From Candidatus Kapaibacterium sp. (GTDB taxonomy: Bacteria > Bacteroidota > Ignavibacteria > Kapaibacteriales > NICIL-2): a DNA stretch of 64,000 nucleotides. The notes beneath the pieces were generated by a model that was not told the origin of the DNA, did no database searches, and saw only the letters and a program-made list of their open reading frames with translations. The stretch covers positions 538,670 to 602,669 of the forward strand of contig JANWWF010000001.1 of NCBI GenBank assembly GCA_025055755.1, given 5' to 3'. The position numbers and the translations under genes are program-made. This document shows positions 1 through 64,000 of this stretch, piece by piece (within the stretch, counting starts at the first letter, position 1; each line of letters opens with the position of its first letter).

Positions 1-767
1 TGCTCGAGAAGGTGAGTGCGTCGCTGGGCAATCCATGTTGGATCGTCTAAAGCCTCCGCAAAGATAAAAGGCTCCTCCTGCCCCAGGCGCACAAGACGAC
101 GTCGCTCATAGTCGAGACGGAATAACAATCGGCGATGGACACGTGCTAAAACTTCAGGCGGTGCACCATCATCCGGACGATATTGCTTTTCCATGCACAC
201 GATTGCATGTACGGCGCGGAGACGGTCAAGCTGTCCGTGCTGGTAAGCTTCCTGCACAATAGTCCAATACCGCTTGAACAGGTCTGTATCTCCTTCACGA
301 TCGGGATGTAAACGCTTGACAAGTTCCCGGTATAATTGGGCACAGAGGCGAGAGCGCAGCTGTGTTTCTTCAGTAGGCCAAGACGAGGAGCCAGACCTGT
401 TTCCCTCTTGCGGTCGCGAGCGTGTAGCCTGGTGAGGCTCTTCCGGACGATACCGCCGAAATTCGTGTGCAACCCATTGGCAAATGCGCTCAAGAAGTTT
501 CTCAGTGATGGCTTCACCCCGTCGTCGGTAAGCCTCTACCAGCTCACAGACGCGCTGCACTTGTGCAGCACGCAGCGTTTCAACTTGCAGAGTCCATTCT
601 AACTCACCGAAAAGCGAAGCATACCGCTCCAATAAGTGCGGACGGATCTCCATCGTAAGAGAGAACCAACTGCTCAGTATATCTCGCAGCTCACGCTGAA
701 GCTGTGCTATTGCTATGCGATAGAACTGCACCGCCGGATGGGGCACAAGTGCTATTCCCGAGCTCAT
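1..767 (-). CDS. J-domain-like protein, 3' end beyond window
   Basis: The reading frame opens at an ATG (767-765) and stays open to the window edge, so only about 255 N-terminal residues are seen. Residues around 140-190 hold LYRELVKRLHPD followed by an acidic loop and a helix ending QEAYQHG. This is the helix II, HPD loop and helix III pattern of DnaJ-type J domains, in the variant found deep inside proteins rather than at the N-terminus. The J domain would stimulate an Hsp70 partner, which is inferred from the HPD motif alone. The N-terminal 130 residues look helical and basic and I do not recognise them. No Shine-Dalgarno sequence precedes the ATG. The gene lies downstream of the WD40 gene on the same strand, about 30 bases away. 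Confidence 0.7.
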   Translation of the reverse strand, partial: MSSGIALVPHPAVQFYRIAIAQLQRELRDILSSWFSLTMEIRPHLLERYASLFGELEWTLQVETLRAAQVQRVCELVEAYRRRGEAITEKLLERICQWVAHEFRRYRPEEPHQATRSRPQEGNRSGSSSWPTEETQLRSRLCAQLYRELVKRLHPDREGDTDLFKRYWTIVQEAYQHGQLDRLRAVHAIVCMEKQYRPDDGAPPEVLARVHRRLLFRLDYERRRLVRLGQEEPFIFAEALDDPTWIAQRRTHLLE

Positions 768-796
768 GCTTCTGGGGCATTATTCGGTGAGAGCGC

Positions 797-2755
797 CTAA
801 CGAACAATAAGCAAAGATACCGCCTGCTCTACCGAAGGTCCGCGGATTGCAAGGCGATAGGCACCACATGCAAATGCTATAACACGGAGCGGGAGCTGTT
901 GAATTCCCCGCGTTAAGTACCCCTCATATAGCACAGCTGCATCACTACGCCCAATGCTCTGCAATTCGACACGATACCAGCCACTTTCTATTGCGGAAAA
1001 GGTTAGTGTAATATCGTCGCTTGCAGGATTTGGTGCTACCGTCGGATCAATGCTGTCGGTAAAAGTTGGTGTTCGCTGCAGTTGCACTTTACACAGCGTA
1101 TCCACCACAATTTCCCCACTTTCCACCCGCTCAAGAATAAATGCACCTATTCCATGTTCCCATGCAATTCCCTCCGGAGCAAGGAGACGAATTTCTTCCC
1201 GCATGCTTTGCGCCGCGATGAGCCGCAAGGGAACTGTGCCCACCGTATCACTTCGCCCAAAAGCCAGCGGCACAGTGATAGTATCCCATAGTGACCATCG
1301 TCGGCTGGAAGCATAGAGCGAGCGATCCCCAACAAGTGCCACTGATGGTGGGAGAACAATTCGGCATCGTGCATAAAACTCAGATTGCTCAAATAACGGG
1401 ACATGGTATTGCCTGTCCAAAAGCACCGGCAGCACAACCGTATCTCCTACCATACCACGACAGCTGCCCAGCCGTAGGCCGAATGGATAGCGCACTACCG
1501 TAGCAATGACATCTTCCGCAACAGGACTACGCTCTAATACCCAAAAGCTAAGTATGCCACTCCGAGTTACCACAAAGAGAGTATCGTTGAGGGGATGGTA
1601 TCCCACTGCTACGATTCCCTCCGATACCGCCACTGGAGCATGGACAGCATCTCCTGTGGCCACTGTCCACTGGTAGAGCATACCCTGGTCATCTCCGCAG
1701 AGAAGCCGACTACCATCCCCGCTAAAAGCAAGTGCCCGAGGTGGTGCTGAGAGGTGAGAAAACACCTGTACTGCTTGCCAATTGGCAAAGTCCCAGAGCC
1801 GAACTGTAGTATCAGCTCCTGCCGACGCAAGATGTTTTCCGTCGGGGGAAAACTCGACAGCCACAACCGGAGTAGCACGCTCTATGCCAATGGCATTTCG
1901 CAAGTAAATGCGTTCTGTACTTGTCCCAAGGTGTTGCCACGGTTCGACGATAATTACTCCGTCAGCGCCGGCATGTGCCACCAAATTCCCTGCCGGATGA
2001 AACGCTACTGCCCGGACCGCACCAAGTGCCTGCGAGAGAACTGCCCCCACTTGGCGTCGTTCGGCAATATCCCAAAGTCGGATAAAACCATCCGCATAAC
2101 CAGCAACCACAAGCGGCAAGAAAGGATGGGCAGCAACGGAAGTAATCGGAGCGCCGGTATTGTCTCCCATGACGGCCCCGATGGCTCCTCCGCGTAACGT
2201 GATCACATACAGCCGGCTCCCAACAACAGCGATAGCAGAATCAGGCGACCCCGGATAGGGACAAAGTTGAACGGCATCGTCCAGTCCAAGGGAGTAACAG
2301 CCGGCACCTTGGGCATCGTCACTGTGGCTTACGCAGAGCAATCCCCTTTGAGAGAGGGATGCAACAGCTTTGGAATCGCTAATCCACCAGGCTGACCGTG
2401 CTGAGTCGGGAAGCTGCACCTGCCCAATCTTTCGGGGAGCAGAAAGTGTTATCAGTTGAACGCTGAAAAGGACATTGACCGTGTCTAAAACAGGGACTTT
2501 CCACTCAACCGTCGTCGTTGGCAGTGCACTGGCAACAAGTCTCCAACTGCTCCCGTTATCAGTCGAATACCGCACATCTGCGGGAAGCCCACTGCTATTT
2601 TCCCATTCAATGCGGACGATACGCCCTGGAAAGATCACCTGGCCTGGGCTGGGAGAAATCAGGCGCACCTGGGCAGCCAACGGGAGAGCGACACAGATAA
2701 GGCACGCGAGCAAGCGCACGACCGTCAACCGTCGCACGATAGTGATACCTTCCAC
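797..2755 (-). CDS. Secreted WD40-repeat protein with T9SS sorting domain
   Basis: The protein has 652 residues from a GTG start; an in-frame GTG six codons later is an alternative. A signal peptide (about residues 1-29, basic then hydrophobic, ending LPLAAQ) is followed by a Kre9/KNH-like beta module (30-105) with the pattern SPSPGQV...IRIEWEN. Residues about 130-410 hold several WD40-like blades, recognisable by IRLWDIAERR and VRLWDFANWQ. The last 80 residues begin APNPASDDITLTF and form a type A T9SS sorting domain, so the protein should be exported through the outer membrane and attached or released there. The propeller probably mediates protein binding; no enzyme motif is visible. It lies 45 bases downstream of the BatA/VWA gene and is probably co-transcribed with it. 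Confidence 0.85.
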   Translation of the reverse strand: MEGITIVRRLTVVRLLACLICVALPLAAQVRLISPSPGQVIFPGRIVRIEWENSSGLPADVRYSTDNGSSWRLVASALPTTTVEWKVPVLDTVNVLFSVQLITLSAPRKIGQVQLPDSARSAWWISDSKAVASLSQRGLLCVSHSDDAQGAGCYSLGLDDAVQLCPYPGSPDSAIAVVGSRLYVITLRGGAIGAVMGDNTGAPITSVAAHPFLPLVVAGYADGFIRLWDIAERRQVGAVLSQALGAVRAVAFHPAGNLVAHAGADGVIIVEPWQHLGTSTERIYLRNAIGIERATPVVAVEFSPDGKHLASAGADTTVRLWDFANWQAVQVFSHLSAPPRALAFSGDGSRLLCGDDQGMLYQWTVATGDAVHAPVAVSEGIVAVGYHPLNDTLFVVTRSGILSFWVLERSPVAEDVIATVVRYPFGLRLGSCRGMVGDTVVLPVLLDRQYHVPLFEQSEFYARCRIVLPPSVALVGDRSLYASSRRWSLWDTITVPLAFGRSDTVGTVPLRLIAAQSMREEIRLLAPEGIAWEHGIGAFILERVESGEIVVDTLCKVQLQRTPTFTDSIDPTVAPNPASDDITLTFSAIESGWYRVELQSIGRSDAAVLYEGYLTRGIQQLPLRVIAFACGAYRLAIRGPSVEQAVSLLIVR

Positions 2756-2800
2756 TGGTGTTATCGTCCATTTCCTGAAAAACTATCGCTGCGCCATTTG

Positions 2801-4891
2801 TCATATAGTGGATCGACGTGCAACCTGTGACGCAACGATCATCTCACCAAGTGCGCACAGGAGTGCCCCCGCGATCAACCATGGCCACAACTCCGCACGC
2901 TGCCGCTGGCGGGCAACAAGCGTGCTAATCGTTTCATGTGGCTCAGCTATTTCGATTTGCTCCTTCCCTACCCGGGTGCTAATATACGACGCAGCCCGCT
3001 GTCGCTCGACAAACTCTAACACCGTCTCTGACGACGGAATGTTGACCGCCGCCGTGGCTACTGGAGCTGATCCTGTTGTCGCCTCCACTACAAACGCACC
3101 CGGCAGTAAAGGATAGCCAAGGTCAAGAATCGTTCGTCCCCCTACTACGACGGCGGGCACAACTGCTTCCGCCCCGTTGGGATCGCGCACGCGGTACACT
3201 GCTGCCATCGCGGCATTCTGCGGCAGCTCAAGACGGCAACGCTGCCCAACGCTGTACATCACCGAAACAGCATTTCGCGCAGATAGGTATAACAGTGCAC
3301 GGTTGATAACAACAGGGAAAAGCCCCGTTACTGGGAATGAACTCCATTGCATTGTAGGCGGCACCGCACAGTAAAGAATGCGCCCCTGTCCGAGCATGTG
3401 TTCACTTAAGAAAGCTCCTCCCTCCGTTCCAATCAGCGCAACTCCGCCTCTGCTGACCAACGCCTGCTCGATCGAGGGCGATTCTAATTGACTTGAGCGA
3501 TGAGACTCTTTGCGGAACACACCGGCAAAGAGGGGATGATTTTCATCTGCATGCAAGTCGTAAGAACTTCCTTTTTGTGGTCGTAGCAACACAACATCCC
3601 CGATTGCCATTTCTGCAGCAAAGCGTTGCTGCTCGTCAAAAGATAGCGCCGAGCTGGCAAAGATGAATGCATTCCCCTGTCCCTTGCTCACGTAAGCTTT
3701 GAGCCGTTCAATCCCGCTTCTGCTCGGCGGTTCTGTCACGACGACAACATCCCATTCCTCAAGATTGACACTACCGACTTGCTCTGGGGCAACACGCCGT
3801 ATGTGCATTTGACGCCGCTCGCTCATTGCCGCAAGGGCAGTTTCCACGTACTGGCTTGTCGAAGGAGTGCCCACAATTAGTACCCGCGGCAGTGATGGTA
3901 TCAACAGCGCAAAGTACCGAGTATTGTTCGCATCGCATGCATCGGGCTCCACCGTGACTCGACCAGCAAGAAAGCCACTGCTTGGAACAGGAGCAGTCAA
4001 AGTAAGTGTGTACACCTGCCCCGGTGGAATATCCACACTTCGTTGTGCTACTTGCTGGTCGTTGAAGTACATTCGAACAATTGTACCCTGCGCAGGACGC
4101 CCCGTATTATTCCGAAGTCGCACAAACACTTCGATCGGCTTTTCTGGCTCAACAAGCTGAGAAAGAACCGCAACAGAGTCCACACCAATGTCAAGCTGTT
4201 CGAGCCGAGTGCTCAGTGCTGCTGGCAGAAGTATCACACGCTCAACTGCCAGAGCATGAACCACCGAGTCCTGCCAACGGAATGCGTTTGTCTGGAAATC
4301 GCTAATCACGTACAGCTCGCGATGGGCATTCTGCGCCCGTGCTAATACATCGCGCGCAACGCTAAGCATATCATCGAGCGAGACTGTCCCATACGCAAGT
4401 GGCAATGCTGAAAGTTCATCGCGGAGTGCACTAAGGGCGGTAGTAAACTCTACTCCTCGCGATTGCAACATGGCAGTAGTGGTGATGAGTGCCACTTCAT
4501 CCCCACTTTTGAGTGCCTCGAGGATATTCTGTGCCTGGCGTATTGCCCATCGAAAACGATTACCCCGCTCATCACGAGTATCCATGCTTGCGGAATTATC
4601 CAGCACAATCACCACACTGCTTCGAACGGGACCGCCGAGCACAGGGAGGGAAGTTGGCAGTACAGGCCGTGCAAATGCGAGGACAGCAAAAATCACTAAT
4701 GCCGTTCGCAGAATGAGCAGTAACCACTGCTGCAGCTTCAGTCGCCGAATATGCGAGCGCTGTAACTCGTGGAGAAAGCGAAGTGTGCTAAACTCGATAC
4801 GGCGAAGCTTCCGCAAATTGAGCAAGTGGAGCAGAATTGGAATTGCTGCTGCCACCAGCCCAACAAGCATCCATGGATTGAAAAATTGCAT
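2801..4891 (-). CDS. BatA-domain VWA membrane protein
   Basis: The N-terminus MQFFNPWMLVGLVAAAIPIL is the hallmark of the BatA (Aerotolerance regulator N-terminal) domain, with two membrane helices near residues 5-25 and 55-75. I chose the ATG at 4891 over an upstream GTG at 4900 because it begins this motif. A von Willebrand A domain follows with the MIDAS motif DNSAS near residue 105. The long remainder (250-660) is beta-rich, with a hydrophobic helix near the C-terminus (ELWPWLIAGALLCALGEMIV). Such proteins are inner-membrane anchored with a large periplasmic part and often sit near MoxR ATPases, but none is present here. Function in stress tolerance or envelope assembly is only a family-level guess. 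Confidence 0.85.
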   Translation of the reverse strand: MQFFNPWMLVGLVAAAIPILLHLLNLRKLRRIEFSTLRFLHELQRSHIRRLKLQQWLLLILRTALVIFAVLAFARPVLPTSLPVLGGPVRSSVVIVLDNSASMDTRDERGNRFRWAIRQAQNILEALKSGDEVALITTTAMLQSRGVEFTTALSALRDELSALPLAYGTVSLDDMLSVARDVLARAQNAHRELYVISDFQTNAFRWQDSVVHALAVERVILLPAALSTRLEQLDIGVDSVAVLSQLVEPEKPIEVFVRLRNNTGRPAQGTIVRMYFNDQQVAQRSVDIPPGQVYTLTLTAPVPSSGFLAGRVTVEPDACDANNTRYFALLIPSLPRVLIVGTPSTSQYVETALAAMSERRQMHIRRVAPEQVGSVNLEEWDVVVVTEPPSRSGIERLKAYVSKGQGNAFIFASSALSFDEQQRFAAEMAIGDVVLLRPQKGSSYDLHADENHPLFAGVFRKESHRSSQLESPSIEQALVSRGGVALIGTEGGAFLSEHMLGQGRILYCAVPPTMQWSSFPVTGLFPVVINRALLYLSARNAVSVMYSVGQRCRLELPQNAAMAAVYRVRDPNGAEAVVPAVVVGGRTILDLGYPLLPGAFVVEATTGSAPVATAAVNIPSSETVLEFVERQRAASYISTRVGKEQIEIAEPHETISTLVARQRQRAELWPWLIAGALLCALGEMIVASQVARRSTI

Positions 4892-4963
4892 AGTCCACAC
4901 AGGTGCACAGAACTACGGCAGGCACAAACGGACAGACCTTCGCTTTCGTGTGTGACAATATCG

Positions 4964-4993
4964 TTGCTACTGGTCTTTGCCTCCGTAGTTTTG
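4964..4993 (+). promoter_or_regulatory. Bacteroidota-type promoter of dusB operon
   Basis: TTG at 4964-4966 is followed after exactly 19 bases by TAGTTTTG (4986-4993), matching the Bacteroidota sigma consensus TTG-N19-TAnnTTTG. The -7 box ends 30 bases before the dusB ATG. This is the best-formed promoter in the window and the only one with a clear -33 element. Confidence 0.75.
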
Positions 4994-5023
4994 CGGCAGA
5001 GTATCCTGCATCCCCAATGATTG

Positions 5024-6073
5024 ATGAAAATCGGCCATCTCGACATTGAGCAGGGTGTCCTTTTAGCCCCTATGGAAGACGTCACCGACTCCCCGTTCAG
5101 GCGCATCTGCCGCCGCTACGGTGCTGATATCGTGTACACAGAATTCATCTCCAGCGATGGACTGGTGCGGAATGCTCCTCGCTCGTTCCAAAAGCTTCAC
5201 ATCACCGCCGACGAACATCCCATCGCTATTCAAATATTCGGTGGCGACATCCCAACAATGGTTGAAGCAGCCCGTATCGCTGCTGACAGCAATCCCGACT
5301 TTCTCGACATTAACTGTGGTTGTTGGGTCAAAAATGTTGTAGCGCGGAATGCAGGAGCTGCACTCCTCAAAGATCCTCCGCGGATGGCAGCCATGGCTCG
5401 GGCGATAGTCCAAACCGTTTCATTGCCGGTGACTGTCAAAACGCGCCTGGGATGGGACCGCTCATCGATTGTTATCTGCGATGTTGCACGCATGCTGGAA
5501 GATGCGGGGATTGCCGCTCTGGCAATTCATTGCCGAACACGCGATATGGGACACAGTGGCAGTGCAGATTGGTCATGGATTCCGCGCGTTAAGGAAGTGG
5601 TTTCTATCCCCGTCATTTTGAATGGCGATGTCACCAGTGCACGCGATGTCGTGCGAGCCTTTCGCGAAACAGGCTGCGATGCTGTGATGATTGGACGCGC
5701 TGCTATCGGCAACCCATTTATCTTCCGCCAGGCAAAAACACTGCTTCGTACCGGTCAAGAAGAGCCACCCCCGACTCCCGATGAGCGTATCGCTGTATGC
5801 CTGGAGCACCTGCGTCTCCTTATCGAGTATCGAGGCGATGAGCGACGGGCAGTTCTTGAATTCCGTAAGTTTTACGCCGGCTACCTCAAATCGCTGCCCT
5901 ACTCTGCCCAAGTCCGCCGCGAGCTCATGACAATGGAATCTTATTCCCCAATCGAAGAGCGCCTTCTGCTCTATGCTGCTCAATTAGCCCAATTGCCTCC
6001 GGAACATGAACTGGAGCAAGCCATGGATGAACCGTTCGAGTGCTCCAGTGAAGTCGCCGCATGTAGTACCTGA
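5024..6073 (+). CDS. dusB: tRNA-dihydrouridine synthase (DusB family)
   Basis: The 349-residue protein carries the flavin-barrel signature LAPMEDVTDSPFR near the N-terminus, DINCGC with the catalytic Cys near residue 104, VKTRLGW, AIHCRTR and ILNGDV. It reduces uridine to dihydrouridine in the tRNA D-loop using FMN and NAD(P)H. The residue after the catalytic Cys is Trp where the family nearly always has Pro (GCPVK becomes GCWVK). A TTG codon directly precedes the ATG; I use the ATG at 5024, 31 bases after the promoter -7 box. It is the first gene of the dusB-tilS-hpt operon and its 3' end overlaps the tilS frame by up to 68 bases. Confidence 0.93.
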   Translation: MKIGHLDIEQGVLLAPMEDVTDSPFRRICRRYGADIVYTEFISSDGLVRNAPRSFQKLHITADEHPIAIQIFGGDIPTMVEAARIAADSNPDFLDINCGCWVKNVVARNAGAALLKDPPRMAAMARAIVQTVSLPVTVKTRLGWDRSSIVICDVARMLEDAGIAALAIHCRTRDMGHSGSADWSWIPRVKEVVSIPVILNGDVTSARDVVRAFRETGCDAVMIGRAAIGNPFIFRQAKTLLRTGQEEPPPTPDERIAVCLEHLRLLIEYRGDERRAVLEFRKFYAGYLKSLPYSAQVRRELMTMESYSPIEERLLLYAAQLAQLPPEHELEQAMDEPFECSSEVAACST

Positions 6074-8084
6074 ACAACCCAGTATTGGACCTGTGGCACG
6101 ACAGCCGTCTTCACGTCGAGCATCTCAAACCCGTAGTCGAGCGGTTAGCAGCCCCTCGCCTCCCCAAGATACCCCTGTCCGTCCCAAGCCGCCTTCCAAA
6201 CGTGGTCGCAAAAAGACCGCAGCGATATCTTCTTCTCACCAGCTTGAGCAACAAGCTCAACAAACAGGAGCAACTCCTGCTCTTCCCAGCGACGAGGAAA
6301 TTACTGCATCCGCCCAAGCAATCAACCAAGTGCGCCACGAGCATAACAAAGAGCGCGGCGATACTGTAGCAGACTCGACTGAGCCAACAAAAAAGCCGAT
6401 ATCGCAATCGCTACCTTCCGAGAATACCTCATCCCCCTCGCGTTCTTCCTCCCGGAGCCGCCGCACCTCTAAGCATGCGCGACAGCAGACTCCACCGCCT
6501 CGGACACCAGCCGACAACGGTACAGCAGCTCCTCCAGGACCCCCTCCAGCTTCCCAGGAGCAAAGCCCGACTACTGCAGCACCTCTCCAAGAACTGCATT
6601 CTCCTCCCGCACAGTCGCGACCATCGTCGGTATCCCCCCGCACCCGACGCAGCTTTGTTGTACGCGACCTTGTGCCGATGCCTGACATCCCCGAAGACTG
6701 CCTGCCCACCATCGAGCACGTCGAGCGCATGCTCACCACAGAGCTGGCAGTCGAGCCAGGGGCAACAATTCTGGTAGCAGTCAGTGGTGGAGTTGATTCT
6801 GTAACCTTACTGGACGTCTTGTTCATCCTCTCTTACGAGCACGGCTACGCTTTGCATATTGCTCATGTCAATCACCAACTTCGCGGCGAAGAGTCCGATG
6901 CTGATGAAGCCTTCGTTCGAACGCTTGCCAAGCGCTACGACATTCCATGCCATGTCACGCATGTGGACACAGCCGCGTTTGCCCGAAAACATCGCCTAAG
7001 CACCGAGGAAGCAGCTCGTGAACTCCGCTACCGCTTCCTTCGCCAAATGTGCAGCACTGTCCATGCCCAGTACTGTGCCGTTGCTCATACTGCAGATGAT
7101 ACTGCTGAGACACTTTTACTCAATCTCTTCCGTGGGTCGGGATTGACAGGACTTTCCGGCATTCCGCCCAAACGTCCCCTGACCAGAAAAGCTTACTTGA
7201 TTCGCCCGCTGCTTGGTATTACACGTGAAGAAATTGTGCACTACGCCCGCGCACGGGCACTCGAATGGCGAGACGACAGCACCAATGCAGAGCGTTCCTT
7301 TCGGCGGAACCGTGTGCGATTGGACTTGATGCCAACGCTGAAGGAGCATTTCAACCCGCGAATTGTCGAAACGCTTGCACGAACTGCACAGCTTCTGCGC
7401 CAAGCCGATGGATTCATTGAATCGCTCATCGAAAGCACATACACGCAAATTGCGACCGCCCGCGATGGGCGGATTGAGCTTGGTCGCTCCCAGCTCGCCA
7501 CGCTCCATCCTTTTGTGCGCAATGAAATAATCGAGCGCGCACTGACCGAGCTAAGTGGCAAGCCTGTTTCTCATGCAGCAGTCGAGCGTGTGGTATCGCT
7601 TCTTTCCGCAGAAACAGGTACACGCCAAAGCGTCGTTGGTGGGATAGTTGCTATTGCAGATCGCCAAGCAATTGTTCTCAGCGACGAGAAGTTGTTTCAG
7701 ACGGTGTACCTTCCTATTTTCAAGCTTGGCTCCTACAGCATCGGGCGATATGCAATCATATTGGAGGAAGTCCCGCGAAACGATGTTCGGCTTGGTGCGG
7801 ACCCTTTCATCGAGTATTTCGACTACGACAAGTTACCCTACCGCTTGTTTCTCCGCACCTGGCAAGCAGGTGACCGGTTTGCTCCTATTGGCATGCATGG
7901 GGAGCGTGTGCTGATTGCTGACTATCTGACAAACGTCAAAGCCAGCGATTACGACCGCCGCACTGCTGTTGTGCTGGCAACCGCTGACGATATCATTTGG
8001 CTGTGCGGCTATCGGATGAGTGAAACGTTCAAGATCACAAATGACACCCGACGCATTGTCCGCGCAACCTTCCGCTGTTCCTGA
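6006..8084 (+). CDS. tilS: tRNA(Ile)-lysidine synthase with long disordered N-terminal extension
   Basis: TilS ligates lysine to C34 of tRNA-Ile(CAU) so that it reads AUA. The PP-loop motif SGGVDS lies near residue 259, followed by HVNHQLRG and a typical TilS C-terminal domain (from about 580, TWQAGDRFAPIGM). The first 225 residues are unlike TilS: they are rich in Pro, Ser, Arg, Gln and Thr, with runs such as SPSRSSSRSRR and PPPRTPADNG, and look disordered. The frame has ATGs at 6006 and 6027 and none between 6027 and 6678, where MPDIPEDCL would give a normal-sized TilS (468 aa). Whether the extension is translated is unclear. The frame overlaps dusB upstream and hpt downstream by about 44 bases, implying coupled expression. 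Confidence 0.92.
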   Translation: MNWSKPWMNRSSAPVKSPHVVPEQPSIGPVARQPSSRRASQTRSRAVSSPSPPQDTPVRPKPPSKRGRKKTAAISSSHQLEQQAQQTGATPALPSDEEITASAQAINQVRHEHNKERGDTVADSTEPTKKPISQSLPSENTSSPSRSSSRSRRTSKHARQQTPPPRTPADNGTAAPPGPPPASQEQSPTTAAPLQELHSPPAQSRPSSVSPRTRRSFVVRDLVPMPDIPEDCLPTIEHVERMLTTELAVEPGATILVAVSGGVDSVTLLDVLFILSYEHGYALHIAHVNHQLRGEESDADEAFVRTLAKRYDIPCHVTHVDTAAFARKHRLSTEEAARELRYRFLRQMCSTVHAQYCAVAHTADDTAETLLLNLFRGSGLTGLSGIPPKRPLTRKAYLIRPLLGITREEIVHYARARALEWRDDSTNAERSFRRNRVRLDLMPTLKEHFNPRIVETLARTAQLLRQADGFIESLIESTYTQIATARDGRIELGRSQLATLHPFVRNEIIERALTELSGKPVSHAAVERVVSLLSAETGTRQSVVGGIVAIADRQAIVLSDEKLFQTVYLPIFKLGSYSIGRYAIILEEVPRNDVRLGADPFIEYFDYDKLPYRLFLRTWQAGDRFAPIGMHGERVLIADYLTNVKASDYDRRTAVVLATADDIIWLCGYRMSETFKITNDTRRIVRATFRCS

Positions 8085-8640
8085 AGCCAGCGAGCTTGTT
8101 CTCCATGACCGACGCTTTCGGCTGTTTATTGAACGGCGGACGATTGCTGCAGCAGTTGAACGTCTTGCCTCTGCAATTGCCCGCGACTATTCCGCCAGCA
8201 GCAGCGTCGTTGCTGTTGTTGTGCTCAAAGGTGCCCTTTTGTTCGCAGCAGACCTTATCCGTTTGCTTCCCTTCCCTGTGCGAGTTGAATTTGTTCGCGC
8301 CTCCAGCTATGGCGCTGGCATGACCAGCAGCGGCTCAGTCCATGTAGATGGCAGGCTCGAGGGACTTGAAGGGCACGATGTACTCCTTATCGAAGACATC
8401 GCCGACAGTGGTACGACACTGGGTGCAATTGTCGCACACTTAGAACGCTCGCATCCTCGCTCGATTGCAGTTGCGACGCTCCTCTCCAAACCAAGTGTCC
8501 ACAACAACCGCATACCGCTTACCTACGTGGGGATCGAGATCGAGCCAGTGTTCGTGGTCGGTTATGGCCTGGATTACAATGAATTGGGGCGCAACCTGCC
8601 CGACATTTACTGCGTCGTTGACGACGGCAAAACAAGCTGA
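8041..8640 (+). CDS. hpt: Hypoxanthine phosphoribosyltransferase
   Basis: This purine-salvage enzyme makes IMP or GMP from hypoxanthine or guanine and PRPP. The PRPP-binding loop is VLLIEDIADSGTTL near residue 120, and VVLKGALLFAADL and a C-terminal VVGYGLDYNE match the family. I start at the ATG (8041), giving 199 aa; a GTG at 8020 would add seven residues. It overlaps the end of tilS, and tilS-hpt adjacency is a widely conserved gene order. No terminator on the + strand is obvious after the stop; the hairpin just downstream has its U-tract on the other strand. Confidence 0.93.
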   Translation: MTPDALSAQPSAVPEASELVLHDRRFRLFIERRTIAAAVERLASAIARDYSASSSVVAVVVLKGALLFAADLIRLLPFPVRVEFVRASSYGAGMTSSGSVHVDGRLEGLEGHDVLLIEDIADSGTTLGAIVAHLERSHPRSIAVATLLSKPSVHNNRIPLTYVGIEIEPVFVVGYGLDYNELGRNLPDIYCVVDDGKTS

Positions 8641-8677
8641 CTTTAGCGCTACTATCCTGCGTAATGCTGTCCTTAAC

Positions 8678-8707
8678 AAAAAGCGGGCGGGAAGATTTCC
8701 CGCCCGC
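8678..8707 (-). terminator. Rho-independent terminator of hmgA
   Basis: GCGGGCGGGAA (8683-8693) and TTCCCGCCCGC (8697-8707) form a perfect 11-bp stem with a 3-base loop. On the - strand it is followed by TTTTT (8682-8678), 24 bases after the hmgA stop codon. Confidence 0.9.
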
Positions 8708-8730
8708 ACACGTCTGCGTATGAGTATCGT

Positions 8731-10080
8731 TCACCGTGCCGAAGAACCATTTACCTGGCGAGCAGTAAATCGCGGCTTGAGTCCCTGCCAGCATTCGTAG
8801 TAGTCTCGCTGCAACGTTGCAGTCTCCATCGCAAACTTGGTTGGGCGAATGACAAATCGCGATTCAAACATGAACGCAAGCGTATTCTGCTGCTTGACAG
8901 GCTTCAACTCAGCTGCTATTGCTTTCTCGTATGTGGCGGCATCCGGACCATGACCGCTCATACAGTTGTGCAGACTCATGCCACCGGGCACAAAGCCCTC
9001 TTCTTTCGCATCATAGACACCCCAGATTAAGCCCATGCACTCGCTCATGAAGTTACGGTGGAACCAGGGAGGACGAAATGTGTCCTCAGCAACCATCCAT
9101 CGATCGGGGAAAATCACAAAGTCGCAGTTTGCTGTTCCGGGAATTTCACTCGGTGCCGTAAGGACGCAGTAAATGCTTGGATCGGGATGGTCGAACGATA
9201 CCGTGTTGATGCACTGGAACTTGGTGAGGTCATACTTGTAGGGCACATAATTTCCATGCCATGCAACAACATTGAGCGGAGAATGATCGATAACCGATGC
9301 CCACAGATGTCCCTGGAACTTCGCAATAACCTCAAATTCGCCCTCGCGGTCTTCATACGCTGCAACAGGAGCAAGGAAGTGCCGGGGATATGCCAAGCCG
9401 TTGGCACCGATTGGTCCTAAATCCGGCAAGCGGAAATATTGCCCATAGTTTTCGCAGATGTAACCCCGTGCTTTTCCATCGGGCAGAACGACGCGAAACT
9501 TGATGCCCCGTGGGATAACCACAATTTCCCCCGGCTGCACTTCCAAGATTCCAAGCTCAGTGTGAACACGGAGAGTCCCTAATTGCGGCACAATGAGCAG
9601 TTCACCATCGGCGTTGTAAAAGAAGCGATCCACCATGTCTGCATTGCAGGCATACATGTGCACTGCAAGACCGCTGTGCATCGAGAGATTCCCGCATCCG
9701 CCGATGGTAACGATCCCCTGCACAAAGTCAGTAGGCTCCTCTGGAATTGGCAAAGGACTCCAGCGCAGTTGATTGGGCGTGGCAGGAACTTCCTCGAAAG
9801 GTGTTGAGCGAATAAGCCCATCGTCAATAAGTTGAAACGGCTTATGCACAACTGACGGACGTATCCGATGCATCCAGGTGCGGCGATTGACCACGCGCGG
9901 TGCAGTAAAGGGGGTGCCACTGATTTGTTCAACGTAGAGTCCATAGGGGACCTTCTGAGGCGAGTTCATCTTGGGATGAATTGCTCCCGGCAGCGCTTCA
10001 CTGATGAACTCATTGCCAAACCCCGACATGTATTGCAAGCCGCGCTCGGTGACCGTCTCTGCAACAACAGGTTGATCCAT
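8731..10080 (-). CDS. hmgA: Homogentisate 1,2-dioxygenase
   Basis: The 449-residue protein matches HmgA throughout: [20 protein letters not shown] at the N-terminus, and an iron-site region with [16 protein letters not shown] and the [11 protein letters not shown] segment. It opens the aromatic ring of homogentisate with O2 to give maleylacetoacetate in tyrosine and phenylalanine breakdown. Length is normal. No other genes of the pathway (fumarylacetoacetase, HPPD, isomerase) are in the window, so it looks like a single-gene unit, with its own terminator downstream and a tRNA gene upstream on the same strand. Confidence 0.96.
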
Positions 10081-10112
10081 GCAACCACCCAGCGTGGTGA
10101 AACATCCAACGA

Positions 10113-10189
10113 TGGCGCGCCCAGCAGGACTCGAACCTGCGACCCACAGCTTAGAAGGCTGTTGCTCTATCCAGCTGAGCTATGAGCGC
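10113..10189 (-). tRNA. tRNA-Arg (anticodon UCU)
   Basis: The - strand gives a complete cloverleaf: acceptor GCGCTCA paired with TGGGCGC, D-stem GCTC/GAGC, anticodon stem ACAGC/GCTGT with loop CTTCTAA (anticodon TCT) and T-loop TTCGAGT. It decodes AGA and AGG. The 3' CCA is encoded (10115-10113), unlike the second tRNA-Arg in this window. Confidence 0.95.
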
Positions 10190-10198
10190 GGGCGCCAG

Positions 10199-10206
10199 CA
10201 AAAATA
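10199..10206 (-). promoter_or_regulatory. -7 box of tRNA-Arg(UCU) promoter
   Basis: TATTTTTG on the - strand fits TAnnTTTG and ends 9 bases before the tRNA 5' end, the spacing expected for a -7 element. No TTG is seen at -33. Confidence 0.55.
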
Positions 10207-10302
10207 CCGCACCAGTGCGCATTTTTCTTTCCTCCTGCTGCGTCGTCCTCGGAAGGAACAGAATGTTATCTTGCAACCTAAAGTCAAACGACACCAAAAG
10301 TA

Positions 10303-11319
10303 ATGACCTATCGCGTCGCTATTGTCGGAGCTACAGGATTAGTTGGCCGCACATTGCTCGAAATTCTCCACGAGCGTCACTTTCCCGTTGCGGCACTTGA
10401 CCTTTACGCCAGTGCTCGGTCAGCAGGGACAACGTTAGCATGGAAGGACCACGCACTCCCTGTGCAGGAATTGACGCCGAGTGCAGCTAATCGCCACTAT
10501 GACATTGCATTCTTTTCTGCTGGAGCTGCAATCGGGAGAAACTACGCTCCACTTTTTGCAGAACAGGGCACGATCGTCATTGATAACTCCAGCGCCTGGC
10601 GAGCTGATCCGAGTGTGCCGCTTGTGGTGCCCGAAGTCAATGGAGCACGTGCCTTTACACACAAGGGCATTATTGCCAATCCCAATTGTTCAACCATTCA
10701 GTTGGCAGTTGCCCTTGCACCAATTGAGCGGCTCTTTGGTATTGAACGCGTCGTCGTTGCAACGTATCAATCTGTCAGCGGGGCAGGGAATCGAGGGCTT
10801 GAGCAGCTTCGCGCCGAACTGGAAGGAAGGGAACCGGCAGTGCGCATTGCACCACATCCCATTGCCCATAATGCTGTCTTCCACGCTATCGCTGCCGATG
10901 GCTGGAGCGAAGAAGAACGAAAAGTCATGACAGAATTGTGCCGCATTCTGGAACGCCCGGATATTGCAGTGGTTGCAACGTGTGTGCGACTCCCATTTTT
11001 CCGCTCCCATGCTGAGGCAGTGTGGGTTGAGTGCCGCCAGTGTGTTGATATGGAATTCCTTTTGGCTGCATACAAACAGTCACCAGGCGTTGTACTGATG
11101 GAGGAAGACTATCCTACACCCCGCCGTGTAGCTGGTAGTGATGCCGTTTGGATTGGTCGAGTACGACGCGATCCGAGCAATCCTCGGGCAGTAGCCCTGT
11201 GGGTGGTGGCAGACAACATACGGAAAGGTGCAGCGACCAACGCAGTGCAAATTGCTGAGCTTCTTCATGCTGGCGCCTCCCCAACACAGAGTGCGACTTT
11301 TGCAGGAACAGCATCATGA
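10303..11319 (+). CDS. asd: Aspartate-semialdehyde dehydrogenase
   Basis: It converts beta-aspartyl phosphate to aspartate semialdehyde for lysine/DAP, threonine and methionine synthesis. Sequence signs are the NADP-binding start VAIVGATGLVGRTLL, the active-site Cys in NPNCSTIQ near residue 130, and SVSGAGNRG. At 338 residues it has normal length. It is the first gene of a coupled trio; its stop overlaps the manC start (ATGA). Confidence 0.95.
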   Translation: MTYRVAIVGATGLVGRTLLEILHERHFPVAALDLYASARSAGTTLAWKDHALPVQELTPSAANRHYDIAFFSAGAAIGRNYAPLFAEQGTIVIDNSSAWRADPSVPLVVPEVNGARAFTHKGIIANPNCSTIQLAVALAPIERLFGIERVVVATYQSVSGAGNRGLEQLRAELEGREPAVRIAPHPIAHNAVFHAIAADGWSEEERKVMTELCRILERPDIAVVATCVRLPFFRSHAEAVWVECRQCVDMEFLLAAYKQSPGVVLMEEDYPTPRRVAGSDAVWIGRVRRDPSNPRAVALWVVADNIRKGAATNAVQIAELLHAGASPTQSATFAGTAS

Positions 11320-12392
11320 GCCGCTATGCAATCATCATGGCAGGAGGCAGTGGAGAACGCTTTTTCCCTCTTAGCCGCCGCCATCGTCCTAAGCAACTTC
11401 TCCCACTGCTCGGTGAAGGAAAAACTCTACTTGAGCATGCCGTCGAGCGCTGCTGCATGGTCGTTCCCGCCTCGAACGTGATGATCATCACCAGCACTCA
11501 TCTTCAAGAGCCGATTTGTGAGCTTCTTCGCACCATCATCCCGCCAACCAACATCATCGCCGAACCAGCCAAGAGAAATACTGCCGGTTGCCTGACGCTT
11601 GGCGCTGCAGTTATCGGTATGCGTGACCCATCAGCGACAATTGCGGCGGTACCAGCAGACCACTACGTTGGTGACAATGCGGCATTCGGGGCAGCGTTGG
11701 AACGTGCCTTTGCTTATGCCGAAACCCATGATGCCATCGTGACATTTGGCATCCCTCCTACTCGCCCAGAGACAGGTTACGGATACATTGAAATAGGCAC
11801 TGCCGAGGCAGACGGCTTCTACCGTGTTGCCTCCTTTCGCGAAAAGCCTGACCGTGTAGCAGCAGAGCAATACGTTGCAGGGGGAAATTTTCTCTGGAAT
11901 AGTGGCATGTTCATCTATCGCCTCGATGTATTTGAGCAAGAGCTATGCATCCATGCTCCTTCGTATGGCAACGCTATTGCTCCGCTACGCAATGCCTTTG
12001 CCCGCAATGATGTCGAAGAACTATCAGCGGTCTTTGGTCAGCTGCCGAACATCTCGATTGACTACGCGCTCATGGAGCGAACATCGGCAATCGCCGTGCT
12101 CAAAGCAGAATTTCCATGGGATGATCTTGGTTCATGGGATGCACTTCGGCGTCTTGTCACGACTGACTCTGAGGGAAATGTCTGCTTGGGACGTACTCTG
12201 CTGCTGGATTCGCGGAATGCTACATGCGCCAACTACGCTACCAAGCCAGTGCTTCTTTGTGCTTTGGGCATTGAAAATATCGTCGCCGTTGTCACCGACG
12301 ATGTAGTCCTGCTTTGCCGTGAAGACAACGTGCAGCAAGTACGGCGCATTGTCGAATATCTTGCCAGTCATGGCATGGAGCAGTGGTTATGA
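11316..12392 (+). CDS. manC: Mannose-1-phosphate guanylyltransferase
   Basis: The 358-residue protein begins with the nucleotidyltransferase signature MAGGSGERFFPLSR...RPKQLLPLLG and contains FREKPDR and the WNSGMFIYRLD segment typical of GDP-mannose pyrophosphorylases. It makes GDP-mannose from mannose-1-phosphate and GTP, feeding glycan synthesis. There is no C-terminal phosphomannose isomerase domain, so it is the short monofunctional form. It is coupled by ATGA overlaps to asd upstream and hutI downstream. Confidence 0.93.
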   Translation: MSRYAIIMAGGSGERFFPLSRRHRPKQLLPLLGEGKTLLEHAVERCCMVVPASNVMIITSTHLQEPICELLRTIIPPTNIIAEPAKRNTAGCLTLGAAVIGMRDPSATIAAVPADHYVGDNAAFGAALERAFAYAETHDAIVTFGIPPTRPETGYGYIEIGTAEADGFYRVASFREKPDRVAAEQYVAGGNFLWNSGMFIYRLDVFEQELCIHAPSYGNAIAPLRNAFARNDVEELSAVFGQLPNISIDYALMERTSAIAVLKAEFPWDDLGSWDALRRLVTTDSEGNVCLGRTLLLDSRNATCANYATKPVLLCALGIENIVAVVTDDVVLLCREDNVQQVRRIVEYLASHGMEQWL

Positions 12393-13651
12393 TACTGCTG
12401 ACGAACATTTCGGAGCTTGTTACTGTTCGATCGCCAATCGCGGGACGAAAGCCTGGCAGCCAGATGAACGATCTGGGGATCATCCGCGATGCTGCTATGC
12501 TCATTGAAGAGCGCGTGATCTGGATTGGCACACGGCACGAGGCAGAAAAAGTGATAGGCTCAACCCCTATCCCTCAGTATGACTGCCGTGGGCAGGCAGT
12601 ATTGCCTGGATTTGTGGACTCACATACACACATCGTGTTCGCAGGGGATCGCTCCAACGAATATGCTGAGCGTATCCGGGGAAAAAGCTACCAGGAAATT
12701 GCAGCGCAAGGTGGTGGCATTATGGCGACGGTTCGCGCAACACGAGCAGCAAGTGAAGAGGAGCTTTACCACAGCGCGCAAGAACGAATTCTGTCTGCCC
12801 TCCGCCATGGCACTACAACACTCGAGATCAAATCCGGTTATGGCCTCGATGCAGAAAGCGAGCTGAAAATGCTCCACGTTATCGATCGGCTCCGGCGGTC
12901 GTTACCGGTGCGCATTGTTGCTACATTTCTCGGTGCACATGCTATACCTCCAGAATTTGCCGATCAGCGTGACCAATACATCGAGTTACTCACCAAAGAG
13001 CTCATCCCGCATATTTCGCGGCAGAAATTGGCAACTTTTTGCGATGTTTTTGCCGATGTCGGCTACTTTACCACCACAGAAGCACAGCGGATTCTGGAAG
13101 CAGCTCTTGAGTGGGGTCTTGTACCCAAGCTCCACGCAGATGAATTCGTTGATGTTGGTGCTGCACAGCTTGCAATCGCTGTGGGAGCTGCCAGTGCTGA
13201 TCACCTGCTGCATATCAATCCAGCGACAGTCGAAGAATTTGCTCGATGGCGCACCGTTGCTACGCTGCTGCCGGGCACTGCATATACGCTTCGGCTCCCC
13301 ATGCCACCGGCTCGCACACTCATCGAGGCAGGAGCAACTGTTGCCATCGCTACTGACTGCAATCCAGGTTCGTGCTATTGCGAGAACATGCAGATGGTGA
13401 TTTCGCTGGCAACTCAACTGTGTGGAATGACAGTTGAAGAAGCAATCACCGCAGCAACACTGCATGGCGCCGCTGCTCTTCTACGGGAAACCGAGGTCGG
13501 CAGTCTGCAAGTGGGAAAGTACGCAGACTTCATCGTTCTCGACTCACCCTCGTACTTAGATCTTGCCTACCATTTTGGCACAAACCGCGTTGCAGAAGTA
13601 TGGATTGGAGGAAAGCAAGTGCTAACGAATTCCGCGCTTCAATCGTTATGA
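12389..13651 (+). CDS. hutI: Imidazolonepropionase
   Basis: This amidohydrolase of histidine degradation hydrolyses imidazolone-5-propionate to formiminoglutamate. Visible metal and active-site motifs are FVDSHTHIVFAGDR, LEIKSGYGLD, KLHADEF and ATDCNPGSCYCENM. I start at the ATG at 12389, which overlaps the manC stop as ATGA; a GTG at 12383 is also in frame. The product has 420 residues, the usual size. No hutH, hutU or hutG is present, so its place behind asd and manC is unusual for a catabolic gene. Confidence 0.95.
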   Translation: MILLTNISELVTVRSPIAGRKPGSQMNDLGIIRDAAMLIEERVIWIGTRHEAEKVIGSTPIPQYDCRGQAVLPGFVDSHTHIVFAGDRSNEYAERIRGKSYQEIAAQGGGIMATVRATRAASEEELYHSAQERILSALRHGTTTLEIKSGYGLDAESELKMLHVIDRLRRSLPVRIVATFLGAHAIPPEFADQRDQYIELLTKELIPHISRQKLATFCDVFADVGYFTTTEAQRILEAALEWGLVPKLHADEFVDVGAAQLAIAVGAASADHLLHINPATVEEFARWRTVATLLPGTAYTLRLPMPPARTLIEAGATVAIATDCNPGSCYCENMQMVISLATQLCGMTVEEAITAATLHGAAALLRETEVGSLQVGKYADFIVLDSPSYLDLAYHFGTNRVAEVWIGGKQVLTNSALQSL

Positions 13652-13690
13652 ATCGCGGACAGTAGTGGTAAAATTGGCCAGATAATTTCT

Positions 13691-13957
13691 ATGGCACAGC
13701 GCGAGATTCCTCATTACCACGAGTTTGTAGCTAAAGACCAGCGCCCGAGTGTTGGGCACACATACCGCTGGTATCTCGGTGGAGACTACGTGTACACAGC
13801 ACGCGTTGTTGAATTTCGCGGTGGCTGCTGGGCACGAGTGCAAGTCATCGAATCAGCACCTCAGCACACTTCAGTGTACACACCTGGTGCAGAATTCGAG
13901 ATCAAAATCGCCCATTACCGCTACGAAGCAGTACCAGAGCGTTCCTCTTCCGCATAG
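13691..13957 (+). CDS. Small unknown protein (88 aa)
   Basis: I do not recognise this protein. It starts 39 bases after hutI on the same strand, does not overlap any other gene, and has a balanced composition rich in aromatic residues (HTYRWYLGGDYVYTARVVEF), suggesting a small beta-rich soluble domain. No signal peptide, membrane segment or cysteine motif is seen apart from a single Cys. The start ATG follows TAATTTCT with no Shine-Dalgarno sequence, as elsewhere in the window. It probably belongs to the tail of the asd-manC-hutI unit. Confidence 0.6.
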   Translation: MAQREIPHYHEFVAKDQRPSVGHTYRWYLGGDYVYTARVVEFRGGCWARVQVIESAPQHTSVYTPGAEFEIKIAHYRYEAVPERSSSA

Positions 13958-14051
13958 GTCCCTCGTGCGAGAAGCTGAGTACGTCTTTTCCCCTCTCCAC
14001 AGCAGGCGACCCAGCATTGAGAGGAGGGAGAAATCACGCACTTTTTGTTTG

Positions 14052-14125
14052 TGGCCCCGAGAGGACTCGAACCTCCGACACCAGGTTTAGGAAACCTGTG
14101 TTCTATCCAGCTGAACTACGGGGCC
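14052..14125 (-). tRNA. tRNA-Arg (anticodon CCU)
   Basis: The cloverleaf is acceptor GGCCCCG/CGGGGCC, D-stem GTTC/GAAC, anticodon stem CAGGT/ACCTG with loop TTCCTAA (anticodon CCT) and T-stem GGAGG/CCTCT. It decodes AGG. CCA is not encoded. Its 5' end lies one base after the ybeY stop codon on the same strand, so it is probably cut from the ybeY message. Confidence 0.95.
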
Positions 14126-14126
14126 C

Positions 14127-14642
14127 TCATCGAGCATAACTGCTACGACGCTTATCAGACGTATCTGTACAGCGTTTCGTAAGACGTGCCACGTATGACT
14201 CTTGAAGACTATGCATTAGAGCTTGCTCAGCATCAGTTTGGTCATCGTAGCCGACTAAGTGGAGCACTCCATGCACAGCAAGCCGCACCAGCTCGTTTTG
14301 AAGGGAAACACCATACTCTGCTGCCTGCCGCCGAGCCGTGTCCACACTAATATAGAGCTCTCCCATCAACGGAGCATGGGAAAGAGGAAAGCTGATTACA
14401 TCGGTTGCCCAATCATGCTGCAAATACTCCGCATTGATATGGCGGATAAATGCATCGTCGCAAAGAACTACGCTTATTTCCGCTGTAGGAACACTTTCTC
14501 CCTCGAGTACAGCGGTAATTGCTCGCTGGAGAAAACGTCGGGGCAAGCGTCGAGCAGGATGTACAACCTCGACAGTGATATGGTGTCCTGGCAAAACCAC
14601 TTCTGACGGAAGAACAAAATCTCGGTTACCGGTCATTGGCAT
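14127..14642 (-). CDS. ybeY: Endoribonuclease YbeY, 16S rRNA maturation factor
   Basis: YbeY is a zinc-dependent RNase acting in 16S rRNA 3' processing and ribosome quality control. The core motif HGVLHLVGYDD lies near residue 130; the third metal ligand, His in Proteobacteria, is Asp here, a known Bacteroidota variant. NAEYLQHDWATDVISFP is the other family block. The reading frame extends upstream to 14861, but that part overlaps another gene and is unlike YbeY. I start at the ATG at 14642 (MPMTGNRDF), with MTGN two codons later equally possible. The start overlaps the upstream gene by 17 bases. Confidence 0.9.
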   Translation of the reverse strand: MPMTGNRDFVLPSEVVLPGHHITVEVVHPARRLPRRFLQRAITAVLEGESVPTAEISVVLCDDAFIRHINAEYLQHDWATDVISFPLSHAPLMGELYISVDTARRQAAEYGVSLQNELVRLAVHGVLHLVGYDDQTDAEQALMHSLQESYVARLTKRCTDTSDKRRSSYAR

Positions 14643-15126
14643 CCACGAGCAAGCGGTGTTCCGCCAGAGCAAGTTGCATGACTGACAACAGGAGCGCTGG
14701 ATCGAGCGCGTCAATGGGTACTCGCAGCAGCTCCAGCGGGACGTCTGCATAAAGGGTGCAGGTACGCCCTGCACTAATGAGCATGCACGAGGCACGGTCT
14801 GCATTTCGGGCAATGAACAACACTTCATCAGGTTCAATGACCATGTAGTCGGTACAACCAAACAGCTGGTAATATCCCTGTCGTGATTGCACAGTGATAA
14901 GAGCTATCTCCCCTGCTGGCGTAGCAATGCGTGGATAGATTGTCACAAGTTGCTCCAGTGCACCGCTACTGGCACGCTGCTCAATGCTCCACCCGTTGTG
15001 TTCTGCAACAGTAGCACCACGCAGCGTCGCTGCAATCTGCCGAATGTCCTCAGAACTAAACGTGCACACCATTGGTGATTTAGCAAACGCATGCTTTAGC
15101 GCACAAAAGTACAGCATCTGAAGCAC
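14626..15126 (-). CDS. Unknown protein in the ksgA-ybeY operon
   Basis: I do not recognise this protein of up to 166 residues. It sits tightly between yjbQ (stop one base upstream) and ybeY (17-base overlap), which supports a real gene. The GTG at 15126, an ATG at 15117 and an ATG at 15072 (MVCTFSSEDIRQIA) are possible starts; the last gives the most ordinary-looking N-terminus. The sequence is a mix of short beta strands and helices, with a beta-rich centre (ITVQSRQGYYQLFGCTDYMV) and an Ala/Leu-rich C-terminal helix. No signal peptide or catalytic motif is visible. Confidence 0.65.
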   Translation of the reverse strand: MLQMLYFCALKHAFAKSPMVCTFSSEDIRQIAATLRGATVAEHNGWSIEQRASSGALEQLVTIYPRIATPAGEIALITVQSRQGYYQLFGCTDYMVIEPDEVLFIARNADRASCMLISAGRTCTLYADVPLELLRVPIDALDPALLLSVMQLALAEHRLLVDANDR

Positions 15127-15546
15127 TCATTCGCCGATGATTTTTACCAGGACACGCTTTGGTCTACGCCCATCAAACTCCCCGTAGAAGATTTGCTCCC
15201 ATGGACCAAAATCCAACTTTCCATTAGTGACCGCGATGACGACTCCTCGCCCCATGATTTCTCGTTTGAGGTGGGCATCAGCATTGTCCTCACCGGTGTC
15301 GTTATGGCGGTACTGATGATGGGGATTCTCTGGTGCTAAGCGTTCGAGCCAACGTTCAAAGTCTTCGTGCAGGCCTGGCTCATCATCGTTGATGAACACG
15401 CTCGCCGTAATGTGCATTGCATTGCACAGGAGCAATCCTTCTCGAATACCACTTTCCCGGAGGCATTCCTCTACCAAAGGCGTGATGTTAACAAACGCAC
15501 GCCGACTGGGGATATTGAACCACAACTCCTTGCGATAGCTTTTCAT
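15127..15546 (-). CDS. YjbQ/UPF0047 family protein
   Basis: The 139-residue protein matches the YjbQ (UPF0047) family, some members of which have thiamine-phosphate synthase activity. Signs are [35 protein letters not shown], the [20 protein letters not shown] block with conserved His and Asp, and the C-terminal [13 protein letters not shown]. Length is normal. Its physiological role is not settled. Start and stop overlap its neighbours in ATGA fashion. Confidence 0.88.
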
Positions 15547-16523
15547 TGAATCATCCGATCAGGTGCTGCAATTCCGCGAAAGACGAGGAACTTGTACACG
15601 CGTGGCTCCAGCCAGAGCATCGCAAATGCAAAAATGGCGCCAGCAATTAAATCAACCACGTAGTGATAGCGCAAGTACACCGTTGCAACAATCAAGCTGG
15701 CACCAATCACTGTCACGGGCATTCGCAATGGACTTCGACATCGCCACGCGAGAATAATCGTTAGCAGTGTCATCATAGTGTGACCGCTTGGGAAGCAGTC
15801 ACGATTGACCACACGTTCGGGGAATGGCTCGCCCGGCTCAATGCCGCCTCCCTCGTTGACTAAAGCACGCAAATACGGCGTTAGCCATACCCCTGGAAGC
15901 TCGCGGTCCAATTGGTGAAAGTCATGCAGGGTAAATCGCGGTCCAATCGCGGGTAGTGCAAAGTAGGCAAGGTACGACACATAAAACCCAAACACAATCA
16001 TCCTTCCAAAGCGGAGCATTGTCACAGTGCGGCGCTGGGCAAAAAAGCTCAGAGCGACAGCAATGGGAAGCAGGTAAAACGACACATAACACACTTGCAA
16101 GTACTCCGTTATCCACGGATTGGCAAACTGCGCAAACCAAACCGTTGGATCGACACCAAAGAGCATACGATCCAGCTTGATGAGTAACCAGTCGTAATCG
16201 CGCTGATGGAGGGCAGGGACAAGGAGCTGACTTTGCTGGTACATCGGATAGACCATCGGGATCACATAAAAAAAGCGCAGCAGTCGCACACCCCGATGCT
16301 CTGTTGCCATGTTCAGCCATGCAATTGCAACAATCGCAATCGCAAAGAGAAAATTCGTTACCAGTATCATTGTTGCCTTTGGCACTCGCGGATAGAAAAG
16401 CAAGGCAAGCGTAGAGTAAATCGCCATAATCGCCAGCGTGTACCAATCAAGCGCAGTTAGCACGCCCACTATTCGCAATTCTTCCTGGCCTAACCGCTGG
16501 CGCAGGGTTGCAATCCGATTCAT
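15543..16523 (-). CDS. PAP2-family membrane phosphatase/phosphotransferase
   Basis: The protein has about 326 residues and six or more hydrophobic helices. The PAP2 catalytic blocks are visible late in the sequence: [14 protein letters not shown] (about residue 245) and [13 protein letters not shown] (about 285), giving the conserved His residues and Asp. This topology resembles the inositolphosphotransferase-like branch with an N-terminal helix bundle. The lipid or undecaprenyl phosphate substrate is unknown. I chose the ATG at 16523, which overlaps the ksgA stop codon as ATGA, rather than the longer ORF start at 16562. Confidence 0.85.
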
Positions 16524-17332
16524 TGGCGTTGTGCAAGAGTATCCAAAAATGAAGCAAGCCACTGAAACTGCTGAGGACTCACCTGCTCGGCTCGACAGTG
16601 CATCAAAGGTAACTGTTCAAGCATAGGTGGAAAGGCTCCCACTAAAGACTGAACATACCGCTCTAATGCATTGCGCAACTTTTTACGTCGCTGCTGAAAG
16701 GCTGCCTTCACAAGCTGCATGGTACGCCTGTTTGCATCACTACGGAGAGACACACCGTTACTGTCGATCGCAACAACCGACGAGGTAACCTCGGGGCGCG
16801 GATGGAACGCCGACGGGGAAACGTCAAAGAGAACCTGCGCTCGCTGCGCAACCAACGCAGTGGCAACCGATAAAATGCCGTAAGTCTTCGACCCTGGTTG
16901 CGCCACAATCCTTGCTGCTACCTCTTTTTGCACCATCAGCACAATGCGGCAAATACGGTCAGTACGTTCGTAGAGCCAAAACAAAATTGGTCCCGTCAAA
17001 TGGTAGGGTATGTTGCCCACCGCAATCAGTCTACTTCCATCAGAAATGTCCAGCTGATCAAGTTCCAGAGAGCGAATATCTCCTTCGACAATGCGAAGAT
17101 GAGTCACAGAGCCAAGCTCATCGCGCAAAACAGAAACTGCGCGATGGTCTATTTCAACAGCGATTACTTGGCGTGCCGGCATAGTAACAAGATGGCGCGT
17201 CAATGCGCCTGTCCCTGCACCTATCTCGAGCACTGTATCCTGCTGCCCTGCATTGAGTGCTTGGGCAATGCGGTGGGCAATCGCAGAATTCCGTAGAAAG
17301 TGTTGGCTCAGGCGACGGCGCGGGCTAATCAT
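16520..17332 (-). CDS. rsmA: 16S rRNA dimethyladenosine transferase
   Basis: KsgA/RsmA dimethylates two adjacent adenines near the 3' end of 16S rRNA. Evidence: RLSQHFLRNSAIAHRIA at the start, SAM-binding VLEIGAGTGALTRHL near residue 35, the catalytic NIPYHLTGPI block (NxPY), and FHPRPEVTSSVV. I start at the ATG at 17332; an ATG at 17353 and a TTG at 17359 are in frame. The start overlaps the stop of the HIT gene by 8 bases. Two operon neighbours, YbeY and this protein, both act in 16S maturation. Confidence 0.94.
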   Translation of the reverse strand: MISPRRRLSQHFLRNSAIAHRIAQALNAGQQDTVLEIGAGTGALTRHLVTMPARQVIAVEIDHRAVSVLRDELGSVTHLRIVEGDIRSLELDQLDISDGSRLIAVGNIPYHLTGPILFWLYERTDRICRIVLMVQKEVAARIVAQPGSKTYGILSVATALVAQRAQVLFDVSPSAFHPRPEVTSSVVAIDSNGVSLRSDANRRTMQLVKAAFQQRRKKLRNALERYVQSLVGAFPPMLEQLPLMHCRAEQVSPQQFQWLASFLDTLAQRQ

Positions 17333-17846
17333 CGCGCGAGCGTGCAGTTGCATCGGCAAAGGCGCGGGAAAGTTTTCGTTGTTCGTTGGAGAGAAATTCA
17401 GAAATCACTTTAACCTCGGCAAGGACAGGCATAAAATTGGTGTCTCCATTCCATCGGGGCACCACATGCACATGGACATGATCAGGAAGTCCTGCTCCCG
17501 CGGTACGTCCCAGGTTAGTACCCACGTTGAAGCCATGCGGAGCATGAGTGGTACGGAGTACGCGGAGTGATAGCTGCACCAGCTCGATGAGAGCATGAGC
17601 CTCGTAATCTGCAAGCTCCACCAAATCTCCCACATGTCGGTATGGCGCTATCAGCAAATGACCACTGTTGTAGGGGAAGCGATTCATGATAACAAACCCC
17701 AACTCACCACGGTAGACAACGAGGTTCTCACTATCACACTCTGGCGGCGCCTGTGCTGCAGCACAAAGAAAGCAGCTTCCATCTGCCTTTTCTTGGGAAA
17801 GCGATTGAATGTACTGCGATCGCCATGGGGACCAAAGTTGGTTCAT
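17325..17846 (-). CDS. HIT-domain nucleotide phosphorylase/hydrolase
   Basis: This 173-residue HIT protein begins MNQLWSPWRSQYI and has a CFLC motif near residue 26 that can bind zinc. The histidine triad is HVHVHVVPRW near residue 122. This combination fits the bacterial Ap4A phosphorylase/hydrolase-like branch, acting on dinucleoside polyphosphates in the cytoplasm. Its start codon shares one base with the stop of the upstream gene (TAATG), so translation is likely coupled. Confidence 0.9.
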   Translation of the reverse strand: MNQLWSPWRSQYIQSLSQEKADGSCFLCAAAQAPPECDSENLVVYRGELGFVIMNRFPYNSGHLLIAPYRHVGDLVELADYEAHALIELVQLSLRVLRTTHAPHGFNVGTNLGRTAGAGLPDHVHVHVVPRWNGDTNFMPVLAEVKVISEFLSNEQRKLSRAFADATARSRDD

Positions 17847-18943
17847 TACTGGCGTTCCGATTGTGCGACTATGTGATGAAGTGTTTGTTGAGCAATACGC
17901 CGATCGCGCTGCTGTTGGGCAAGCTGGCGAAGGTCAACAATACGGTCTGCCTCATCCACGATTTCTGTACCGAGGATGGTCTCGACGACGTCCTCCAGCG
18001 TAATAAGTCCCTCGACGCTCCCGTATTCATCGACAACGATAAACATGTGTTGGCGCCGCGTGAGGAACTCTTCGAGCGCGCGGTCGAGTCCGATGTTTTC
18101 TGGAATGAACACCACCTGCCGAACCAGCGATCGCACTTTTTCATCACCACCGCCGCTGAGCGCACGCAGTAAAATGTCTCGCGAGAGAACATACCCAATG
18201 ATAGCATCCACGTTCATCCCCTCCCACACGGGCAAGCGTGAATAGGTCTGTAATTCAGGCATCTTTGCAGCATCGGCGATGGTCATATCTGCTGGTAACC
18301 CTGCCATGACACTGCGCGGTGTCATCACATCTTCCACATGAATGTCGCGTACCCGCATGATGTTTTGGAGAATGCGTACTTGCCCAGCTTCGAGCGTACC
18401 TTCTTCAACCGCTTCTTCCATGATCGCAGTGAGTTCTTCGGCTACTTGCTCGCGAGCTTCCTCTTGACTCCGATGGCGAGCATGGAGGAGCTTATCCACG
18501 GCTTCAATAGCAAGTACAAACGGGACACTCACACGGAGAATGCCGCGAAACCACCGTGCAACAACCAGAATTGCTCCATCAGCAACGAATGCACCGAGCA
18601 CATGCACCAGTGCCTTCCAGAGCACAACACCTGCAACAATTCCTAACAGCCCCCCAATCATCAGCATCCCACCTGTGGGAGCATATAATGCTGCTAAACT
18701 TGCTGAAACAGCAGCAACCGTTGCTACATCGAGCACCATCAGTAAAGTTCGCTCTACCGATCCAAGCCGGCGAGCATCATAGATGCAGTCAAGCAACTCG
18801 GGGAATCGTTCGTGTAGATGTTCTATCCGCGTTGCACTAGCCGAAGCTATCACTGAACGCACAAATGAAATCACACTCAGCAGAATACCACTGCCCCACG
18901 CGATCAGTGTTACAAGCAGCTGGTGCGATCCATCCTCGCTCAT
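17846..18943 (-). CDS. CorC/HlyC-type membrane protein with CBS pair
   Basis: The 365-residue protein has an N-terminal membrane part (helices near residues 8-30, 65-85, 90-115 and 120-150) and a CBS-domain pair from about residue 195 (VEDVMTPRSVMAGLP, then DEYGSVEGLITLEDVVE). This is the CNNM/CorB-CorC arrangement linked to divalent cation, especially Mg, transport. The usual C-terminal transporter-associated domain is missing or very short: after the CBS pair only about 40 charged residues remain. Confidence 0.85.
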   Translation of the reverse strand: MSEDGSHQLLVTLIAWGSGILLSVISFVRSVIASASATRIEHLHERFPELLDCIYDARRLGSVERTLLMVLDVATVAAVSASLAALYAPTGGMLMIGGLLGIVAGVVLWKALVHVLGAFVADGAILVVARWFRGILRVSVPFVLAIEAVDKLLHARHRSQEEAREQVAEELTAIMEEAVEEGTLEAGQVRILQNIMRVRDIHVEDVMTPRSVMAGLPADMTIADAAKMPELQTYSRLPVWEGMNVDAIIGYVLSRDILLRALSGGGDEKVRSLVRQVVFIPENIGLDRALEEFLTRRQHMFIVVDEYGSVEGLITLEDVVETILGTEIVDEADRIVDLRQLAQQQRDRRIAQQTLHHIVAQSERQ

Positions 18944-18957
18944 TGTTCCGACTGGTC

Positions 18958-19578
18958 TTAACTACGAAACTCTCGGTCAACGATCGTAATGCGGCCGGGA
19001 TAGGTCATCTTCCCGAACTTTGTACGGACAGTTGGCTGTGCATCAAGCTTTAAGCGAGCTGCTGATCCATTTTTCCCGCCAATTGCCAGTGCTAAGTTGA
19101 TTAGTTTTTCGTACCCTTGCTTACCAAAAAATTCATATAGGTCGAGCGAAATTCGCAGTGGGACAGTTGTCACTACCCCTGCGGCAGGAATTTCTACTTC
19201 GCGATCGAGCTGTCCACTCACGGTAGGTTGATCATCGATAAGGAGCCGAAAGTCCAAGCCAGCAAGAGTCGCAGGAACCGCACTGCGCCCCTGCGTCCCG
19301 TCGTTGGGATTACGGATTTCTAAGTCAACTATGAAATCCGCTGGCAGTTTGCCAGTGCGAAATGCATCGAGCAGTTTGAGACCATCGCCCACGGGATTGA
19401 AATCGCCCAGCGACGATTTGTCTGCCAGGGAAATACCCACTAAGCGAAATTCTCGCACCGAACCAAGCTTGAATTGCAGCCGCTGGAGATTTGTTAGCGC
19501 ATCGGAGATTTGCTTGATTTGTGCGCACCCCAATGGCAGTATTGCCAATAGCCCAGCGACACTCCATACACGCCACAT
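18958..19578 (-). CDS. LEA14-like lipoprotein
   Basis: The start MWRVWSVAGLLAILPLGC gives a short lipoprotein signal with lipobox LPLGC, so the mature protein would be lipid-anchored in the envelope. ATGs at 19587 and 19611 are in frame upstream. The rest is beta-sandwich-like: VGISLADKSSL...DFIVDLEIRNPNDG, LAGLDFRLLIDD and TTVPLRISLDL follow the LEA_2 (LEA14) pattern. Function is unknown; related lipoproteins are common in Bacteroidota. It is probably the first gene of the operon running to tRNA-Arg(CCU). Confidence 0.75.
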   Translation of the reverse strand: MWRVWSVAGLLAILPLGCAQIKQISDALTNLQRLQFKLGSVREFRLVGISLADKSSLGDFNPVGDGLKLLDAFRTGKLPADFIVDLEIRNPNDGTQGRSAVPATLAGLDFRLLIDDQPTVSGQLDREVEIPAAGVVTTVPLRISLDLYEFFGKQGYEKLINLALAIGGKNGSAARLKLDAQPTVRTKFGKMTYPGRITIVDREFRS

Positions 19579-19727
19579 GTGAACCATATCAGCAAAGGCA
19601 AAAAGTACCATTCTTGCCGCTGCAGCACCTGTGCAGCTATTGGCAAATTACAACACTCTACCCCTATCTGTTCTGCTCCCTTGCCATAAAGGCTCTGAAA
19701 GAGAGGCCCGGCGCTCGATCTATCACC

Positions 19728-20165
19728 TTATGCTGAGTGGCTCACCGTCTCGGCAAGCTGGCGTTCCAGTTCCTCTGCCTTCCGTCGTTGAATGTTAAGG
19801 GTCGTTAGCAGTCGCACTTTCGCAATCAAAAGTTTTTCTTCAATAGGTTTGCTAAGAAAATCATCTGCCCCATTCTCAATTGCTTTGAGCTGATTAGCAA
19901 CGTCATTGAGTGCTGTCACGATTACCACAGGGACCTTTGCGGTTACAGGATTTTCCCGCAAGCGACGCACTGTTTCGTACCCGTCCATTCGCGGCATCAT
20001 GACATCGAGAACAATAGCATCCGGCAGACGCTGCCCGACTTTCTCCAGGCACTCTATACCATCATAGGCTTCTGCTGCCTCAAATCCATTTGATTCAAGA
20101 TACCGCCGCAACAGCTTTGTAGTGATGCGGTTGTCATCAACGACTAAAACGTATGGCTTTTCCAT
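19728..20165 (-). CDS. Single-domain response regulator
   Basis: A receiver domain spans most of the 145 residues: VLVVDDN with acidic pocket residues, the phosphoacceptor Asp in IVLDVMMPRMDG near residue 53, Thr in VIVTALND and Lys in FLSKPIEE. A C-terminal helix with coiled-coil character (RRKAEELERQLAETV) follows, with no DNA-binding or output domain. I use the ATG at 20165, just before VLVVDDN. It lies 25 bases after bshC on the same strand; no histidine kinase is in the window. Confidence 0.92.
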   Translation of the reverse strand: MEKPYVLVVDDNRITTKLLRRYLESNGFEAAEAYDGIECLEKVGQRLPDAIVLDVMMPRMDGYETVRRLRENPVTAKVPVVIVTALNDVANQLKAIENGADDFLSKPIEEKLLIAKVRLLTTLNIQRRKAEELERQLAETVSHSA

Positions 20166-20190
20166 AGAACACTCCACAGTGATGCGACAA

Positions 20191-21804
20191 CTATGCTATC
20201 AATTTCGACAGCACAACTTGTGTGCCAGCCATCTGGAGCAATTCATCGGGCGTTGCAATATAGTGCGCACAGTTTGATTGTGTGGTAAGATTTCCGAACA
20301 CCGTGCGCCATTGCTCAACTCCAATTTTGCTAAGGATATGTATCGGCGCAATTGTCCGTTCCTGTAGCCTGTTATTGGGAAAAAGATGTGTATGCGCTCG
20401 CTGGTACCGCATCATTGCTTGCTGCTGTCGAAGACGCACAGCGCGCCGAATTTTCTGTTCCAGTTTGGCTAATTGCTCACCTATGTTGTGGGCAACAGCA
20501 CCGACTGCTTTTTTAAGCGAGGGATCATACTCCGCCGCTCGCCTCTCCAGCTCTGTCATGTATTCGAATTGGGAGCGTCGAATCACATCAAGCTGACTGA
20601 ACAGCCCACTACTGTCGAGCTGTCGTGCGACCCATGCGAAAAAGGCCGATTGAGGTTGGAAAAAGTGCTCTATATCGTTCCCGTGCTGCTCGATTAGACG
20701 GAGCACTGCTGCCGGAACAAGCGTTACCGAGTGTCGAAGAGCAAGCGTGGGCATCGGAATTTGCCAGAGACGATAAACACCACGCAATTGCAGATGATAC
20801 TGCAGTTCCGCTGGTCCAACAATTGTCACCATAGGCGCAAAAAGCCAATCCTGAACCAACGGCCGCAACACGGCGGTTGGCGAAAAATGGTGAGGCTCTC
20901 TCCGCATGCGTGCTGCTAACTCCTCTGCCTTGATACGCTGCTGCGCTATGCGGTAGTGCCACTCATCTTCTTGGTAAATGCGAAAGCGCCTATTGCCGTG
21001 ATGCAAAAACAGGTTGATACGCGCAGCGTCCACTTGAGGCATGTAGCCACGTTCCACAAGAAGCCGCGTCTGTTGGGCAACTGCCTGCTGAAGTTGACCG
21101 GGCTCGGCTATTTCGCGCTCCAGCACCGTCTGCATTGCCCCATGTGTGCGCAGAATAGACGAGCGGACAAAAAGAACCCCTTCCTCTTTCCAGACGTGGT
21201 GGTGTACTCCAATAAACGCATCAGACCACGATCGTCCAACCGCATAGCATGTGCGCAAAAGAGACAGGGTTTCTTCTACAAACGGTAAACCTGCCAGTAG
21301 ATCAGCTAACTGCCCAAGGTGCTCTTCCACTGCTGGACCAAGCCTGCATGAGCTAACGGTTGTTTGAGGTGGATATACTTCCGCTGAGGGGCATACGTAG
21401 CGCACTACACGATCGTCGTTGCTAACGACACTCACCTGGCTTGCTTCCGCAAGGTCGTGATCGTTATCCTCCACCCAAAACAGCGGCACAGCGTTCTGCT
21501 GGCGTGCAACCGCGACAATTGTTGCAATTTTTAGCCACGTGTAGAGTGGACCACCCAAGTAACCAACTTGCTGTCCTCCAATGATAACCGGTGCACCTTG
21601 GCGGAGACGCTCAAGATTTGTGCGTTGCTGCTGGCTCGTCACAAAGGGGTGCATCGTCTGCTCTATCGCTGGGATAGCTGCTGCTTGTACAGCGCGAGGG
21701 GAACTATCACCCGAACATTGGGCAAGAAGCCAATCGTCGCCGCGTGTGTAATCGCACACAAGCGAAGAAACACCCGGCACACGACACCAAGGAATCTCGA
21801 TCAT
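20191..21804 (-). CDS. bshC: Bacillithiol biosynthesis cysteine-adding enzyme BshC
   Basis: BshC adds cysteine to glucosaminyl-malate in the last step of bacillithiol synthesis. The 537-residue length and the blocks IIGGQQVGYLGGPLYTWLK near residue 75 and PLFWVEDNDHDLAEA near residue 105 are typical. The C-terminal half is helical with a coiled-coil-like segment (EQLAKLEQKIRRAVRLRQQQ). A YpdA-type reductase for the same thiol lies near 34 kb. bshA and bshB are not in the window. Confidence 0.92.
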   Translation of the reverse strand: MIEIPWCRVPGVSSLVCDYTRGDDWLLAQCSGDSSPRAVQAAAIPAIEQTMHPFVTSQQQRTNLERLRQGAPVIIGGQQVGYLGGPLYTWLKIATIVAVARQQNAVPLFWVEDNDHDLAEASQVSVVSNDDRVVRYVCPSAEVYPPQTTVSSCRLGPAVEEHLGQLADLLAGLPFVEETLSLLRTCYAVGRSWSDAFIGVHHHVWKEEGVLFVRSSILRTHGAMQTVLEREIAEPGQLQQAVAQQTRLLVERGYMPQVDAARINLFLHHGNRRFRIYQEDEWHYRIAQQRIKAEELAARMRREPHHFSPTAVLRPLVQDWLFAPMVTIVGPAELQYHLQLRGVYRLWQIPMPTLALRHSVTLVPAAVLRLIEQHGNDIEHFFQPQSAFFAWVARQLDSSGLFSQLDVIRRSQFEYMTELERRAAEYDPSLKKAVGAVAHNIGEQLAKLEQKIRRAVRLRQQQAMMRYQRAHTHLFPNNRLQERTIAPIHILSKIGVEQWRTVFGNLTTQSNCAHYIATPDELLQMAGTQVVLSKLIA

Positions 21805-21925
21805 ACTGCATTCATCACCATGATAATGGTCGTTGACGCAGGCTCAGCGCTGCTATTTTCCTCAGTAGCTCAGCGCAACAGCCCTGCTAATTTCGCGCAT
21901 CGTTTCACTGTTGTGCAGGACTTGT

Positions 21926-23410
21926 ATGCGTTTTTACAATTACATTGCTGGAGAATGGACACCCCCACAATCAGATCGCTGGTTTGCGAACATCAATCCT
22001 GCCGACACTCGAGATATCATCGGGGAGTTTCCGCGTTCCTCTGCGCACGATGTAGATCATGCAGTCACAGCAGCACAGGAAGCATTCCGCACATGGAGTC
22101 GGATTCCCGCTCCCCAGCGCGGAGAAATTATTCGGCGGGCTGGGGATATCTTCAGGCGTCGGAAAGAGGAGCTTGCTGCCATCATGACGCGAGAAATGGG
22201 GAAACCTCTATTTGAAACAAGAGGCGACATTCAAGAAGCTATTGACACCGCCTATTACAGCGCAACCGAAACTCGACGTCTGTTCGGCTACACAACGCCA
22301 AGTGAACTTCCGAACAAGATGAATCTTTCCTTTCGCATGCCGATTGGTGTCTGCGCGGTAATTACTGCCTGGAACTTCCCGATAGCTGTACCTTCGTGGA
22401 AAATTTTTCCCGCTTTGGCAGCAGGCAATACTGTTGTCTGGAAGCCCTCAGAGGATGCTCCTCACTCCGCGATAATATTTGCCGAAATTCTCGAGGAAGC
22501 TGGTGTGCCAGCTGGTGTGTTCAACGTTGTGCACGGCGATGCCGAAGCAGGAGCCGCCCTTGTTGAACATCCCCTTGTGCGTGTTGTAGCCTTCACTGGA
22601 TCAACAGCAACAGGTACTGCAATCGCTGCACGCTGCGGCACACTCAACAAGAAGGTGTCGCTCGAAATGGGGGGAAAAAATGCTGTTATCATCATGGATG
22701 ATGCCGACCTTGAGTTGGCACTCGAAGGAGTACTGTGGGGTGCATTTGGCACTACCGGTCAACGCTGCACTGCCACGTCACGGCTGATCTTGCATGCACC
22801 GATCCATGACCGCTTTCTCGAGATGCTCATCAAACGGGCACGGATGCTGCGGATTGGTTCGGGGCTCGACCCAGCTACCCAAATGGGACCAATTATCAAC
22901 CAGCGACAGTGTGACAAGATTCTCTCCTACATTCAGATTGGACAAGAAGAGGGCGCACGCTTAGTGTGCGGCGGTCATCGCCTCGCAAGTGGAGAATTTG
23001 CCAACGGCTACTTCATTGAACCTACTATTTTCACAGAAGTCCGGCCAACTATGCGTATTTGGCGCGAGGAGATTTTCGGTCCGGTGCTTTCGGTCGCAAA
23101 GGCAGAGTCATTCGAGCATGCAATCACGTTAGCAAATGATTCCGACTATGGGCTGTCGTCATCAATTTACACGCGCTCGGTAGAGTACGCTTTTGCTGCG
23201 ATACGCGACATCGAAGCAGGCATCACCTACATCAACGCACCAACTATCGGCGCCGAAGCACACATGCCCTTCGGTGGAGTCAAGAATACCGGCAATGGTC
23301 ATCGCGAAGGCGGATGGACAGTGTTCGATATTTTCACCGAGTGGAAAACAGTGTACGTGGACTTCAGTGGACGACTCCAACGCGCCCAGATAGACACTCA
23401 ATTGGAGTAA
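21926..23410 (+). CDS. Aldehyde dehydrogenase (NAD(P)-dependent)
   Basis: The 494-residue protein contains all core ALDH motifs: TAWNFPIAVPSWKIFPALAA, FTGSTATG, the catalytic Glu in LEMGGKN and the catalytic Cys in GTTGQRCTATS near residue 285. The C-terminal GAEAHMPFGGVKNTGNG places it near semialdehyde dehydrogenases of the aminoadipate or ketoglutarate type, but the substrate cannot be fixed. I use the ATG at 21926 (MRFYNYIAGEW) instead of the TTG at 21911. It is monocistronic, and its 3' end overlaps the convergent solute-binding gene by 13 bases. Confidence 0.92.
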   Translation: MRFYNYIAGEWTPPQSDRWFANINPADTRDIIGEFPRSSAHDVDHAVTAAQEAFRTWSRIPAPQRGEIIRRAGDIFRRRKEELAAIMTREMGKPLFETRGDIQEAIDTAYYSATETRRLFGYTTPSELPNKMNLSFRMPIGVCAVITAWNFPIAVPSWKIFPALAAGNTVVWKPSEDAPHSAIIFAEILEEAGVPAGVFNVVHGDAEAGAALVEHPLVRVVAFTGSTATGTAIAARCGTLNKKVSLEMGGKNAVIIMDDADLELALEGVLWGAFGTTGQRCTATSRLILHAPIHDRFLEMLIKRARMLRIGSGLDPATQMGPIINQRQCDKILSYIQIGQEEGARLVCGGHRLASGEFANGYFIEPTIFTEVRPTMRIWREEIFGPVLSVAKAESFEHAITLANDSDYGLSSSIYTRSVEYAFAAIRDIEAGITYINAPTIGAEAHMPFGGVKNTGNGHREGGWTVFDIFTEWKTVYVDFSGRLQRAQIDTQLE

Positions 23411-24612
23411 ACTGTTTTTGCTTGGTCGAGCGCTGTGAGCCGTGTAAGGAGCTGCTGCTGTGCTTGGCTTGGAGTAAGTGCCCGGTAAAGAAGCTGGGAC
23501 AGTACCTCCTCGACTGCGCGCTCTGCCTCAAGATAGGTGGAAGTGACAGGAAGGATTCGTGAGCGGAGTGTCTGCTCATATGCAGCGCGCCACAACCAAG
23601 ACTGCCGGAGCAAACTATCAAGCGCCGTAGGTGTTGGAGGATGCTGGGCTGGAAATCCTGCATCCGCAATACTACGACAAAAGCGCGCTGTCACATCCCA
23701 CTGTGCCAGATATGCAAGCAACGCATAGGCCTCGCGCCGATTCGGCGAATTTTTCGAAATTGCAAAGCAATCAGCGCTGAGGATACTTGCCCCATCGCCC
23801 CCTTTCATAGACGGGATGGCAGGAAGCACGGTGTAATGATGCACCACCGCTGAGTCTGCAAGCATCCACAATCCCGAGAGTACAGCCCCAAGCTCCCCTC
23901 GCCGAAGTCGTATATCAAGCTGGCGAGATGGCTCGACGACTGCAATCAGCGTCAACTGTTGTAACGCCTGTAGAGCACCAACCACATTGCTATCGGCAGC
24001 GGCGGCGCTATACGGAAGCACATGCAATAGCCTTGCACCTGCGGACCAAAGGAAAGGTAAGTCCCGCTTGATCACATTATGGGGATCGCTTGTGCAAAGT
24101 CCGATACCATAGCGCTGAGGCGGCTGATGAAAGGTGGCTAACCGCTGGTACATTTCTTGCCACGAAGCACCCTCGCTTATTCCCGTCGCCCGATGGACAA
24201 ACAGAACGCGTGCATTTACTGTCCACGGTATAGCATACCGTGTTGCATTGACCATACCAATTTGCACAAACTCTGGGCGTACGGCGGCTGAAAGTGTAGT
24301 ATCCAGCGGAGTGAGTACCGGAGCAAATTGAGCGATCCATTCTGCTCCAAGATGCACTACATCCGGTCCAGCACCACTGGTGAATGCGATCTGGAGCTTT
24401 GCTTGACCATCGCTCCACTGCAATGGAGTAAGCTCAACACGAATAGCGGGATGGGCACGTTCAAACTCCTCAATAGCGGCACGGAACGCCCGCTCCTGTG
24501 CTGGCTCGCTCCAAAAATGCCACACCTTCAGGACACGAACTTGTTGATCTTGGGCCGTACATGCCCCAAGAAATACCGCTATCCAGGTAAGTAGGGTGTG
24601 CCGATGCTGCAT
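23398..24612 (-). CDS. Orphan family 1 solute-binding lipoprotein
   Basis: The 404-residue protein has a lipoprotein signal (VFLGAC) and the family 1 extracellular solute-binding pattern: VLKVWHFWSEPAQE, FERAHPAIRVE and AGPDVVHLGAEWIAQFA. It would bind a sugar or similar ligand for an ABC importer. No permease or ATPase gene lies nearby. Instead its start codon shares one base with the stop of mrdA (TAATG), so it is coupled to a cell-wall gene. Confidence 0.85.
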   Translation of the reverse strand: MQHRHTLLTWIAVFLGACTAQDQQVRVLKVWHFWSEPAQERAFRAAIEEFERAHPAIRVELTPLQWSDGQAKLQIAFTSGAGPDVVHLGAEWIAQFAPVLTPLDTTLSAAVRPEFVQIGMVNATRYAIPWTVNARVLFVHRATGISEGASWQEMYQRLATFHQPPQRYGIGLCTSDPHNVIKRDLPFLWSAGARLLHVLPYSAAAADSNVVGALQALQQLTLIAVVEPSRQLDIRLRRGELGAVLSGLWMLADSAVVHHYTVLPAIPSMKGGDGASILSADCFAISKNSPNRREAYALLAYLAQWDVTARFCRSIADAGFPAQHPPTPTALDSLLRQSWLWRAAYEQTLRSRILPVTSTYLEAERAVEEVLSQLLYRALTPSQAQQQLLTRLTALDQAKTVYSN

Positions 24613-26438
24613 TATTGGAGCTGGGGTGAATCACCTTCTCCCACAGAGGCAGTCGCCGAGCCGCTCGGCGTAGGACGGTATCGCTCTGGATGAAAATATG
24701 CATCCAGAATTGCACGAGCGATTGGGGCGGCACGCGTTGCGCCAAAGCCAGCATTTTCCACCATCACACACATCGCAATCGTGGGATTTTCCGCCGGAGC
24801 ATAGCAGATGAACCACGAGTGGTCTTTACCGTGCGGATTTTGTGCAGTTCCTGTTTTTCCACAAACAGCAACACCCTCAACGCGAACATTCGTAGCAGTG
24901 CCCCCTGGCACGTTGCACACCGCATACATACCTTCCTGCACAATGCGCATGTAGCGTGGATTGAGGGGGAGTTTGATGCTTCCATATGCCACCTTTTCTA
25001 GCCGTCCTGTTTCTTTGTTGTAGATGGCACGCACAACATGTGGCTGATAGAGCGTTCCGCCGTTGGCAATTGCAGAGACATAGACCGCCATCTGAAGAGG
25101 CGTCACTCCCAATTCACCCTGACCGATACCGAGATTGATCATACGGCCATCGAGAAGATTTCCAGTGACACCACGACGCTCGAACCACTTTCGCGAGGGA
25201 AGCAAGCCGGGACGCTCCCCCGCAATATCAATCCCCGTAAGTTGGCCAAAACCAAACAAAGTGCCGTACTTGTACAGGTTGTCAATACCTATGCGCTGCC
25301 CCAGGCGATAGAAGAAGACGTTACACGATACCTGAATCGCCCGCCGCACATCAACTGTACCATGGGCGCCGTGGCATTTGAAGCTGCGACCGCCGTAGGT
25401 AAAGCTTCCCGGACAGTGAATCGTAGTCTGTTCGTCCAGTATCCCTTCGTGGAGTGCCGCAAGGGCAACAAGCATTTTCCAGGTTGATCCGGGTGGATAG
25501 ATTGTCTGCATTGCCCGATTGAATAGCGGCTTTGTCGAATCACGAGCAAGCTGAGCAAAGTATTCTCCAGCCTTTGGTGTCTCCATTGGATGGAGGTCAT
25601 AGTCTGGCTTGCTGACTAAGGCGAGGACCTCTCCATTCCGTGGATCAAGGACAACGATAGCACCATGATCATTGCCCATCTGCTGCTCGGCAACTTCTTG
25701 CAGGAGTGCATCAATGCTCAGGTATAAATCTGCTCCCTCGATTGCTTCGATATCGCTACGGCCATTGTTGAAGCGCTCAATTGGTTGCCCTGCCGCATTG
25801 ACCGCAACAAATTGTACTCCCTTACGGCCCCGGAGAAAGGGTTCGTATGCAGCTTCTAAGCCTGTTTTCCCAATGTAGTCGTTGAGAGTGTAGTAGTCTC
25901 CTTTGCTGGCGATATCTCGCTCATCCACCATGGCACGGTAACCGAAAACATGGCTTGCATGGGCACTAAGAAGATACCGCCGCTTAACATCTGTGCGAAT
26001 TTCAATGCCCGGCAGTTCGGCTGCATGCTCTTCAATTGCAGCAACAACATCCAGCGGTGCATCGCGAAGGATAGGAATTTGCTGAAATCGGTATGGGAGC
26101 GCCTGAGCATAGAGCATCCGCAGTGTAGGCACATCTTTACCTACCAATCGGGCCAACAGAGGGAATGTCATCGTATCAACATCATTGGGCGTCATGGTAA
26201 CGATAAACGCCGGATCATTGCGGACAATCATTTTCCCGTTGCGGTCATACATACAGCCACGCGATGGAATCTTTGCTCGTTGCTTGATAGCCTGCATTTC
26301 GCTCCGCTGCAGGTATTCTGCCCCTCGAATTACCTGTAGGTAACCTAACCGCACAACAAAAAGTCCGATGGTTGCAAGTACTGCAACGCGCAGCATGCGC
26401 CCTGCACGAACCGTCCACGTATCGAGAGAGGTATTCAT
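24612..26438 (-). CDS. mrdA: Penicillin-binding protein 2 (elongasome transpeptidase)
   Basis: The 608-residue class B PBP has one N-terminal membrane helix (15-35), a pedestal domain with RGCMYDRNG, and a transpeptidase domain with SxxK in PPGSTWK (Ser318), SCN at 371 and KTG at 528. It cross-links peptidoglycan during side-wall growth together with RodA. The usual neighbours mreCD and rodA are absent from the window. Upstream there is a gap of about 200 bases with only a tiny ORF. Confidence 0.93.
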   Translation of the reverse strand: MNTSLDTWTVRAGRMLRVAVLATIGLFVVRLGYLQVIRGAEYLQRSEMQAIKQRAKIPSRGCMYDRNGKMIVRNDPAFIVTMTPNDVDTMTFPLLARLVGKDVPTLRMLYAQALPYRFQQIPILRDAPLDVVAAIEEHAAELPGIEIRTDVKRRYLLSAHASHVFGYRAMVDERDIASKGDYYTLNDYIGKTGLEAAYEPFLRGRKGVQFVAVNAAGQPIERFNNGRSDIEAIEGADLYLSIDALLQEVAEQQMGNDHGAIVVLDPRNGEVLALVSKPDYDLHPMETPKAGEYFAQLARDSTKPLFNRAMQTIYPPGSTWKMLVALAALHEGILDEQTTIHCPGSFTYGGRSFKCHGAHGTVDVRRAIQVSCNVFFYRLGQRIGIDNLYKYGTLFGFGQLTGIDIAGERPGLLPSRKWFERRGVTGNLLDGRMINLGIGQGELGVTPLQMAVYVSAIANGGTLYQPHVVRAIYNKETGRLEKVAYGSIKLPLNPRYMRIVQEGMYAVCNVPGGTATNVRVEGVAVCGKTGTAQNPHGKDHSWFICYAPAENPTIAMCVMVENAGFGATRAAPIARAILDAYFHPERYRPTPSGSATASVGEGDSPQLQ

Positions 26439-26535
26439 CGCGGTAGTGTGCTCGAGAATCTACAAGCTGTCATTTTCACGATATACGGTGTATTCGAGCA
26501 CTAAGACGTCGGTGAGAGCAGCCACATTTTGCCTC

Positions 26536-26643
26536 TCAGTACCGCTTGGTACTAATCGGTTCCACCAGTGAAAGCATCCACAGGCAACCGGTAATCCCTG
26601 CTACAAACAAGAGCCAGCAACTGCACCATCGGGCCGATGGCAT
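26536..26643 (-). CDS. Possible 35-aa hydrophobic peptide after nuoE
   Basis: An ATG directly follows the nuoE stop codon (TAAATG) in the same frame and opens 35 codons. The peptide has one predicted membrane-spanning stretch (CWLLFVAGITGCLWMLSLV) and a short charged tail ending TKRY. It could be a small membrane protein, a product of stop-codon readthrough, or chance. Nothing else in the gap to mrdA looks coding. Confidence 0.35.
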   Translation of the reverse strand: MPSARWCSCWLLFVAGITGCLWMLSLVEPISTKRY

Positions 26644-27123
26644 TTAGGGCAGTGTTGCAAGCAAGCGGTCAACTTCTTCGATTGTGACGTTCTCGTAGTA
26701 GTCTTCGTTGATAGCAATCATCGGTGCACCACCACATGCCCCCATGCATTCCACCTCTTCGACGGAAAAGCGGCCATCGCTGGTGCGCTCATTGTTACCT
26801 ATCCCCAGTTTCGTGCATACATGGCGGAAGATTTCCTCTCCTCCCCGCAGCATGCAGGAGATGTTTGTGCACACCTGGATGTGATACTTGCCCATGGGCT
26901 TTTTGAAATACATCGTGTAAAAGCGTGCAACTCCCATCACGTGCGCATAGGGCAAGTTCATTACTTCCGCAACAAGGCGCATGACGTCTTCGGAGAGCCA
27001 GCCCCATTTTTTCTGTGCCATCCAGAGAACGGGCATTAGTGCTGCCTTGGGTTCTGGATAGAGCTTTTTGAGCCGCTCGATTTCTGCAAGTTCCTGGTCG
27101 GTAAAGTGCAGTGTCTGTTCCAT
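26644..27123 (-). CDS. nuoE: NADH-quinone oxidoreductase subunit E (2Fe-2S)
   Basis: The 159-residue protein is a thioredoxin-like ferredoxin subunit of complex I or a related NAD-linked enzyme. The cluster ligands are VCTNISC and CMGACGGAP in the late part, preceded by a helical N-terminus with MPVLWMAQKKWGWL. In complex I it works beside NuoF in the NADH-oxidising arm. No other nuo gene is in the window, so it may serve a dispersed complex I or a hydrogenase/dehydrogenase. It has its own promoter-like box 28 bases upstream. Confidence 0.9.
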   Translation of the reverse strand: MEQTLHFTDQELAEIERLKKLYPEPKAALMPVLWMAQKKWGWLSEDVMRLVAEVMNLPYAHVMGVARFYTMYFKKPMGKYHIQVCTNISCMLRGGEEIFRHVCTKLGIGNNERTSDGRFSVEEVECMGACGGAPMIAINEDYYENVTIEEVDRLLATLP

Positions 27124-27150
27124 TGTTTATCGGTTCACAACAAACGCGTG

Positions 27151-27158
27151 CAAAACTA
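27151..27158 (-). promoter_or_regulatory. -7 box of nuoE promoter
   Basis: TAGTTTTG on the - strand fits TAnnTTTG and lies 28 bases before the nuoE ATG, just past the hpnD stop. At the expected -33 position there is TTC, one mismatch from TTG, with a 19-base spacer. Confidence 0.55.
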
Positions 27159-27162
27159 CAAA

Positions 27163-28014
27163 TCACCGGCGACGGCTGAAAAGTTTCGCATAGAGCCAAA
27201 TTTTCACAGCCAACCAAAGCTTGTGGGGAGTGCGAACGCGAAAGCGTCGCCGATATACGTCAAAATTTCCCAGCTCAATTTTCTCAAGTAAGCGGTAATA
27301 GATGGCATCCATAATCTCCGCAGGATAGAGCGTTGCACGCTCATCGGGATGTAATGCCGCCCGCGCACGGTTGTAATACATTCGCGCGCGCTGTGCCTGA
27401 AAGCGCATCAACTTGATGAAGCGTTCGTCGTACACTTCCGCAATCAGATCACGCTCGCTATAATGGAACCGCTCTAAGTCTTCCTGGGGCAGGTAGATAT
27501 ATCCCCGGTTTTTGTCTTCCTTGACATCGCGGATGATATTGGTAAGCTGAAGGGCATATCCCAAGTTGATGGCGTATTCTTCTGTTTCGTCGTAGCGATA
27601 ACCAAAAATGTGGATGCTCATCAATCCGACAACACCAGCGACGCTGTAGCAATACTCCTTTAGCTCATCGAACGTTGCATATCGCCGCTGCACAAGATCG
27701 CGCTCTACTCCATCGAGGAGGGTCAGCAGGTATTGCTTGGGGATAGCAAAACGCTCCAAGACTGCCGCCAGCGGCCGAACAGCAGGCTCGACACTACGTC
27801 CCGTGTAAATTGCTTCGATTTGCTCGCGCCACCACCGCAATTGCGCACGCCGAACAGCCACATCAGGGCTATATGCTGACGAGGCAGCATCAACGATTTG
27901 ATCCACTGTCCGACAAAATGCATAGAGTGTCGTAATTGCTCGCCGTATTTCTCGGGGCAATAGAGAAAACGAGTAATAGAAACTCGTCATTGAGCTTGTT
28001 ACGAGCGCATCCAT
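27163..28014 (-). CDS. hpnD: Presqualene diphosphate synthase (HpnD type)
   Basis: The 283-residue squalene/phytoene synthase family protein begins with SFYYSFSLLPREIRRAI and has the two Asp-rich sites as RTVDQIVDAA and NIIRDVKEDKNRG, plus YAINLGYALQLTN. In hopanoid pathways HpnD joins two farnesyl diphosphates to presqualene diphosphate. I use the ATG at 28014 rather than the TTG at 28026. It follows its paralogue hpnC by 14 bases. The third enzyme, HpnE, is not in the window, so a carotenoid role cannot be excluded. Confidence 0.85.
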   Translation of the reverse strand: MDALVTSSMTSFYYSFSLLPREIRRAITTLYAFCRTVDQIVDAASSAYSPDVAVRRAQLRWWREQIEAIYTGRSVEPAVRPLAAVLERFAIPKQYLLTLLDGVERDLVQRRYATFDELKEYCYSVAGVVGLMSIHIFGYRYDETEEYAINLGYALQLTNIIRDVKEDKNRGYIYLPQEDLERFHYSERDLIAEVYDERFIKLMRFQAQRARMYYNRARAALHPDERATLYPAEIMDAIYYRLLEKIELGNFDVYRRRFRVRTPHKLWLAVKIWLYAKLFSRRR

Positions 28015-28028
28015 CGGCGACGGCAAAG

Positions 28029-28928
28029 CTACAACTTTGGTCCGAAGACCAGTCGCACCAGCAGGCTGAGAAGATCACTCCATTGCAGGCGGGGGCGATT
28101 ATCAAGATGTTTTCCTCGCTTGCGGCACCGGTCCAACACGACCTCTGCTGTACAGATGGTCACATACGTCTGTAGTCGCAAGCGGCGTTGCCGAAGCAAG
28201 CGGACAACCGTTCTTCCGTGCGCAAGCAGCTGCGTTGTCAACGCGTCATAGCGACAGGAAAGTTCCTCGCAAAGGCGAGTGTCCTGTCGCACTTGTTCCC
28301 ACCGAGGGGGCACCTCTCCACCAAGCCATGCCAGTGGTGCTGTTACTCGCCCCCGTTGCCAATCCTGTGCAACATCCTGCCAAAAATTGAGTACCTGCAA
28401 TCCTGCACAGAATGCATCCGATGCTGGCGCGATCGTAGGCTGCCATTGATTTGCCAATCGCAGTAGTAGCTCCCCGATCGGTGCAGCAGAATGATGGCAG
28501 TACAGCAAGAGCTCCTGCTCAGTTGCGAAGGGACGAAATGCTGCATCATACCGAAACGCCCAAAGAAGTCGTCGCAAGGGAGCATCCGGAAGAGCATTCC
28601 GCTGGACAGTTCGCACTATAGCGCGGGCTATGGGATGACCATCTGGTGGCGCATCGAGCCATCGCTCAATCTCATCCAACAACACGAGTTTCTGCTCGCT
28701 TGGAATCTGAAGCTCATCAGCAACATCGTCGGCAAGTCGAGCGAAGGCATAGATAGCAGCTATATCATCGCGCATGCGACCGAACGCCAGCGAGGCAACT
28801 GGGAAGTTCTCGTAGTGGTGAAATGCTATGTGCCGGCAAAAGCGGTAGGCATCTTCGTCAGAGCGAACAGCAATTGCTGAGTAATCCTCACCCAGCAATG
28901 CATCTCGGAGCGCGGGCGGTAGCGCCAT
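28029..28928 (-). CDS. hpnC: Squalene synthase-like HpnC
   Basis: The 299-residue paralogue of HpnD has HYENFPVASLAFGRMRDD and FARLADDVADE as the first Asp-rich motif and NFWQDVAQDWQRGRV as the second, the pattern of HpnC. HpnC converts presqualene diphosphate to hydroxysqualene on the way to squalene. It starts 8 bases after ppiD ends, so it is probably transcribed from the ppiD promoter. Confidence 0.87.
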   Translation of the reverse strand: MALPPALRDALLGEDYSAIAVRSDEDAYRFCRHIAFHHYENFPVASLAFGRMRDDIAAIYAFARLADDVADELQIPSEQKLVLLDEIERWLDAPPDGHPIARAIVRTVQRNALPDAPLRRLLWAFRYDAAFRPFATEQELLLYCHHSAAPIGELLLRLANQWQPTIAPASDAFCAGLQVLNFWQDVAQDWQRGRVTAPLAWLGGEVPPRWEQVRQDTRLCEELSCRYDALTTQLLAHGRTVVRLLRQRRLRLQTYVTICTAEVVLDRCRKRGKHLDNRPRLQWSDLLSLLVRLVFGPKL

Positions 28929-28936
28929 CCGATGTA

Positions 28937-31114
28937 CTACCGACTGAAGATTTCTGCACGGTAGTCCTCGATGTCAGCATGCTGCCGCAGATTGCTCAAC
29001 CACGTAAAGAATGCATTCTGCATCGCGTCCTGTGCTTTACGTCGGATGATTGCCTGTATCCCTGCATCACGTTGCTTCGGGTCAGCGTCATGCTTTTCTC
29101 GAACCGCGATGACGTAATACCCCATTTCGCCACGTAGCGCTGGCGAAATTTTTCCGATAGGCTGTTTGAACGCCTGCACTGCAAGAGCTACATCAACTCC
29201 GGTCGGCAACTGTCCCTGCTCTGTGAGTCGGGCAGTGCTCATCACGCGCAGCGTTGAATCTATTTGCGTTACTGCTTCCAGTGTTCCAGCTCGCTGTAAT
29301 GCAGTGGCAAGCTGCTCGGCACGAGCTTTGAGCGCATCAATCCGCTTCCGCATCAGCAATCGATCACGAATCTGGTCTTTGACGTCCTCCAGTGGCTTAA
29401 TTCCCTTCTCCCGAGCATCGGACACTTGCACCACAGTATAACCGTAGAAACGGAGCTCAAATGGTCGCGAGACTGCTCCCACCTTGTGGCCAAAGGCAAA
29501 TTGTGTTATCTCCATTGAACCGAGGAAAGGCTGCGTGTTATCGAAGAACACCGACTCAATCGCTTGCTTGCGCAGACGCTTAGCCAGGGAGTCAATGTTT
29601 TCACCATTTTCAAGCTGCTGCATAACGCTATAAGCTTCGCGGAGGAGTGCTTTCTTCGTTTGCGGCGATACAGTGTAGCCAATCTCAATTTCACTGAACT
29701 CGATTGATTCAGTTTTCTTGTCGGTGACTTTGATGATATGGTAGCCAAATTGAGATTCCACGGGGCCAACTATGCTGCCGACCGCAGCACTGAATGCTGC
29801 ATCTTCAAAGGGCTTGACCATGCGTCCACGTCCGAAGTAGTCCAGGTCCCCGCCGCGCGAAGCAGAGCCTTTATCTTCCGAAACCTCGCGTGCAACTTTA
29901 GCAAAGTCTTCCCCACCGCGAACACGAGCAAGCACTTGTTCGGCAACTTTCCGTGCGCTGTCTTTGTTTGTGCCAAAGCCAATCAGAATATGGCTGGCCC
30001 GAACAGTTGTATCTGTCCCCGGTCCGCGGTAATCCAGGCGGAAAAAGTAGGTTTTATTGTTGATGGTAACAGGACCAACAATCTGTCGTAGCCCAAGACT
30101 TGCAAGAGCTGCTTGCTTTGCTGGCTCAAGCTCGGTAATCTTTGAAACCTTCTGGGTTCGCCCGCCTACGGTAGCAAAGTAATGAGAGAAGACCGAGTCG
30201 CGATGTGTTGAATCTGGCTGAGCCGCAAGATCAGCGGAAATTTGCTCAATAAGTTTTCGTGTTCGCGCCGAGTCGTTACTGGAGGGAACAATCGGGAAAT
30301 TGATGTACTTAATCTTCCGCATTGCTCGCGTTTTGTAGTACTGCTTGTGGGATTCGTAGTAGGCGCGGACTTCTTCATCGGTCACTGCATTCGGGGGCAA
30401 ACTAACCTTCATCGCATCGAGAAAGACGTAGTCTATAGCCACGTATGCATTCTCTGCCACATATCGCCGCTCTGCATATGTTGGTGAGATAATGCTGGCG
30501 GCAGTCCCCACAAGATTTTGCAACTTTTGCTGCATCTTCTGAAGAAGTATGGAATTTTCAATCTCGATGATGTTCCGTTTCCACTTGGCTACCTCTGCTT
30601 CTTTATCAATGCTTGGATCATCGGGGAGCAATTCAGCGTAGCTTTCTGGATCGGTGATGAGCTGAATGTAACGATCACGGCGAAACACGCCGGCAGAGTC
30701 TGTGAATGCCTGCTTGAGGTAGTCTGGTGGATCGACCAGGAGCACATCGGCTATTTCGCCTGCGGTCACCGTAACACCCGCCCGTTCGGCTTCCTTCCGC
30801 ATCAGAATTTCATTGACAATTTGATTCCATACTTGCTCGCGAATGAGGTTTTCATCAATGTCCTGTTCAATCCCTTGCTGTTGCATTTGCTTGCGCTGTT
30901 GCTCTGCGGTTTTACGAACCCGTTCCTCAAAATCCTTGTAGAGGATTTCTTCCCCCTCCACAACACCAACAACAGTTGTCGGTCGAATACTGCCACCGAA
31001 ATTGAAAATTTGGGGAAGGTCCACATCCCCCAAGACCATCAGTATCAAAAACGTTACGATCACCCCGCCGATGAGGACAGGCGATAGGGACCGCATGCGT
31101 TCCATCAAGCCCAT
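28937..31114 (-). CDS. ppiD: PpiD-like periplasmic peptidyl-prolyl isomerase
   Basis: The 725-residue protein has one N-terminal membrane helix (SPVLIGGVIVTFLILMVLG), a SurA-N-like helical chaperone part, and a parvulin domain with VRASHILIGFG and GGDLDYFGRGRMVKPFEDAAF in the middle. A second, poorly conserved parvulin-like segment follows. Proteins of this kind assist folding of exported proteins at the inner membrane. I use the ATG at 31114, which lies 36 bases after a -7 box; the ORF otherwise runs back to 31189 through the promoter. Confidence 0.88.
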   Translation of the reverse strand: MGLMERMRSLSPVLIGGVIVTFLILMVLGDVDLPQIFNFGGSIRPTTVVGVVEGEEILYKDFEERVRKTAEQQRKQMQQQGIEQDIDENLIREQVWNQIVNEILMRKEAERAGVTVTAGEIADVLLVDPPDYLKQAFTDSAGVFRRDRYIQLITDPESYAELLPDDPSIDKEAEVAKWKRNIIEIENSILLQKMQQKLQNLVGTAASIISPTYAERRYVAENAYVAIDYVFLDAMKVSLPPNAVTDEEVRAYYESHKQYYKTRAMRKIKYINFPIVPSSNDSARTRKLIEQISADLAAQPDSTHRDSVFSHYFATVGGRTQKVSKITELEPAKQAALASLGLRQIVGPVTINNKTYFFRLDYRGPGTDTTVRASHILIGFGTNKDSARKVAEQVLARVRGGEDFAKVAREVSEDKGSASRGGDLDYFGRGRMVKPFEDAAFSAAVGSIVGPVESQFGYHIIKVTDKKTESIEFSEIEIGYTVSPQTKKALLREAYSVMQQLENGENIDSLAKRLRKQAIESVFFDNTQPFLGSMEITQFAFGHKVGAVSRPFELRFYGYTVVQVSDAREKGIKPLEDVKDQIRDRLLMRKRIDALKARAEQLATALQRAGTLEAVTQIDSTLRVMSTARLTEQGQLPTGVDVALAVQAFKQPIGKISPALRGEMGYYVIAVREKHDADPKQRDAGIQAIIRRKAQDAMQNAFFTWLSNLRQHADIEDYRAEIFSR

Positions 31115-31149
31115 GATACTATCACGCCAAATTGTGGTCAAACAAGGGG

Positions 31150-31157
31150 CAAAATTA
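31150..31157 (-). promoter_or_regulatory. -7 box of ppiD promoter
   Basis: TAATTTTG on the - strand fits TAnnTTTG, 36 bases before the chosen ppiD ATG, with CTG (one mismatch from TTG) 19 bases upstream. The context GCAAAATTAC recurs before rpoZ and fusA. Confidence 0.6.
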
Positions 31158-31338
31158 CTGCGCACATGCTCCGATACAGTAGCATGCATCCCTCAGGACC
31201 AGCGTCCATGCAGTGGTAGATTTGAATCTTTGAGATATAGCTACACGCTTTACTACCAGCGTGATGACCGCTTTATCACACAATCTCGCTGTTCGATCAG
31301 CGTCGTTTTGTCCGTAGCAGACAATAGTTCGAGGCAGC

Positions 31339-32214
31339 ATGCAGCTTGGACAATACACTGTACGCCTTCTTGACGTTGGGCGGTTTGGTCTTGATGGTGG
31401 CGCTATGTTTGGCGTTGTACCCAAGCCGCTATGGAGCAAAGCATATCACCCTGGCGATGCCGTCAACCGCATTCCAATGGCAACGCGACTGCTCCTGATC
31501 GAATGGGACGATCGCCGACTGCTCGTTGATACAGGGAATGGAACAAAGCTTGCTCCCAAACTGCGCGATATCTACGCTATTGATGCCACATTTCCACCCT
31601 TGGAAGTTGCTCTTACGAATGCCGGCATCCTTCCAGAAAGCATAACCGACGTTGTTCTCACTCACCTTCACTTCGATCACGCAGGAGGTGCAACCCGCTT
31701 CGACGGAACGAACATCGTCCCGACCTTCCCGAATGCTCGCTATTACGTCCAGGCAGATCAGCTTGCCTGGGCGCGGAATCCCACAGAAAAAGATCGGGCA
31801 TCATTTTTCCCCGAAAACTTTGAACCTCTGATGGATGCCGGTGTGCTTGACACTTTGGAAGGGAGCGTCCATCTGACGGCAGAGTTAAGCCTACACCCTC
31901 TATTTGGTCACACACAAGCCATGCAAGTGCTTCTTCTTCAGACAGACGATGGGACCTTGTTCTATCCGGCTGATCTCCTTCCTACAAGCGCTCATGTGCC
32001 CATTCCCTACGTGATGGGCTACGACAATTACCCGCTGACAACAATCCGCGAAAAAAAACACTGGCTCGAGCGAGCTACTCGCGAACAATGGATTGTGGTG
32101 TTCGAGCATGATGCTTTTGTCGCTGCAGGCACAATCGCCAGCACTGACAAAGGCTACGCCCTTGGCAATCCGGTCTCCATAGAACAGTACACTCCCGTGC
32201 ATGCAGAACAGTAA
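31339..32214 (+). CDS. MBL-fold hydrolase, YtnP/AHL-lactonase-like
   Basis: The metal site THLHFDHAGG lies near residue 110, with further ligands in LFGHTQAM and FEHDAF. The N-terminal GGAMFGVVPKPLWSKAYHPG resembles YtnP-type quorum-quenching lactonases, as I recall that family, so a lactonase or related hydrolase is the best guess. No signal peptide is seen, so it should be cytoplasmic. Its stop overlaps the start of the Rieske gene by 14 bases, and the gene is divergent from ppiD. Confidence 0.8.
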   Translation: MQLGQYTVRLLDVGRFGLDGGAMFGVVPKPLWSKAYHPGDAVNRIPMATRLLLIEWDDRRLLVDTGNGTKLAPKLRDIYAIDATFPPLEVALTNAGILPESITDVVLTHLHFDHAGGATRFDGTNIVPTFPNARYYVQADQLAWARNPTEKDRASFFPENFEPLMDAGVLDTLEGSVHLTAELSLHPLFGHTQAMQVLLLQTDDGTLFYPADLLPTSAHVPIPYVMGYDNYPLTTIREKKHWLERATREQWIVVFEHDAFVAAGTIASTDKGYALGNPVSIEQYTPVHAEQ

Positions 32215-32548
32215 ACACAACGTCATTCCAATTGCACCGATCGAAGACGTACGGCGCGTCCGTCGGATGGCTATTACCATCGGCGAACGACGAATCCTTA
32301 TCCTTGCCCTCGAGGACACCATTGTTGCGCTTGACCCAACCTGTCCTCATTGGCATGTTCCATCGCTGGAACAGGGTACTTGTCAGCAGGATTCGATTAC
32401 TTGTCCCAACCATGGTTGGACTTTCTCTCTGCGAAGCGGCAAAGCTCTGCGAGGGTCTGGACGCATCCGGCTCTATTCTGTCTTGATTGCTGATGGTATG
32501 CTCTGCATTGAACTGCCAGACGAGACACCACGATGGATGCAGTATTGA
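32201..32548 (+). CDS. Small Rieske 2Fe-2S protein
   Basis: The 115-residue protein is a stand-alone Rieske domain with both ligand pairs: CPHWHVP near residue 48 and CPNHGWTF near residue 68, followed by the final beta strands (KALRGSGRIRLYSV). It resembles the ferredoxin components of oxygenases or the small subunit of nitrite reductase. It has no membrane helix or Tat signal. Overlaps of 14 and 16 bases tie it to the MBL gene and queG; its redox partner is unknown. Confidence 0.88.
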   Translation: MQNSKHNVIPIAPIEDVRRVRRMAITIGERRILILALEDTIVALDPTCPHWHVPSLEQGTCQQDSITCPNHGWTFSLRSGKALRGSGRIRLYSVLIADGMLCIELPDETPRWMQY

Positions 32549-33534
32549 ATACTCACACGCAAACACTTACCTCCCAGCTTAAGGAATTCTGCCTGTCTGT
32601 TGGTTTCGATGCGGTTGGAATTGCTCGTGCTGAGCCTCTTACCGATGAGCAAGCACACCTTGACGCCTGGCTTGCTGCTGGCTACCACGGCACTATGCAG
32701 TACATGGAGCGCACACGAGATAAAAGACTGGACCCCCGTCTTGTTCTTCCCTCTGCCCGTAGCATCATCGTTGTTGCACTCAGTTATGATACTCCCGCTC
32801 GGCATACAATACGCCCTGGCTACGGGAAGCTTAGTCGCTATAGTTGGGGAGACGACTATCACGACGTAATGCTGCCCAAACTCCAGCGCGTCGTCGAATG
32901 GCTTAGCACCCATGTTTCGTCCTGCGAGAGCAAAGCATACGTAGACACCGGTCCAGTAATGGAAAAACAATGGGCACGGCGAGCAGGCATCGGCTGGCAA
33001 GGAAAGAACACCAACATCATCTCGCGCACAATGGGCTCCTTTTTCTTCTTGGGGGTTGTATTGACCAGTGCTGAACTTGACCCCGATGAGCCCAGCCGTG
33101 ACTATTGTGGCACTTGCACTGCATGCTTAGACGCTTGTCCCACGGGTGCGTTGGTTGCTCCCTACATTCTCGACAGCTCGCGGTGCATCTCCTACTGGAC
33201 AATAGAGACCAAACCAGACCAAGAATTTCCTGACGACATCCGCGCAAATCTTGACGGGTGGCTTTTCGGCTGCGATGTATGCCAAGACGTGTGTCCATGG
33301 AACCGGTTCCGAAAGGAAACAACAATTCCTGCGTTCGCTCCCCGAAATGACGAGACATCACTGCTATTGGAACACGTGCTTTCGATGACTCCGGAGGAGT
33401 TTCGCCAGCGCTTTCGCCACAGCCCCATCAAGCGAGCGAAATTGGCTGGTTTGCAGCGGAATGCGCGGATGCTGTTATTTTCCGCTGAATGTCCGCAACG
33501 ATCGGACGTGCATGCGTCCGACCATTCTCAATGA
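32533..33534 (+). CDS. queG: Epoxyqueuosine reductase
   Basis: QueG performs the last step of queuosine formation in tRNA with cobalamin and two 4Fe-4S clusters. The first cluster motif is CGTCTACLDACPTGA near residue 195 and the second GCDVCQDVCPW near residue 240. YVDTGPVMEKQWARRAGIGW is the cobalamin-site block. It has 333 residues. The last 35 codons overlap the 3' end of ypdA on the other strand (107 bases), an unusually long convergent overlap. Confidence 0.95.
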   Translation: MDAVLNTHTQTLTSQLKEFCLSVGFDAVGIARAEPLTDEQAHLDAWLAAGYHGTMQYMERTRDKRLDPRLVLPSARSIIVVALSYDTPARHTIRPGYGKLSRYSWGDDYHDVMLPKLQRVVEWLSTHVSSCESKAYVDTGPVMEKQWARRAGIGWQGKNTNIISRTMGSFFFLGVVLTSAELDPDEPSRDYCGTCTACLDACPTGALVAPYILDSSRCISYWTIETKPDQEFPDDIRANLDGWLFGCDVCQDVCPWNRFRKETTIPAFAPRNDETSLLLEHVLSMTPEEFRQRFRHSPIKRAKLAGLQRNARMLLFSAECPQRSDVHASDHSQ

Positions 33535-34435
33535 AAATATTCCACGTCTCACAGCCGCACATCACCGATCCAGCAACGTACAATCCTTCCACGTTTGTCT
33601 CAAACGTTGAGGGGTTGTACTGGGGAATCAGCGTTTGAGGATCAACCGCTATACCGCAACGCCGCAGAAAATCTGCATCAGGGCGATAGCCTATCTGCAA
33701 GAGAACAAAGTCACAGGCATGCCACCACTGGCGACGGGTGTCGAGCTGTTCAAGGAGAACAGCATCGGGCTCAATTCGGCGAATAGCTGTCGAAAAGTAG
33801 GCAGTGATTTCCCCATTGCGAATACGGTTCTCAATATCAGGCTTGAGCCAGTACTTGACACTCTCGCCTATCGTTGCTCGGCGATGCACCAAGGTAACCT
33901 GAGCACCGTGTCGCCATAGGTCAAGCGCTGTTTCTACTGCAGAGTTTTTTCCGCCCACAACCACCACGCGCATACCGCTATATTCAAACGGCTCTGTATA
34001 GTAATGCCGCACATGGGGTAATTGCTCGCCTTCCACATCGAGTCGATTTGTTTGGTCAAAGTATCCCGTTGCAATAATCACAAATCGTGCCTGCCATACC
34101 CCCCGTGTTGTCTCGAGGATAAAGTGATCACCTGTTTTCACTACACGATCGACGCGCGTGTAGAGCTGCAGTGGGATGCTACGCCGCTGAGCAACTAAAC
34201 GGTAGTACTGCAATGCCTCACGCCGCGATGGGCGGGGATTAGGGGTTGTAAAGGGAATGTCTCCCAGCTCGAGCTGGTCAGCGGTCGAGAAAAAAGTCAT
34301 GTTGACCGGAAACCGGCGAATTGAATCTGTGATACTCCCTTTCTCGAATACCAGTGTTTGCAGACCAGCATTCCGTGCCTCGATAGCACAGGCAAGTCCT
34401 GTCGGTCCGGCGCCAACAATAGCTACGTCGAGCAT
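33428..34435 (-). CDS. ypdA: YpdA/Bdr-type bacillithiol disulfide reductase
   Basis: The 335-residue flavoprotein starts MLDVAIVGAGPTGLACAIEA (FAD site) and has a second nucleotide site VVVGGKNSAVETALD near residue 165, the spelling typical of YpdA. It lacks the CxxC of thioredoxin reductase. It is thought to reduce bacillithiol disulfide with NADPH, which fits the bshC gene 12 kb away. I use the ATG at 34435 instead of 34480. Its 3' end runs 107 bases into queG. Confidence 0.9.
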   Translation of the reverse strand: MLDVAIVGAGPTGLACAIEARNAGLQTLVFEKGSITDSIRRFPVNMTFFSTADQLELGDIPFTTPNPRPSRREALQYYRLVAQRRSIPLQLYTRVDRVVKTGDHFILETTRGVWQARFVIIATGYFDQTNRLDVEGEQLPHVRHYYTEPFEYSGMRVVVVGGKNSAVETALDLWRHGAQVTLVHRRATIGESVKYWLKPDIENRIRNGEITAYFSTAIRRIEPDAVLLEQLDTRRQWWHACDFVLLQIGYRPDADFLRRCGIAVDPQTLIPQYNPSTFETNVEGLYVAGSVMCGCETWNIFIENGRTHARPIVADIQRKITASAHSAANQPISLA

Positions 34436-34520
34436 GCTACACAAGACAATGATTGGGTATTTCGAGCACGTAAAACGCACGGCAGGATGAAATAGTGCCC
34501 TGTGTAGTTTCGCTTCAAAC

Positions 34521-36389
34521 GTGGTGACACTTGGATGTATGCTGCTGTGTCTTGTAGCGGTGTGGACAATAGCCGCCGGTGGCTCTCTCTATGCACAATT
34601 TGCCTGGGCAAGTGGGTCCTCTCGCGGTATTGAACTTCTGTGGCTTCCACCGGAAGATATGCCCATGCCTACTCGGTACACTCTGCGCCGCGCTCTCAGC
34701 GAAAGCGGCCGATGGATAGACATTGCGGTTACCACTCCACAACCATCGCCGGATTCTGTATTTCGGAAGCTATTCCTTCGCGCAAGGAGCAGTGACACCG
34801 CCGCAAACCGTGCAGCCTTGCGACAATTGTATCGCTTATTTGTTCTCAATCCACGAGCAATTGCAGCAACATTGGGCACATATTTCCACGATACCACGAC
34901 AACCCCTTTAGCCCAATACGACTACCAAATCTGGAGTGGTTCTACTTTGGTTGCAACAGTTGTAGGTGTAGAATCTCATCAGCGTAAGCTTCCGACTGTT
35001 CCTTCATCAATCAGATGGCGTCAGCGTGCTCAGTGCATTGAGCTATGGTGGAGCTTAGACTCAGCATTCGAACAGGGCATTGTTGCCTATGCGCTTTATC
35101 GCGCCACGGGCTCCCAAAGCCCTCTCCGACTGACAAAGCGTCCCCTGTGGGCACACCTCTTAAGTGCCGACACTAACGTCAGCGGTTTTGTGCGCGATTG
35201 TCTTCCGCCTGCTCCTGCGACAGCAACGTACTATGTTGCTGCAGTTGATGTCTTCGGCACTGAAGGACAACCTGCTACAACTACCGTAGCTCCGTCGCTG
35301 GCGATGCTTCCTCTTCCAACCCCTGTGTCGGTAGCTGACGGACTTTGCACTCTTGCCTTTCCATTCCATGGGATACCAGCAACTGGCCACGATATTGCCC
35401 TCTATATCCGAACCACTCTCGCTGACCAATGGCATAGGCCTGCATATACGATCCGTGACACAGCACTTGTTGTAGAGCCATTTGAAACTGCCGCGGACGG
35501 ATTTTCTCTCACCCTTTCCGTTGCCACAGGATTCCAAAGGAGCTGGCAAAGCATCCCGTATTTTCTCCCTGTCTGCGATACTACCCCCCCAACACGCCCT
35601 ACGTACTGCGAGGTTTATCGAGATGGTCGAAAAGTAATACTACGGTGGACACACATCCCTGCAGAAGATAATGCCGGCTATATCCTCGAACGTGCTACTG
35701 CACAAGACACTACTGTACACTTTGTCAGCGATACGATGACTGTCATCACCGATGCAATCACAGAGGGAATGCGCTATCGCATTCGCGCAATAGATACGCA
35801 CGGAAATGTAAGCCAGGCAACTCCATGGATACAGGTGTCTGTACCACATAGCCATCGTCCTCTTTTGCGCACTGTTGAGCCAATCAATGAGGGTGTTCGA
35901 TTGGAATGGAGCGTTCCGCCTGCTACCGCTCAGGTATTGGTCAACCGCTATGACGACACAGCTGCAGCCCCTATCACTCTCGCAATTCTACCTGGCACAG
36001 CGACTTCTTTTGTGGATCGAGGTCGCATTTCTCCACAGTGCCATTACGAAATTGTCACCATTGATTCAAACGGACTGTATAGTTTGCCCTCGCAGCGGCA
36101 TGGTATCAGAAGCGCCCTCCCATGCGCTGTCCACCTGATTGACTCTGCCGTGTACCGCAACCGAACCGTAGTGCTCTACTGGCATGCGAGCAGTCATGGT
36201 GACATACTCATTGAGCGAAGCGAAGAAGGCAGCGACGAATTGCTTGTCTTAGCACGCGTGCATTCGAGTAAAGGAAGATTTGATGATTCGACAACGATCC
36301 CAGGAAAGACCTACATCTACCGTCTCCGGTGTGTGGGTGTCTCAGCAAATGCACAAGATGCATCGGTCACAATTACTATTCCACCTTAG
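34521..36389 (+). CDS. Secreted fibronectin type III-like protein
   Basis: The protein has up to 622 residues, starting at GTG (34521) or ATG (34539), with a signal peptide MLLCLVAVWTIAAGGSLYAQ. Several FN3-like beta domains follow, recognisable by IELLWLPPEDMP, IRWRQRAQCIELWWSLD, KVILRWTHIPAEDNAGYIL and RYRIRAIDTHGNVS. No T9SS sorting domain or membrane anchor is visible at the C-terminus, so it may stay in the periplasm. Function is unknown. It is followed closely by the VWA/barrel gene and may act with it at the cell surface. Confidence 0.75.
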   Translation: MVTLGCMLLCLVAVWTIAAGGSLYAQFAWASGSSRGIELLWLPPEDMPMPTRYTLRRALSESGRWIDIAVTTPQPSPDSVFRKLFLRARSSDTAANRAALRQLYRLFVLNPRAIAATLGTYFHDTTTTPLAQYDYQIWSGSTLVATVVGVESHQRKLPTVPSSIRWRQRAQCIELWWSLDSAFEQGIVAYALYRATGSQSPLRLTKRPLWAHLLSADTNVSGFVRDCLPPAPATATYYVAAVDVFGTEGQPATTTVAPSLAMLPLPTPVSVADGLCTLAFPFHGIPATGHDIALYIRTTLADQWHRPAYTIRDTALVVEPFETAADGFSLTLSVATGFQRSWQSIPYFLPVCDTTPPTRPTYCEVYRDGRKVILRWTHIPAEDNAGYILERATAQDTTVHFVSDTMTVITDAITEGMRYRIRAIDTHGNVSQATPWIQVSVPHSHRPLLRTVEPINEGVRLEWSVPPATAQVLVNRYDDTAAAPITLAILPGTATSFVDRGRISPQCHYEIVTIDSNGLYSLPSQRHGIRSALPCAVHLIDSAVYRNRTVVLYWHASSHGDILIERSEEGSDELLVLARVHSSKGRFDDSTTIPGKTYIYRLRCVGVSANAQDASVTITIPP

Positions 36390-36429
36390 CGTCCAAAGTG
36401 CGCGTTGATGTTTCTCTGCTGTGTTCTGC

Positions 36430-39099
36430 ATGAGTACCGTTGCTTTTTTTGTCAGCTTTATTGTCCTTGCTGCCAGTGTAAGTGCGCAGATTTTTCGCCT
36501 CGATGATCGGGATTTCCCAACTGTTCGTGTGTGGTACATACCGCAGGGAGCAGCCCAAATGTCCCCACCAATCGCACTTCGCGACAACGGAATTTCTGTC
36601 GTTCCATTGCAGCATGAGTGCATGCAATTCCCAGCCCGCCCCGTAGCTGATCTTACACTCTGTCTGGATGTTAGTTCGAGCAATGCAGTCTGGCATAATG
36701 GCCGCGCCATCCTCGACACGATTGCTACGGTGCTTGCATCACGGCTCCAAAGAATCGTTGAGCGTATCCATCTTGTTACGTTCAATACGACTGCTACAGC
36801 AACTACTGTCGAAGTAACCGACCTTCCCAGCACGATTCAAACCACATTGCTCCAGGGAGGAACAGACTACGCTGCTGCATTTATGAAATCTGCCCATCCC
36901 ATTTCTCCTCCCACCAAAGGTGAGCGCTGGCTGGTGTTTGTGACGGACGGACTCGATACTGTTGACCACGAACAAGTTCGTGCTTTCTTCAATGGCGCCT
37001 TACCACGGATAATCGTCCTTGCAATTCGTAATGAGGTACCGCAAAGCCTCCGCGACCTTGCCCGCGAAAGTGATGGAGGATGGTTTGAACTAATTAGTGC
37101 TCCAGCGGCTGCCGCTGCTGCTGCAGAAAACATCTGTCGCCTCATCCGCGGAGAAGCAACGCTATGCAATTTTCGCTACGAGGCACTGGCTACTTGCGAT
37201 CAGCTCCACGACGTGCAAGTGGAATTCCCACGCGCAACCTACGGAATTCGCTATAGCACCTCGCGCACAGGTCGAGTGGAAATATCCACCTCCCATGTTT
37301 ACTTCGGCATACCACTGTTAGGTACAGAGCGCGATGCGATTATCACTGTCACCGCACGAGGACTGCCTGTTCGCTTCGATACAGCCTGGATTGAAGGTTC
37401 ACCGAATTTCATTGTTGCAACCCCCGTTCGAGCGATACTTCTACCCGATCAGGGAGTAGCCCTTACCGTACGATATCGTGCTCGCGACACGTCAGCTGCA
37501 TGGGGAGAGTTACACATTCGCACCTCTTGTGGGGAGCATCATGTAACGTTCAGTGTTGGACGTCGCTTTGCGCGATTTACTCCCTCGGCATTCCGCATTG
37601 CTTCTCCTGCCAGCGGCACGCGATACTTCAGCGGCTCTGATATGCTCATTCGATGGTTTGGTATTCCGCCCGATGATACATGTCGCATTAGCGTTGCATT
37701 CGATGGAAGCAGCAGTTGGCAACTACTAACAACCGAGGCGCACAATCTCCGGTACCGCTGGAAAGTTCCACCGTTGGATCGTCCTCGCACTGCACGTTTC
37801 CGAGTGGAGCGCGTAGGCACAGGGGAAAGTGTCACCAGCGAGCTGGTCACACTTGAGCCACCGAGCGGAATTCTTCGCCCAACGGACTTCGGGCAGGCAA
37901 CAATTGGTGTTCGGAAGGATTCAGTTTTCCGCGCATTTATCACCAATCCTTCCACGACAATGCCGCTTGTCATCGAGCGGTTGGAATTCATTGGGGAACA
38001 TTCAAAGGACTTTGGAATTGCCCAGGGAGTATTTCCACTAACTGTTCCCCCTGGAGGAACCGCGGATGTAGAGCTTTACTTTCGTCCATCTGGCCGGGGA
38101 AAACGGAGTGCAGAAGTATTGCTTACATCCCCCAGCGGTTATGTCCGTGAACTCATTTGGGGACATGGGATTGGCGTTGCACCACTGCATTTTATCGTGG
38201 ACTTTGGGGCAGTACCAATCGGTACCCAGCGGAACGAAGAGCTAGACATTGAGCGTCTATCACCGCGCCGTTACCTCTGGAGTGGGGACAGCAGTGCCTT
38301 CACGATTGAACACAGCGACAACCTTTCTCTTCTGCGTGTTGTATTCCGCCCTGATAGTGTTCGAGTTTACCGAGCTCGGTTGCTCCTCCAGGACACAGCT
38401 ACAACAGCCACAATCGAGCTACAGGGCAGAGGAATAATTCCAGCAGTGCCTGCTTATGCGCAAGATCCGACTCGTTTTCGCACGCTGCTGCTGCCCACTG
38501 CGGAACCGTTAGCTCCAGGAACGATGGGGATTGGCACCTTCGACGGCGTTGGATTGCTTGGTATGTATGCCCCGATTGAATCGATAGCGATTTACGCCGG
38601 TGGACTTATCCCTGTTCGCATTGGGGGACAGCGTTCATACGCGTATGGTATCGGTGCTCGCGGCTGTCTTCCTGTAAACAGCGAGCTTGCCGTTGGTGCA
38701 GGCATTGCTGCTGCTCAAAGTATTGGCCAGACACGGGAAGATTCCACCACCATCTCTCTGCTGACACCGTTTGTGCATGCTACGTGGAAAATAGGCAAAG
38801 CACGAATCAATGCAGGGCTTGGATATGCTTTCAAAGAGCACAAGTCGAGTCAGCAGCAATTTCGAGCTGACGCGATGATTGTTGCCCTTGGCGGCGATGT
38901 GCAAATTGCTGAACGCTGGAAATTAGCGGCAGACATGTTCCGCTTCGGCAGCGTTGAATCGCTGCCTATTGCTCTGTCGGCTCGTTTTCTGGGCGATCGC
39001 TTTGCAATTGATGGTGGTTGTGTCGTGGCAATTCCTACCGCAAGCACGGAGCGGCTTTTTGTTCTGCCTCTCATCAGTGCCCTTTGGATGTTGCGCTAA
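36430..39099 (+). CDS. VWA + choice-of-anchor-D protein with barrel-like C-terminus
   Basis: After a signal peptide (VAFFVSFIVLAASVSAQ) comes a von Willebrand A domain with MIDAS LDVSSSN near residue 75 and FVTDGLDT. Beta modules follow, including a Kre9-like one (ASPASGTRYFSGSDMLIRWF) near 390 and a choice-of-anchor-D domain near 480-590 (FGQATIGVRKDSVFRAFITN). The last 190 residues alternate polar and hydrophobic positions with many Gly and aromatics (IAIYAGGLIPVRIGGQRSYA, INAGLGYAFKEH), like an outer-membrane barrel. No T9SS domain is present. I infer a surface adhesin or anchor held by its own barrel. Alternative start: GTG at 36421. Confidence 0.7.
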   Translation: MSTVAFFVSFIVLAASVSAQIFRLDDRDFPTVRVWYIPQGAAQMSPPIALRDNGISVVPLQHECMQFPARPVADLTLCLDVSSSNAVWHNGRAILDTIATVLASRLQRIVERIHLVTFNTTATATTVEVTDLPSTIQTTLLQGGTDYAAAFMKSAHPISPPTKGERWLVFVTDGLDTVDHEQVRAFFNGALPRIIVLAIRNEVPQSLRDLARESDGGWFELISAPAAAAAAAENICRLIRGEATLCNFRYEALATCDQLHDVQVEFPRATYGIRYSTSRTGRVEISTSHVYFGIPLLGTERDAIITVTARGLPVRFDTAWIEGSPNFIVATPVRAILLPDQGVALTVRYRARDTSAAWGELHIRTSCGEHHVTFSVGRRFARFTPSAFRIASPASGTRYFSGSDMLIRWFGIPPDDTCRISVAFDGSSSWQLLTTEAHNLRYRWKVPPLDRPRTARFRVERVGTGESVTSELVTLEPPSGILRPTDFGQATIGVRKDSVFRAFITNPSTTMPLVIERLEFIGEHSKDFGIAQGVFPLTVPPGGTADVELYFRPSGRGKRSAEVLLTSPSGYVRELIWGHGIGVAPLHFIVDFGAVPIGTQRNEELDIERLSPRRYLWSGDSSAFTIEHSDNLSLLRVVFRPDSVRVYRARLLLQDTATTATIELQGRGIIPAVPAYAQDPTRFRTLLLPTAEPLAPGTMGIGTFDGVGLLGMYAPIESIAIYAGGLIPVRIGGQRSYAYGIGARGCLPVNSELAVGAGIAAAQSIGQTREDSTTISLLTPFVHATWKIGKARINAGLGYAFKEHKSSQQQFRADAMIVALGGDVQIAERWKLAADMFRFGSVESLPIALSARFLGDRFAIDGGCVVAIPTASTERLFVLPLISALWMLR

Positions 39100-40434
39100 A
39101 TGAAACGGCGTGTCATTTGGGCATGGTGCATGTACGACTGGGCAAACTCTGCCTATCCGCTGGTAATTTCCACTGCCTTGCTACCGGTGTACTTTACGCT
39201 TGTGGCTCGAGATCATCCAACACAGCCAGTCGTCTGGTTTGCAGGGCAACGATGGGAATCGGCATCGCTCTACTCGCTGACAGTTTCCCTGTCGTATGCT
39301 GTCAATGCTGTTCTTGTTCCTCTCCTTTCGGGAATCGCCGATCGAAGCGGTTGGAAAAAGCGCTTTCTCAATCTGTTTTCTACAATTGGCGCAAGCGCTT
39401 GTATCGCACTTGCAGCATTCGATCGTTCTCGATTACCAATTGGGCTGCTTGCTCTTTTTGTGGCAAGTGTTGGATTCAATGGCTCCCTGGTGTTCTACAA
39501 TGCCTTTCTACCAGAGATTGCACCGTGGCGTCTCCACGATCGCATTAGTGCGAAGGGATACATTTTTGGCTACATTGGTTCCTCTCTCCTGTTAATCGCC
39601 ATTTTTTCCCTCCTGCTCGTGTTTGAGCTCACAGGCATAATGCCAAGCACAAATGCTGCATTCCTGGCGGTAGCACCGTGGTCGTTTGTTGCAGTTGGTC
39701 TATGGTGGCGTGGCTTTGCACAGATCACGCTTAGTGTTGTTCCCGAACGCATCTCCAATGAACCGCTTTCAGTGAAGAACGCAATCAACACTGGGTGGCA
39801 AACTATCCGCCGCACACTCTCCATTGCAGGAAAGGAGTTTCCGATTGGTTTATTCTTGGTAAGCTACCTTGCTGCCTCGATGGGAGTACAGTCTGTTATT
39901 CTGCTGGCAACATTATTCGGGAAGCAACAACTCCAGCTTGCCGAATCGCTGCTGGTGGGGACTATTTTGCTCGTGCAATTTGTTGCTGCTGCTGGATCAT
40001 GGCTTTGCGCCCGGCTATCGGAACAGATAGGAAACACGAAAGGGCTGATCCTCATCATGCTGCTGTGGGGAATCGCGTGCCTCGGAGCGTATGTTATCAC
40101 CACTGCTGTTGAGTTCGTTTTTCTGTCTGCTCTCGTTGGTCTTGTCTTAGGAGGAATTCAATCTCAGATGCGCTCAACTTTTGCCAAAATGGTGGCTCAG
40201 CATCCTTACCATGCTTCATTGTTCAGTCTTTACGATATTGCAGAAAAAATTGGCACCAGCGCTGGCATGGGAATCTTTAGCCTGGTGGTCGCATGGACTG
40301 GTTCTCTGCGGCAGGGAGCACTGGTTCTTGCTGGTGCGTTTCTCCTCTCGATCGTCCTAATGCTCAGCCTGCATCGTCACGCACGTGTAACGGAGCGTTA
40401 CCGTCGTATTACGCTGCCTCGATACGACCAATGA
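39100..40434 (+). CDS. UMF1-family MFS transporter
   Basis: The 444-residue membrane protein begins with WCMYDWANSAYPLVISTALLP, the signature of the UMF1/Atg22-like branch of the major facilitator superfamily. About twelve hydrophobic helices can be counted, with a cytoplasmic loop around residues 215-240. The substrate is unknown; distant eukaryotic relatives export amino acids from vacuoles. The ATG follows the stop codon of the previous gene with no gap. The 3' end overlaps purM by 26 bases. Confidence 0.88.
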   Translation: MKRRVIWAWCMYDWANSAYPLVISTALLPVYFTLVARDHPTQPVVWFAGQRWESASLYSLTVSLSYAVNAVLVPLLSGIADRSGWKKRFLNLFSTIGASACIALAAFDRSRLPIGLLALFVASVGFNGSLVFYNAFLPEIAPWRLHDRISAKGYIFGYIGSSLLLIAIFSLLLVFELTGIMPSTNAAFLAVAPWSFVAVGLWWRGFAQITLSVVPERISNEPLSVKNAINTGWQTIRRTLSIAGKEFPIGLFLVSYLAASMGVQSVILLATLFGKQQLQLAESLLVGTILLVQFVAAAGSWLCARLSEQIGNTKGLILIMLLWGIACLGAYVITTAVEFVFLSALVGLVLGGIQSQMRSTFAKMVAQHPYHASLFSLYDIAEKIGTSAGMGIFSLVVAWTGSLRQGALVLAGAFLLSIVLMLSLHRHARVTERYRRITLPRYDQ

Positions 40435-41398
40435 TGCTGCTCTGTTCATCAGCAGTCAATGCCAGAACCGAGGTAGCATGCTCAGGGCGGCAAATCACAA
40501 CCATCCCAATCCCAAGATTGAACACACGACGCATTTCATCATCGCTAACGTTGCCTATTTGCTGGATGAGCCGGAACAGGGGCGGTACTTCCCACGCACT
40601 CCAATCAATCACTAATCGCAGCCCTTTCGGGAGAATACGTCGGGTATTACCCTCGATACCGCCGCCTGTGATGTGTGCCAGTCCTGTCACTAACTTCCGC
40701 TCAAGAAGCGGAGTAATGGCGCTCAAATATGACCGGTGAATCTCCAGCAATGCAGAACCTAACGGCGCCCCTAATGCAGGGATGTATTCATCGAGCCGAT
40801 AGCGCTCCAGCAGTACAGCCCGCGCCAGCGAATAACCATTTGTATGCAAGCCGCTGGATCGCAAGCCGATAACTACATCGCCATTAGCAATTGCGCGCCC
40901 ATCAATGATAGCGTCTTTTTCGACAACGCCAACTATTGTACCAGCCAGGTCATACTCGCCTTCAGCATAGAGGGATGGCATTTCAGCGGTTTCCCCTCCG
41001 ATGAGAGCACAGCCATTTTCTCGACATGCTGCAACAAGCCCACTGATTACTTGCTCAGCGACAGCAATGTTCAACTTACCAGTAGCAAAGTAGTCTAAGA
41101 AAAATAGTGGCTTAGCCCCACAGGCGAGAATATCATTGACACAATGATTGACCAAATCTCTTCCAATGGTTGAGTGGATGTTCATTGCAAATGCAATCTT
41201 GAGCTTTGTTCCCACTCCATCGGTGCTACTAACCAACACCGGATGACGCATCGTCTCAAACCGTGCATCGAAAAATCCCCCGAAATGACCAATGTCGGCA
41301 AGGACATCTTTTGTAAAAGTTGATCGAACCAGCGGCTTGATACGACGGACAAGTTCATCGCCTGCTTCGATGTTCACTCCGGCAGATGTGTAATCCAT
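40409..41398 (-). CDS. purM: Phosphoribosylformylglycinamidine cyclo-ligase
   Basis: PurM closes the imidazole ring (AIR synthesis) in purine biosynthesis using ATP. Evidence: DYTSAGVNIEAGDELVRRIK, VSSTDGVGTKLKIA, CVNDILACGAKPLFFLDYFA, LIGGETAEMP and AHITGGGIEGNTRRILP. I start at MDYTSAGV (41398), 28 bases after a -7 box; the ORF itself runs up to 41428. The 329-residue length is normal. Confidence 0.96.
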   Translation of the reverse strand: MDYTSAGVNIEAGDELVRRIKPLVRSTFTKDVLADIGHFGGFFDARFETMRHPVLVSSTDGVGTKLKIAFAMNIHSTIGRDLVNHCVNDILACGAKPLFFLDYFATGKLNIAVAEQVISGLVAACRENGCALIGGETAEMPSLYAEGEYDLAGTIVGVVEKDAIIDGRAIANGDVVIGLRSSGLHTNGYSLARAVLLERYRLDEYIPALGAPLGSALLEIHRSYLSAITPLLERKLVTGLAHITGGGIEGNTRRILPKGLRLVIDWSAWEVPPLFRLIQQIGNVSDDEMRRVFNLGIGMVVICRPEHATSVLALTADEQSSIIGRIEAA

Positions 41399-41425
41399 AA
41401 AACCAATGAACGTATCAACACGCCA

Positions 41426-41433
41426 CAAAGATA
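41426..41433 (-). promoter_or_regulatory. -7 box of purM promoter
   Basis: TATCTTTG on the - strand fits TAnnTTTG and lies 28 bases before the chosen purM ATG, in the short gap after coaBC. No TTG is seen at -33. Confidence 0.5.
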
Positions 41434-41452
41434 GAATGCATCACCTGTTGAG

Positions 41453-42835
41453 TTAGCCACTGCGCCGCTGGTGCAAAATAGCCACTGCATGGTTGAGTAT
41501 ATACTCCGCACAAATGCGTTTAGGCGCCGGTGCATACGAGTACTGCTGAGCTGTACCGTTATCGAATGTCGCAACTGTGATTGTGTTGTGATCGGACTCA
41601 AAGCCACTATTCGGCGCATCGAATGCATTGAGGACAGCAATATCACAGCCGCGACGGCGCAGTTTTTCTATGCCATCGTCGAGTTGATCATGCTGCTCCA
41701 ATGCGAAACCTACTACCACCGCATGGGGAGACTTGACTTTTCCAAGATGTGCCAGTATATCAGGTGTGCGAATGAGTTCGAGCGTTATAGACTGACCAAG
41801 CTCGCTGCGCTTGAGCTTTCCTTGGTAAGCTGCAGCTGGCATAAAATCTGCCACAGCGGCAGCGGCAATCGCAATATCCCATTGCCCATCGTACCGCTGC
41901 ACTGCTTCGAGCATCTGTTGAGCACTTTCAACATATATCACCGTCACCCCCTGGGGTGGAGGGATAGCCACTGGTCCACTGATAAGAATGACTCGAGCTT
42001 TTCGATCGCGAGCTGCCTCTGCAAGTGCATACCCCATTTTCCCTGATGAACGGTTTGAAAGAAAGCGTACTGCATCGAGCGCTTCGCGGGTAGGACCAGC
42101 GGTCACAAGTACAGTAGCGTTTTCCAGCGATAGGTTATTTGTCGCCTTTAGGCGTGCGAGTTCAATTTCTGCAGTGAGCCGATCAGCCTCGATCGTTTCT
42201 TGAAGCGGTCTGCTGGAACGCTGGAGTACTTCCTCTATGCTCCGCTGAGCAACAGAAGAACTCGACGATACATGTTCTCCACTTAGCACGCGGCGCACCC
42301 ATGCAACGAGAGTATCGGGTTCTGGCAGGCGGCCGATACCCCACATTCCACTGGCAAGTTCTCCTTCTTCGGGCGGAATGATGATTGCCCCATCTGCACG
42401 AAGCTGCTCAACATTGCGTCGAGTCGCAGGATGCTCCCACATCGTGGTATCCATCGCCGGAGCGATGAGCAAAGGTGTTGAGCGGGGAAGAGCACACGCC
42501 AAGCATGCAACAACGCTATCACATAGTCCATGTGCGAGCGATGCTAACAAGTGAGCACTACATGGTGCAATCAGCATTGCATCGGCCCAATGTGCCCAGT
42601 GGATATGCCATGAGCCTCCCTCCTGCACAGTGTCGTCGAACATATCTTGCGCGACTGGCTCGCCCGCTAAATTTCCAAGCACCAATGGTGAGACAAAATG
42701 ATGCGCCGATGGTGTAAGTGCAACGCGCACCGTCGCACCTGCCTGTCGGAGCTGGCGCACGATAAGTGGAGCTTTGTATGCGGCAATGCTGCCACTTATG
42801 CCAACAAGGATATGTTTTCCGCTAAGTGGATCCAT
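41453..42835 (-). CDS. coaBC: Bifunctional phosphopantothenoylcysteine synthase/decarboxylase
   Basis: The N-terminal half (CoaC) is a flavoprotein decarboxylase with ILVGISGSIAAYKAP, the active-site His region near HIHWAHWADAMLIAPCSAHL, and PAMDTTMW. The C-terminal half (CoaB) ligates cysteine to phosphopantothenate, with TAGPTREALDAVRFLSNRSSG and KLKR. Both steps lead to CoA. I prefer the ATG at 42835 (MDPLSGKHIL) to the ATG at 42850, which is part of a terminator-like hairpin region. It follows rpoZ, a widely conserved neighbour. Confidence 0.94.
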   Translation of the reverse strand: MDPLSGKHILVGISGSIAAYKAPLIVRQLRQAGATVRVALTPSAHHFVSPLVLGNLAGEPVAQDMFDDTVQEGGSWHIHWAHWADAMLIAPCSAHLLASLAHGLCDSVVACLACALPRSTPLLIAPAMDTTMWEHPATRRNVEQLRADGAIIIPPEEGELASGMWGIGRLPEPDTLVAWVRRVLSGEHVSSSSSVAQRSIEEVLQRSSRPLQETIEADRLTAEIELARLKATNNLSLENATVLVTAGPTREALDAVRFLSNRSSGKMGYALAEAARDRKARVILISGPVAIPPPQGVTVIYVESAQQMLEAVQRYDGQWDIAIAAAAVADFMPAAAYQGKLKRSELGQSITLELIRTPDILAHLGKVKSPHAVVVGFALEQHDQLDDGIEKLRRRGCDIAVLNAFDAPNSGFESDHNTITVATFDNGTAQQYSYAPAPKRICAEYILNHAVAILHQRRSG

Positions 42836-42841
42836 CGGTTG

Positions 42842-42879
42842 AAAAAACATCCGCTGCTACCCCTTTGGGTAGTCAGCGG
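42842..42879 (-). terminator. Terminator-like hairpin between rpoZ and coaBC
   Basis: CCGCTGCTACCC (42851-42862) and GGGTAGTCAGCGG (42867-42879) form a 12-bp stem with one bulged base and a 4-base loop. On the - strand, ATG and then TTTTTT (42847-42842) follow. It begins 22 bases after the rpoZ stop and ends at the coaBC start region, so it may set how much transcription continues into coaBC. Confidence 0.7.
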
Positions 42880-42901
42880 ATAGCATACTCAAATCTACCT
42901 T

Positions 42902-43216
42902 CTACTCGTTGACAATATCGCTTGCCGGATACCTCCACTGCAGGGCATTCTCAAGCATTTCCTTCATCGCTAAAAAGGTTGGCTTGGGAATTGATTCAAA
43001 TTTGCGGCTGATCTCCAGCTTCGTGTAGTTGGTGACACTTTCGTCCTCAAATTCAGCAATATCGCTGATTTGTGCAAGATACTTGTTTCGAAGCTGGTCA
43101 TTGATCTGCCGGGCTCGCAACCCCATGGCAACGATCGCTTCATAGAGTGAGCCCTGCTCCGACGCTTTCATCTTGACTTCGACTGGATTAACAACGCTGA
43201 AGTGATTGACACTCAT
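42902..43216 (-). CDS. rpoZ: RNA polymerase omega subunit
   Basis: The 104-residue protein has the omega/Rpb6 core SLYEAIVAMGLRARQINDQL near residue 25, then a charged region and a C-terminal helix (TFLAMKEMLENALQW). Length and the downstream coaBC gene fit rpoZ of Bacteroidota. Omega helps assemble and stabilise the polymerase. It starts 36 bases after a good -7 box. Confidence 0.88.
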   Translation of the reverse strand: MSVNHFSVVNPVEVKMKASEQGSLYEAIVAMGLRARQINDQLRNKYLAQISDIAEFEDESVTNYTKLEISRKFESIPKPTFLAMKEMLENALQWRYPASDIVNE

Positions 43217-43251
43217 AACAATATCAGAAATAAGTCAAACCCAATCAGGGG

Positions 43252-43259
43252 CAAAATTA
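43252..43259 (-). promoter_or_regulatory. -7 box of rpoZ-coaBC promoter
   Basis: TAATTTTG on the - strand, in the context GCAAAATTAC, lies 36 bases before the rpoZ ATG. It matches the boxes before ppiD and fusA exactly. Confidence 0.6.
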
Positions 43260-43268
43260 CGGTACCGC

Positions 43269-44084
43269 TTATTGTTCAGCCTGACGAGCAAGGGACAGAG
43301 TAAACATGATAGCGCTAAGCTTCATCCCGCCACTTGAAGATAGCGTTGTCAACGGCAAGTGATAATGAATGCCCGGACGGAGAAACCACACGTCGCCCAC
43401 CGAAATTCGTGATTCGACCCGAAAAACAGCAAAGGCAGACAGACGGTTTACCTCCAGCATATCTCCATCGCGAACAGTGGCAGTGTTCCCTCCATCAGCC
43501 ATTTGAACCCCGATTACTTCCCCATTTGGAAGGCGGACGGTGTTTTGGAGGAGCGTCTTTGTATGCACCGCACGAGCAATTGCCATGTAACCAACATAAG
43601 CACCGACCCCAGCTGTAATTGCCTCTGTCTGCATTGGAACAAGACGCACATATGGCTGTGCCCACAGGGTAAAAAAGTCAAAACTCATCCGCTGGCGAAA
43701 TTCGACCGGAATCCCCGAAAAGCGCTGCATGCCATCAAGGGAGGAAAAGGTCAGAGGTTCTTGCTCTCGATACTGCGCTACCAGACGACGGTAATCAAGT
43801 CCACCACTGATGCCAAGCCGCAAAGCAGAGGATTTCTCAGCTGGAAGCTCATAGAAGATGCCTGCCAGAATGCCACTGCCACTTCCTTTCTCAAACGGAG
43901 GACATAAACACGTATCAAGGTACTGCCCTTGCTGAAGGAGAATTGGTACTCCGACAATAACTCCTCTGTAGTCATAGAGTGTTACTTCTGGTGCGATCGG
44001 CGAGGCTTCTCCCCGACGAACGAGTTGCGCATCAACTGTCGCACTTGCTATTACTGCAAGGGCAAGGAGCTTATACCATTGCAT
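43269..44084 (-). CDS. Outer-membrane beta-barrel-like protein
   Basis: From the ATG at 44084 the 271-residue protein has a signal peptide MQWYKLLALAVIASATVDAQ. The rest consists of alternating strands with Gly and aromatic residues, such as SGILAGIFYELPAEKSSALRLGISGGLDYRR and a C-terminal MFTLSLARQAEQ. This suggests a small outer-membrane barrel of unknown function. The open frame extends to 44483, but the upstream part overlaps the divergent RsmB-like gene, is Cys/Asn-rich and is not coding-like. It lies between rpoZ and the divergent gene pair. Confidence 0.7.
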   Translation of the reverse strand: MQWYKLLALAVIASATVDAQLVRRGEASPIAPEVTLYDYRGVIVGVPILLQQGQYLDTCLCPPFEKGSGSGILAGIFYELPAEKSSALRLGISGGLDYRRLVAQYREQEPLTFSSLDGMQRFSGIPVEFRQRMSFDFFTLWAQPYVRLVPMQTEAITAGVGAYVGYMAIARAVHTKTLLQNTVRLPNGEVIGVQMADGGNTATVRDGDMLEVNRLSAFAVFRVESRISVGDVWFLRPGIHYHLPLTTLSSSGGMKLSAIMFTLSLARQAEQ

Positions 44085-44180
44085 TAGGCACCTCGACGCA
44101 GAGGCATGATCGAAAACTGCGGCTGCGAATACTGTATTGCAAAGTATTTTGGTGTTGTTGTAGACACAGGCTAAGACGTA

Positions 44181-45569
44181 ATGAGCGTTGATCCATTGAG
44201 TACAGAAATTACTCCTGTTATTATTGAACGAGCGCCTCTTTTCGAACAAGAGGGCCCGCGCAGCGTTGCTATTCGAAGTCTTTTGCGGATTGATACTGCC
44301 GCGGTTGACGCAGAGCATGTTGTACGCGGCGAGTTGATTGCACACCCACACTGGGATCAATTCGAGCAAGCACTCTACCAAGAACTTGTCTATGGGACAC
44401 TCCGCTGGCGTGCAAAACTCGATTGGATACTGACCGGTTTCTACCATGGCGAATTCCCAAAGTGTATGCCCGCAATTCAGCATGCTTTGCGCGTGGCGTT
44501 GTATCAGATTTTGATGATTTCCAAAGTACCCCCGATGGTTGCAATAGATTCTTCTGTACGAATCATCGAGCGTCTGAAGGGAAGCAGCTCAGCAGCAACG
44601 TTAGCAACGGTGCTGCGAAGTATTGCCCGAAATGTTGCAGGGATTCGATATCCTCCCCGCGAGCAAGCTGCGCTCCATTTTTCCGTTGTGCATTCACACC
44701 CTCTCTGGCTTGTCCAGCGTTGGATTGCACGATGGGGAGAAGAAGTAGCAGAGCAAATGCTGGCAGCAAATCTCGAACGGCCGCCACTTTATCTTGCCGT
44801 CAATCGCGTGTGCGCCACTGAAGACCAATTCCAGCAGTGGCTGCAAAGTAACGCCCATCCGTTCGAACGCTCCCCAATCACAGCTCGTGTCTATCGGTTG
44901 AATCCCTTCACAGACTACTCTGCACTACCCCCCTGGCAGCAAGGGTGGTGTTACCCTACCGATCCAATGTGGACAGTTGCCGCAGAATTAGTTGAATCGA
45001 TTAGACCAACCGATGTACTCTATGCCAGTTCTGCTCCGACAAAAGCGCTTTTGCCTTTGGGAGATGCAGTAGCACAGTCTAAAGCTCATCTTGCCGTATG
45101 GAGTCCAACCCCATCGACTGCAGAGTGGATCGAACACCAATGGCAGCGCTACCGCTGGCCACTACCCGAAATTCTGAACCATGACTGGGAAGGTTCATTC
45201 GACCTTGTGTATGCTGACCTCCCTTCCAGCGCAATTGGATTGTGGCGGCGAAGACCAGAACTCAAGTGGCGATCTGATTCGCTGGACGTTCGTCGAGCTG
45301 GAATTGCTGCGCGAAATATGCTGGCAAACCTTGTCTCATCAGTCCGCCCCGGTGGTTACTTATTAATCACCGTCTCCTCCACAGAACCAGAAGAAACAAC
45401 CGGTCTTGTCGATTGGCTTATAGGTATGCGTCCTGACTTTCGTCTTGTTCCCATTTCCACAGAGCGCGTTGCTCCCTCATTAGTGCAATCGAATGGAACT
45501 GTCCAGTCCTTGCCACATTTGCATCGGTGTGATTCTGTGTTTATTGCTTTATTCCAGCGCATGCCATGA
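44181..45569 (+). CDS. RsmB-like protein lacking catalytic residues
   Basis: The N-terminal third is a NusB-like helical domain (SVAIRSLLRID...ALYQELVYGTLRWRAKLDWIL), as in the rRNA m5C methyltransferase RsmB, and the C-terminal part has the same layout. However, the key motifs are eroded. The SAM-binding motif normally AAPGGKT reads ASSAPTKAL (282-290). Motif IV, normally DAPCSG, reads ADLPSSAIG (345-353). Motif VI, normally TCS, reads VSSTEPEE (398-405). Both cysteines of the RsmB mechanism are thus Ser. The downstream arginine patch LWRRRPELKW is kept. I infer a non-catalytic RNA- or protein-binding paralogue. It overlaps the next gene by ATGA. Confidence 0.82.
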   Translation: MSVDPLSTEITPVIIERAPLFEQEGPRSVAIRSLLRIDTAAVDAEHVVRGELIAHPHWDQFEQALYQELVYGTLRWRAKLDWILTGFYHGEFPKCMPAIQHALRVALYQILMISKVPPMVAIDSSVRIIERLKGSSSAATLATVLRSIARNVAGIRYPPREQAALHFSVVHSHPLWLVQRWIARWGEEVAEQMLAANLERPPLYLAVNRVCATEDQFQQWLQSNAHPFERSPITARVYRLNPFTDYSALPPWQQGWCYPTDPMWTVAAELVESIRPTDVLYASSAPTKALLPLGDAVAQSKAHLAVWSPTPSTAEWIEHQWQRYRWPLPEILNHDWEGSFDLVYADLPSSAIGLWRRRPELKWRSDSLDVRRAGIAARNMLANLVSSVRPGGYLLITVSSTEPEETTGLVDWLIGMRPDFRLVPISTERVAPSLVQSNGTVQSLPHLHRCDSVFIALFQRMP

Positions 45570-48193
45570 AACTGTGCCTCGTAATACTTGCTGCCCTAAC
45601 AATTCTACTCCCTGCGCAAGATGCAGGGTGGGAAATACATCCGTGGATGCGGTTCGAATGGGAACGACTGCGGTATAGCAATCCACAAACTGGTTCTATT
45701 CCTCCGCAGGCTGCTCTTCGTGACGCAGAATATGCAGCTCGCATAGCCTCTTTACAGCAAGAGAAATCTGCCTCGACTGCATCATCGCAGGTGCAACCAA
45801 TAGGTCCCACAAATGTTGCTGGTCGCACTCGTGCTTTGGTGATTGATCGTAGAGCACCAAACGTTCTGGTCTGCGGAGGCGTTACCGGAGGAATTTGGCG
45901 TAGCATTGACTACGGACAATCGTGGGTGCGACTGACTCCTCCAACTCTTGTCCCGCATGTTTCATGCATAGTGCAGAGCATCCAGGACCCAAACACCTGG
46001 TATGCTGGAACAGGAGAAGGTCTTTCCACGACTGAACGCAGGACCTCGACGTTGCTGCGGACTATTGGAACCGGTACTGGAATTTATCGCTCTACCGATA
46101 ATGGGCTGTCTTGGTCATTGATCTCACCCTTTCCTACTGCACAGCCAAACTCTACACCTGCTCAATCGTGGCAGATTACCTGGCGACTTGATCTTTTGCC
46201 CACCCCTCAAGGGGAGCTACTTTTCGCTGCATGCTACAGTGGCATCTACTCTTGGAATGGAAGCACATGGAAAATGGAAATCGGCGATAGTACATCTCCC
46301 CCATTCTGCACGGACCTTGTTACAGCCGCTGGGAAAGTGTATGTGGCTCTCGGCGCAACTGACGAGGGAATACGTCCAACAAACTATGGAATCTTCGAGC
46401 GACTTCCTAATGGCAGTTGGCGAAATATCACCCCTGCGGGATTCCCAACAGTGCGGCGCATGATCCTTGCTGCTGCGGCTGATGGTTCCATCCTTTACGT
46501 GCTAACTCAAGCACCTCGGGCGTGGTCTCAACGCTACATGAGCTTTGCATCTACTCACACTTTATGGCGCTACTCAGCCGCAACAAACCGATGGGAAAAC
46601 TGTACAGAATGGATTGATGCACTACTGAGAAGAACTGAATACTCACTGGAGACACTGGGCGGTTACTGCATGGCTTTGGCTGTTCATCCCCGGCAACCAA
46701 ACGTTGTGTTCGTTGGGGGCACTGATCTTTTTTCCTCCCACGACGGTTGTCAAAGCCTTGCGTTCCACCTTGGCGGTTATCCCTACATTGTCGAAGCAGG
46801 AGCTTTGCATCCAGATGTTCACGCTCTTGTATTTGATCCAACTGACTACAATCGTCTCTACGTAGCAACCGATGGAGGAGTGTATCTAACTACTTCCCCT
46901 CTTCAACAGGGCGAGACCTATTGGACAGCCCTCAACAATGGACTGACGACCACACAAGTGTATCATGTTGCTCTTGATAAACTGTCCTCCGACAGCCGCC
47001 TTGTCATTGCTGGCTTTCAAGACAATAGCAATTGGTACACACCCGCCGCAACGTACGGTGTCCCTTGGATATTTGCTGGCGGAGGCGATGGCTGTCGAGT
47101 TCTTGTTGGTGATGGTCGCCGGCTGCTTTTTGCTACCTCGCAGTTTGGATATGTCTATGCTGTCGATGCAACAGAAGAAGAGCCACTCTTCCGTCCCTTA
47201 CCTTCTCTTCCCAAGAGCAGTAAGATGTTTGTTACCGAAATTGCATACGACAGAGCTACCAATACTCTCGTTGCAGCAGTAGACAATTCTCTTTATCGTC
47301 TCCGGGTTGATACACAAACTCAGGACTCATCCTGGCTGCATGCAGCATCCCTCCCGACATCCTCCCTGATCTCCACTATAGCTTTGCGAGGCTCTCGCGC
47401 ATTGGTAGGAACAGTAGATGGGCTCATCTATCGGGCAGATATTAGCACAGGCATAGTAGAACGGATTTCAGCACCTCTCCCTGCTGGCGGATTCATCGCT
47501 GCAATTGATTGGGATGAAGAGGACACCAATCGTATCATCGTCACCATTTCCAACTATACCTTGCCAAGCATCTTTGCAACCTGGGATAACGGAAGAAACT
47601 GGATAGCAGTCGGCGGCACACTCGATGAAGAAATGTACGGTTGGGGACCGTCGGTGCGAGTCGTGCGTTCTCTTCACCGAAACGGCAAACGATTGTATAT
47701 CGCAGGAACAAGTGTAGGGGCATTTACCGCCGATTCCCTCTCTCCGACAACTCAATGGCAACCTCTTGGGCTTACTTCTCTTGGAGCTCTTCCCGTTGAA
47801 GCAATTGATCTACGGTCCTCCGATGGACTGGTAATTCTTGGAACCCACGGCGGAGGAGTATTTGCCTGTACCCTCAATCCTTCTGCTGCTGCAACAGATA
47901 CTGTAGATTCCTCAGGCACCTTTTTCGTTGAGCAGTGCATTCCCCATCCCGTGAAGGACTACGCAATCATTAATGCTCATGTGCCCAGCTCGGGAGGAAC
48001 TATCACTCTCCATCTTTACGACCTTCAAGGACGGCTCCTTTTGCACCGCACCCAAGAAGTGCTTCGCCCAGGGGTCTTCTCTTTTGTTCTTTCGCCCTCA
48101 GAGTTTGCCCGTCAGCCTAACGGAGCTTACATCTACTCTGTTCAATGGAATAAACACCGCGCAACCGGTGCATTTATCCACATTGGCCAATAG
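45566..48193 (+). CDS. Secreted BNR/sortilin-like beta-propeller with T9SS domain
   Basis: The 875-residue protein has a signal peptide (LCLVILAALTILLPAQ), a linker, and a long beta-propeller region with Asp-box-like repeats (GIYRSTDNGLSWSLI, GIWRSIDYGQSWVRL, SIFATWDNGRNWIAV) typical of VPS10/sortilin or glycosidase-like propellers. The last 80 residues (VEQCIPHPVKDYAIINAHVP ... NGAYIYSVQW) form a T9SS type A sorting domain. No sialidase active site is evident. It should be secreted or surface-attached. It is coupled to the RsmB-like gene by ATGA and followed by a terminator. Confidence 0.85.
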   Translation: MKLCLVILAALTILLPAQDAGWEIHPWMRFEWERLRYSNPQTGSIPPQAALRDAEYAARIASLQQEKSASTASSQVQPIGPTNVAGRTRALVIDRRAPNVLVCGGVTGGIWRSIDYGQSWVRLTPPTLVPHVSCIVQSIQDPNTWYAGTGEGLSTTERRTSTLLRTIGTGTGIYRSTDNGLSWSLISPFPTAQPNSTPAQSWQITWRLDLLPTPQGELLFAACYSGIYSWNGSTWKMEIGDSTSPPFCTDLVTAAGKVYVALGATDEGIRPTNYGIFERLPNGSWRNITPAGFPTVRRMILAAAADGSILYVLTQAPRAWSQRYMSFASTHTLWRYSAATNRWENCTEWIDALLRRTEYSLETLGGYCMALAVHPRQPNVVFVGGTDLFSSHDGCQSLAFHLGGYPYIVEAGALHPDVHALVFDPTDYNRLYVATDGGVYLTTSPLQQGETYWTALNNGLTTTQVYHVALDKLSSDSRLVIAGFQDNSNWYTPAATYGVPWIFAGGGDGCRVLVGDGRRLLFATSQFGYVYAVDATEEEPLFRPLPSLPKSSKMFVTEIAYDRATNTLVAAVDNSLYRLRVDTQTQDSSWLHAASLPTSSLISTIALRGSRALVGTVDGLIYRADISTGIVERISAPLPAGGFIAAIDWDEEDTNRIIVTISNYTLPSIFATWDNGRNWIAVGGTLDEEMYGWGPSVRVVRSLHRNGKRLYIAGTSVGAFTADSLSPTTQWQPLGLTSLGALPVEAIDLRSSDGLVILGTHGGGVFACTLNPSAAATDTVDSSGTFFVEQCIPHPVKDYAIINAHVPSSGGTITLHLYDLQGRLLLHRTQEVLRPGVFSFVLSPSEFARQPNGAYIYSVQWNKHRATGAFIHIGQ

Positions 48194-48198
48194 AAATC

Positions 48199-48238
48199 GG
48201 CACGCCCGTAAAGGATAGTACTGGCGTGCCTTCTTTTT
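48199..48238 (+). terminator. Rho-independent terminator of the propeller gene
   Basis: GGCACGCC (48199-48206) and GGCGTGCC (48223-48230) form a perfect 8-bp stem with a 16-base loop, followed by TTCTTTTT. It starts 5 bases after the stop codon. Confidence 0.82.
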
Positions 48239-48287
48239 GGTACTACGCGGCAGATATGGGAATTTACTTGGAACAGACACAGAGAAG

Positions 48288-49883
48288 TTAGTTTGCTTTC
48301 GACGGAATATTCAGGGAGACAATCCTTTTTCCGCCCTCAAACTTTACTTCAAGGACGACAACTTCGCCTGGTTTTTTCCGTGCGATGATCGAGCGGAGCT
48401 GCCCTGTGGACTCGATCGATTGGCGATCCGCACGGAGAATGACACTGCGAGGCGATAGTCCTCGCATGTATGCCTCACTATAGCGTTCGACACGTGTTAC
48501 TTCTACCCCTGTGTTTACTTCCAGCCGATTCTTTGCTTCCGCACTCAAGGGAGCAACAGAAAAACCAAGGTCATCAAAAGTTACTGGCTCATTGTCAGTT
48601 GCCCGTTCACCCGGTACTGGCTCACTTGTTTTATCAGCCGAGGCAACCACTCCATCTTTTGCCTCCAACTGTACTTCTTTGGTTATCTCTTTCCGATCTC
48701 GCCAGATGCGCAGTTTGACTTTGTCCCCAGGCCGGCGTTGGAGAATCAACGTTTGAAGTTCATTGGGCGAATTCACCGGTACTCCGTCAACATCGAGGAT
48801 GATATCCTGGGATAGAATCCCTGCCCTTTCTGCAGGTGAGTTCTTGAGCACATCGTCTACCATTACCCCTTGTACTTTTGACAAGCCTGCACCTTTAGCG
48901 TCGGTTTCGTCAACAGCATGGATTGTAACCCCAATGTACGGGCGAATCACCTTCCCGGTGTTGATAAGGTCAAGTGCTACCTTGCGAACAATATCGACCG
49001 GAATTGCAAATCCATAACCTGCGTAGAACCCCGTACCCGACGCAATCGCTGTGTTAATACCGATAAGCGTACCATTGAGCGTAAAAAGTCCACCTCCGCT
49101 GTTCCCTGGGTTGATTGCCGCATCGGTTTGAATATAGTTCTCAATGGCAAATTGACCACGATTGAGTCCCATTCCTCCACGTCCAATCGCGCTGATAATG
49201 CCAGCGGTAACTGTGGAACGAAGTTGAAGAGGGTTCCCGACTGCAATGACCCATTCACCTACTCTGATATCCGCATTAGTACCCAGATATGCTGTGGGAA
49301 GATCTTTGGCATCTATCTTGATAACAGCCAGGTCAGTAAGTGAATCGCGACCAATGATTTTCGCCGTAAACTCTCGCTTGTCACTCAGGGTAACCTTGAC
49401 CCCATCAGGTTTTGCACCGCGGATGACGTGGTTGTTGGTGACTATGTAGCCATCACTGGTAATAATCACCCCCGAGCCCTGCCCCAAAGGACGAGAACGT
49501 GGACGACTGTCGCGTTGCTGATCGCGATTCCGCGGTGGGGAAAAGAATTCTTCGTCATCCCATGGACTGAAAAAGCGGAAAAATTCTTCCACGTCACTTC
49601 CCTTGTCTTCGCCGATAACCTCAATAGAGACCACTGTAGGAGAAACAGCAGTAGCCGCTGCCACAAACGCATCGTTGAGAGCCCGAACGTTATCAGGCAC
49701 TTTGACAGGAGGTTGTTTTGCCCCAATATCGCGGATGTTTTGCCCGAAAAGCTGCGCAACAGGTATGCTCCGAAACTCTGCTACTAAGAGCACACCCGTG
49801 ATAACACCGATAAGGAGAAAAGCTGCGGCCTTTATCATCGATGCTTGCTTTGGGTTAAGCGGCATATGCTTACCACCATTCAT
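48288..49883 (-). CDS. HtrA/DegP-type periplasmic serine protease
   Basis: The 531-residue protein has one N-terminal membrane anchor (18-36), a trypsin-like domain with His152 (TNNHVI), Asp184 (LTDLAVI) and Ser262 (NPGNSGGGL), and two PDZ domains (about 310-400 and 430-530). It degrades or refolds damaged envelope proteins. An acidic/Arg-rich loop (100-130) precedes the strand leading to His152. ATGs at 49883 and 49865 are both possible starts. It lies downstream of the giant T9SS gene, separated by a hairpin. Confidence 0.93.
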   Translation of the reverse strand: MNGGKHMPLNPKQASMIKAAAFLLIGVITGVLLVAEFRSIPVAQLFGQNIRDIGAKQPPVKVPDNVRALNDAFVAAATAVSPTVVSIEVIGEDKGSDVEEFFRFFSPWDDEEFFSPPRNRDQQRDSRPRSRPLGQGSGVIITSDGYIVTNNHVIRGAKPDGVKVTLSDKREFTAKIIGRDSLTDLAVIKIDAKDLPTAYLGTNADIRVGEWVIAVGNPLQLRSTVTAGIISAIGRGGMGLNRGQFAIENYIQTDAAINPGNSGGGLFTLNGTLIGINTAIASGTGFYAGYGFAIPVDIVRKVALDLINTGKVIRPYIGVTIHAVDETDAKGAGLSKVQGVMVDDVLKNSPAERAGILSQDIILDVDGVPVNSPNELQTLILQRRPGDKVKLRIWRDRKEITKEVQLEAKDGVVASADKTSEPVPGERATDNEPVTFDDLGFSVAPLSAEAKNRLEVNTGVEVTRVERYSEAYMRGLSPRSVILRADRQSIESTGQLRSIIARKKPGEVVVLEVKFEGGKRIVSLNIPSKAN

Positions 49884-49943
49884 AAGTGCACATTACCGGC
49901 GTTATAAACGAATCCTTTTTGGGTTTGTTTTAGCTATAAAGCA

Positions 49944-49972
49944 CTGCCCCTTCTCCCAGGGAGAAGGGGCAG
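49944..49972 (-). terminator. Terminator hairpin of the giant T9SS protein gene
   Basis: CTGCCCCTTCTCC (49944-49956) and GGAGAAGGGGCAG (49960-49972) form a perfect 13-bp stem with a 3-base loop, 25 bases after the stop codon. The - strand downstream is TGCTTTATAG, only a weak U-tract. The core CCCCTTCT/AGAAGGGG recurs in the rpsD terminator. Confidence 0.7.
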
Positions 49973-49997
49973 CGGTTATTGACTACGTCTTTCCCTT

Positions 49998-52900
49998 CTA
50001 CTTCTCTATGACTACGGGGATTGTTTGGGTGTAATCGCCACTTCGCATCCGAAGTAGATAGGAGCCACTGGCTATCCCGTTAGGCACAAAGCGCACAGTG
50101 TACGACCCAGTCTTTAGGTTATCGTGGACCAGTGTGGCTACCGTCACTCCGCTGGTGTTGACCAGATCAATTGTCGTGGGAGCGTCGTACCCAACTCCAA
50201 AGTGTACGTCTGCCCCGGCGCCGTTGACGGGATTGGGATTGACCTGAATGTTAAAAGTGGTGCCCTCGAGTCGTACCAGACGTAGATTGAACGCGCAGAC
50301 TGGATTGATTCGCATTGTCGCTCCTTGCGTCGTAATCACCACGCACTGGTCATTAGCAGCGACTGTCTCCAACTGCACGGGATAACCGCCCGCGGTTGGG
50401 AGAATTCCTGGGAGTGCCGCGGTCAACTCAATGCCAAAGAGGTACTCATCAGTCTGCACACGGAGTGGCGTTGTTCCGACAAGAGTGAATTCAGCAATAC
50501 CTCGCGAATTCGCTTGATCGTAGGTGACAGATGCATTTGTGACTGTCCACCCTGCCGTTGCTAACGGTCCAAGCACTTGTATCACCGGCTGACCATTCTG
50601 CTTGACAAAATCGAAGACCGTGATATCGATCGTTACGCGCATCGTGAAGGAGGTAACAGAACCCATCGTGACAGGAGCTTTTGCTTGAAATCGCACCAAC
50701 TTCGGAGCCGTAGCAACTCCTTGCGGAATATCAAACGTTTCAGATACTCCAACTACCAGTGTGGTTTGCTGCAATCCTGTACCACTTAGATCGCCACGGT
50801 ATTCCTCATCGGTTTTACCATTGATTTGGAGAACAATTTGGGCAGTGAATGGCCCACCTGGTTGTGACGGGGTAAATGGTACGATGAGGTCATATGTTCC
50901 ACCCTTTGGAATTGGATTGGGCAGCGGTAGATTGGTTGGCGCACCAAACATAGTTGCATTTTGACCAACCATGCGGACAAATGTCAAGCTTGTGATCGGC
51001 ACATCACCGGTATTGGTGACCCGGACGGTAAGATTCGTTGTGCTACCAACGCACACTTGTCCTGATGCAGGAGAGACGGTAATCTTTGCAACCCCGCTAT
51101 ATGCTCTCCCTGTCCAAACTGACCGTGCTTCTTCGAGAGCATCACTTACTGTAACTAATGTTGCCGTATTAGTAATATTCACCCCCGGCGTGTTGACCAT
51201 GTACTCGGCATCAAAGGTAATGCTTTGACCCGGCAACAATACCCGTGGTAGATTCAGATCTGACTTATCGAAACTAAAGTTTTCACTTCCATAGACACCT
51301 GCAGCCATTCCAATCGTGCCATCCACTTCCGCTACAAGGTCAAATAGATGGAGCGTGTCAGCATACTCCCAGTCTTGCCGACTAAGGTTTGTCACTGTTA
51401 CCTGCTTGACGTCTCTGACTCCACTCCCTGATTCAACCGGTCCGAATGTTACTGTCGGTGTAATAGTAACTTTTGGCGCAATACCAACACCCGTTACCGT
51501 TGCAGATCGGGGCTCACCGGTGCTGTTTTCGAAGGTTACGGTCACTTCGTGGGGACCGGTTGCTTGTGGGCTGAAGAAGACATAAATCGGTCGCCCAAGA
51601 ACGTCACTTAGCCTCCGCCCTGGTGGGATATCCACCACTGGTAATTGATCAAGTGGTGGATTGAACGTGAAAGCAGCACCGTTCCCATATCGGTCCTGTG
51701 TGATACGCGCGGCGCTAATGGTAACCGACTGCGTTCCATCGTTTCGTGGATCGAAAGCAGCAACAGTTTGCCAATCAGCCAATAAGTTGTATGGATTTGT
51801 TGGATTAATTCGCTTCTCTCCGAAGTCCAGAGGCGAAACGCTCAACCCTGGTTTGACGCCGCGACCCCTGATGTGCACTACTGAATCAATTCTCCTTGCA
51901 TCACTGGAAAAGGTGATAGTTGCTGTATAAACCTGCTCAGCCGTTGGGGTAAAGGAGATGGTATAAGTCTTAGAATCGTTTCCTCCTCCTTGCTCCGAGA
52001 GAATGAGAGGAGTTGCGGCGGAAATTTGCCTAAGTGCTGGTTCTGGAACAAAGACAGGATCTGTCGGCCCTTGGGCTCCTGTAATCGTTAGTCGTACTGT
52101 TCCCCGGCTAAAGACAGTAAATGTACGGTTCGCTGTCGTTCCCACTCCTACATCGCCAAAGTCGAGCGGACGCGCTACAGGATGCGATACATCGATTATT
52201 GGTTCTCCTGTTTGTCCTACAACTAAACGGCGGTAACGAAATACGCACTCATCGCCTACACCGATCGAATCGCGTACTGTACCGTCGTTTGTGGCAGTGT
52301 AGCGAATCGTAATTGTTCGTCGCTCGCCCGGCTGAAGATCGAAGGGGATTGGATTATTGACGATCTCGAATACACCTTGCCCTCCGTTCTTGAATTCAAG
52401 ACGTGTGACGCGAACAGGTGAACTGCCTTCATTGACAACATCAATTGTACGGGTTGCAACATCTCCTTTACGGAGCATACCAAAGTCAACATCACTCGGC
52501 TGAAGCGTTATCCGCCGCGCTTTGTACTCGACCACAATTACCGTATCGTTATTGGCACGATCACGGAAGACAATATAGGCGATGGCATCTTGGTCAGGAT
52601 CATCAACTGTCAAGCGCCACCGTGTCGAGCGGGAAGTGCCTACTTCAAACGGGTCATAATCGAGTGTATAGTTCCTACTTGCGGGATCCAAATAAATTTC
52701 CGCAAGATTAGCACGAATTGCATCATCGTCAGGATAATCAGTTACATCTGCATCACCTCCACTTGTGCCGCTGACAGTGCCATCACAATTAACAATGAAG
52801 CGAGGACGGGGGGGTATAGTATCAGGCAGTTGTACTGCGAATGCAGCACTGGTGGGGTGTCCGTAGGAATCGTAGTTACTAAATCCGAATGAATATGCAG

Positions 52901-54353
52901 CAAACGGTTGACTACATCGGATGCGATACACCCCATCCTCTATGCGAATTACCTTAACTGCATACCGCTTTCCGTTAACCGTAATTGGATACACGTCCCC
53001 TACGCTGGGCCCAAATGCAGCCGCCAATGGCTGCCATTGGACTCGCCCTCCATTCATGACCCCCCACTCCAGATCGGGAGGCATAGTACCCGCTTCCGTC
53101 AAAGGAAAGACGATTGCTACATAGTTCTGATCAAAACGTGGTGTTCCTTGAGAACCGGGGGTACAAAAGATAACTTCCCGTTGGAATTGCTCAAGAGGAT
53201 AAATGGTCATTTGGAAGGGATCAGAGACAACCCAATCATCCTCTTGCCCAGTATTGAAAAACGTTGCGCCGATAGGCTTATCACCGCTGAAGACAACAAT
53301 TTCGTTGTTTCCGCTGGCTGTCGCTCGGTCATAGATGAAACCAACACCCTCCGTTCCACCTTTCGTTTGGATATTGCGCCAATAGCTGCCATTTCGGAAG
53401 ATACGTGTCTGCGGTTCCTTTGCGAAGATTTTAACCATTGGAGCAAATCGTCGCGTCGGCACACGGGGAACCAGCAACACTTTTCCCCACATGTCTGTCG
53501 GAATCTCCATATCAGCGATGAAATCACACCATCGAATGTCTGTGGGGACGTTAGCACATTGATTACCGGAGATCACTGCAACGGGCTTTGTTGCCCGGAT
53601 CAACGTTCCTGATAAATCACCCTCTCTCCCGGCTGTATTGCCTGTAGCAAGAGCCAAAACATCATTACGATTGAGAACCCATGTTCGGGTCTGACCGGGA
53701 CGAAGCCCACCCGAGGTCTCCGTATTGGCATTGCCACCCAACGTCACTGTTACGCGCGTGTTATCATATGGTGCTGCTATCACAGACAAACTTGGAAGAT
53801 TGTAGCCAGGGTACATCCATGTCATATCTGCCATTGAGGCTATGATATATTCCTTCCCCAGAGCACGAAGAGGATAAGCCAAAAACGAGTCTGAGGTATA
53901 GCAAAAGCGCGTCACTCCGTATACGACAATAGGAGCTGTTGAGCGAATACGGATTGCCTTTCCAGGATATACCTGCTCCGGTGGCGCCGGCTCATTCCCC
54001 CTCTTTTCATATGGCTGTGCGTTTCCCGGATTCATCTCTAATGGTGTGATCACATACGGGGCCGTAAAAAGGACACGCTGGTATCCAGTCCCTTCGACTT
54101 CAACAATCACTCGTGCTCGGACTGCTGAAGCGATGTAAAGCATAATTCGGTTGACACATCCGCCTGATTCATCAGCAAAGCAGGGCGGGAATGAAAAGCA
54201 AAAATCTGTCCCCGCTGCACCACCATCATTTGCAAGAAGAGTTAGCAGTTTTGACCGAATTTCTTCCTCCGTTTCTGGGCGCCCTTGTCCGCCCCACAAT
54301 TGCATGGCAACTGCCATTACCATCAATGCTAATAAACTCGCTCGAGTTCGCAT
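49998..54353 (-). CDS. Giant IgGFc-binding/choice-of-anchor-D T9SS protein
   Basis: The largest gene here encodes about 1,451 residues. After the signal peptide (SLLALMVMAVAMQLWG) comes an IgGFc-binding N-terminal-like domain to about residue 490 (VISGNQCANVPTDIRWCDF, MWGKVLLVPRVPTRR). From about 610 to 1200 there are several choice-of-anchor-D/HYDIN-like beta domains (PSDVDFGMLRKGDVATRTID, PLDFGDVGVGTTANRTFTV), then a cohesin-like domain (1215-1340) and a T9SS sorting domain (FNIQVNPNPVNGAGADVHF to the end). It should be a surface or secreted adhesive protein. I use the ATG at 54353; one at 54380 is possible. Confidence 0.85.
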   Translation of the reverse strand: MRTRASLLALMVMAVAMQLWGGQGRPETEEEIRSKLLTLLANDGGAAGTDFCFSFPPCFADESGGCVNRIMLYIASAVRARVIVEVEGTGYQRVLFTAPYVITPLEMNPGNAQPYEKRGNEPAPPEQVYPGKAIRIRSTAPIVVYGVTRFCYTSDSFLAYPLRALGKEYIIASMADMTWMYPGYNLPSLSVIAAPYDNTRVTVTLGGNANTETSGGLRPGQTRTWVLNRNDVLALATGNTAGREGDLSGTLIRATKPVAVISGNQCANVPTDIRWCDFIADMEIPTDMWGKVLLVPRVPTRRFAPMVKIFAKEPQTRIFRNGSYWRNIQTKGGTEGVGFIYDRATASGNNEIVVFSGDKPIGATFFNTGQEDDWVVSDPFQMTIYPLEQFQREVIFCTPGSQGTPRFDQNYVAIVFPLTEAGTMPPDLEWGVMNGGRVQWQPLAAAFGPSVGDVYPITVNGKRYAVKVIRIEDGVYRIRCSQPFAAYSFGFSNYDSYGHPTSAAFAVQLPDTIPPRPRFIVNCDGTVSGTSGGDADVTDYPDDDAIRANLAEIYLDPASRNYTLDYDPFEVGTSRSTRWRLTVDDPDQDAIAYIVFRDRANNDTVIVVEYKARRITLQPSDVDFGMLRKGDVATRTIDVVNEGSSPVRVTRLEFKNGGQGVFEIVNNPIPFDLQPGERRTITIRYTATNDGTVRDSIGVGDECVFRYRRLVVGQTGEPIIDVSHPVARPLDFGDVGVGTTANRTFTVFSRGTVRLTITGAQGPTDPVFVPEPALRQISAATPLILSEQGGGNDSKTYTISFTPTAEQVYTATITFSSDARRIDSVVHIRGRGVKPGLSVSPLDFGEKRINPTNPYNLLADWQTVAAFDPRNDGTQSVTISAARITQDRYGNGAAFTFNPPLDQLPVVDIPPGRRLSDVLGRPIYVFFSPQATGPHEVTVTFENSTGEPRSATVTGVGIAPKVTITPTVTFGPVESGSGVRDVKQVTVTNLSRQDWEYADTLHLFDLVAEVDGTIGMAAGVYGSENFSFDKSDLNLPRVLLPGQSITFDAEYMVNTPGVNITNTATLVTVSDALEEARSVWTGRAYSGVAKITVSPASGQVCVGSTTNLTVRVTNTGDVPITSLTFVRMVGQNATMFGAPTNLPLPNPIPKGGTYDLIVPFTPSQPGGPFTAQIVLQINGKTDEEYRGDLSGTGLQQTTLVVGVSETFDIPQGVATAPKLVRFQAKAPVTMGSVTSFTMRVTIDITVFDFVKQNGQPVIQVLGPLATAGWTVTNASVTYDQANSRGIAEFTLVGTTPLRVQTDEYLFGIELTAALPGILPTAGGYPVQLETVAANDQCVVITTQGATMRINPVCAFNLRLVRLEGTTFNIQVNPNPVNGAGADVHFGVGYDAPTTIDLVNTSGVTVATLVHDNLKTGSYTVRFVPNGIASGSYLLRMRSGDYTQTIPVVIEK

Positions 54354-54490
54354 TGCACACCTACAGGAAAGATGAAACATCACCAGCGTTTTGTTGTCAC
54401 TTGCTTATCCATGATACTGCACGTGTGTAATAATGCGCGCGCTTGCAATTTGGTTTCAATTTACACCTATCCAAAATAAGAAAAAAAACG

Positions 54491-56050
54491 CTATAAACAA
54501 TCTTCTCTGTAGAAGTGGATTTCTCGTCCACTAAGTTCCGCAAGCAACAACGCCCGACGCTCTGCTCCCCACTGCTCTATAGTCACATCATTTGTTCCAG
54601 ACAGGAGAAAAATACGAATAGCAGTGGTGCCAATCTCGACTCGTATCGCTTTCACTCGCTGCTGCCGACGACGGTCCAGACCTTCCGCGATGCGGAGGCA
54701 TGCTGCCATCCAGCGTACTGCATTTTGCCACCGTTCAGGTAACGCAATGAAATTCTCATGCTTCCGTTTTGGATGACTTTTGCGATGGTAGCGTGCAACA
54801 TTTGCAATGACTTCCGCCTCTGTGCTGGAAAATCCTGGCATAACAGCGTGCCGAATGATGTAATAACTGTGTTTATGATGCTGGTCAGCAGAAATATGGT
54901 AGCCGATATCGTGGAGCAAGGCGGCCGCCTCGAGTAATTCCCGCTCATAGTCTCCTAACTTGTGTAAAGGTTGGAGTGCATCGTAAAGTGCAAGTGCCAC
55001 CGTGGCAACATGCCGGGCGTGAGCACGTTCGACCCCATACCGCACCATCATTTCTTCAATTGTTGCCGCCCGAAGATGCATCAAATGGTGGTACTGGGCT
55101 GTATCGAGCAGATGTTGCGCAGTGTCGAACACCACTCCTTCACGAAGTGCAAATGCTGAGACAACTACACTCGGAACTGGCAAATGCTGGAGAAACCGCT
55201 CTGCAATGAGAGCACCAGCTGTGATAATATCTGCTCGCTCGGTATCCACCCCTGGAATGTCTGCAATTTTCTTGAGAGTACGTGCGCGAACAATCCGCTC
55301 GATCGCATCCAATAGTGCATCTCGCTCGATACGTTTTCCGTGGAGAGCGGTGGCTGCCAATCCCCCATCTCCAAGAGCAACGCGTGCTATAGTCTGCCAT
55401 GTCCCAGAGGTAACAACAACCTCATCAAACCCTACCATCCGTGTTGCATCGAGTACTGGGGACCATTCGCCAACAAGATAGCGGCGACACTCTTCGACTG
55501 CTGCAACAGAGCGCCGATGTCGGAAATACTGCTCTGTAAGGCGAATAGCTCCAATTTTCTCACTGCGAACGAAGGGTACAGTCCCTTGCTTCCCAACGAT
55601 CACCTCTGTCGAGCCACCTCCAATGTCGCACACACAAATCTGCTTTTGCACCAGGGGCAATCCATGTATAACCCCAAGATAGATAAGCCGTCCTTCTTCC
55701 TCCCCCGAGATGAGCTCAATACGCACCCCTGTTTGCTCTTCGACGCGGTGGAGAAAGACTTCACGGTTGAGTGCTTCACGGACAGCACTTGTTCCAACCG
55801 CGCGAATGTATGCCTGATGTTGCTGTGCCATTGCCACAAATCGGTGCATAGTGGCAACGCCTCGCTCGATAGCATCCTGACTAAGCCGTTTGATGTCCCC
55901 GGCAGACTGCCCTAATCGCACCATCTCTCGGTCCCGGCTAAGGACGTGTAACGTCCCATTTCTCCCAACTTGCGCAACGATCATGTGAAAGGAATTCGTC
56001 CCAACATCAATTGCAGCAATTGGGGGTAACTCGGTTTTTGCCATCGCCAT
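54491..56050 (-). CDS. ppx: Ppx/GppA phosphatase with HD domain
   Basis: The 519-residue protein has an actin-like Ppx/GppA domain: AAIDVGTNSFHMIVA at the start, ISGEEEGRLIYLGV near residue 130 and CDIGGGSTEVIVG near 153. A C-terminal HD-type helical domain (AALLHDIGYHI near 380) follows. Such enzymes hydrolyse polyphosphate or pppGpp and so affect phosphate storage and the stringent response. I use the ATG at 56050; the open frame goes back to a GTG at 56080. A tiny membrane ORF lies 51 bases upstream and shares the probable promoter. Confidence 0.92.
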   Translation of the reverse strand: MAMAKTELPPIAAIDVGTNSFHMIVAQVGRNGTLHVLSRDREMVRLGQSAGDIKRLSQDAIERGVATMHRFVAMAQQHQAYIRAVGTSAVREALNREVFLHRVEEQTGVRIELISGEEEGRLIYLGVIHGLPLVQKQICVCDIGGGSTEVIVGKQGTVPFVRSEKIGAIRLTEQYFRHRRSVAAVEECRRYLVGEWSPVLDATRMVGFDEVVVTSGTWQTIARVALGDGGLAATALHGKRIERDALLDAIERIVRARTLKKIADIPGVDTERADIITAGALIAERFLQHLPVPSVVVSAFALREGVVFDTAQHLLDTAQYHHLMHLRAATIEEMMVRYGVERAHARHVATVALALYDALQPLHKLGDYERELLEAAALLHDIGYHISADQHHKHSYYIIRHAVMPGFSSTEAEVIANVARYHRKSHPKRKHENFIALPERWQNAVRWMAACLRIAEGLDRRRQQRVKAIRVEIGTTAIRIFLLSGTNDVTIEQWGAERRALLLAELSGREIHFYREDCL

Positions 56051-56101
56051 ATTATGCTCGTGGAGTTCGCCCAATTTCACCAGAAGTAGAGCCTTTGACT
56101 A

Positions 56102-56212
56102 TCAATGTATCCCTCGCCTTTTGCCCATACGCCGCACAAAGCCAACAACGTACATGGAAAATCCCGCCACCACTGTTGCAATTGCGAACACCACAAGAAT
56201 ATACCGTGCCAT
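56102..56212 (-). CDS. 36-aa single-pass membrane peptide upstream of ppx
   Basis: An ATG at 56212 opens 36 codons ending TGA at 56104-56102. The peptide begins MARYILVVFAIATVVAG, continues with one long hydrophobic helix (about residues 4-25), and ends in a basic tail (VRRMGKRRGIH), which fits the positive-inside rule with the C-terminus in the cytoplasm. A -7 box lies 27 bases before its ATG, so it is the first frame of the ppx transcript. I cannot name it; it could modulate a membrane complex or be a leader peptide. Confidence 0.6.
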   Translation of the reverse strand: MARYILVVFAIATVVAGFSMYVVGFVRRMGKRRGIH

Positions 56213-56238
56213 TGCGCACCGTCAATACTTTTGCACTG

Positions 56239-56246
56239 CAAAATTA
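56239..56246 (-). promoter_or_regulatory. -7 box for the 36-aa ORF and ppx
   Basis: TAATTTTG on the - strand fits TAnnTTTG, 27 bases before the ATG of the 36-aa ORF. No TTG is seen at -33. It lies in the divergent gap to the acyltransferase gene. Confidence 0.55.
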
Positions 56247-56282
56247 GCCGTGCTCGATTTGCCGGCATGTTGGTAACCAATA

Positions 56283-57593
56283 ATGACCACACCAATGACT
56301 GCTAACCGCTATAGCTGGCTTGACTACCTTCGGGGCATCGCTGCAATATGGATGATTGAAGTGCACGTCACAGATATTGCCCTTGCATCCAACTGGCATT
56401 CTGCTTGGTGGTATCCGTGGCTCAATCTATCGCATGGCTTTGTTGCAGTTGCTTTTCTCTTCTGTGCGGGAGGTGCGTTTGCGCTAACGTTAGAGCGAAA
56501 GGTCGCCGCCTACCGCCAACTTGCGCGACCGCTATGGGAGTATCTTGGAAAGCTTGCTTTGCTCCTTGTCATTGGCTATTGGCTGCATTTACCAGCATTT
56601 TCCTTAGAACGGACACTCCAAGCAAGTGCCGAGGAACTCCGCCGCCTTGCCGATTGCGACATTCTCCAAACAATTGCGTATAGCTCTCTTGCAGCTCTTG
56701 GCATTGGTATGCTGATTCACTCCGAGCGTTGGCGCTTTGGGATCTATGCAGCATTGTCTGTAGTCTTTGCAGTACTGACACCATGGATTTGGCAAACGCA
56801 GCTCTATGAGCAATTACCTCTTTTCTTGGGTGCGTTGATTGCTCCCCCACCACAGAGTAAGTTTCCTCTTTTCCCCTTTGCAGCCTACTTTTTTGCGGGA
56901 GCATGGATTGTTCCTCTGCTACGCAACCTGACAACAACAGCGTTGAGCAGCATAGGAATTGCCTGTCTGCTAACCGCTGGAGGGACGATGACAATTGGAT
57001 TAGCATCTCCCGCATCATGGTGGTACTCCTCTCCACTCCACGTGCTTTTCCGATTGAGTGGAACAGTATGCACGCTGGTAGTGCTTATCCTTGCGGAACC
57101 AGTCATGCAACGCTTTCGCTGGCGTAAGATTCTTCTTATCGCTGGCCAGCAATCACTCTGGATCTACGTTTTTCACCTGCTGATTGTCTATGGTTCCGTC
57201 GGTGGTAAGGGACTTGCTACGATGGTGGATAATCAACTGTCTTACCCAGGTGCATTCTTGGTTTTCATAGGAGTAGGTGCAGTAAGTCTTGCCAGTGCTT
57301 GGGGGTGGTCAGTGCTCAAAGACATAATGCCCCAGGTTGTACGCACCACAGTTGCGGCTGCTGTTGGAATAGGAATTCTGACATTTCTTTTTCTCCCTGC
57401 CCGCTATGCTGAACTCCTTACTACGGTCGAATCGGTTCAGCACGCTGGAGAAAGACCGGGGGTGGAGCGTAGCGATCTTCCTCGATTAGCTGCTTTGCTT
57501 GTTCAGGACTTAGTGGCAACAGAGTCGAGTCTCGATCGGGAAATGTGCGCTGCGTATAGCCCAACGATGGATCTGCATAAATTTTTGCCATAA
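56283..57593 (+). CDS. Membrane acyltransferase, DUF1624/HGSNAT-like
   Basis: The 436-residue protein has about ten hydrophobic helices. The N-terminal NRYSWLDYLRGIAAIWMIEVHV and LFCAGGAFALTLERK match the heparan-alpha-glucosaminide acetyltransferase-like (DUF1624) family, whose members move acetyl groups across the membrane onto glycans; the substrate here is unknown. The membrane part ends near residue 380 (FLFLPARYAELL). The last 57 codons run antisense through the end of the PBP1A gene (173-base overlap) and look like an accidental extension. No Shine-Dalgarno sequence is seen. Confidence 0.78.
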   Translation: MTTPMTANRYSWLDYLRGIAAIWMIEVHVTDIALASNWHSAWWYPWLNLSHGFVAVAFLFCAGGAFALTLERKVAAYRQLARPLWEYLGKLALLLVIGYWLHLPAFSLERTLQASAEELRRLADCDILQTIAYSSLAALGIGMLIHSERWRFGIYAALSVVFAVLTPWIWQTQLYEQLPLFLGALIAPPPQSKFPLFPFAAYFFAGAWIVPLLRNLTTTALSSIGIACLLTAGGTMTIGLASPASWWYSSPLHVLFRLSGTVCTLVVLILAEPVMQRFRWRKILLIAGQQSLWIYVFHLLIVYGSVGGKGLATMVDNQLSYPGAFLVFIGVGAVSLASAWGWSVLKDIMPQVVRTTVAAAVGIGILTFLFLPARYAELLTTVESVQHAGERPGVERSDLPRLAALLVQDLVATESSLDREMCAAYSPTMDLHKFLP

Positions 57594-59592
57594 GACGCCC
57601 CCAAATGGGAGCAGCCACTTTTCCTCCCATTCCATAGGCACCGGTAAAGCGGATACGCTGATCATCGAATCCCAGCCATACTCCAGCAACAAGCTCGGGT
57701 GTCATCCCCACAAACCATGCATCGGCATAGTCATTGGTTGTGCCTGTTTTACCTGCTGCATCGTAGCGATAGAACTGTCGAACTGCAGATCCAGTACCGC
57801 CGTCAACCACATGCTGCAGCAGTCGAATCATAGTGCGACAGACGGTAGGGCTAAGGGCATCAGTAACATTGGAAGGAAGTTTACATCGGAGGATTTCCCG
57901 TCCCATGCGATCCCGTACAGAACGAATCGAGGCAGGAGGGACAGCAATGCCACCATTGACAAAGGTTCCAAAGGCAGCGGTCAGTTCGATTGGATACACC
58001 TCTTCCACTCCAAGAGCAAGCGCCGGGTAAGGATCCATCGGAGTAGTAATGCCCATTCTGTGGGCAAGAGCTACAACGTGCTGGGGTGTTGTGTACTGCG
58101 TGATGACGCGTGCTGCCACAGTGTTGATAGAAAATTTCAGTGCCGTTGCCACATCAACCGCTCCGGCATGGGAAGCGCCGCGTGGAGACCATGTCCTGCC
58201 ATCAGGGAACACGTAGGTAAACGGTGTCGCATCAATAACAGTTGTTGGGTCAATAGTTCCTTCCGCAAGAGCAGCAGCGTAAATAAATGGCTTGAAGGCA
58301 GAACCTGGCTGTCGTCGAATCTCGGTGCAGTGGTTCAATGAGTATCGGGATCCAGCTCCTCGTTCAGGAGCAAAAGGGGAAGCTCCAACCATCGCCAGAA
58401 TTGCTCCTGTTCGTGGGTCTAGCACGACAACGCCACACTGGATTGTTGTTACTGCACGTTTGACTGAGTCAACAAAGGACTGGGATGCTAAAAGTCTGCG
58501 AAGAACGCGCTGCTGTGGCTCTCCCGGTTCAGCACTCAGATATTGCGGATGCGACTGTGCTGCCTTCTGCAGAATTGCTTTCAGCAAGTCTTTGTGTGCA
58601 TTCCATGACCACAGACGATCGAATTCCTTTTGCACGATAGCTAATTGTTCACGTACAGCCTCGTTGGCATATTGCTGAATCCGTACATCGAGTGTTGTCT
58701 CTATCGTCAAGCCGTCGCGGTAAAGATCATATCCCTGTAGGCGCGGCTCCCGGGAGAGTTTTTTTCGTAACATTTCGACAAAATGCGGTGCAATGCCACC
58801 ACGACGATAGACACCTGTACCTTCGGGGGCCAGGCTAATTGGCTGATGCGCATACAAAGCACGTTGCTCCGCGCTTAGGAAGCCAGCGTCTTCCATCATC
58901 GCAAGAACCAAATTCCGCCGTCGTAAGGCACGTTCGTAATTGACTTGTGCATCGTATGTCGCAGGAGCTTTAAGCAAAGCAACCAGATAGGCACATTCGG
59001 CAGGGGTAAGCTGTTTGGGTTGTTTGGCAAAATACTCTTGTGCTGCAACATAAATGCCATATGCTCCCCTACCAAAGTTGACGGTGTTCGCATAGAGCTC
59101 AAGAATCTCATTCTTCGTGTAGGTGTGTTCGATTTGAATCGCTGTAATCGCTTCGCGTAGCTTCCGAGTGAGAGTGAGTTCCTGGTCGAAATACAGATTG
59201 CGCGCTAACTGTTGCGTGATTGTAGAGGCGCCTTCCTTGGCACGAAAGGCAAGAATGTTCTTAACAGTCGCTTTGATAATACGCCACAGATGGATACCCC
59301 AGTGGTTGTAAAATTGTCGGTCCTCGGTCGCGATGAGTGCTTGGAAAAAAGCAGCCGGAATGCTATCGTAGGGCACATAAAGGCGTCGCTTAACATAAAA
59401 GCTTTCAATTAGTCGCCCATTGCGATCCAGAACACGTGTTGCGTACTCTTGCGGTGGATTTTCCAGTTGCTCAAGACCAGGAAGCGAATCAAGAATTGTG
59501 CTTTTGAACCACAGCACAATTACGGTGAGCCCCACCAGCGAAAGGGCAAGCAGATAGCCTACTGCTGTCTTCGTCTGCATTGTAGTGTGCAT
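57421..59592 (-). CDS. Penicillin-binding protein 1A (bifunctional)
   Basis: The class A PBP has one N-terminal membrane helix (AVGYLLALSLVGLTVIVLWF), a glycosyltransferase domain (TEDRQFYNHWGIH, GASTITQQLARNLYF) and a transpeptidase domain with SxxK in PGSAFKPFIYAAAL, SIN in FSINTVAARV and KTG in AGKTGTTNDYADAW. It polymerises and cross-links peptidoglycan. I use the ATG at 59592 (MHTTMQTKTA, 723 aa); the frame extends to 59664 through the rpsD terminator, which argues against the longer form. The 3' end overlaps the acyltransferase frame. Confidence 0.93.
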   Translation of the reverse strand: MHTTMQTKTAVGYLLALSLVGLTVIVLWFKSTILDSLPGLEQLENPPQEYATRVLDRNGRLIESFYVKRRLYVPYDSIPAAFFQALIATEDRQFYNHWGIHLWRIIKATVKNILAFRAKEGASTITQQLARNLYFDQELTLTRKLREAITAIQIEHTYTKNEILELYANTVNFGRGAYGIYVAAQEYFAKQPKQLTPAECAYLVALLKAPATYDAQVNYERALRRRNLVLAMMEDAGFLSAEQRALYAHQPISLAPEGTGVYRRGGIAPHFVEMLRKKLSREPRLQGYDLYRDGLTIETTLDVRIQQYANEAVREQLAIVQKEFDRLWSWNAHKDLLKAILQKAAQSHPQYLSAEPGEPQQRVLRRLLASQSFVDSVKRAVTTIQCGVVVLDPRTGAILAMVGASPFAPERGAGSRYSLNHCTEIRRQPGSAFKPFIYAAALAEGTIDPTTVIDATPFTYVFPDGRTWSPRGASHAGAVDVATALKFSINTVAARVITQYTTPQHVVALAHRMGITTPMDPYPALALGVEEVYPIELTAAFGTFVNGGIAVPPASIRSVRDRMGREILRCKLPSNVTDALSPTVCRTMIRLLQHVVDGGTGSAVRQFYRYDAAGKTGTTNDYADAWFVGMTPELVAGVWLGFDDQRIRFTGAYGMGGKVAAPIWGRLMAKIYADPSLGYTQRTFPDRDSTLLPLSPEQAKQLIEEDRYAPPPVFLQRAEPIRP

Positions 59593-59622
59593 TGGCGCTC
59601 TATTGCTAACCGCAAAATAAAC

Positions 59623-59652
59623 GCCCCTTCTCTTTGAGAGAAAAGAAGGGGC
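59623..59652 (-). terminator. Terminator of rpsD
   Basis: GCCCCTTCT (59623-59631) and AGAAGGGGC (59644-59652) form a 9-bp stem around a 12-base loop. On the - strand GTTTATTTTGC follows. It lies 38 bases after the rpsD stop and before PBP1A. Confidence 0.75.
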
Positions 59653-59690
59653 ACTTGCTGACACTGGCTACTCACTGCCGACGAAACGGC

Positions 59691-60293
59691 TTAGCGTGAA
59701 TAATATTCCACCACCAAGGGGACTTCACACACTACTGGTACCTCTTCGCGGGGTGGTAAATAGAGGTATTTTGCTGACAAATCCGCCTTTGATACCTCCA
59801 AGTAGGGCACTGGCTGCGCAGTGCGGATTGCATTTTGGAAGCATTCAAGTTTGCGACTTTTCTCGCGCACCTGAATAACATCGTTCGGCTTGACACGGTA
59901 CGAGGGTATGTCCACTCGCTTACCATTGACCTCAATATGTCCATGCCGGACATACTGCCGTGCTGCATAGATCGTCGGTGCAAAACCTGCACGATAAACT
60001 AATGCATCGAGTCTGGACTCAAGGAGCTGAATAAGGTTATCTCCCGTGTTACCCGCCATACGGGATGCTTCTGCAAAGTAGTTCCGCATCTGACGCTCAT
60101 GGACATTGTACTGAAGGCGAAGGCGTTGTTTTTCAAGAAGCTGGCGACCGTAGTCACTCAATTTTCCTCGCCGCTTCAATGGTCCATGTTGCCCCGGTGG
60201 ATAGGGCTTGCGGTCCATGTACTTTCGCGCTTTGGTAGTCAGTGAAAAGCCAAGCTTGCGCGACAACTTGACTTTCGGTCCGGTGTACTTCAT
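59691..60293 (-). CDS. rpsD: 30S ribosomal protein S4
   Basis: The 200-residue S4 begins [19 protein letters not shown] and has [19 protein letters not shown], the S4 RNA-binding domain ([33 protein letters not shown]) and a C-terminal basic/beta tail. It is of the zinc-free type, lacking the N-terminal Cys motif. It is a primary 16S rRNA binder. Here it stands apart from rpsK, rpsM and rpoA, between fusA and PBP1A, and carries its own terminator. Confidence 0.96.
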
Positions 60294-60360
60294 TGTCGTA
60301 CCACGCTACAAAAGATGAAACAAACTTTTGTGCAACATTCGCCTACATTGCACCTTTTCT

Positions 60361-60382
60361 AAAAAGTGCCCTGCAGGGGTAC
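60361..60382 (-). terminator. Possible weak terminator of fusA
   Basis: On the - strand GTACCCCTGCAGGGCAC (60382-60366) can form a short imperfect hairpin, followed by TTTTT (60365-60361), about 36 bases after the fusA stop. The stem is short and mismatched, so partial readthrough into rpsD is likely. Confidence 0.4.
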
Positions 60383-60417
60383 GTTGTCAACTTGTGACGA
60401 CGTCAAAAATAGCAGTC

Positions 60418-62550
60418 TTACTTATTGCCTTCGGCACGCTTTTTCTGGTATTCACGCACCATCTCGTCTTGAATGGCGCGTGGTACCTGAGCGTACTTAA
60501 GGAACTCCATCGTAAACTCCCCTTTTCCTTGGGTCACCGACCGCAGATCGGTTGAATAGCCAAACATTTCCTGAAGCGGGACCTCTGCAGTGATTACTAC
60601 ATAGCCAGCTTCGCTTTCTGTCCCGATAATGACACCTCGCCGTTGGTTGATTTGCCCGATCACCACGCCTTGGAATTCTTCCGGTGCCGATACCTCGAGC
60701 TTCATAATGGGTTCAAGAACTACGGGATTTGCACGCATATAGCACTCGCGGATGGCAGCCTTTGCTGCAGTCTTGAAGGCAATCTCGGAGGAGTCAACAG
60801 GGTGCGTAGTACCGTCGTTGAGCACAACACGCACTCGTTGAACTGGTTGCCCAATGAGAAGACCTTCTTTGAGTTGTTCTTGGAAGCCCTCATCGCAGGC
60901 AGGGATGAATTCACGAGCTATTACTCCACCAACGATAGCGTCCACAAATTCGTAGTTGTTTGGATTGTCTGGCTCCAGCGGCTCAATGTATCCAGCAACA
61001 CGGGCAAATTGTCCTGCACCACCGGTTTGTTTTTTGTGCGTGTAGTTGAATTCTGCACGTTTGGTGATCGTCTCGCGGAATGCCACTTTCGGGCGACCGA
61101 CAACAACTTCGCAGTTATATTCTCGCTTGATCCGTTCAATGTAAATCTCCAAGTGCAGTTCTCCCATTCCTCGAATAATCGTCTCTCCCGTCTCTTCGTC
61201 CCGGTACACACGAAATGTTGGGTCTTCCTTTGTAAAGCGGTTGAGAGCCTTAGAAAAGTTTGCAAGACTATTTTTATCCTTGGGTGATACCGCAAGTTCG
61301 ATGACAGGTTCGGGAACAAACATTGAGGTCATCGTATAGTTGACAGTGCCATCGGTGAATGTATCCCCTGTAGCACATTCAATTCCAAACATAGCAACAA
61401 TGTCTCCCGCCACCGCTTCCTCAATGTCGTGCATCTCACTTGCATGCATGCGGACTAAGCGAGGCACCTTGACTTTTTTCCCTGTTGCGTTGTTAACGAT
61501 AACGTCACCTTTACGAACTCGTCCTTGGTATATCCGCATGTAGGTTAGCTGTCCGTAGCGCCCATCCTCAAGCTTGAACGCATAGGCAACCAATGGACGC
61601 TCTGGATCGGGAATAACTGGGACTCGTTCCTCCTGCTTATCCCGGTCTAAAGCATAGTTTTCTACCTCGAAGGGACTGGGAAGGAACATGCATACACCAT
61701 CAAGAAGCGGCTGAACTCCTTTGTTTTGTTTTGCGGTTCCAACAAATACCGGAGTAACTTTCAGGGCAATGGTCGCTTTTCGTATGGCTGCAATTAGCTC
61801 GTCGGTGGTAATTTCTTCTTCCATCAAGTACTTTTCCGCGATGGCATCATCATAGTCGGCAGCCTTTTCGATGAGCTTTGTGCGATATTCATGCGCAATC
61901 TCCTGCATGAAGGAAGGGATTTCCTCCTCTCGCACGAACTCTCCATTGTCCCCATCGAAATACAGTGCTTTCATATGGAGCAAATCGACAACGCCCTGAA
62001 ACTGATCCTCTTGACCGATGGGAATGTTAATCATCACTGGATCGTGGTGGAGCTTTTCACGTAACTGTTGAACAACCCGATACGCATTCGCTCCGGCACG
62101 GTCCAGCTTATTGATAAACGCAATCCGTGGAACATTGTACCGCCGCATTTGGCGGTCAACGGTTATTGACTGGCTTTGCACTCCTGCAACCCCACACAGA
62201 ACCAAAATTGCACCGTCAAGTACACGGAGTGCGCGTTCAACCTCAATAGTAAAATCTACGTGCCCTGGTGTATCAATCAAATTGATGTGATATCCTTTCC
62301 ATTGGCAATAGGTCGCTGCTGATTGGATGGTAATACCCTTCTCGCGTTCCAGGTCCATAGAATCCATCGTAGGACCTGCTCCATCTTTGGAGCGGACTTC
62401 CACGATGCGGTGAATACGACCCGTGTAATAAAGAATCCGCTCACTCAAAGTTGTTTTACCCGAATCAATATGAGCGGAAATTCCTATGTTGCGCAAGCGC
62501 GCAATATCTATACCAACCTTTGGCTCAGCAGTATGAGTCAACGTGCTCAT
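60418..62550 (-). CDS. fusA: Elongation factor G, mitochondrial/spd EF-G1 type
   Basis: The 710-residue GTPase drives ribosome translocation. G motifs are [23 protein letters not shown] and NKLDRAG. Many blocks read like mitochondrial EF-G1 rather than standard bacterial [72 protein letters not shown] and [11 protein letters not shown]. This is the spdEFG1 lineage. I use the ATG at 62550 (MSTLTHT), 28 bases after a -7 box; the frame extends to 62580 through that box. It is followed by rpsD and is not in a str operon. Confidence 0.93.
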
Positions 62551-62577
62551 AATACAACGAACAATGTACCAAGACTG

Positions 62578-62585
62578 CAAAATTA
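62578..62585 (-). promoter_or_regulatory. -7 box of fusA promoter
   Basis: TAATTTTG on the - strand, in the context GCAAAATTAC, lies 28 bases before the chosen fusA ATG. It decides the start, because the longer reading frame overlaps it. The -33 element is not clear. Confidence 0.6.
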
Positions 62586-62665
62586 CGCACGAATGTTACG
62601 AAAATTGTACCATACACGTAAACAGCTGGTCAATCGTTGAAAAAACAGTCATCGGATAGAGTAAC

Positions 62666-63385
62666 ATGATTCGTTTTACTGCACCCTTACGGAATGAGGG
62701 CGATGGCGCCCAGGTTCGACGTCCTTTTCCATCTCCCTACTTTCATTGGCCGCTGAGCGACCCCTTCTTGTTCCTTGACGAATTCTTTGTTGACCCAAAT
62801 GCTGGATTCCCCGACCATCCTCATCGCGGCTTTGAGATTATCACATACCTTCTTGATGGGGGATTTCACCATCGCGACTCTCTTGGCAACGATATTCAGG
62901 CAAAGGAAGGCACCGCAATGCACTTTGTAACTGGCAGTGGAGTTGTGCATTCAGAAATGCCTCTTGGTTACGCCCACGGACTCCAGCTGTGGATCAACCT
63001 TCCCCGTGCACTGAAAAAAATACCTCCCTCGCTCCACGTTTTCTCACCGGAGCAATTGCCAGTGATACCAATTGCTGGTGGAACGATACGTCGGATCGCC
63101 TCTCCCGACGGTCCGATACAGTTGCATACTGAAGTGCACTACGACGATGTCACCTTTGCTGATTCTGGAACCCACCAATGGACCATTCCCCACGATAGTG
63201 TTGGAATGGCATATGTGCTGGCGGGCGAGTTTACCATCAACGGACAACTTACCCGTGCCGGTGAGCTATGCGCAGTAGAGGAAGGAAGTTTAGTTCTTCA
63301 AACGTCGCAGCCGGGACGCGCGGTTGTCCTTTGCGGGAAACGACAACACGAGTCGGTAAAATTTATTGGTCCGTTTGTGGACTAA
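62666..63385 (+). CDS. Pirin-family cupin protein
   Basis: The 239-residue bicupin has the pirin signature FPDHPHRGFEIITYLLDGGFHHRDSLG near residue 50, FVTGSGVVHSEMP and LQLWINLPRALKK. The metal-binding His and Glu residues of the N-terminal cupin are kept. Some pirins oxidise quercetin; others bind regulators, so the role here is open. It is shorter than many pirins (about 280 aa), mainly in the C-terminal cupin. Its 3' end overlaps the ATL gene by 23 bases. Confidence 0.9.
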   Translation: MIRFTAPLRNEGDGAQVRRPFPSPYFHWPLSDPFLFLDEFFVDPNAGFPDHPHRGFEIITYLLDGGFHHRDSLGNDIQAKEGTAMHFVTGSGVVHSEMPLGYAHGLQLWINLPRALKKIPPSLHVFSPEQLPVIPIAGGTIRRIASPDGPIQLHTEVHYDDVTFADSGTHQWTIPHDSVGMAYVLAGEFTINGQLTRAGELCAVEEGSLVLQTSQPGRAVVLCGKRQHESVKFIGPFVD

Positions 63386-63698
63386 GGGGCGGTATCCACA
63401 GATGCCGCTCCAAGCAGACACGCTCGCCATCGAAGGTCACACCCTCCGCCAGTAGTAACTCTCGCATCAATGTGGGAGTTGCAAAGTGCATGCGACCTGT
63501 TAGCTCTCCACGGCGGTTGACAACGCGGTGAGCGGGAATATCATCTCGCCCTACAGCGGCATGCAATGCCCATCCGACTGTTCGTGCCGCTGATTTAGCG
63601 CCCAGTGCTGTTGCTATATGCCCGTAGGTAGTTACCTTCCCCGGAGGAATCATGCGTACTAGTGCCCACACCCGCTCGAAAAAGTCTGTGCTGCTCAT
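63363..63698 (-). CDS. Alkyltransferase-like (ATL) DNA-binding protein
   Basis: The 111-residue protein is the C-terminal, DNA-binding part of the O6-alkylguanine transferase family: FFERVWALVRMIPPGKVTTYGHIA, AARTVGWALH and the RVVNRRGEL segment. The active-site block, PCHRV in true transferases, reads PAHRV, so the methyl-accepting Cys is Ala. ATL proteins bind alkylated guanine and hand it to nucleotide excision repair. The start codon shares a base with the upstream stop (TAATG). Confidence 0.92.
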   Translation of the reverse strand: MSSTDFFERVWALVRMIPPGKVTTYGHIATALGAKSAARTVGWALHAAVGRDDIPAHRVVNRRGELTGRMHFATPTLMRELLLAEGVTFDGERVCLERHLWIPPLSPQTDQ

Positions 63699-64000
63699 TA
63701 GCGCAAGGCTAATGTCATTTTGATAAGTTCCTCAGGGATGTCCAAGTGATTGGATCGGCTATCATCGGCAGCAACATCGAGTGGAAGCGGTTCCTGCCAA
63801 TGCCCGGTGTAAAAGGCAGTGTAGAAGCCACTTTCTTTTCGAGCAAAGGCATCGGTCACCATCCGATAGCCAAGCCAGCTTGCGCGAAGAATATCAGTAA
63901 CAGCTGCTTGCCCCCCGCGCTGGAAGTATCCCATGTCCACGGTGCGAATCTCCCGCTTAATGTTCCGCCGCCGGAAGATATCTTCAAGAATCTGGCGTAT
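63698..64000 (-). CDS. Phosphofructokinase-like protein, 5' part beyond window
   Basis: The open frame runs from the window edge to the stop at 63698-63700, giving the last 100 residues. EIRTVDMGYFQRGGQAAVTDI matches the conserved late block of 6-phosphofructokinases (usually LGYxQRGGxPxAxD), with normal helices after it (LRASWLGYRMVTDAF). The start codon is not in the window. The family call rests on this one block; the substrate and the phosphate donor cannot be judged. Confidence 0.65.
   Translation of the reverse strand: MRQILEDIFRRRNIKREIRTVDMGYFQRGGQAAVTDILRASWLGYRMVTDAFARKESGFYTAFYTGHWQEPLPLDVAADDSRSNHLDIPEELIKMTLALR

Follow-up and report, generated by a model that had tools for sequence, protein, structure and literature searches.

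A probable family-wide RsmB-derived pseudoenzyme retained under purifying selection in the order Kapaibacteriales

Results

The locus and its neighbourhood

The window, by which we mean the whole stretch of 64,000 nucleotides analysed, belongs to a genome (G000) of 2.33 Mb that is 99% complete. It carries on its forward strand an open reading frame (44181-45569) that runs from an ATG start to a TGA stop and comprises 462 codons with zero internal stops, in agreement with a preliminary description of this DNA. The features of the encoded protein and of the gene that follows it are given below.

44181..45569, + strand: RsmB-derived pseudoenzyme, 462 aa, complete frame (ORF calling, Pfam and NCBIfam profiles)
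44250..44645, + strand: NusB-like domain, residues 24-155 (Pfam, alignment, structure matches)
44646..44966, + strand: linker and ferredoxin-like RNA-binding domain, residues 156-262 (Pfam, alignment)
44967..45188, + strand: SAM-binding half of the methyltransferase domain, residues 263-336, eroded (alignment)
45024..45044, + strand: degenerate motif I ASSAPTK, residues 282-288 (alignment)
45219..45230, + strand: motif IV LPSS, residues 347-350, with Cys replaced by Ser at 349 (alignment)
45237..45272, + strand: conserved basic patch GLWRRRPELKWR, residues 353-364 (alignment)
45372..45383, + strand: motif VI VSST, residues 398-401, with the nucleophile Cys replaced by Ser at 399 (alignment)
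45566..48193, + strand: next gene, whose product is a secreted protein of 875 aa with a C-terminus resembling a sorting domain (the genus and G007 have this neighbour as well)

The stop codon of the pseudoenzyme gene overlaps the ATG of the next gene by 4 nt (ATGA, 45566-45569). This overlap, which agrees with the coupling proposed in the preliminary description, occurs in G000 and also in G005; it is not found in all family members, so that taken alone it is weak evidence. The gene is flanked on one side by coaBC, rpoZ and a divergent gene for a secreted protein, and on the other by HtrA and the secreted protein with the sorting domain, the neighbours being named by their sequences. This gene order is conserved: all three genera have full-length genes in this setting, and one rearrangement was seen, in the lineage of G004 and G001. 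The divergent upstream frame (window 43269-44483, minus strand) encodes a secreted-looking, fast-evolving protein with about 30% identity between genera. This frame was found in seven family genomes and lies next to the pseudoenzyme gene in each, including the rearranged G004. Its listed start overlaps the pseudoenzyme gene, and a later start is more likely.

Relationship to RsmB

Pfam searches with the window protein revealed a NusB domain (PF01029) at residues 27-150 with an E-value of 6e-18 and an RsmF-B_ferredox domain at residues 173-237. Only the C-terminal part of Methyltr_RsmB-F was matched (profile positions 74-198), and the SAM-binding part is therefore unrecognisable to this profile. 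All rsmB models of NCBIfam matched the protein, each below its own curated cut-off, with 187 bits for NF011494 (cut-off 319) and 131 bits for TIGR00563 (cut-off 269). Two intact members of the order exceeded the NF011494 cut-off with 442 and 433 bits, and the intact relative P0001 obtained 442 bits with NF011494 and 350 bits with TIGR00563. The RsmF model NF041567 gave 30 bits against a cut-off of 690 and the model for stand-alone NusB, TIGR01951, 32 bits against a cut-off of 88, the NusB domain being a fused one here.

The AlphaFold2 model of the window protein (pLDDT 87.9, pTM 0.85) found its best PDB match in E. coli Fmu/RsmB (1sqf), with a Z-score of 38.7 and an rmsd of 2.4 over 412 residues at 21% identity, in an alignment that runs end to end. 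Also, NusB structures matched residues 22-156 of the model with Z-scores of about 18. In the gene tree, the RsmB copies of the GTDB family form one clade with a support of 100, apart from both clades of RsmF/RsmB-F-like paralogues that lack the NusB domain, and the family thus does not lie outside RsmB.

The window protein shares with RsmB (Fmu/Sun; E. coli 1sqf/1sqg) the NusB-like N-terminus followed by the ferredoxin-like and Rossmann methyltransferase domains, the whole fold, orthologous descent and the basic patch after motif IV, as the preliminary description had proposed for the domain layout and the arginine patch. In contrast to RsmB, it lacks the SAM loop of motif I (APGGK), the release cysteine of motif IV and the nucleophile cysteine of motif VI, and it stays below all curated rsmB cut-offs. 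By domain order, fold, gene tree and synteny the protein is RsmB (16S rRNA m5C967 methyltransferase). However, we do not classify it as a functional RsmB, since tests for three catalytic features that define the enzyme showed each of them to be absent. We regard it as a pseudoenzyme that descended vertically from RsmB and has presumably lost its activity.

The extent of the changes was determined by alignment of the window protein with 20 intact orthologues. Motif I, D-x-C-A-A-P-G-G-K in the latter, reads Y281-A-S-S-A-P-T-K-A289, which amounts to replacements of Asp281 by Tyr, Gly287 by Thr, Gly288 by Lys and Lys289 by Ala, with Pro286 being kept. The loop is lost, as had been described, but the lysine of 'APTK' stands at a glycine position and the lysine proper of the motif corresponds to Ala289, so the earlier reading of ASSAPTK in place of AAPGGK needs this correction. 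Motif IV (PCS/T) is changed to P348-S349-S350 and motif VI (TCS/T) to V398-S399-S400; both replacements of cysteine by serine (C349S and C399S) were thereby confirmed.

Loss of catalytic residues across the GTDB family

The GTDB family comprises eight genomes (G000-G007) from three genera, in which seven orthologues were found, five of them in the six genomes of the window genus, one in G006 (second genus) and one in G007 (third genus). The four other copies of the genus are 51-58% identical to the window copy. For G001, contig C148 stops inside the next gene; the missing orthologue is most likely due to an assembly gap and was not taken as a true loss. Similarly, the two pieces in G007 do not represent a broken gene: they are the termini of a single gene that the contig boundaries interrupt, and the flanking neighbours are the same.

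Both catalytic cysteines are absent from all seven orthologues. The position of the motif IV cysteine is occupied by serine in 7/7, and the position of the motif VI cysteine drifts, with Ser in G000, Ala in G002, G004, G005 and G007, Leu in G003 and Pro in G006. Motif I is still partly recognisable in G007 (AVSGMK) and in G006 (TPVGTK) and is gone in the window genus. This motif pattern fits an early loss of the cysteines, after which the SAM site may have eroded in the genus. As the loss is common to the whole family, sequencing error and chance are excluded. A general loss of cysteines, for example due to thermophily, was also discarded, since Cys95 shows no variation and the two paralogues of the genome retain both of their catalytic cysteines. 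RsmB above the cut-off is present in 101 of 123 genomes of the order versus 0/8 in this family, and about 40 order members inspected outside the family carry APGGK, PCS/T and TCS/T, with G023 as the exception. Orthologues with intact cysteine motifs, which the preliminary description had regarded as contrary to its proposal, thus occur outside the GTDB family alone. In summary, this is a bacterial, family-wide RsmB pseudoenzyme and not one damaged gene. In the open-access literature, which misses most subscription papers, we found nothing on pseudoenzymes of bacterial rRNA methyltransferases or on RsmB of Kapabacteria.

The exception, G023, belongs to another GTDB family of the order and has a full-length RsmB frame without the nucleophile (L083 / L101:8674-10035). 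Its motif I reads RSGSA and its motif VI cysteine is changed to Arg, while the motif IV cysteine is kept. In m5C methyltransferases one cysteine attacks the cytosine and a second one aids product release, and mutating the release cysteine alone is often deleterious (PMC4510066). This chemistry would allow the pattern of G023, as a loss that begins with the nucleophile would be harmless. In the gene tree the G023 gene sits beside the dead family with a support of 100, and a constraint grouping it with its own GTDB family was not rejected (AU p 0.108); G023 was therefore not counted as a firmly independent second loss.

A NusB-type RsmB was not found at all in the near-complete genome G031 and in the class family f19 (G131, G139, G147, G163, G170 and G187), which keep intact NusB-less paralogues only. 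It is therefore dispensable in some relatives, and a role as a scaffold is not universal.

Target site and other rRNA factors

The 16S gene of G007, the sole family genome with a readable 16S, encodes C967; position 967 was assigned there from the E. coli motif ATTCGATGCAACGCG. Loss of the target base as the cause of enzyme decay was rejected on this ground, for G007 alone. On the contigs of G000-G006, including the single-contig genomes G004 and G005, no 16S gene covering position 967 was found. G003 has a 16S fragment only, and masking or MAG binning may explain the missing 16S genes in G000-G006.

RsmD-family proteins of full length, which are expected to make m2G966 at the neighbouring base, are present in 8/8 family genomes, and the window genome has its own separate NusB gene. 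Among the PF01189 and NusB profile matches of this genome, no second NusB-type RsmB was found, and the two intact RsmB/F-type m5C methyltransferases without a NusB domain are separate, old paralogues in the tree; a second, intact RsmB, the presence of which the preliminary description had left to be checked, is thus not among them. As NusB-less paralogues co-occur with intact RsmB in other order members, they are not a family-specific replacement. The weak fourth PF01189 match of the genome is due to a frame at window 16520-17359 (minus strand) that by sequence looks like KsgA/RsmA (16S adenine dimethyltransferase).

Selection and uneven constraint

A codon model gave an omega of 0.116 for the genus, compared to 0.084 for an intact family; the value for the genus is approximate because synonymous sites (dS) are saturated. 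The log-likelihood amounted to -6806 with omega at 0.116 and to -7176 with omega fixed at 1, which is worse by 370 units. For the SAM half, saturation (tree length 45) makes an omega per region meaningless.

The NusB domain showed a mean identity of 72% in the genus and of 70% among active enzymes, and the ferredoxin-like region 60% and 48%, respectively. In contrast, the SAM half showed 29% in the genus versus 57% among active enzymes and the catalytic half 51% versus 65%. Out of the residues that are invariant in active enzymes, all five genus members keep 31/60 in the NusB domain and 0/17 in the SAM half. Within the genus, 74 of 132 residues of the NusB domain are invariant, including new genus-specific ones such as R77 and R127. 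New invariants also surround the old pocket (Ser349, Ile352, Leu354-Trp355-Arg356-Arg357, Glu360, Ser367 and Arg372), and GG391-392 and the basic patch persist. Frames are full-length in five genus members despite a protein divergence of 42-49% from the window copy. The view of the preliminary description that the gene is maintained and not decaying is borne out by these five frames, by the omega values, by the intact predicted fold and by the selective retention of the NusB and RNA-binding parts. The RsmB gene has thus been retained under purifying selection after the loss of every methylation residue, which suggests that a non-methylating job is what matters, and this other job is probably to help build the small ribosomal subunit.

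Discussion

Our preferred reading, to which we assign a probability of roughly 60%, is that the dead RsmB keeps the non-catalytic, RNA-binding role of RsmB in 30S assembly at helix 31. With the usual SAM binding lost and a Cys-cytosine adduct impossible, the protein would not make m5C967. It retains the whole fold of RsmB, both the NusB-like and the ferredoxin-like domain, and the basic patch that flanks what used to be the active site. It would bind 16S rRNA around helix 31 (966/967) in 30S precursors at an early stage, and it may promote folding there ahead of the entry of S19 and other late proteins. A protein without both cysteines could bind RNA without becoming trapped on it. That the whole family converted its only NusB-type RsmB to a non-catalytic 30S assembly chaperone, with the target cytosine being kept, has in our judgement about an even chance of being correct.

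The proposed assembly role agrees with the phenotype of E. coli rsmB deletion mutants and with work on catalytically dead NOP2/NSUN1. E. coli cells lacking rsmB accumulate 17S precursor, RsmB acts ahead of the addition of S19, and the authors suggested that it speeds assembly or prevents misassembly, a function that was not separated from methylation there (PMC7056703). Catalytically dead human NOP2/NSUN1 rescues rRNA processing (PMC9561284), and a yeast Nop2 variant mutated at both cysteines served to complement a lethal nop2 deletion (PMC4510066). NOP2/NSUN1 (yeast Nop2, human p120) belongs to the same m5C methyltransferase superfamily, and its biogenesis role needs no catalysis (PMC9561284, PMC4510066). 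However, NOP2 is an active enzyme in nature and acts on the large subunit, whereas the window protein lost its catalytic residues in evolution; the two align from about residue 144 of the window protein on, and the NusB part is not shared. Similarly, NSUN4 of the NSUN4-MTERF4 complex is an RsmB relative with separate roles in methylation and subunit assembly (PMC3916286). In contrast to the window protein, NSUN4 is catalytically active and works via its partner, and its structure match begins after the NusB domain. METTL17/Rsm22, which is not known as an m5C RsmB/NSUN protein, resembles the proposed role in being a methyltransferase-like factor in small-subunit assembly. It contains SAM and an Fe4S4 cluster (PMC11785013).

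A catalytically dead protein might also have taken up another function, such as binding a different RNA or serving as a NusB-like partner in transcription or antitermination. The genus sits on a long stem of 1.0 substitution per site and has new invariants (the LWRR motif and, within the NusB domain, R77 and R127), and the NusB domain is the best-conserved part. These features would be compatible with such a change of function, but a separate NusB gene exists, the RsmB domain order and fold are maintained throughout, and no new domain or partner gene has been fused, so that we consider this conceivable but doubtful. We deem it improbable that another m5C methyltransferase makes m5C967 with the dead RsmB as its RNA-binding partner; the genome does contain two intact paralogues without a NusB domain and, as a precedent, the m5C methyltransferase of MTERF4-NSUN4 acts in ribosome assembly together with its binding partner (PMC3916286), yet the paralogues show no linkage to the pseudoenzyme gene.

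The remaining two explanations conflict with the pattern of conservation. An active methyltransferase with a non-canonical site, relying on serine or different residues together with a reconstructed cofactor pocket, would account for the retained fold, for Ser349 being fixed in 7/7 and for the persistence of GG391-392 and the basic patch in the genus. However, the nucleophile position of motif VI varies freely (S/A/L/P), unlike a catalytic residue, and the SAM half is the least conserved part, with none of its 17 ancestral invariants kept across all genus members, which makes residual catalysis very improbable. Decay toward loss would agree with RsmB being absent outright from other members of the order (G031) and of the class (f19) and with a SAM half that looks close to unconstrained, but it is already close to refuted by the full-length frames in all lineages, an omega of 0.12 with neutrality worse by 370 lnL units, the 74/132 invariant NusB residues and the shared neighbourhood across three genera.

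Returning to a dead RsmB that would still assist 30S assembly, its family addresses a long-open question: what conserved rRNA methyltransferases are kept for, the methyl group that they add or their hold on the rRNA while subunits assemble. A lineage that maintains the RsmB scaffold by selection and discards the cofactor site and both cysteines would be a natural separation-of-function experiment that reveals which surfaces count in the absence of catalysis. Also, the presence of a gene annotated as 'RsmB' does not imply m5C967. If the change in G023 was independent, conversion of RsmB to a non-catalytic form would have happened more than once.
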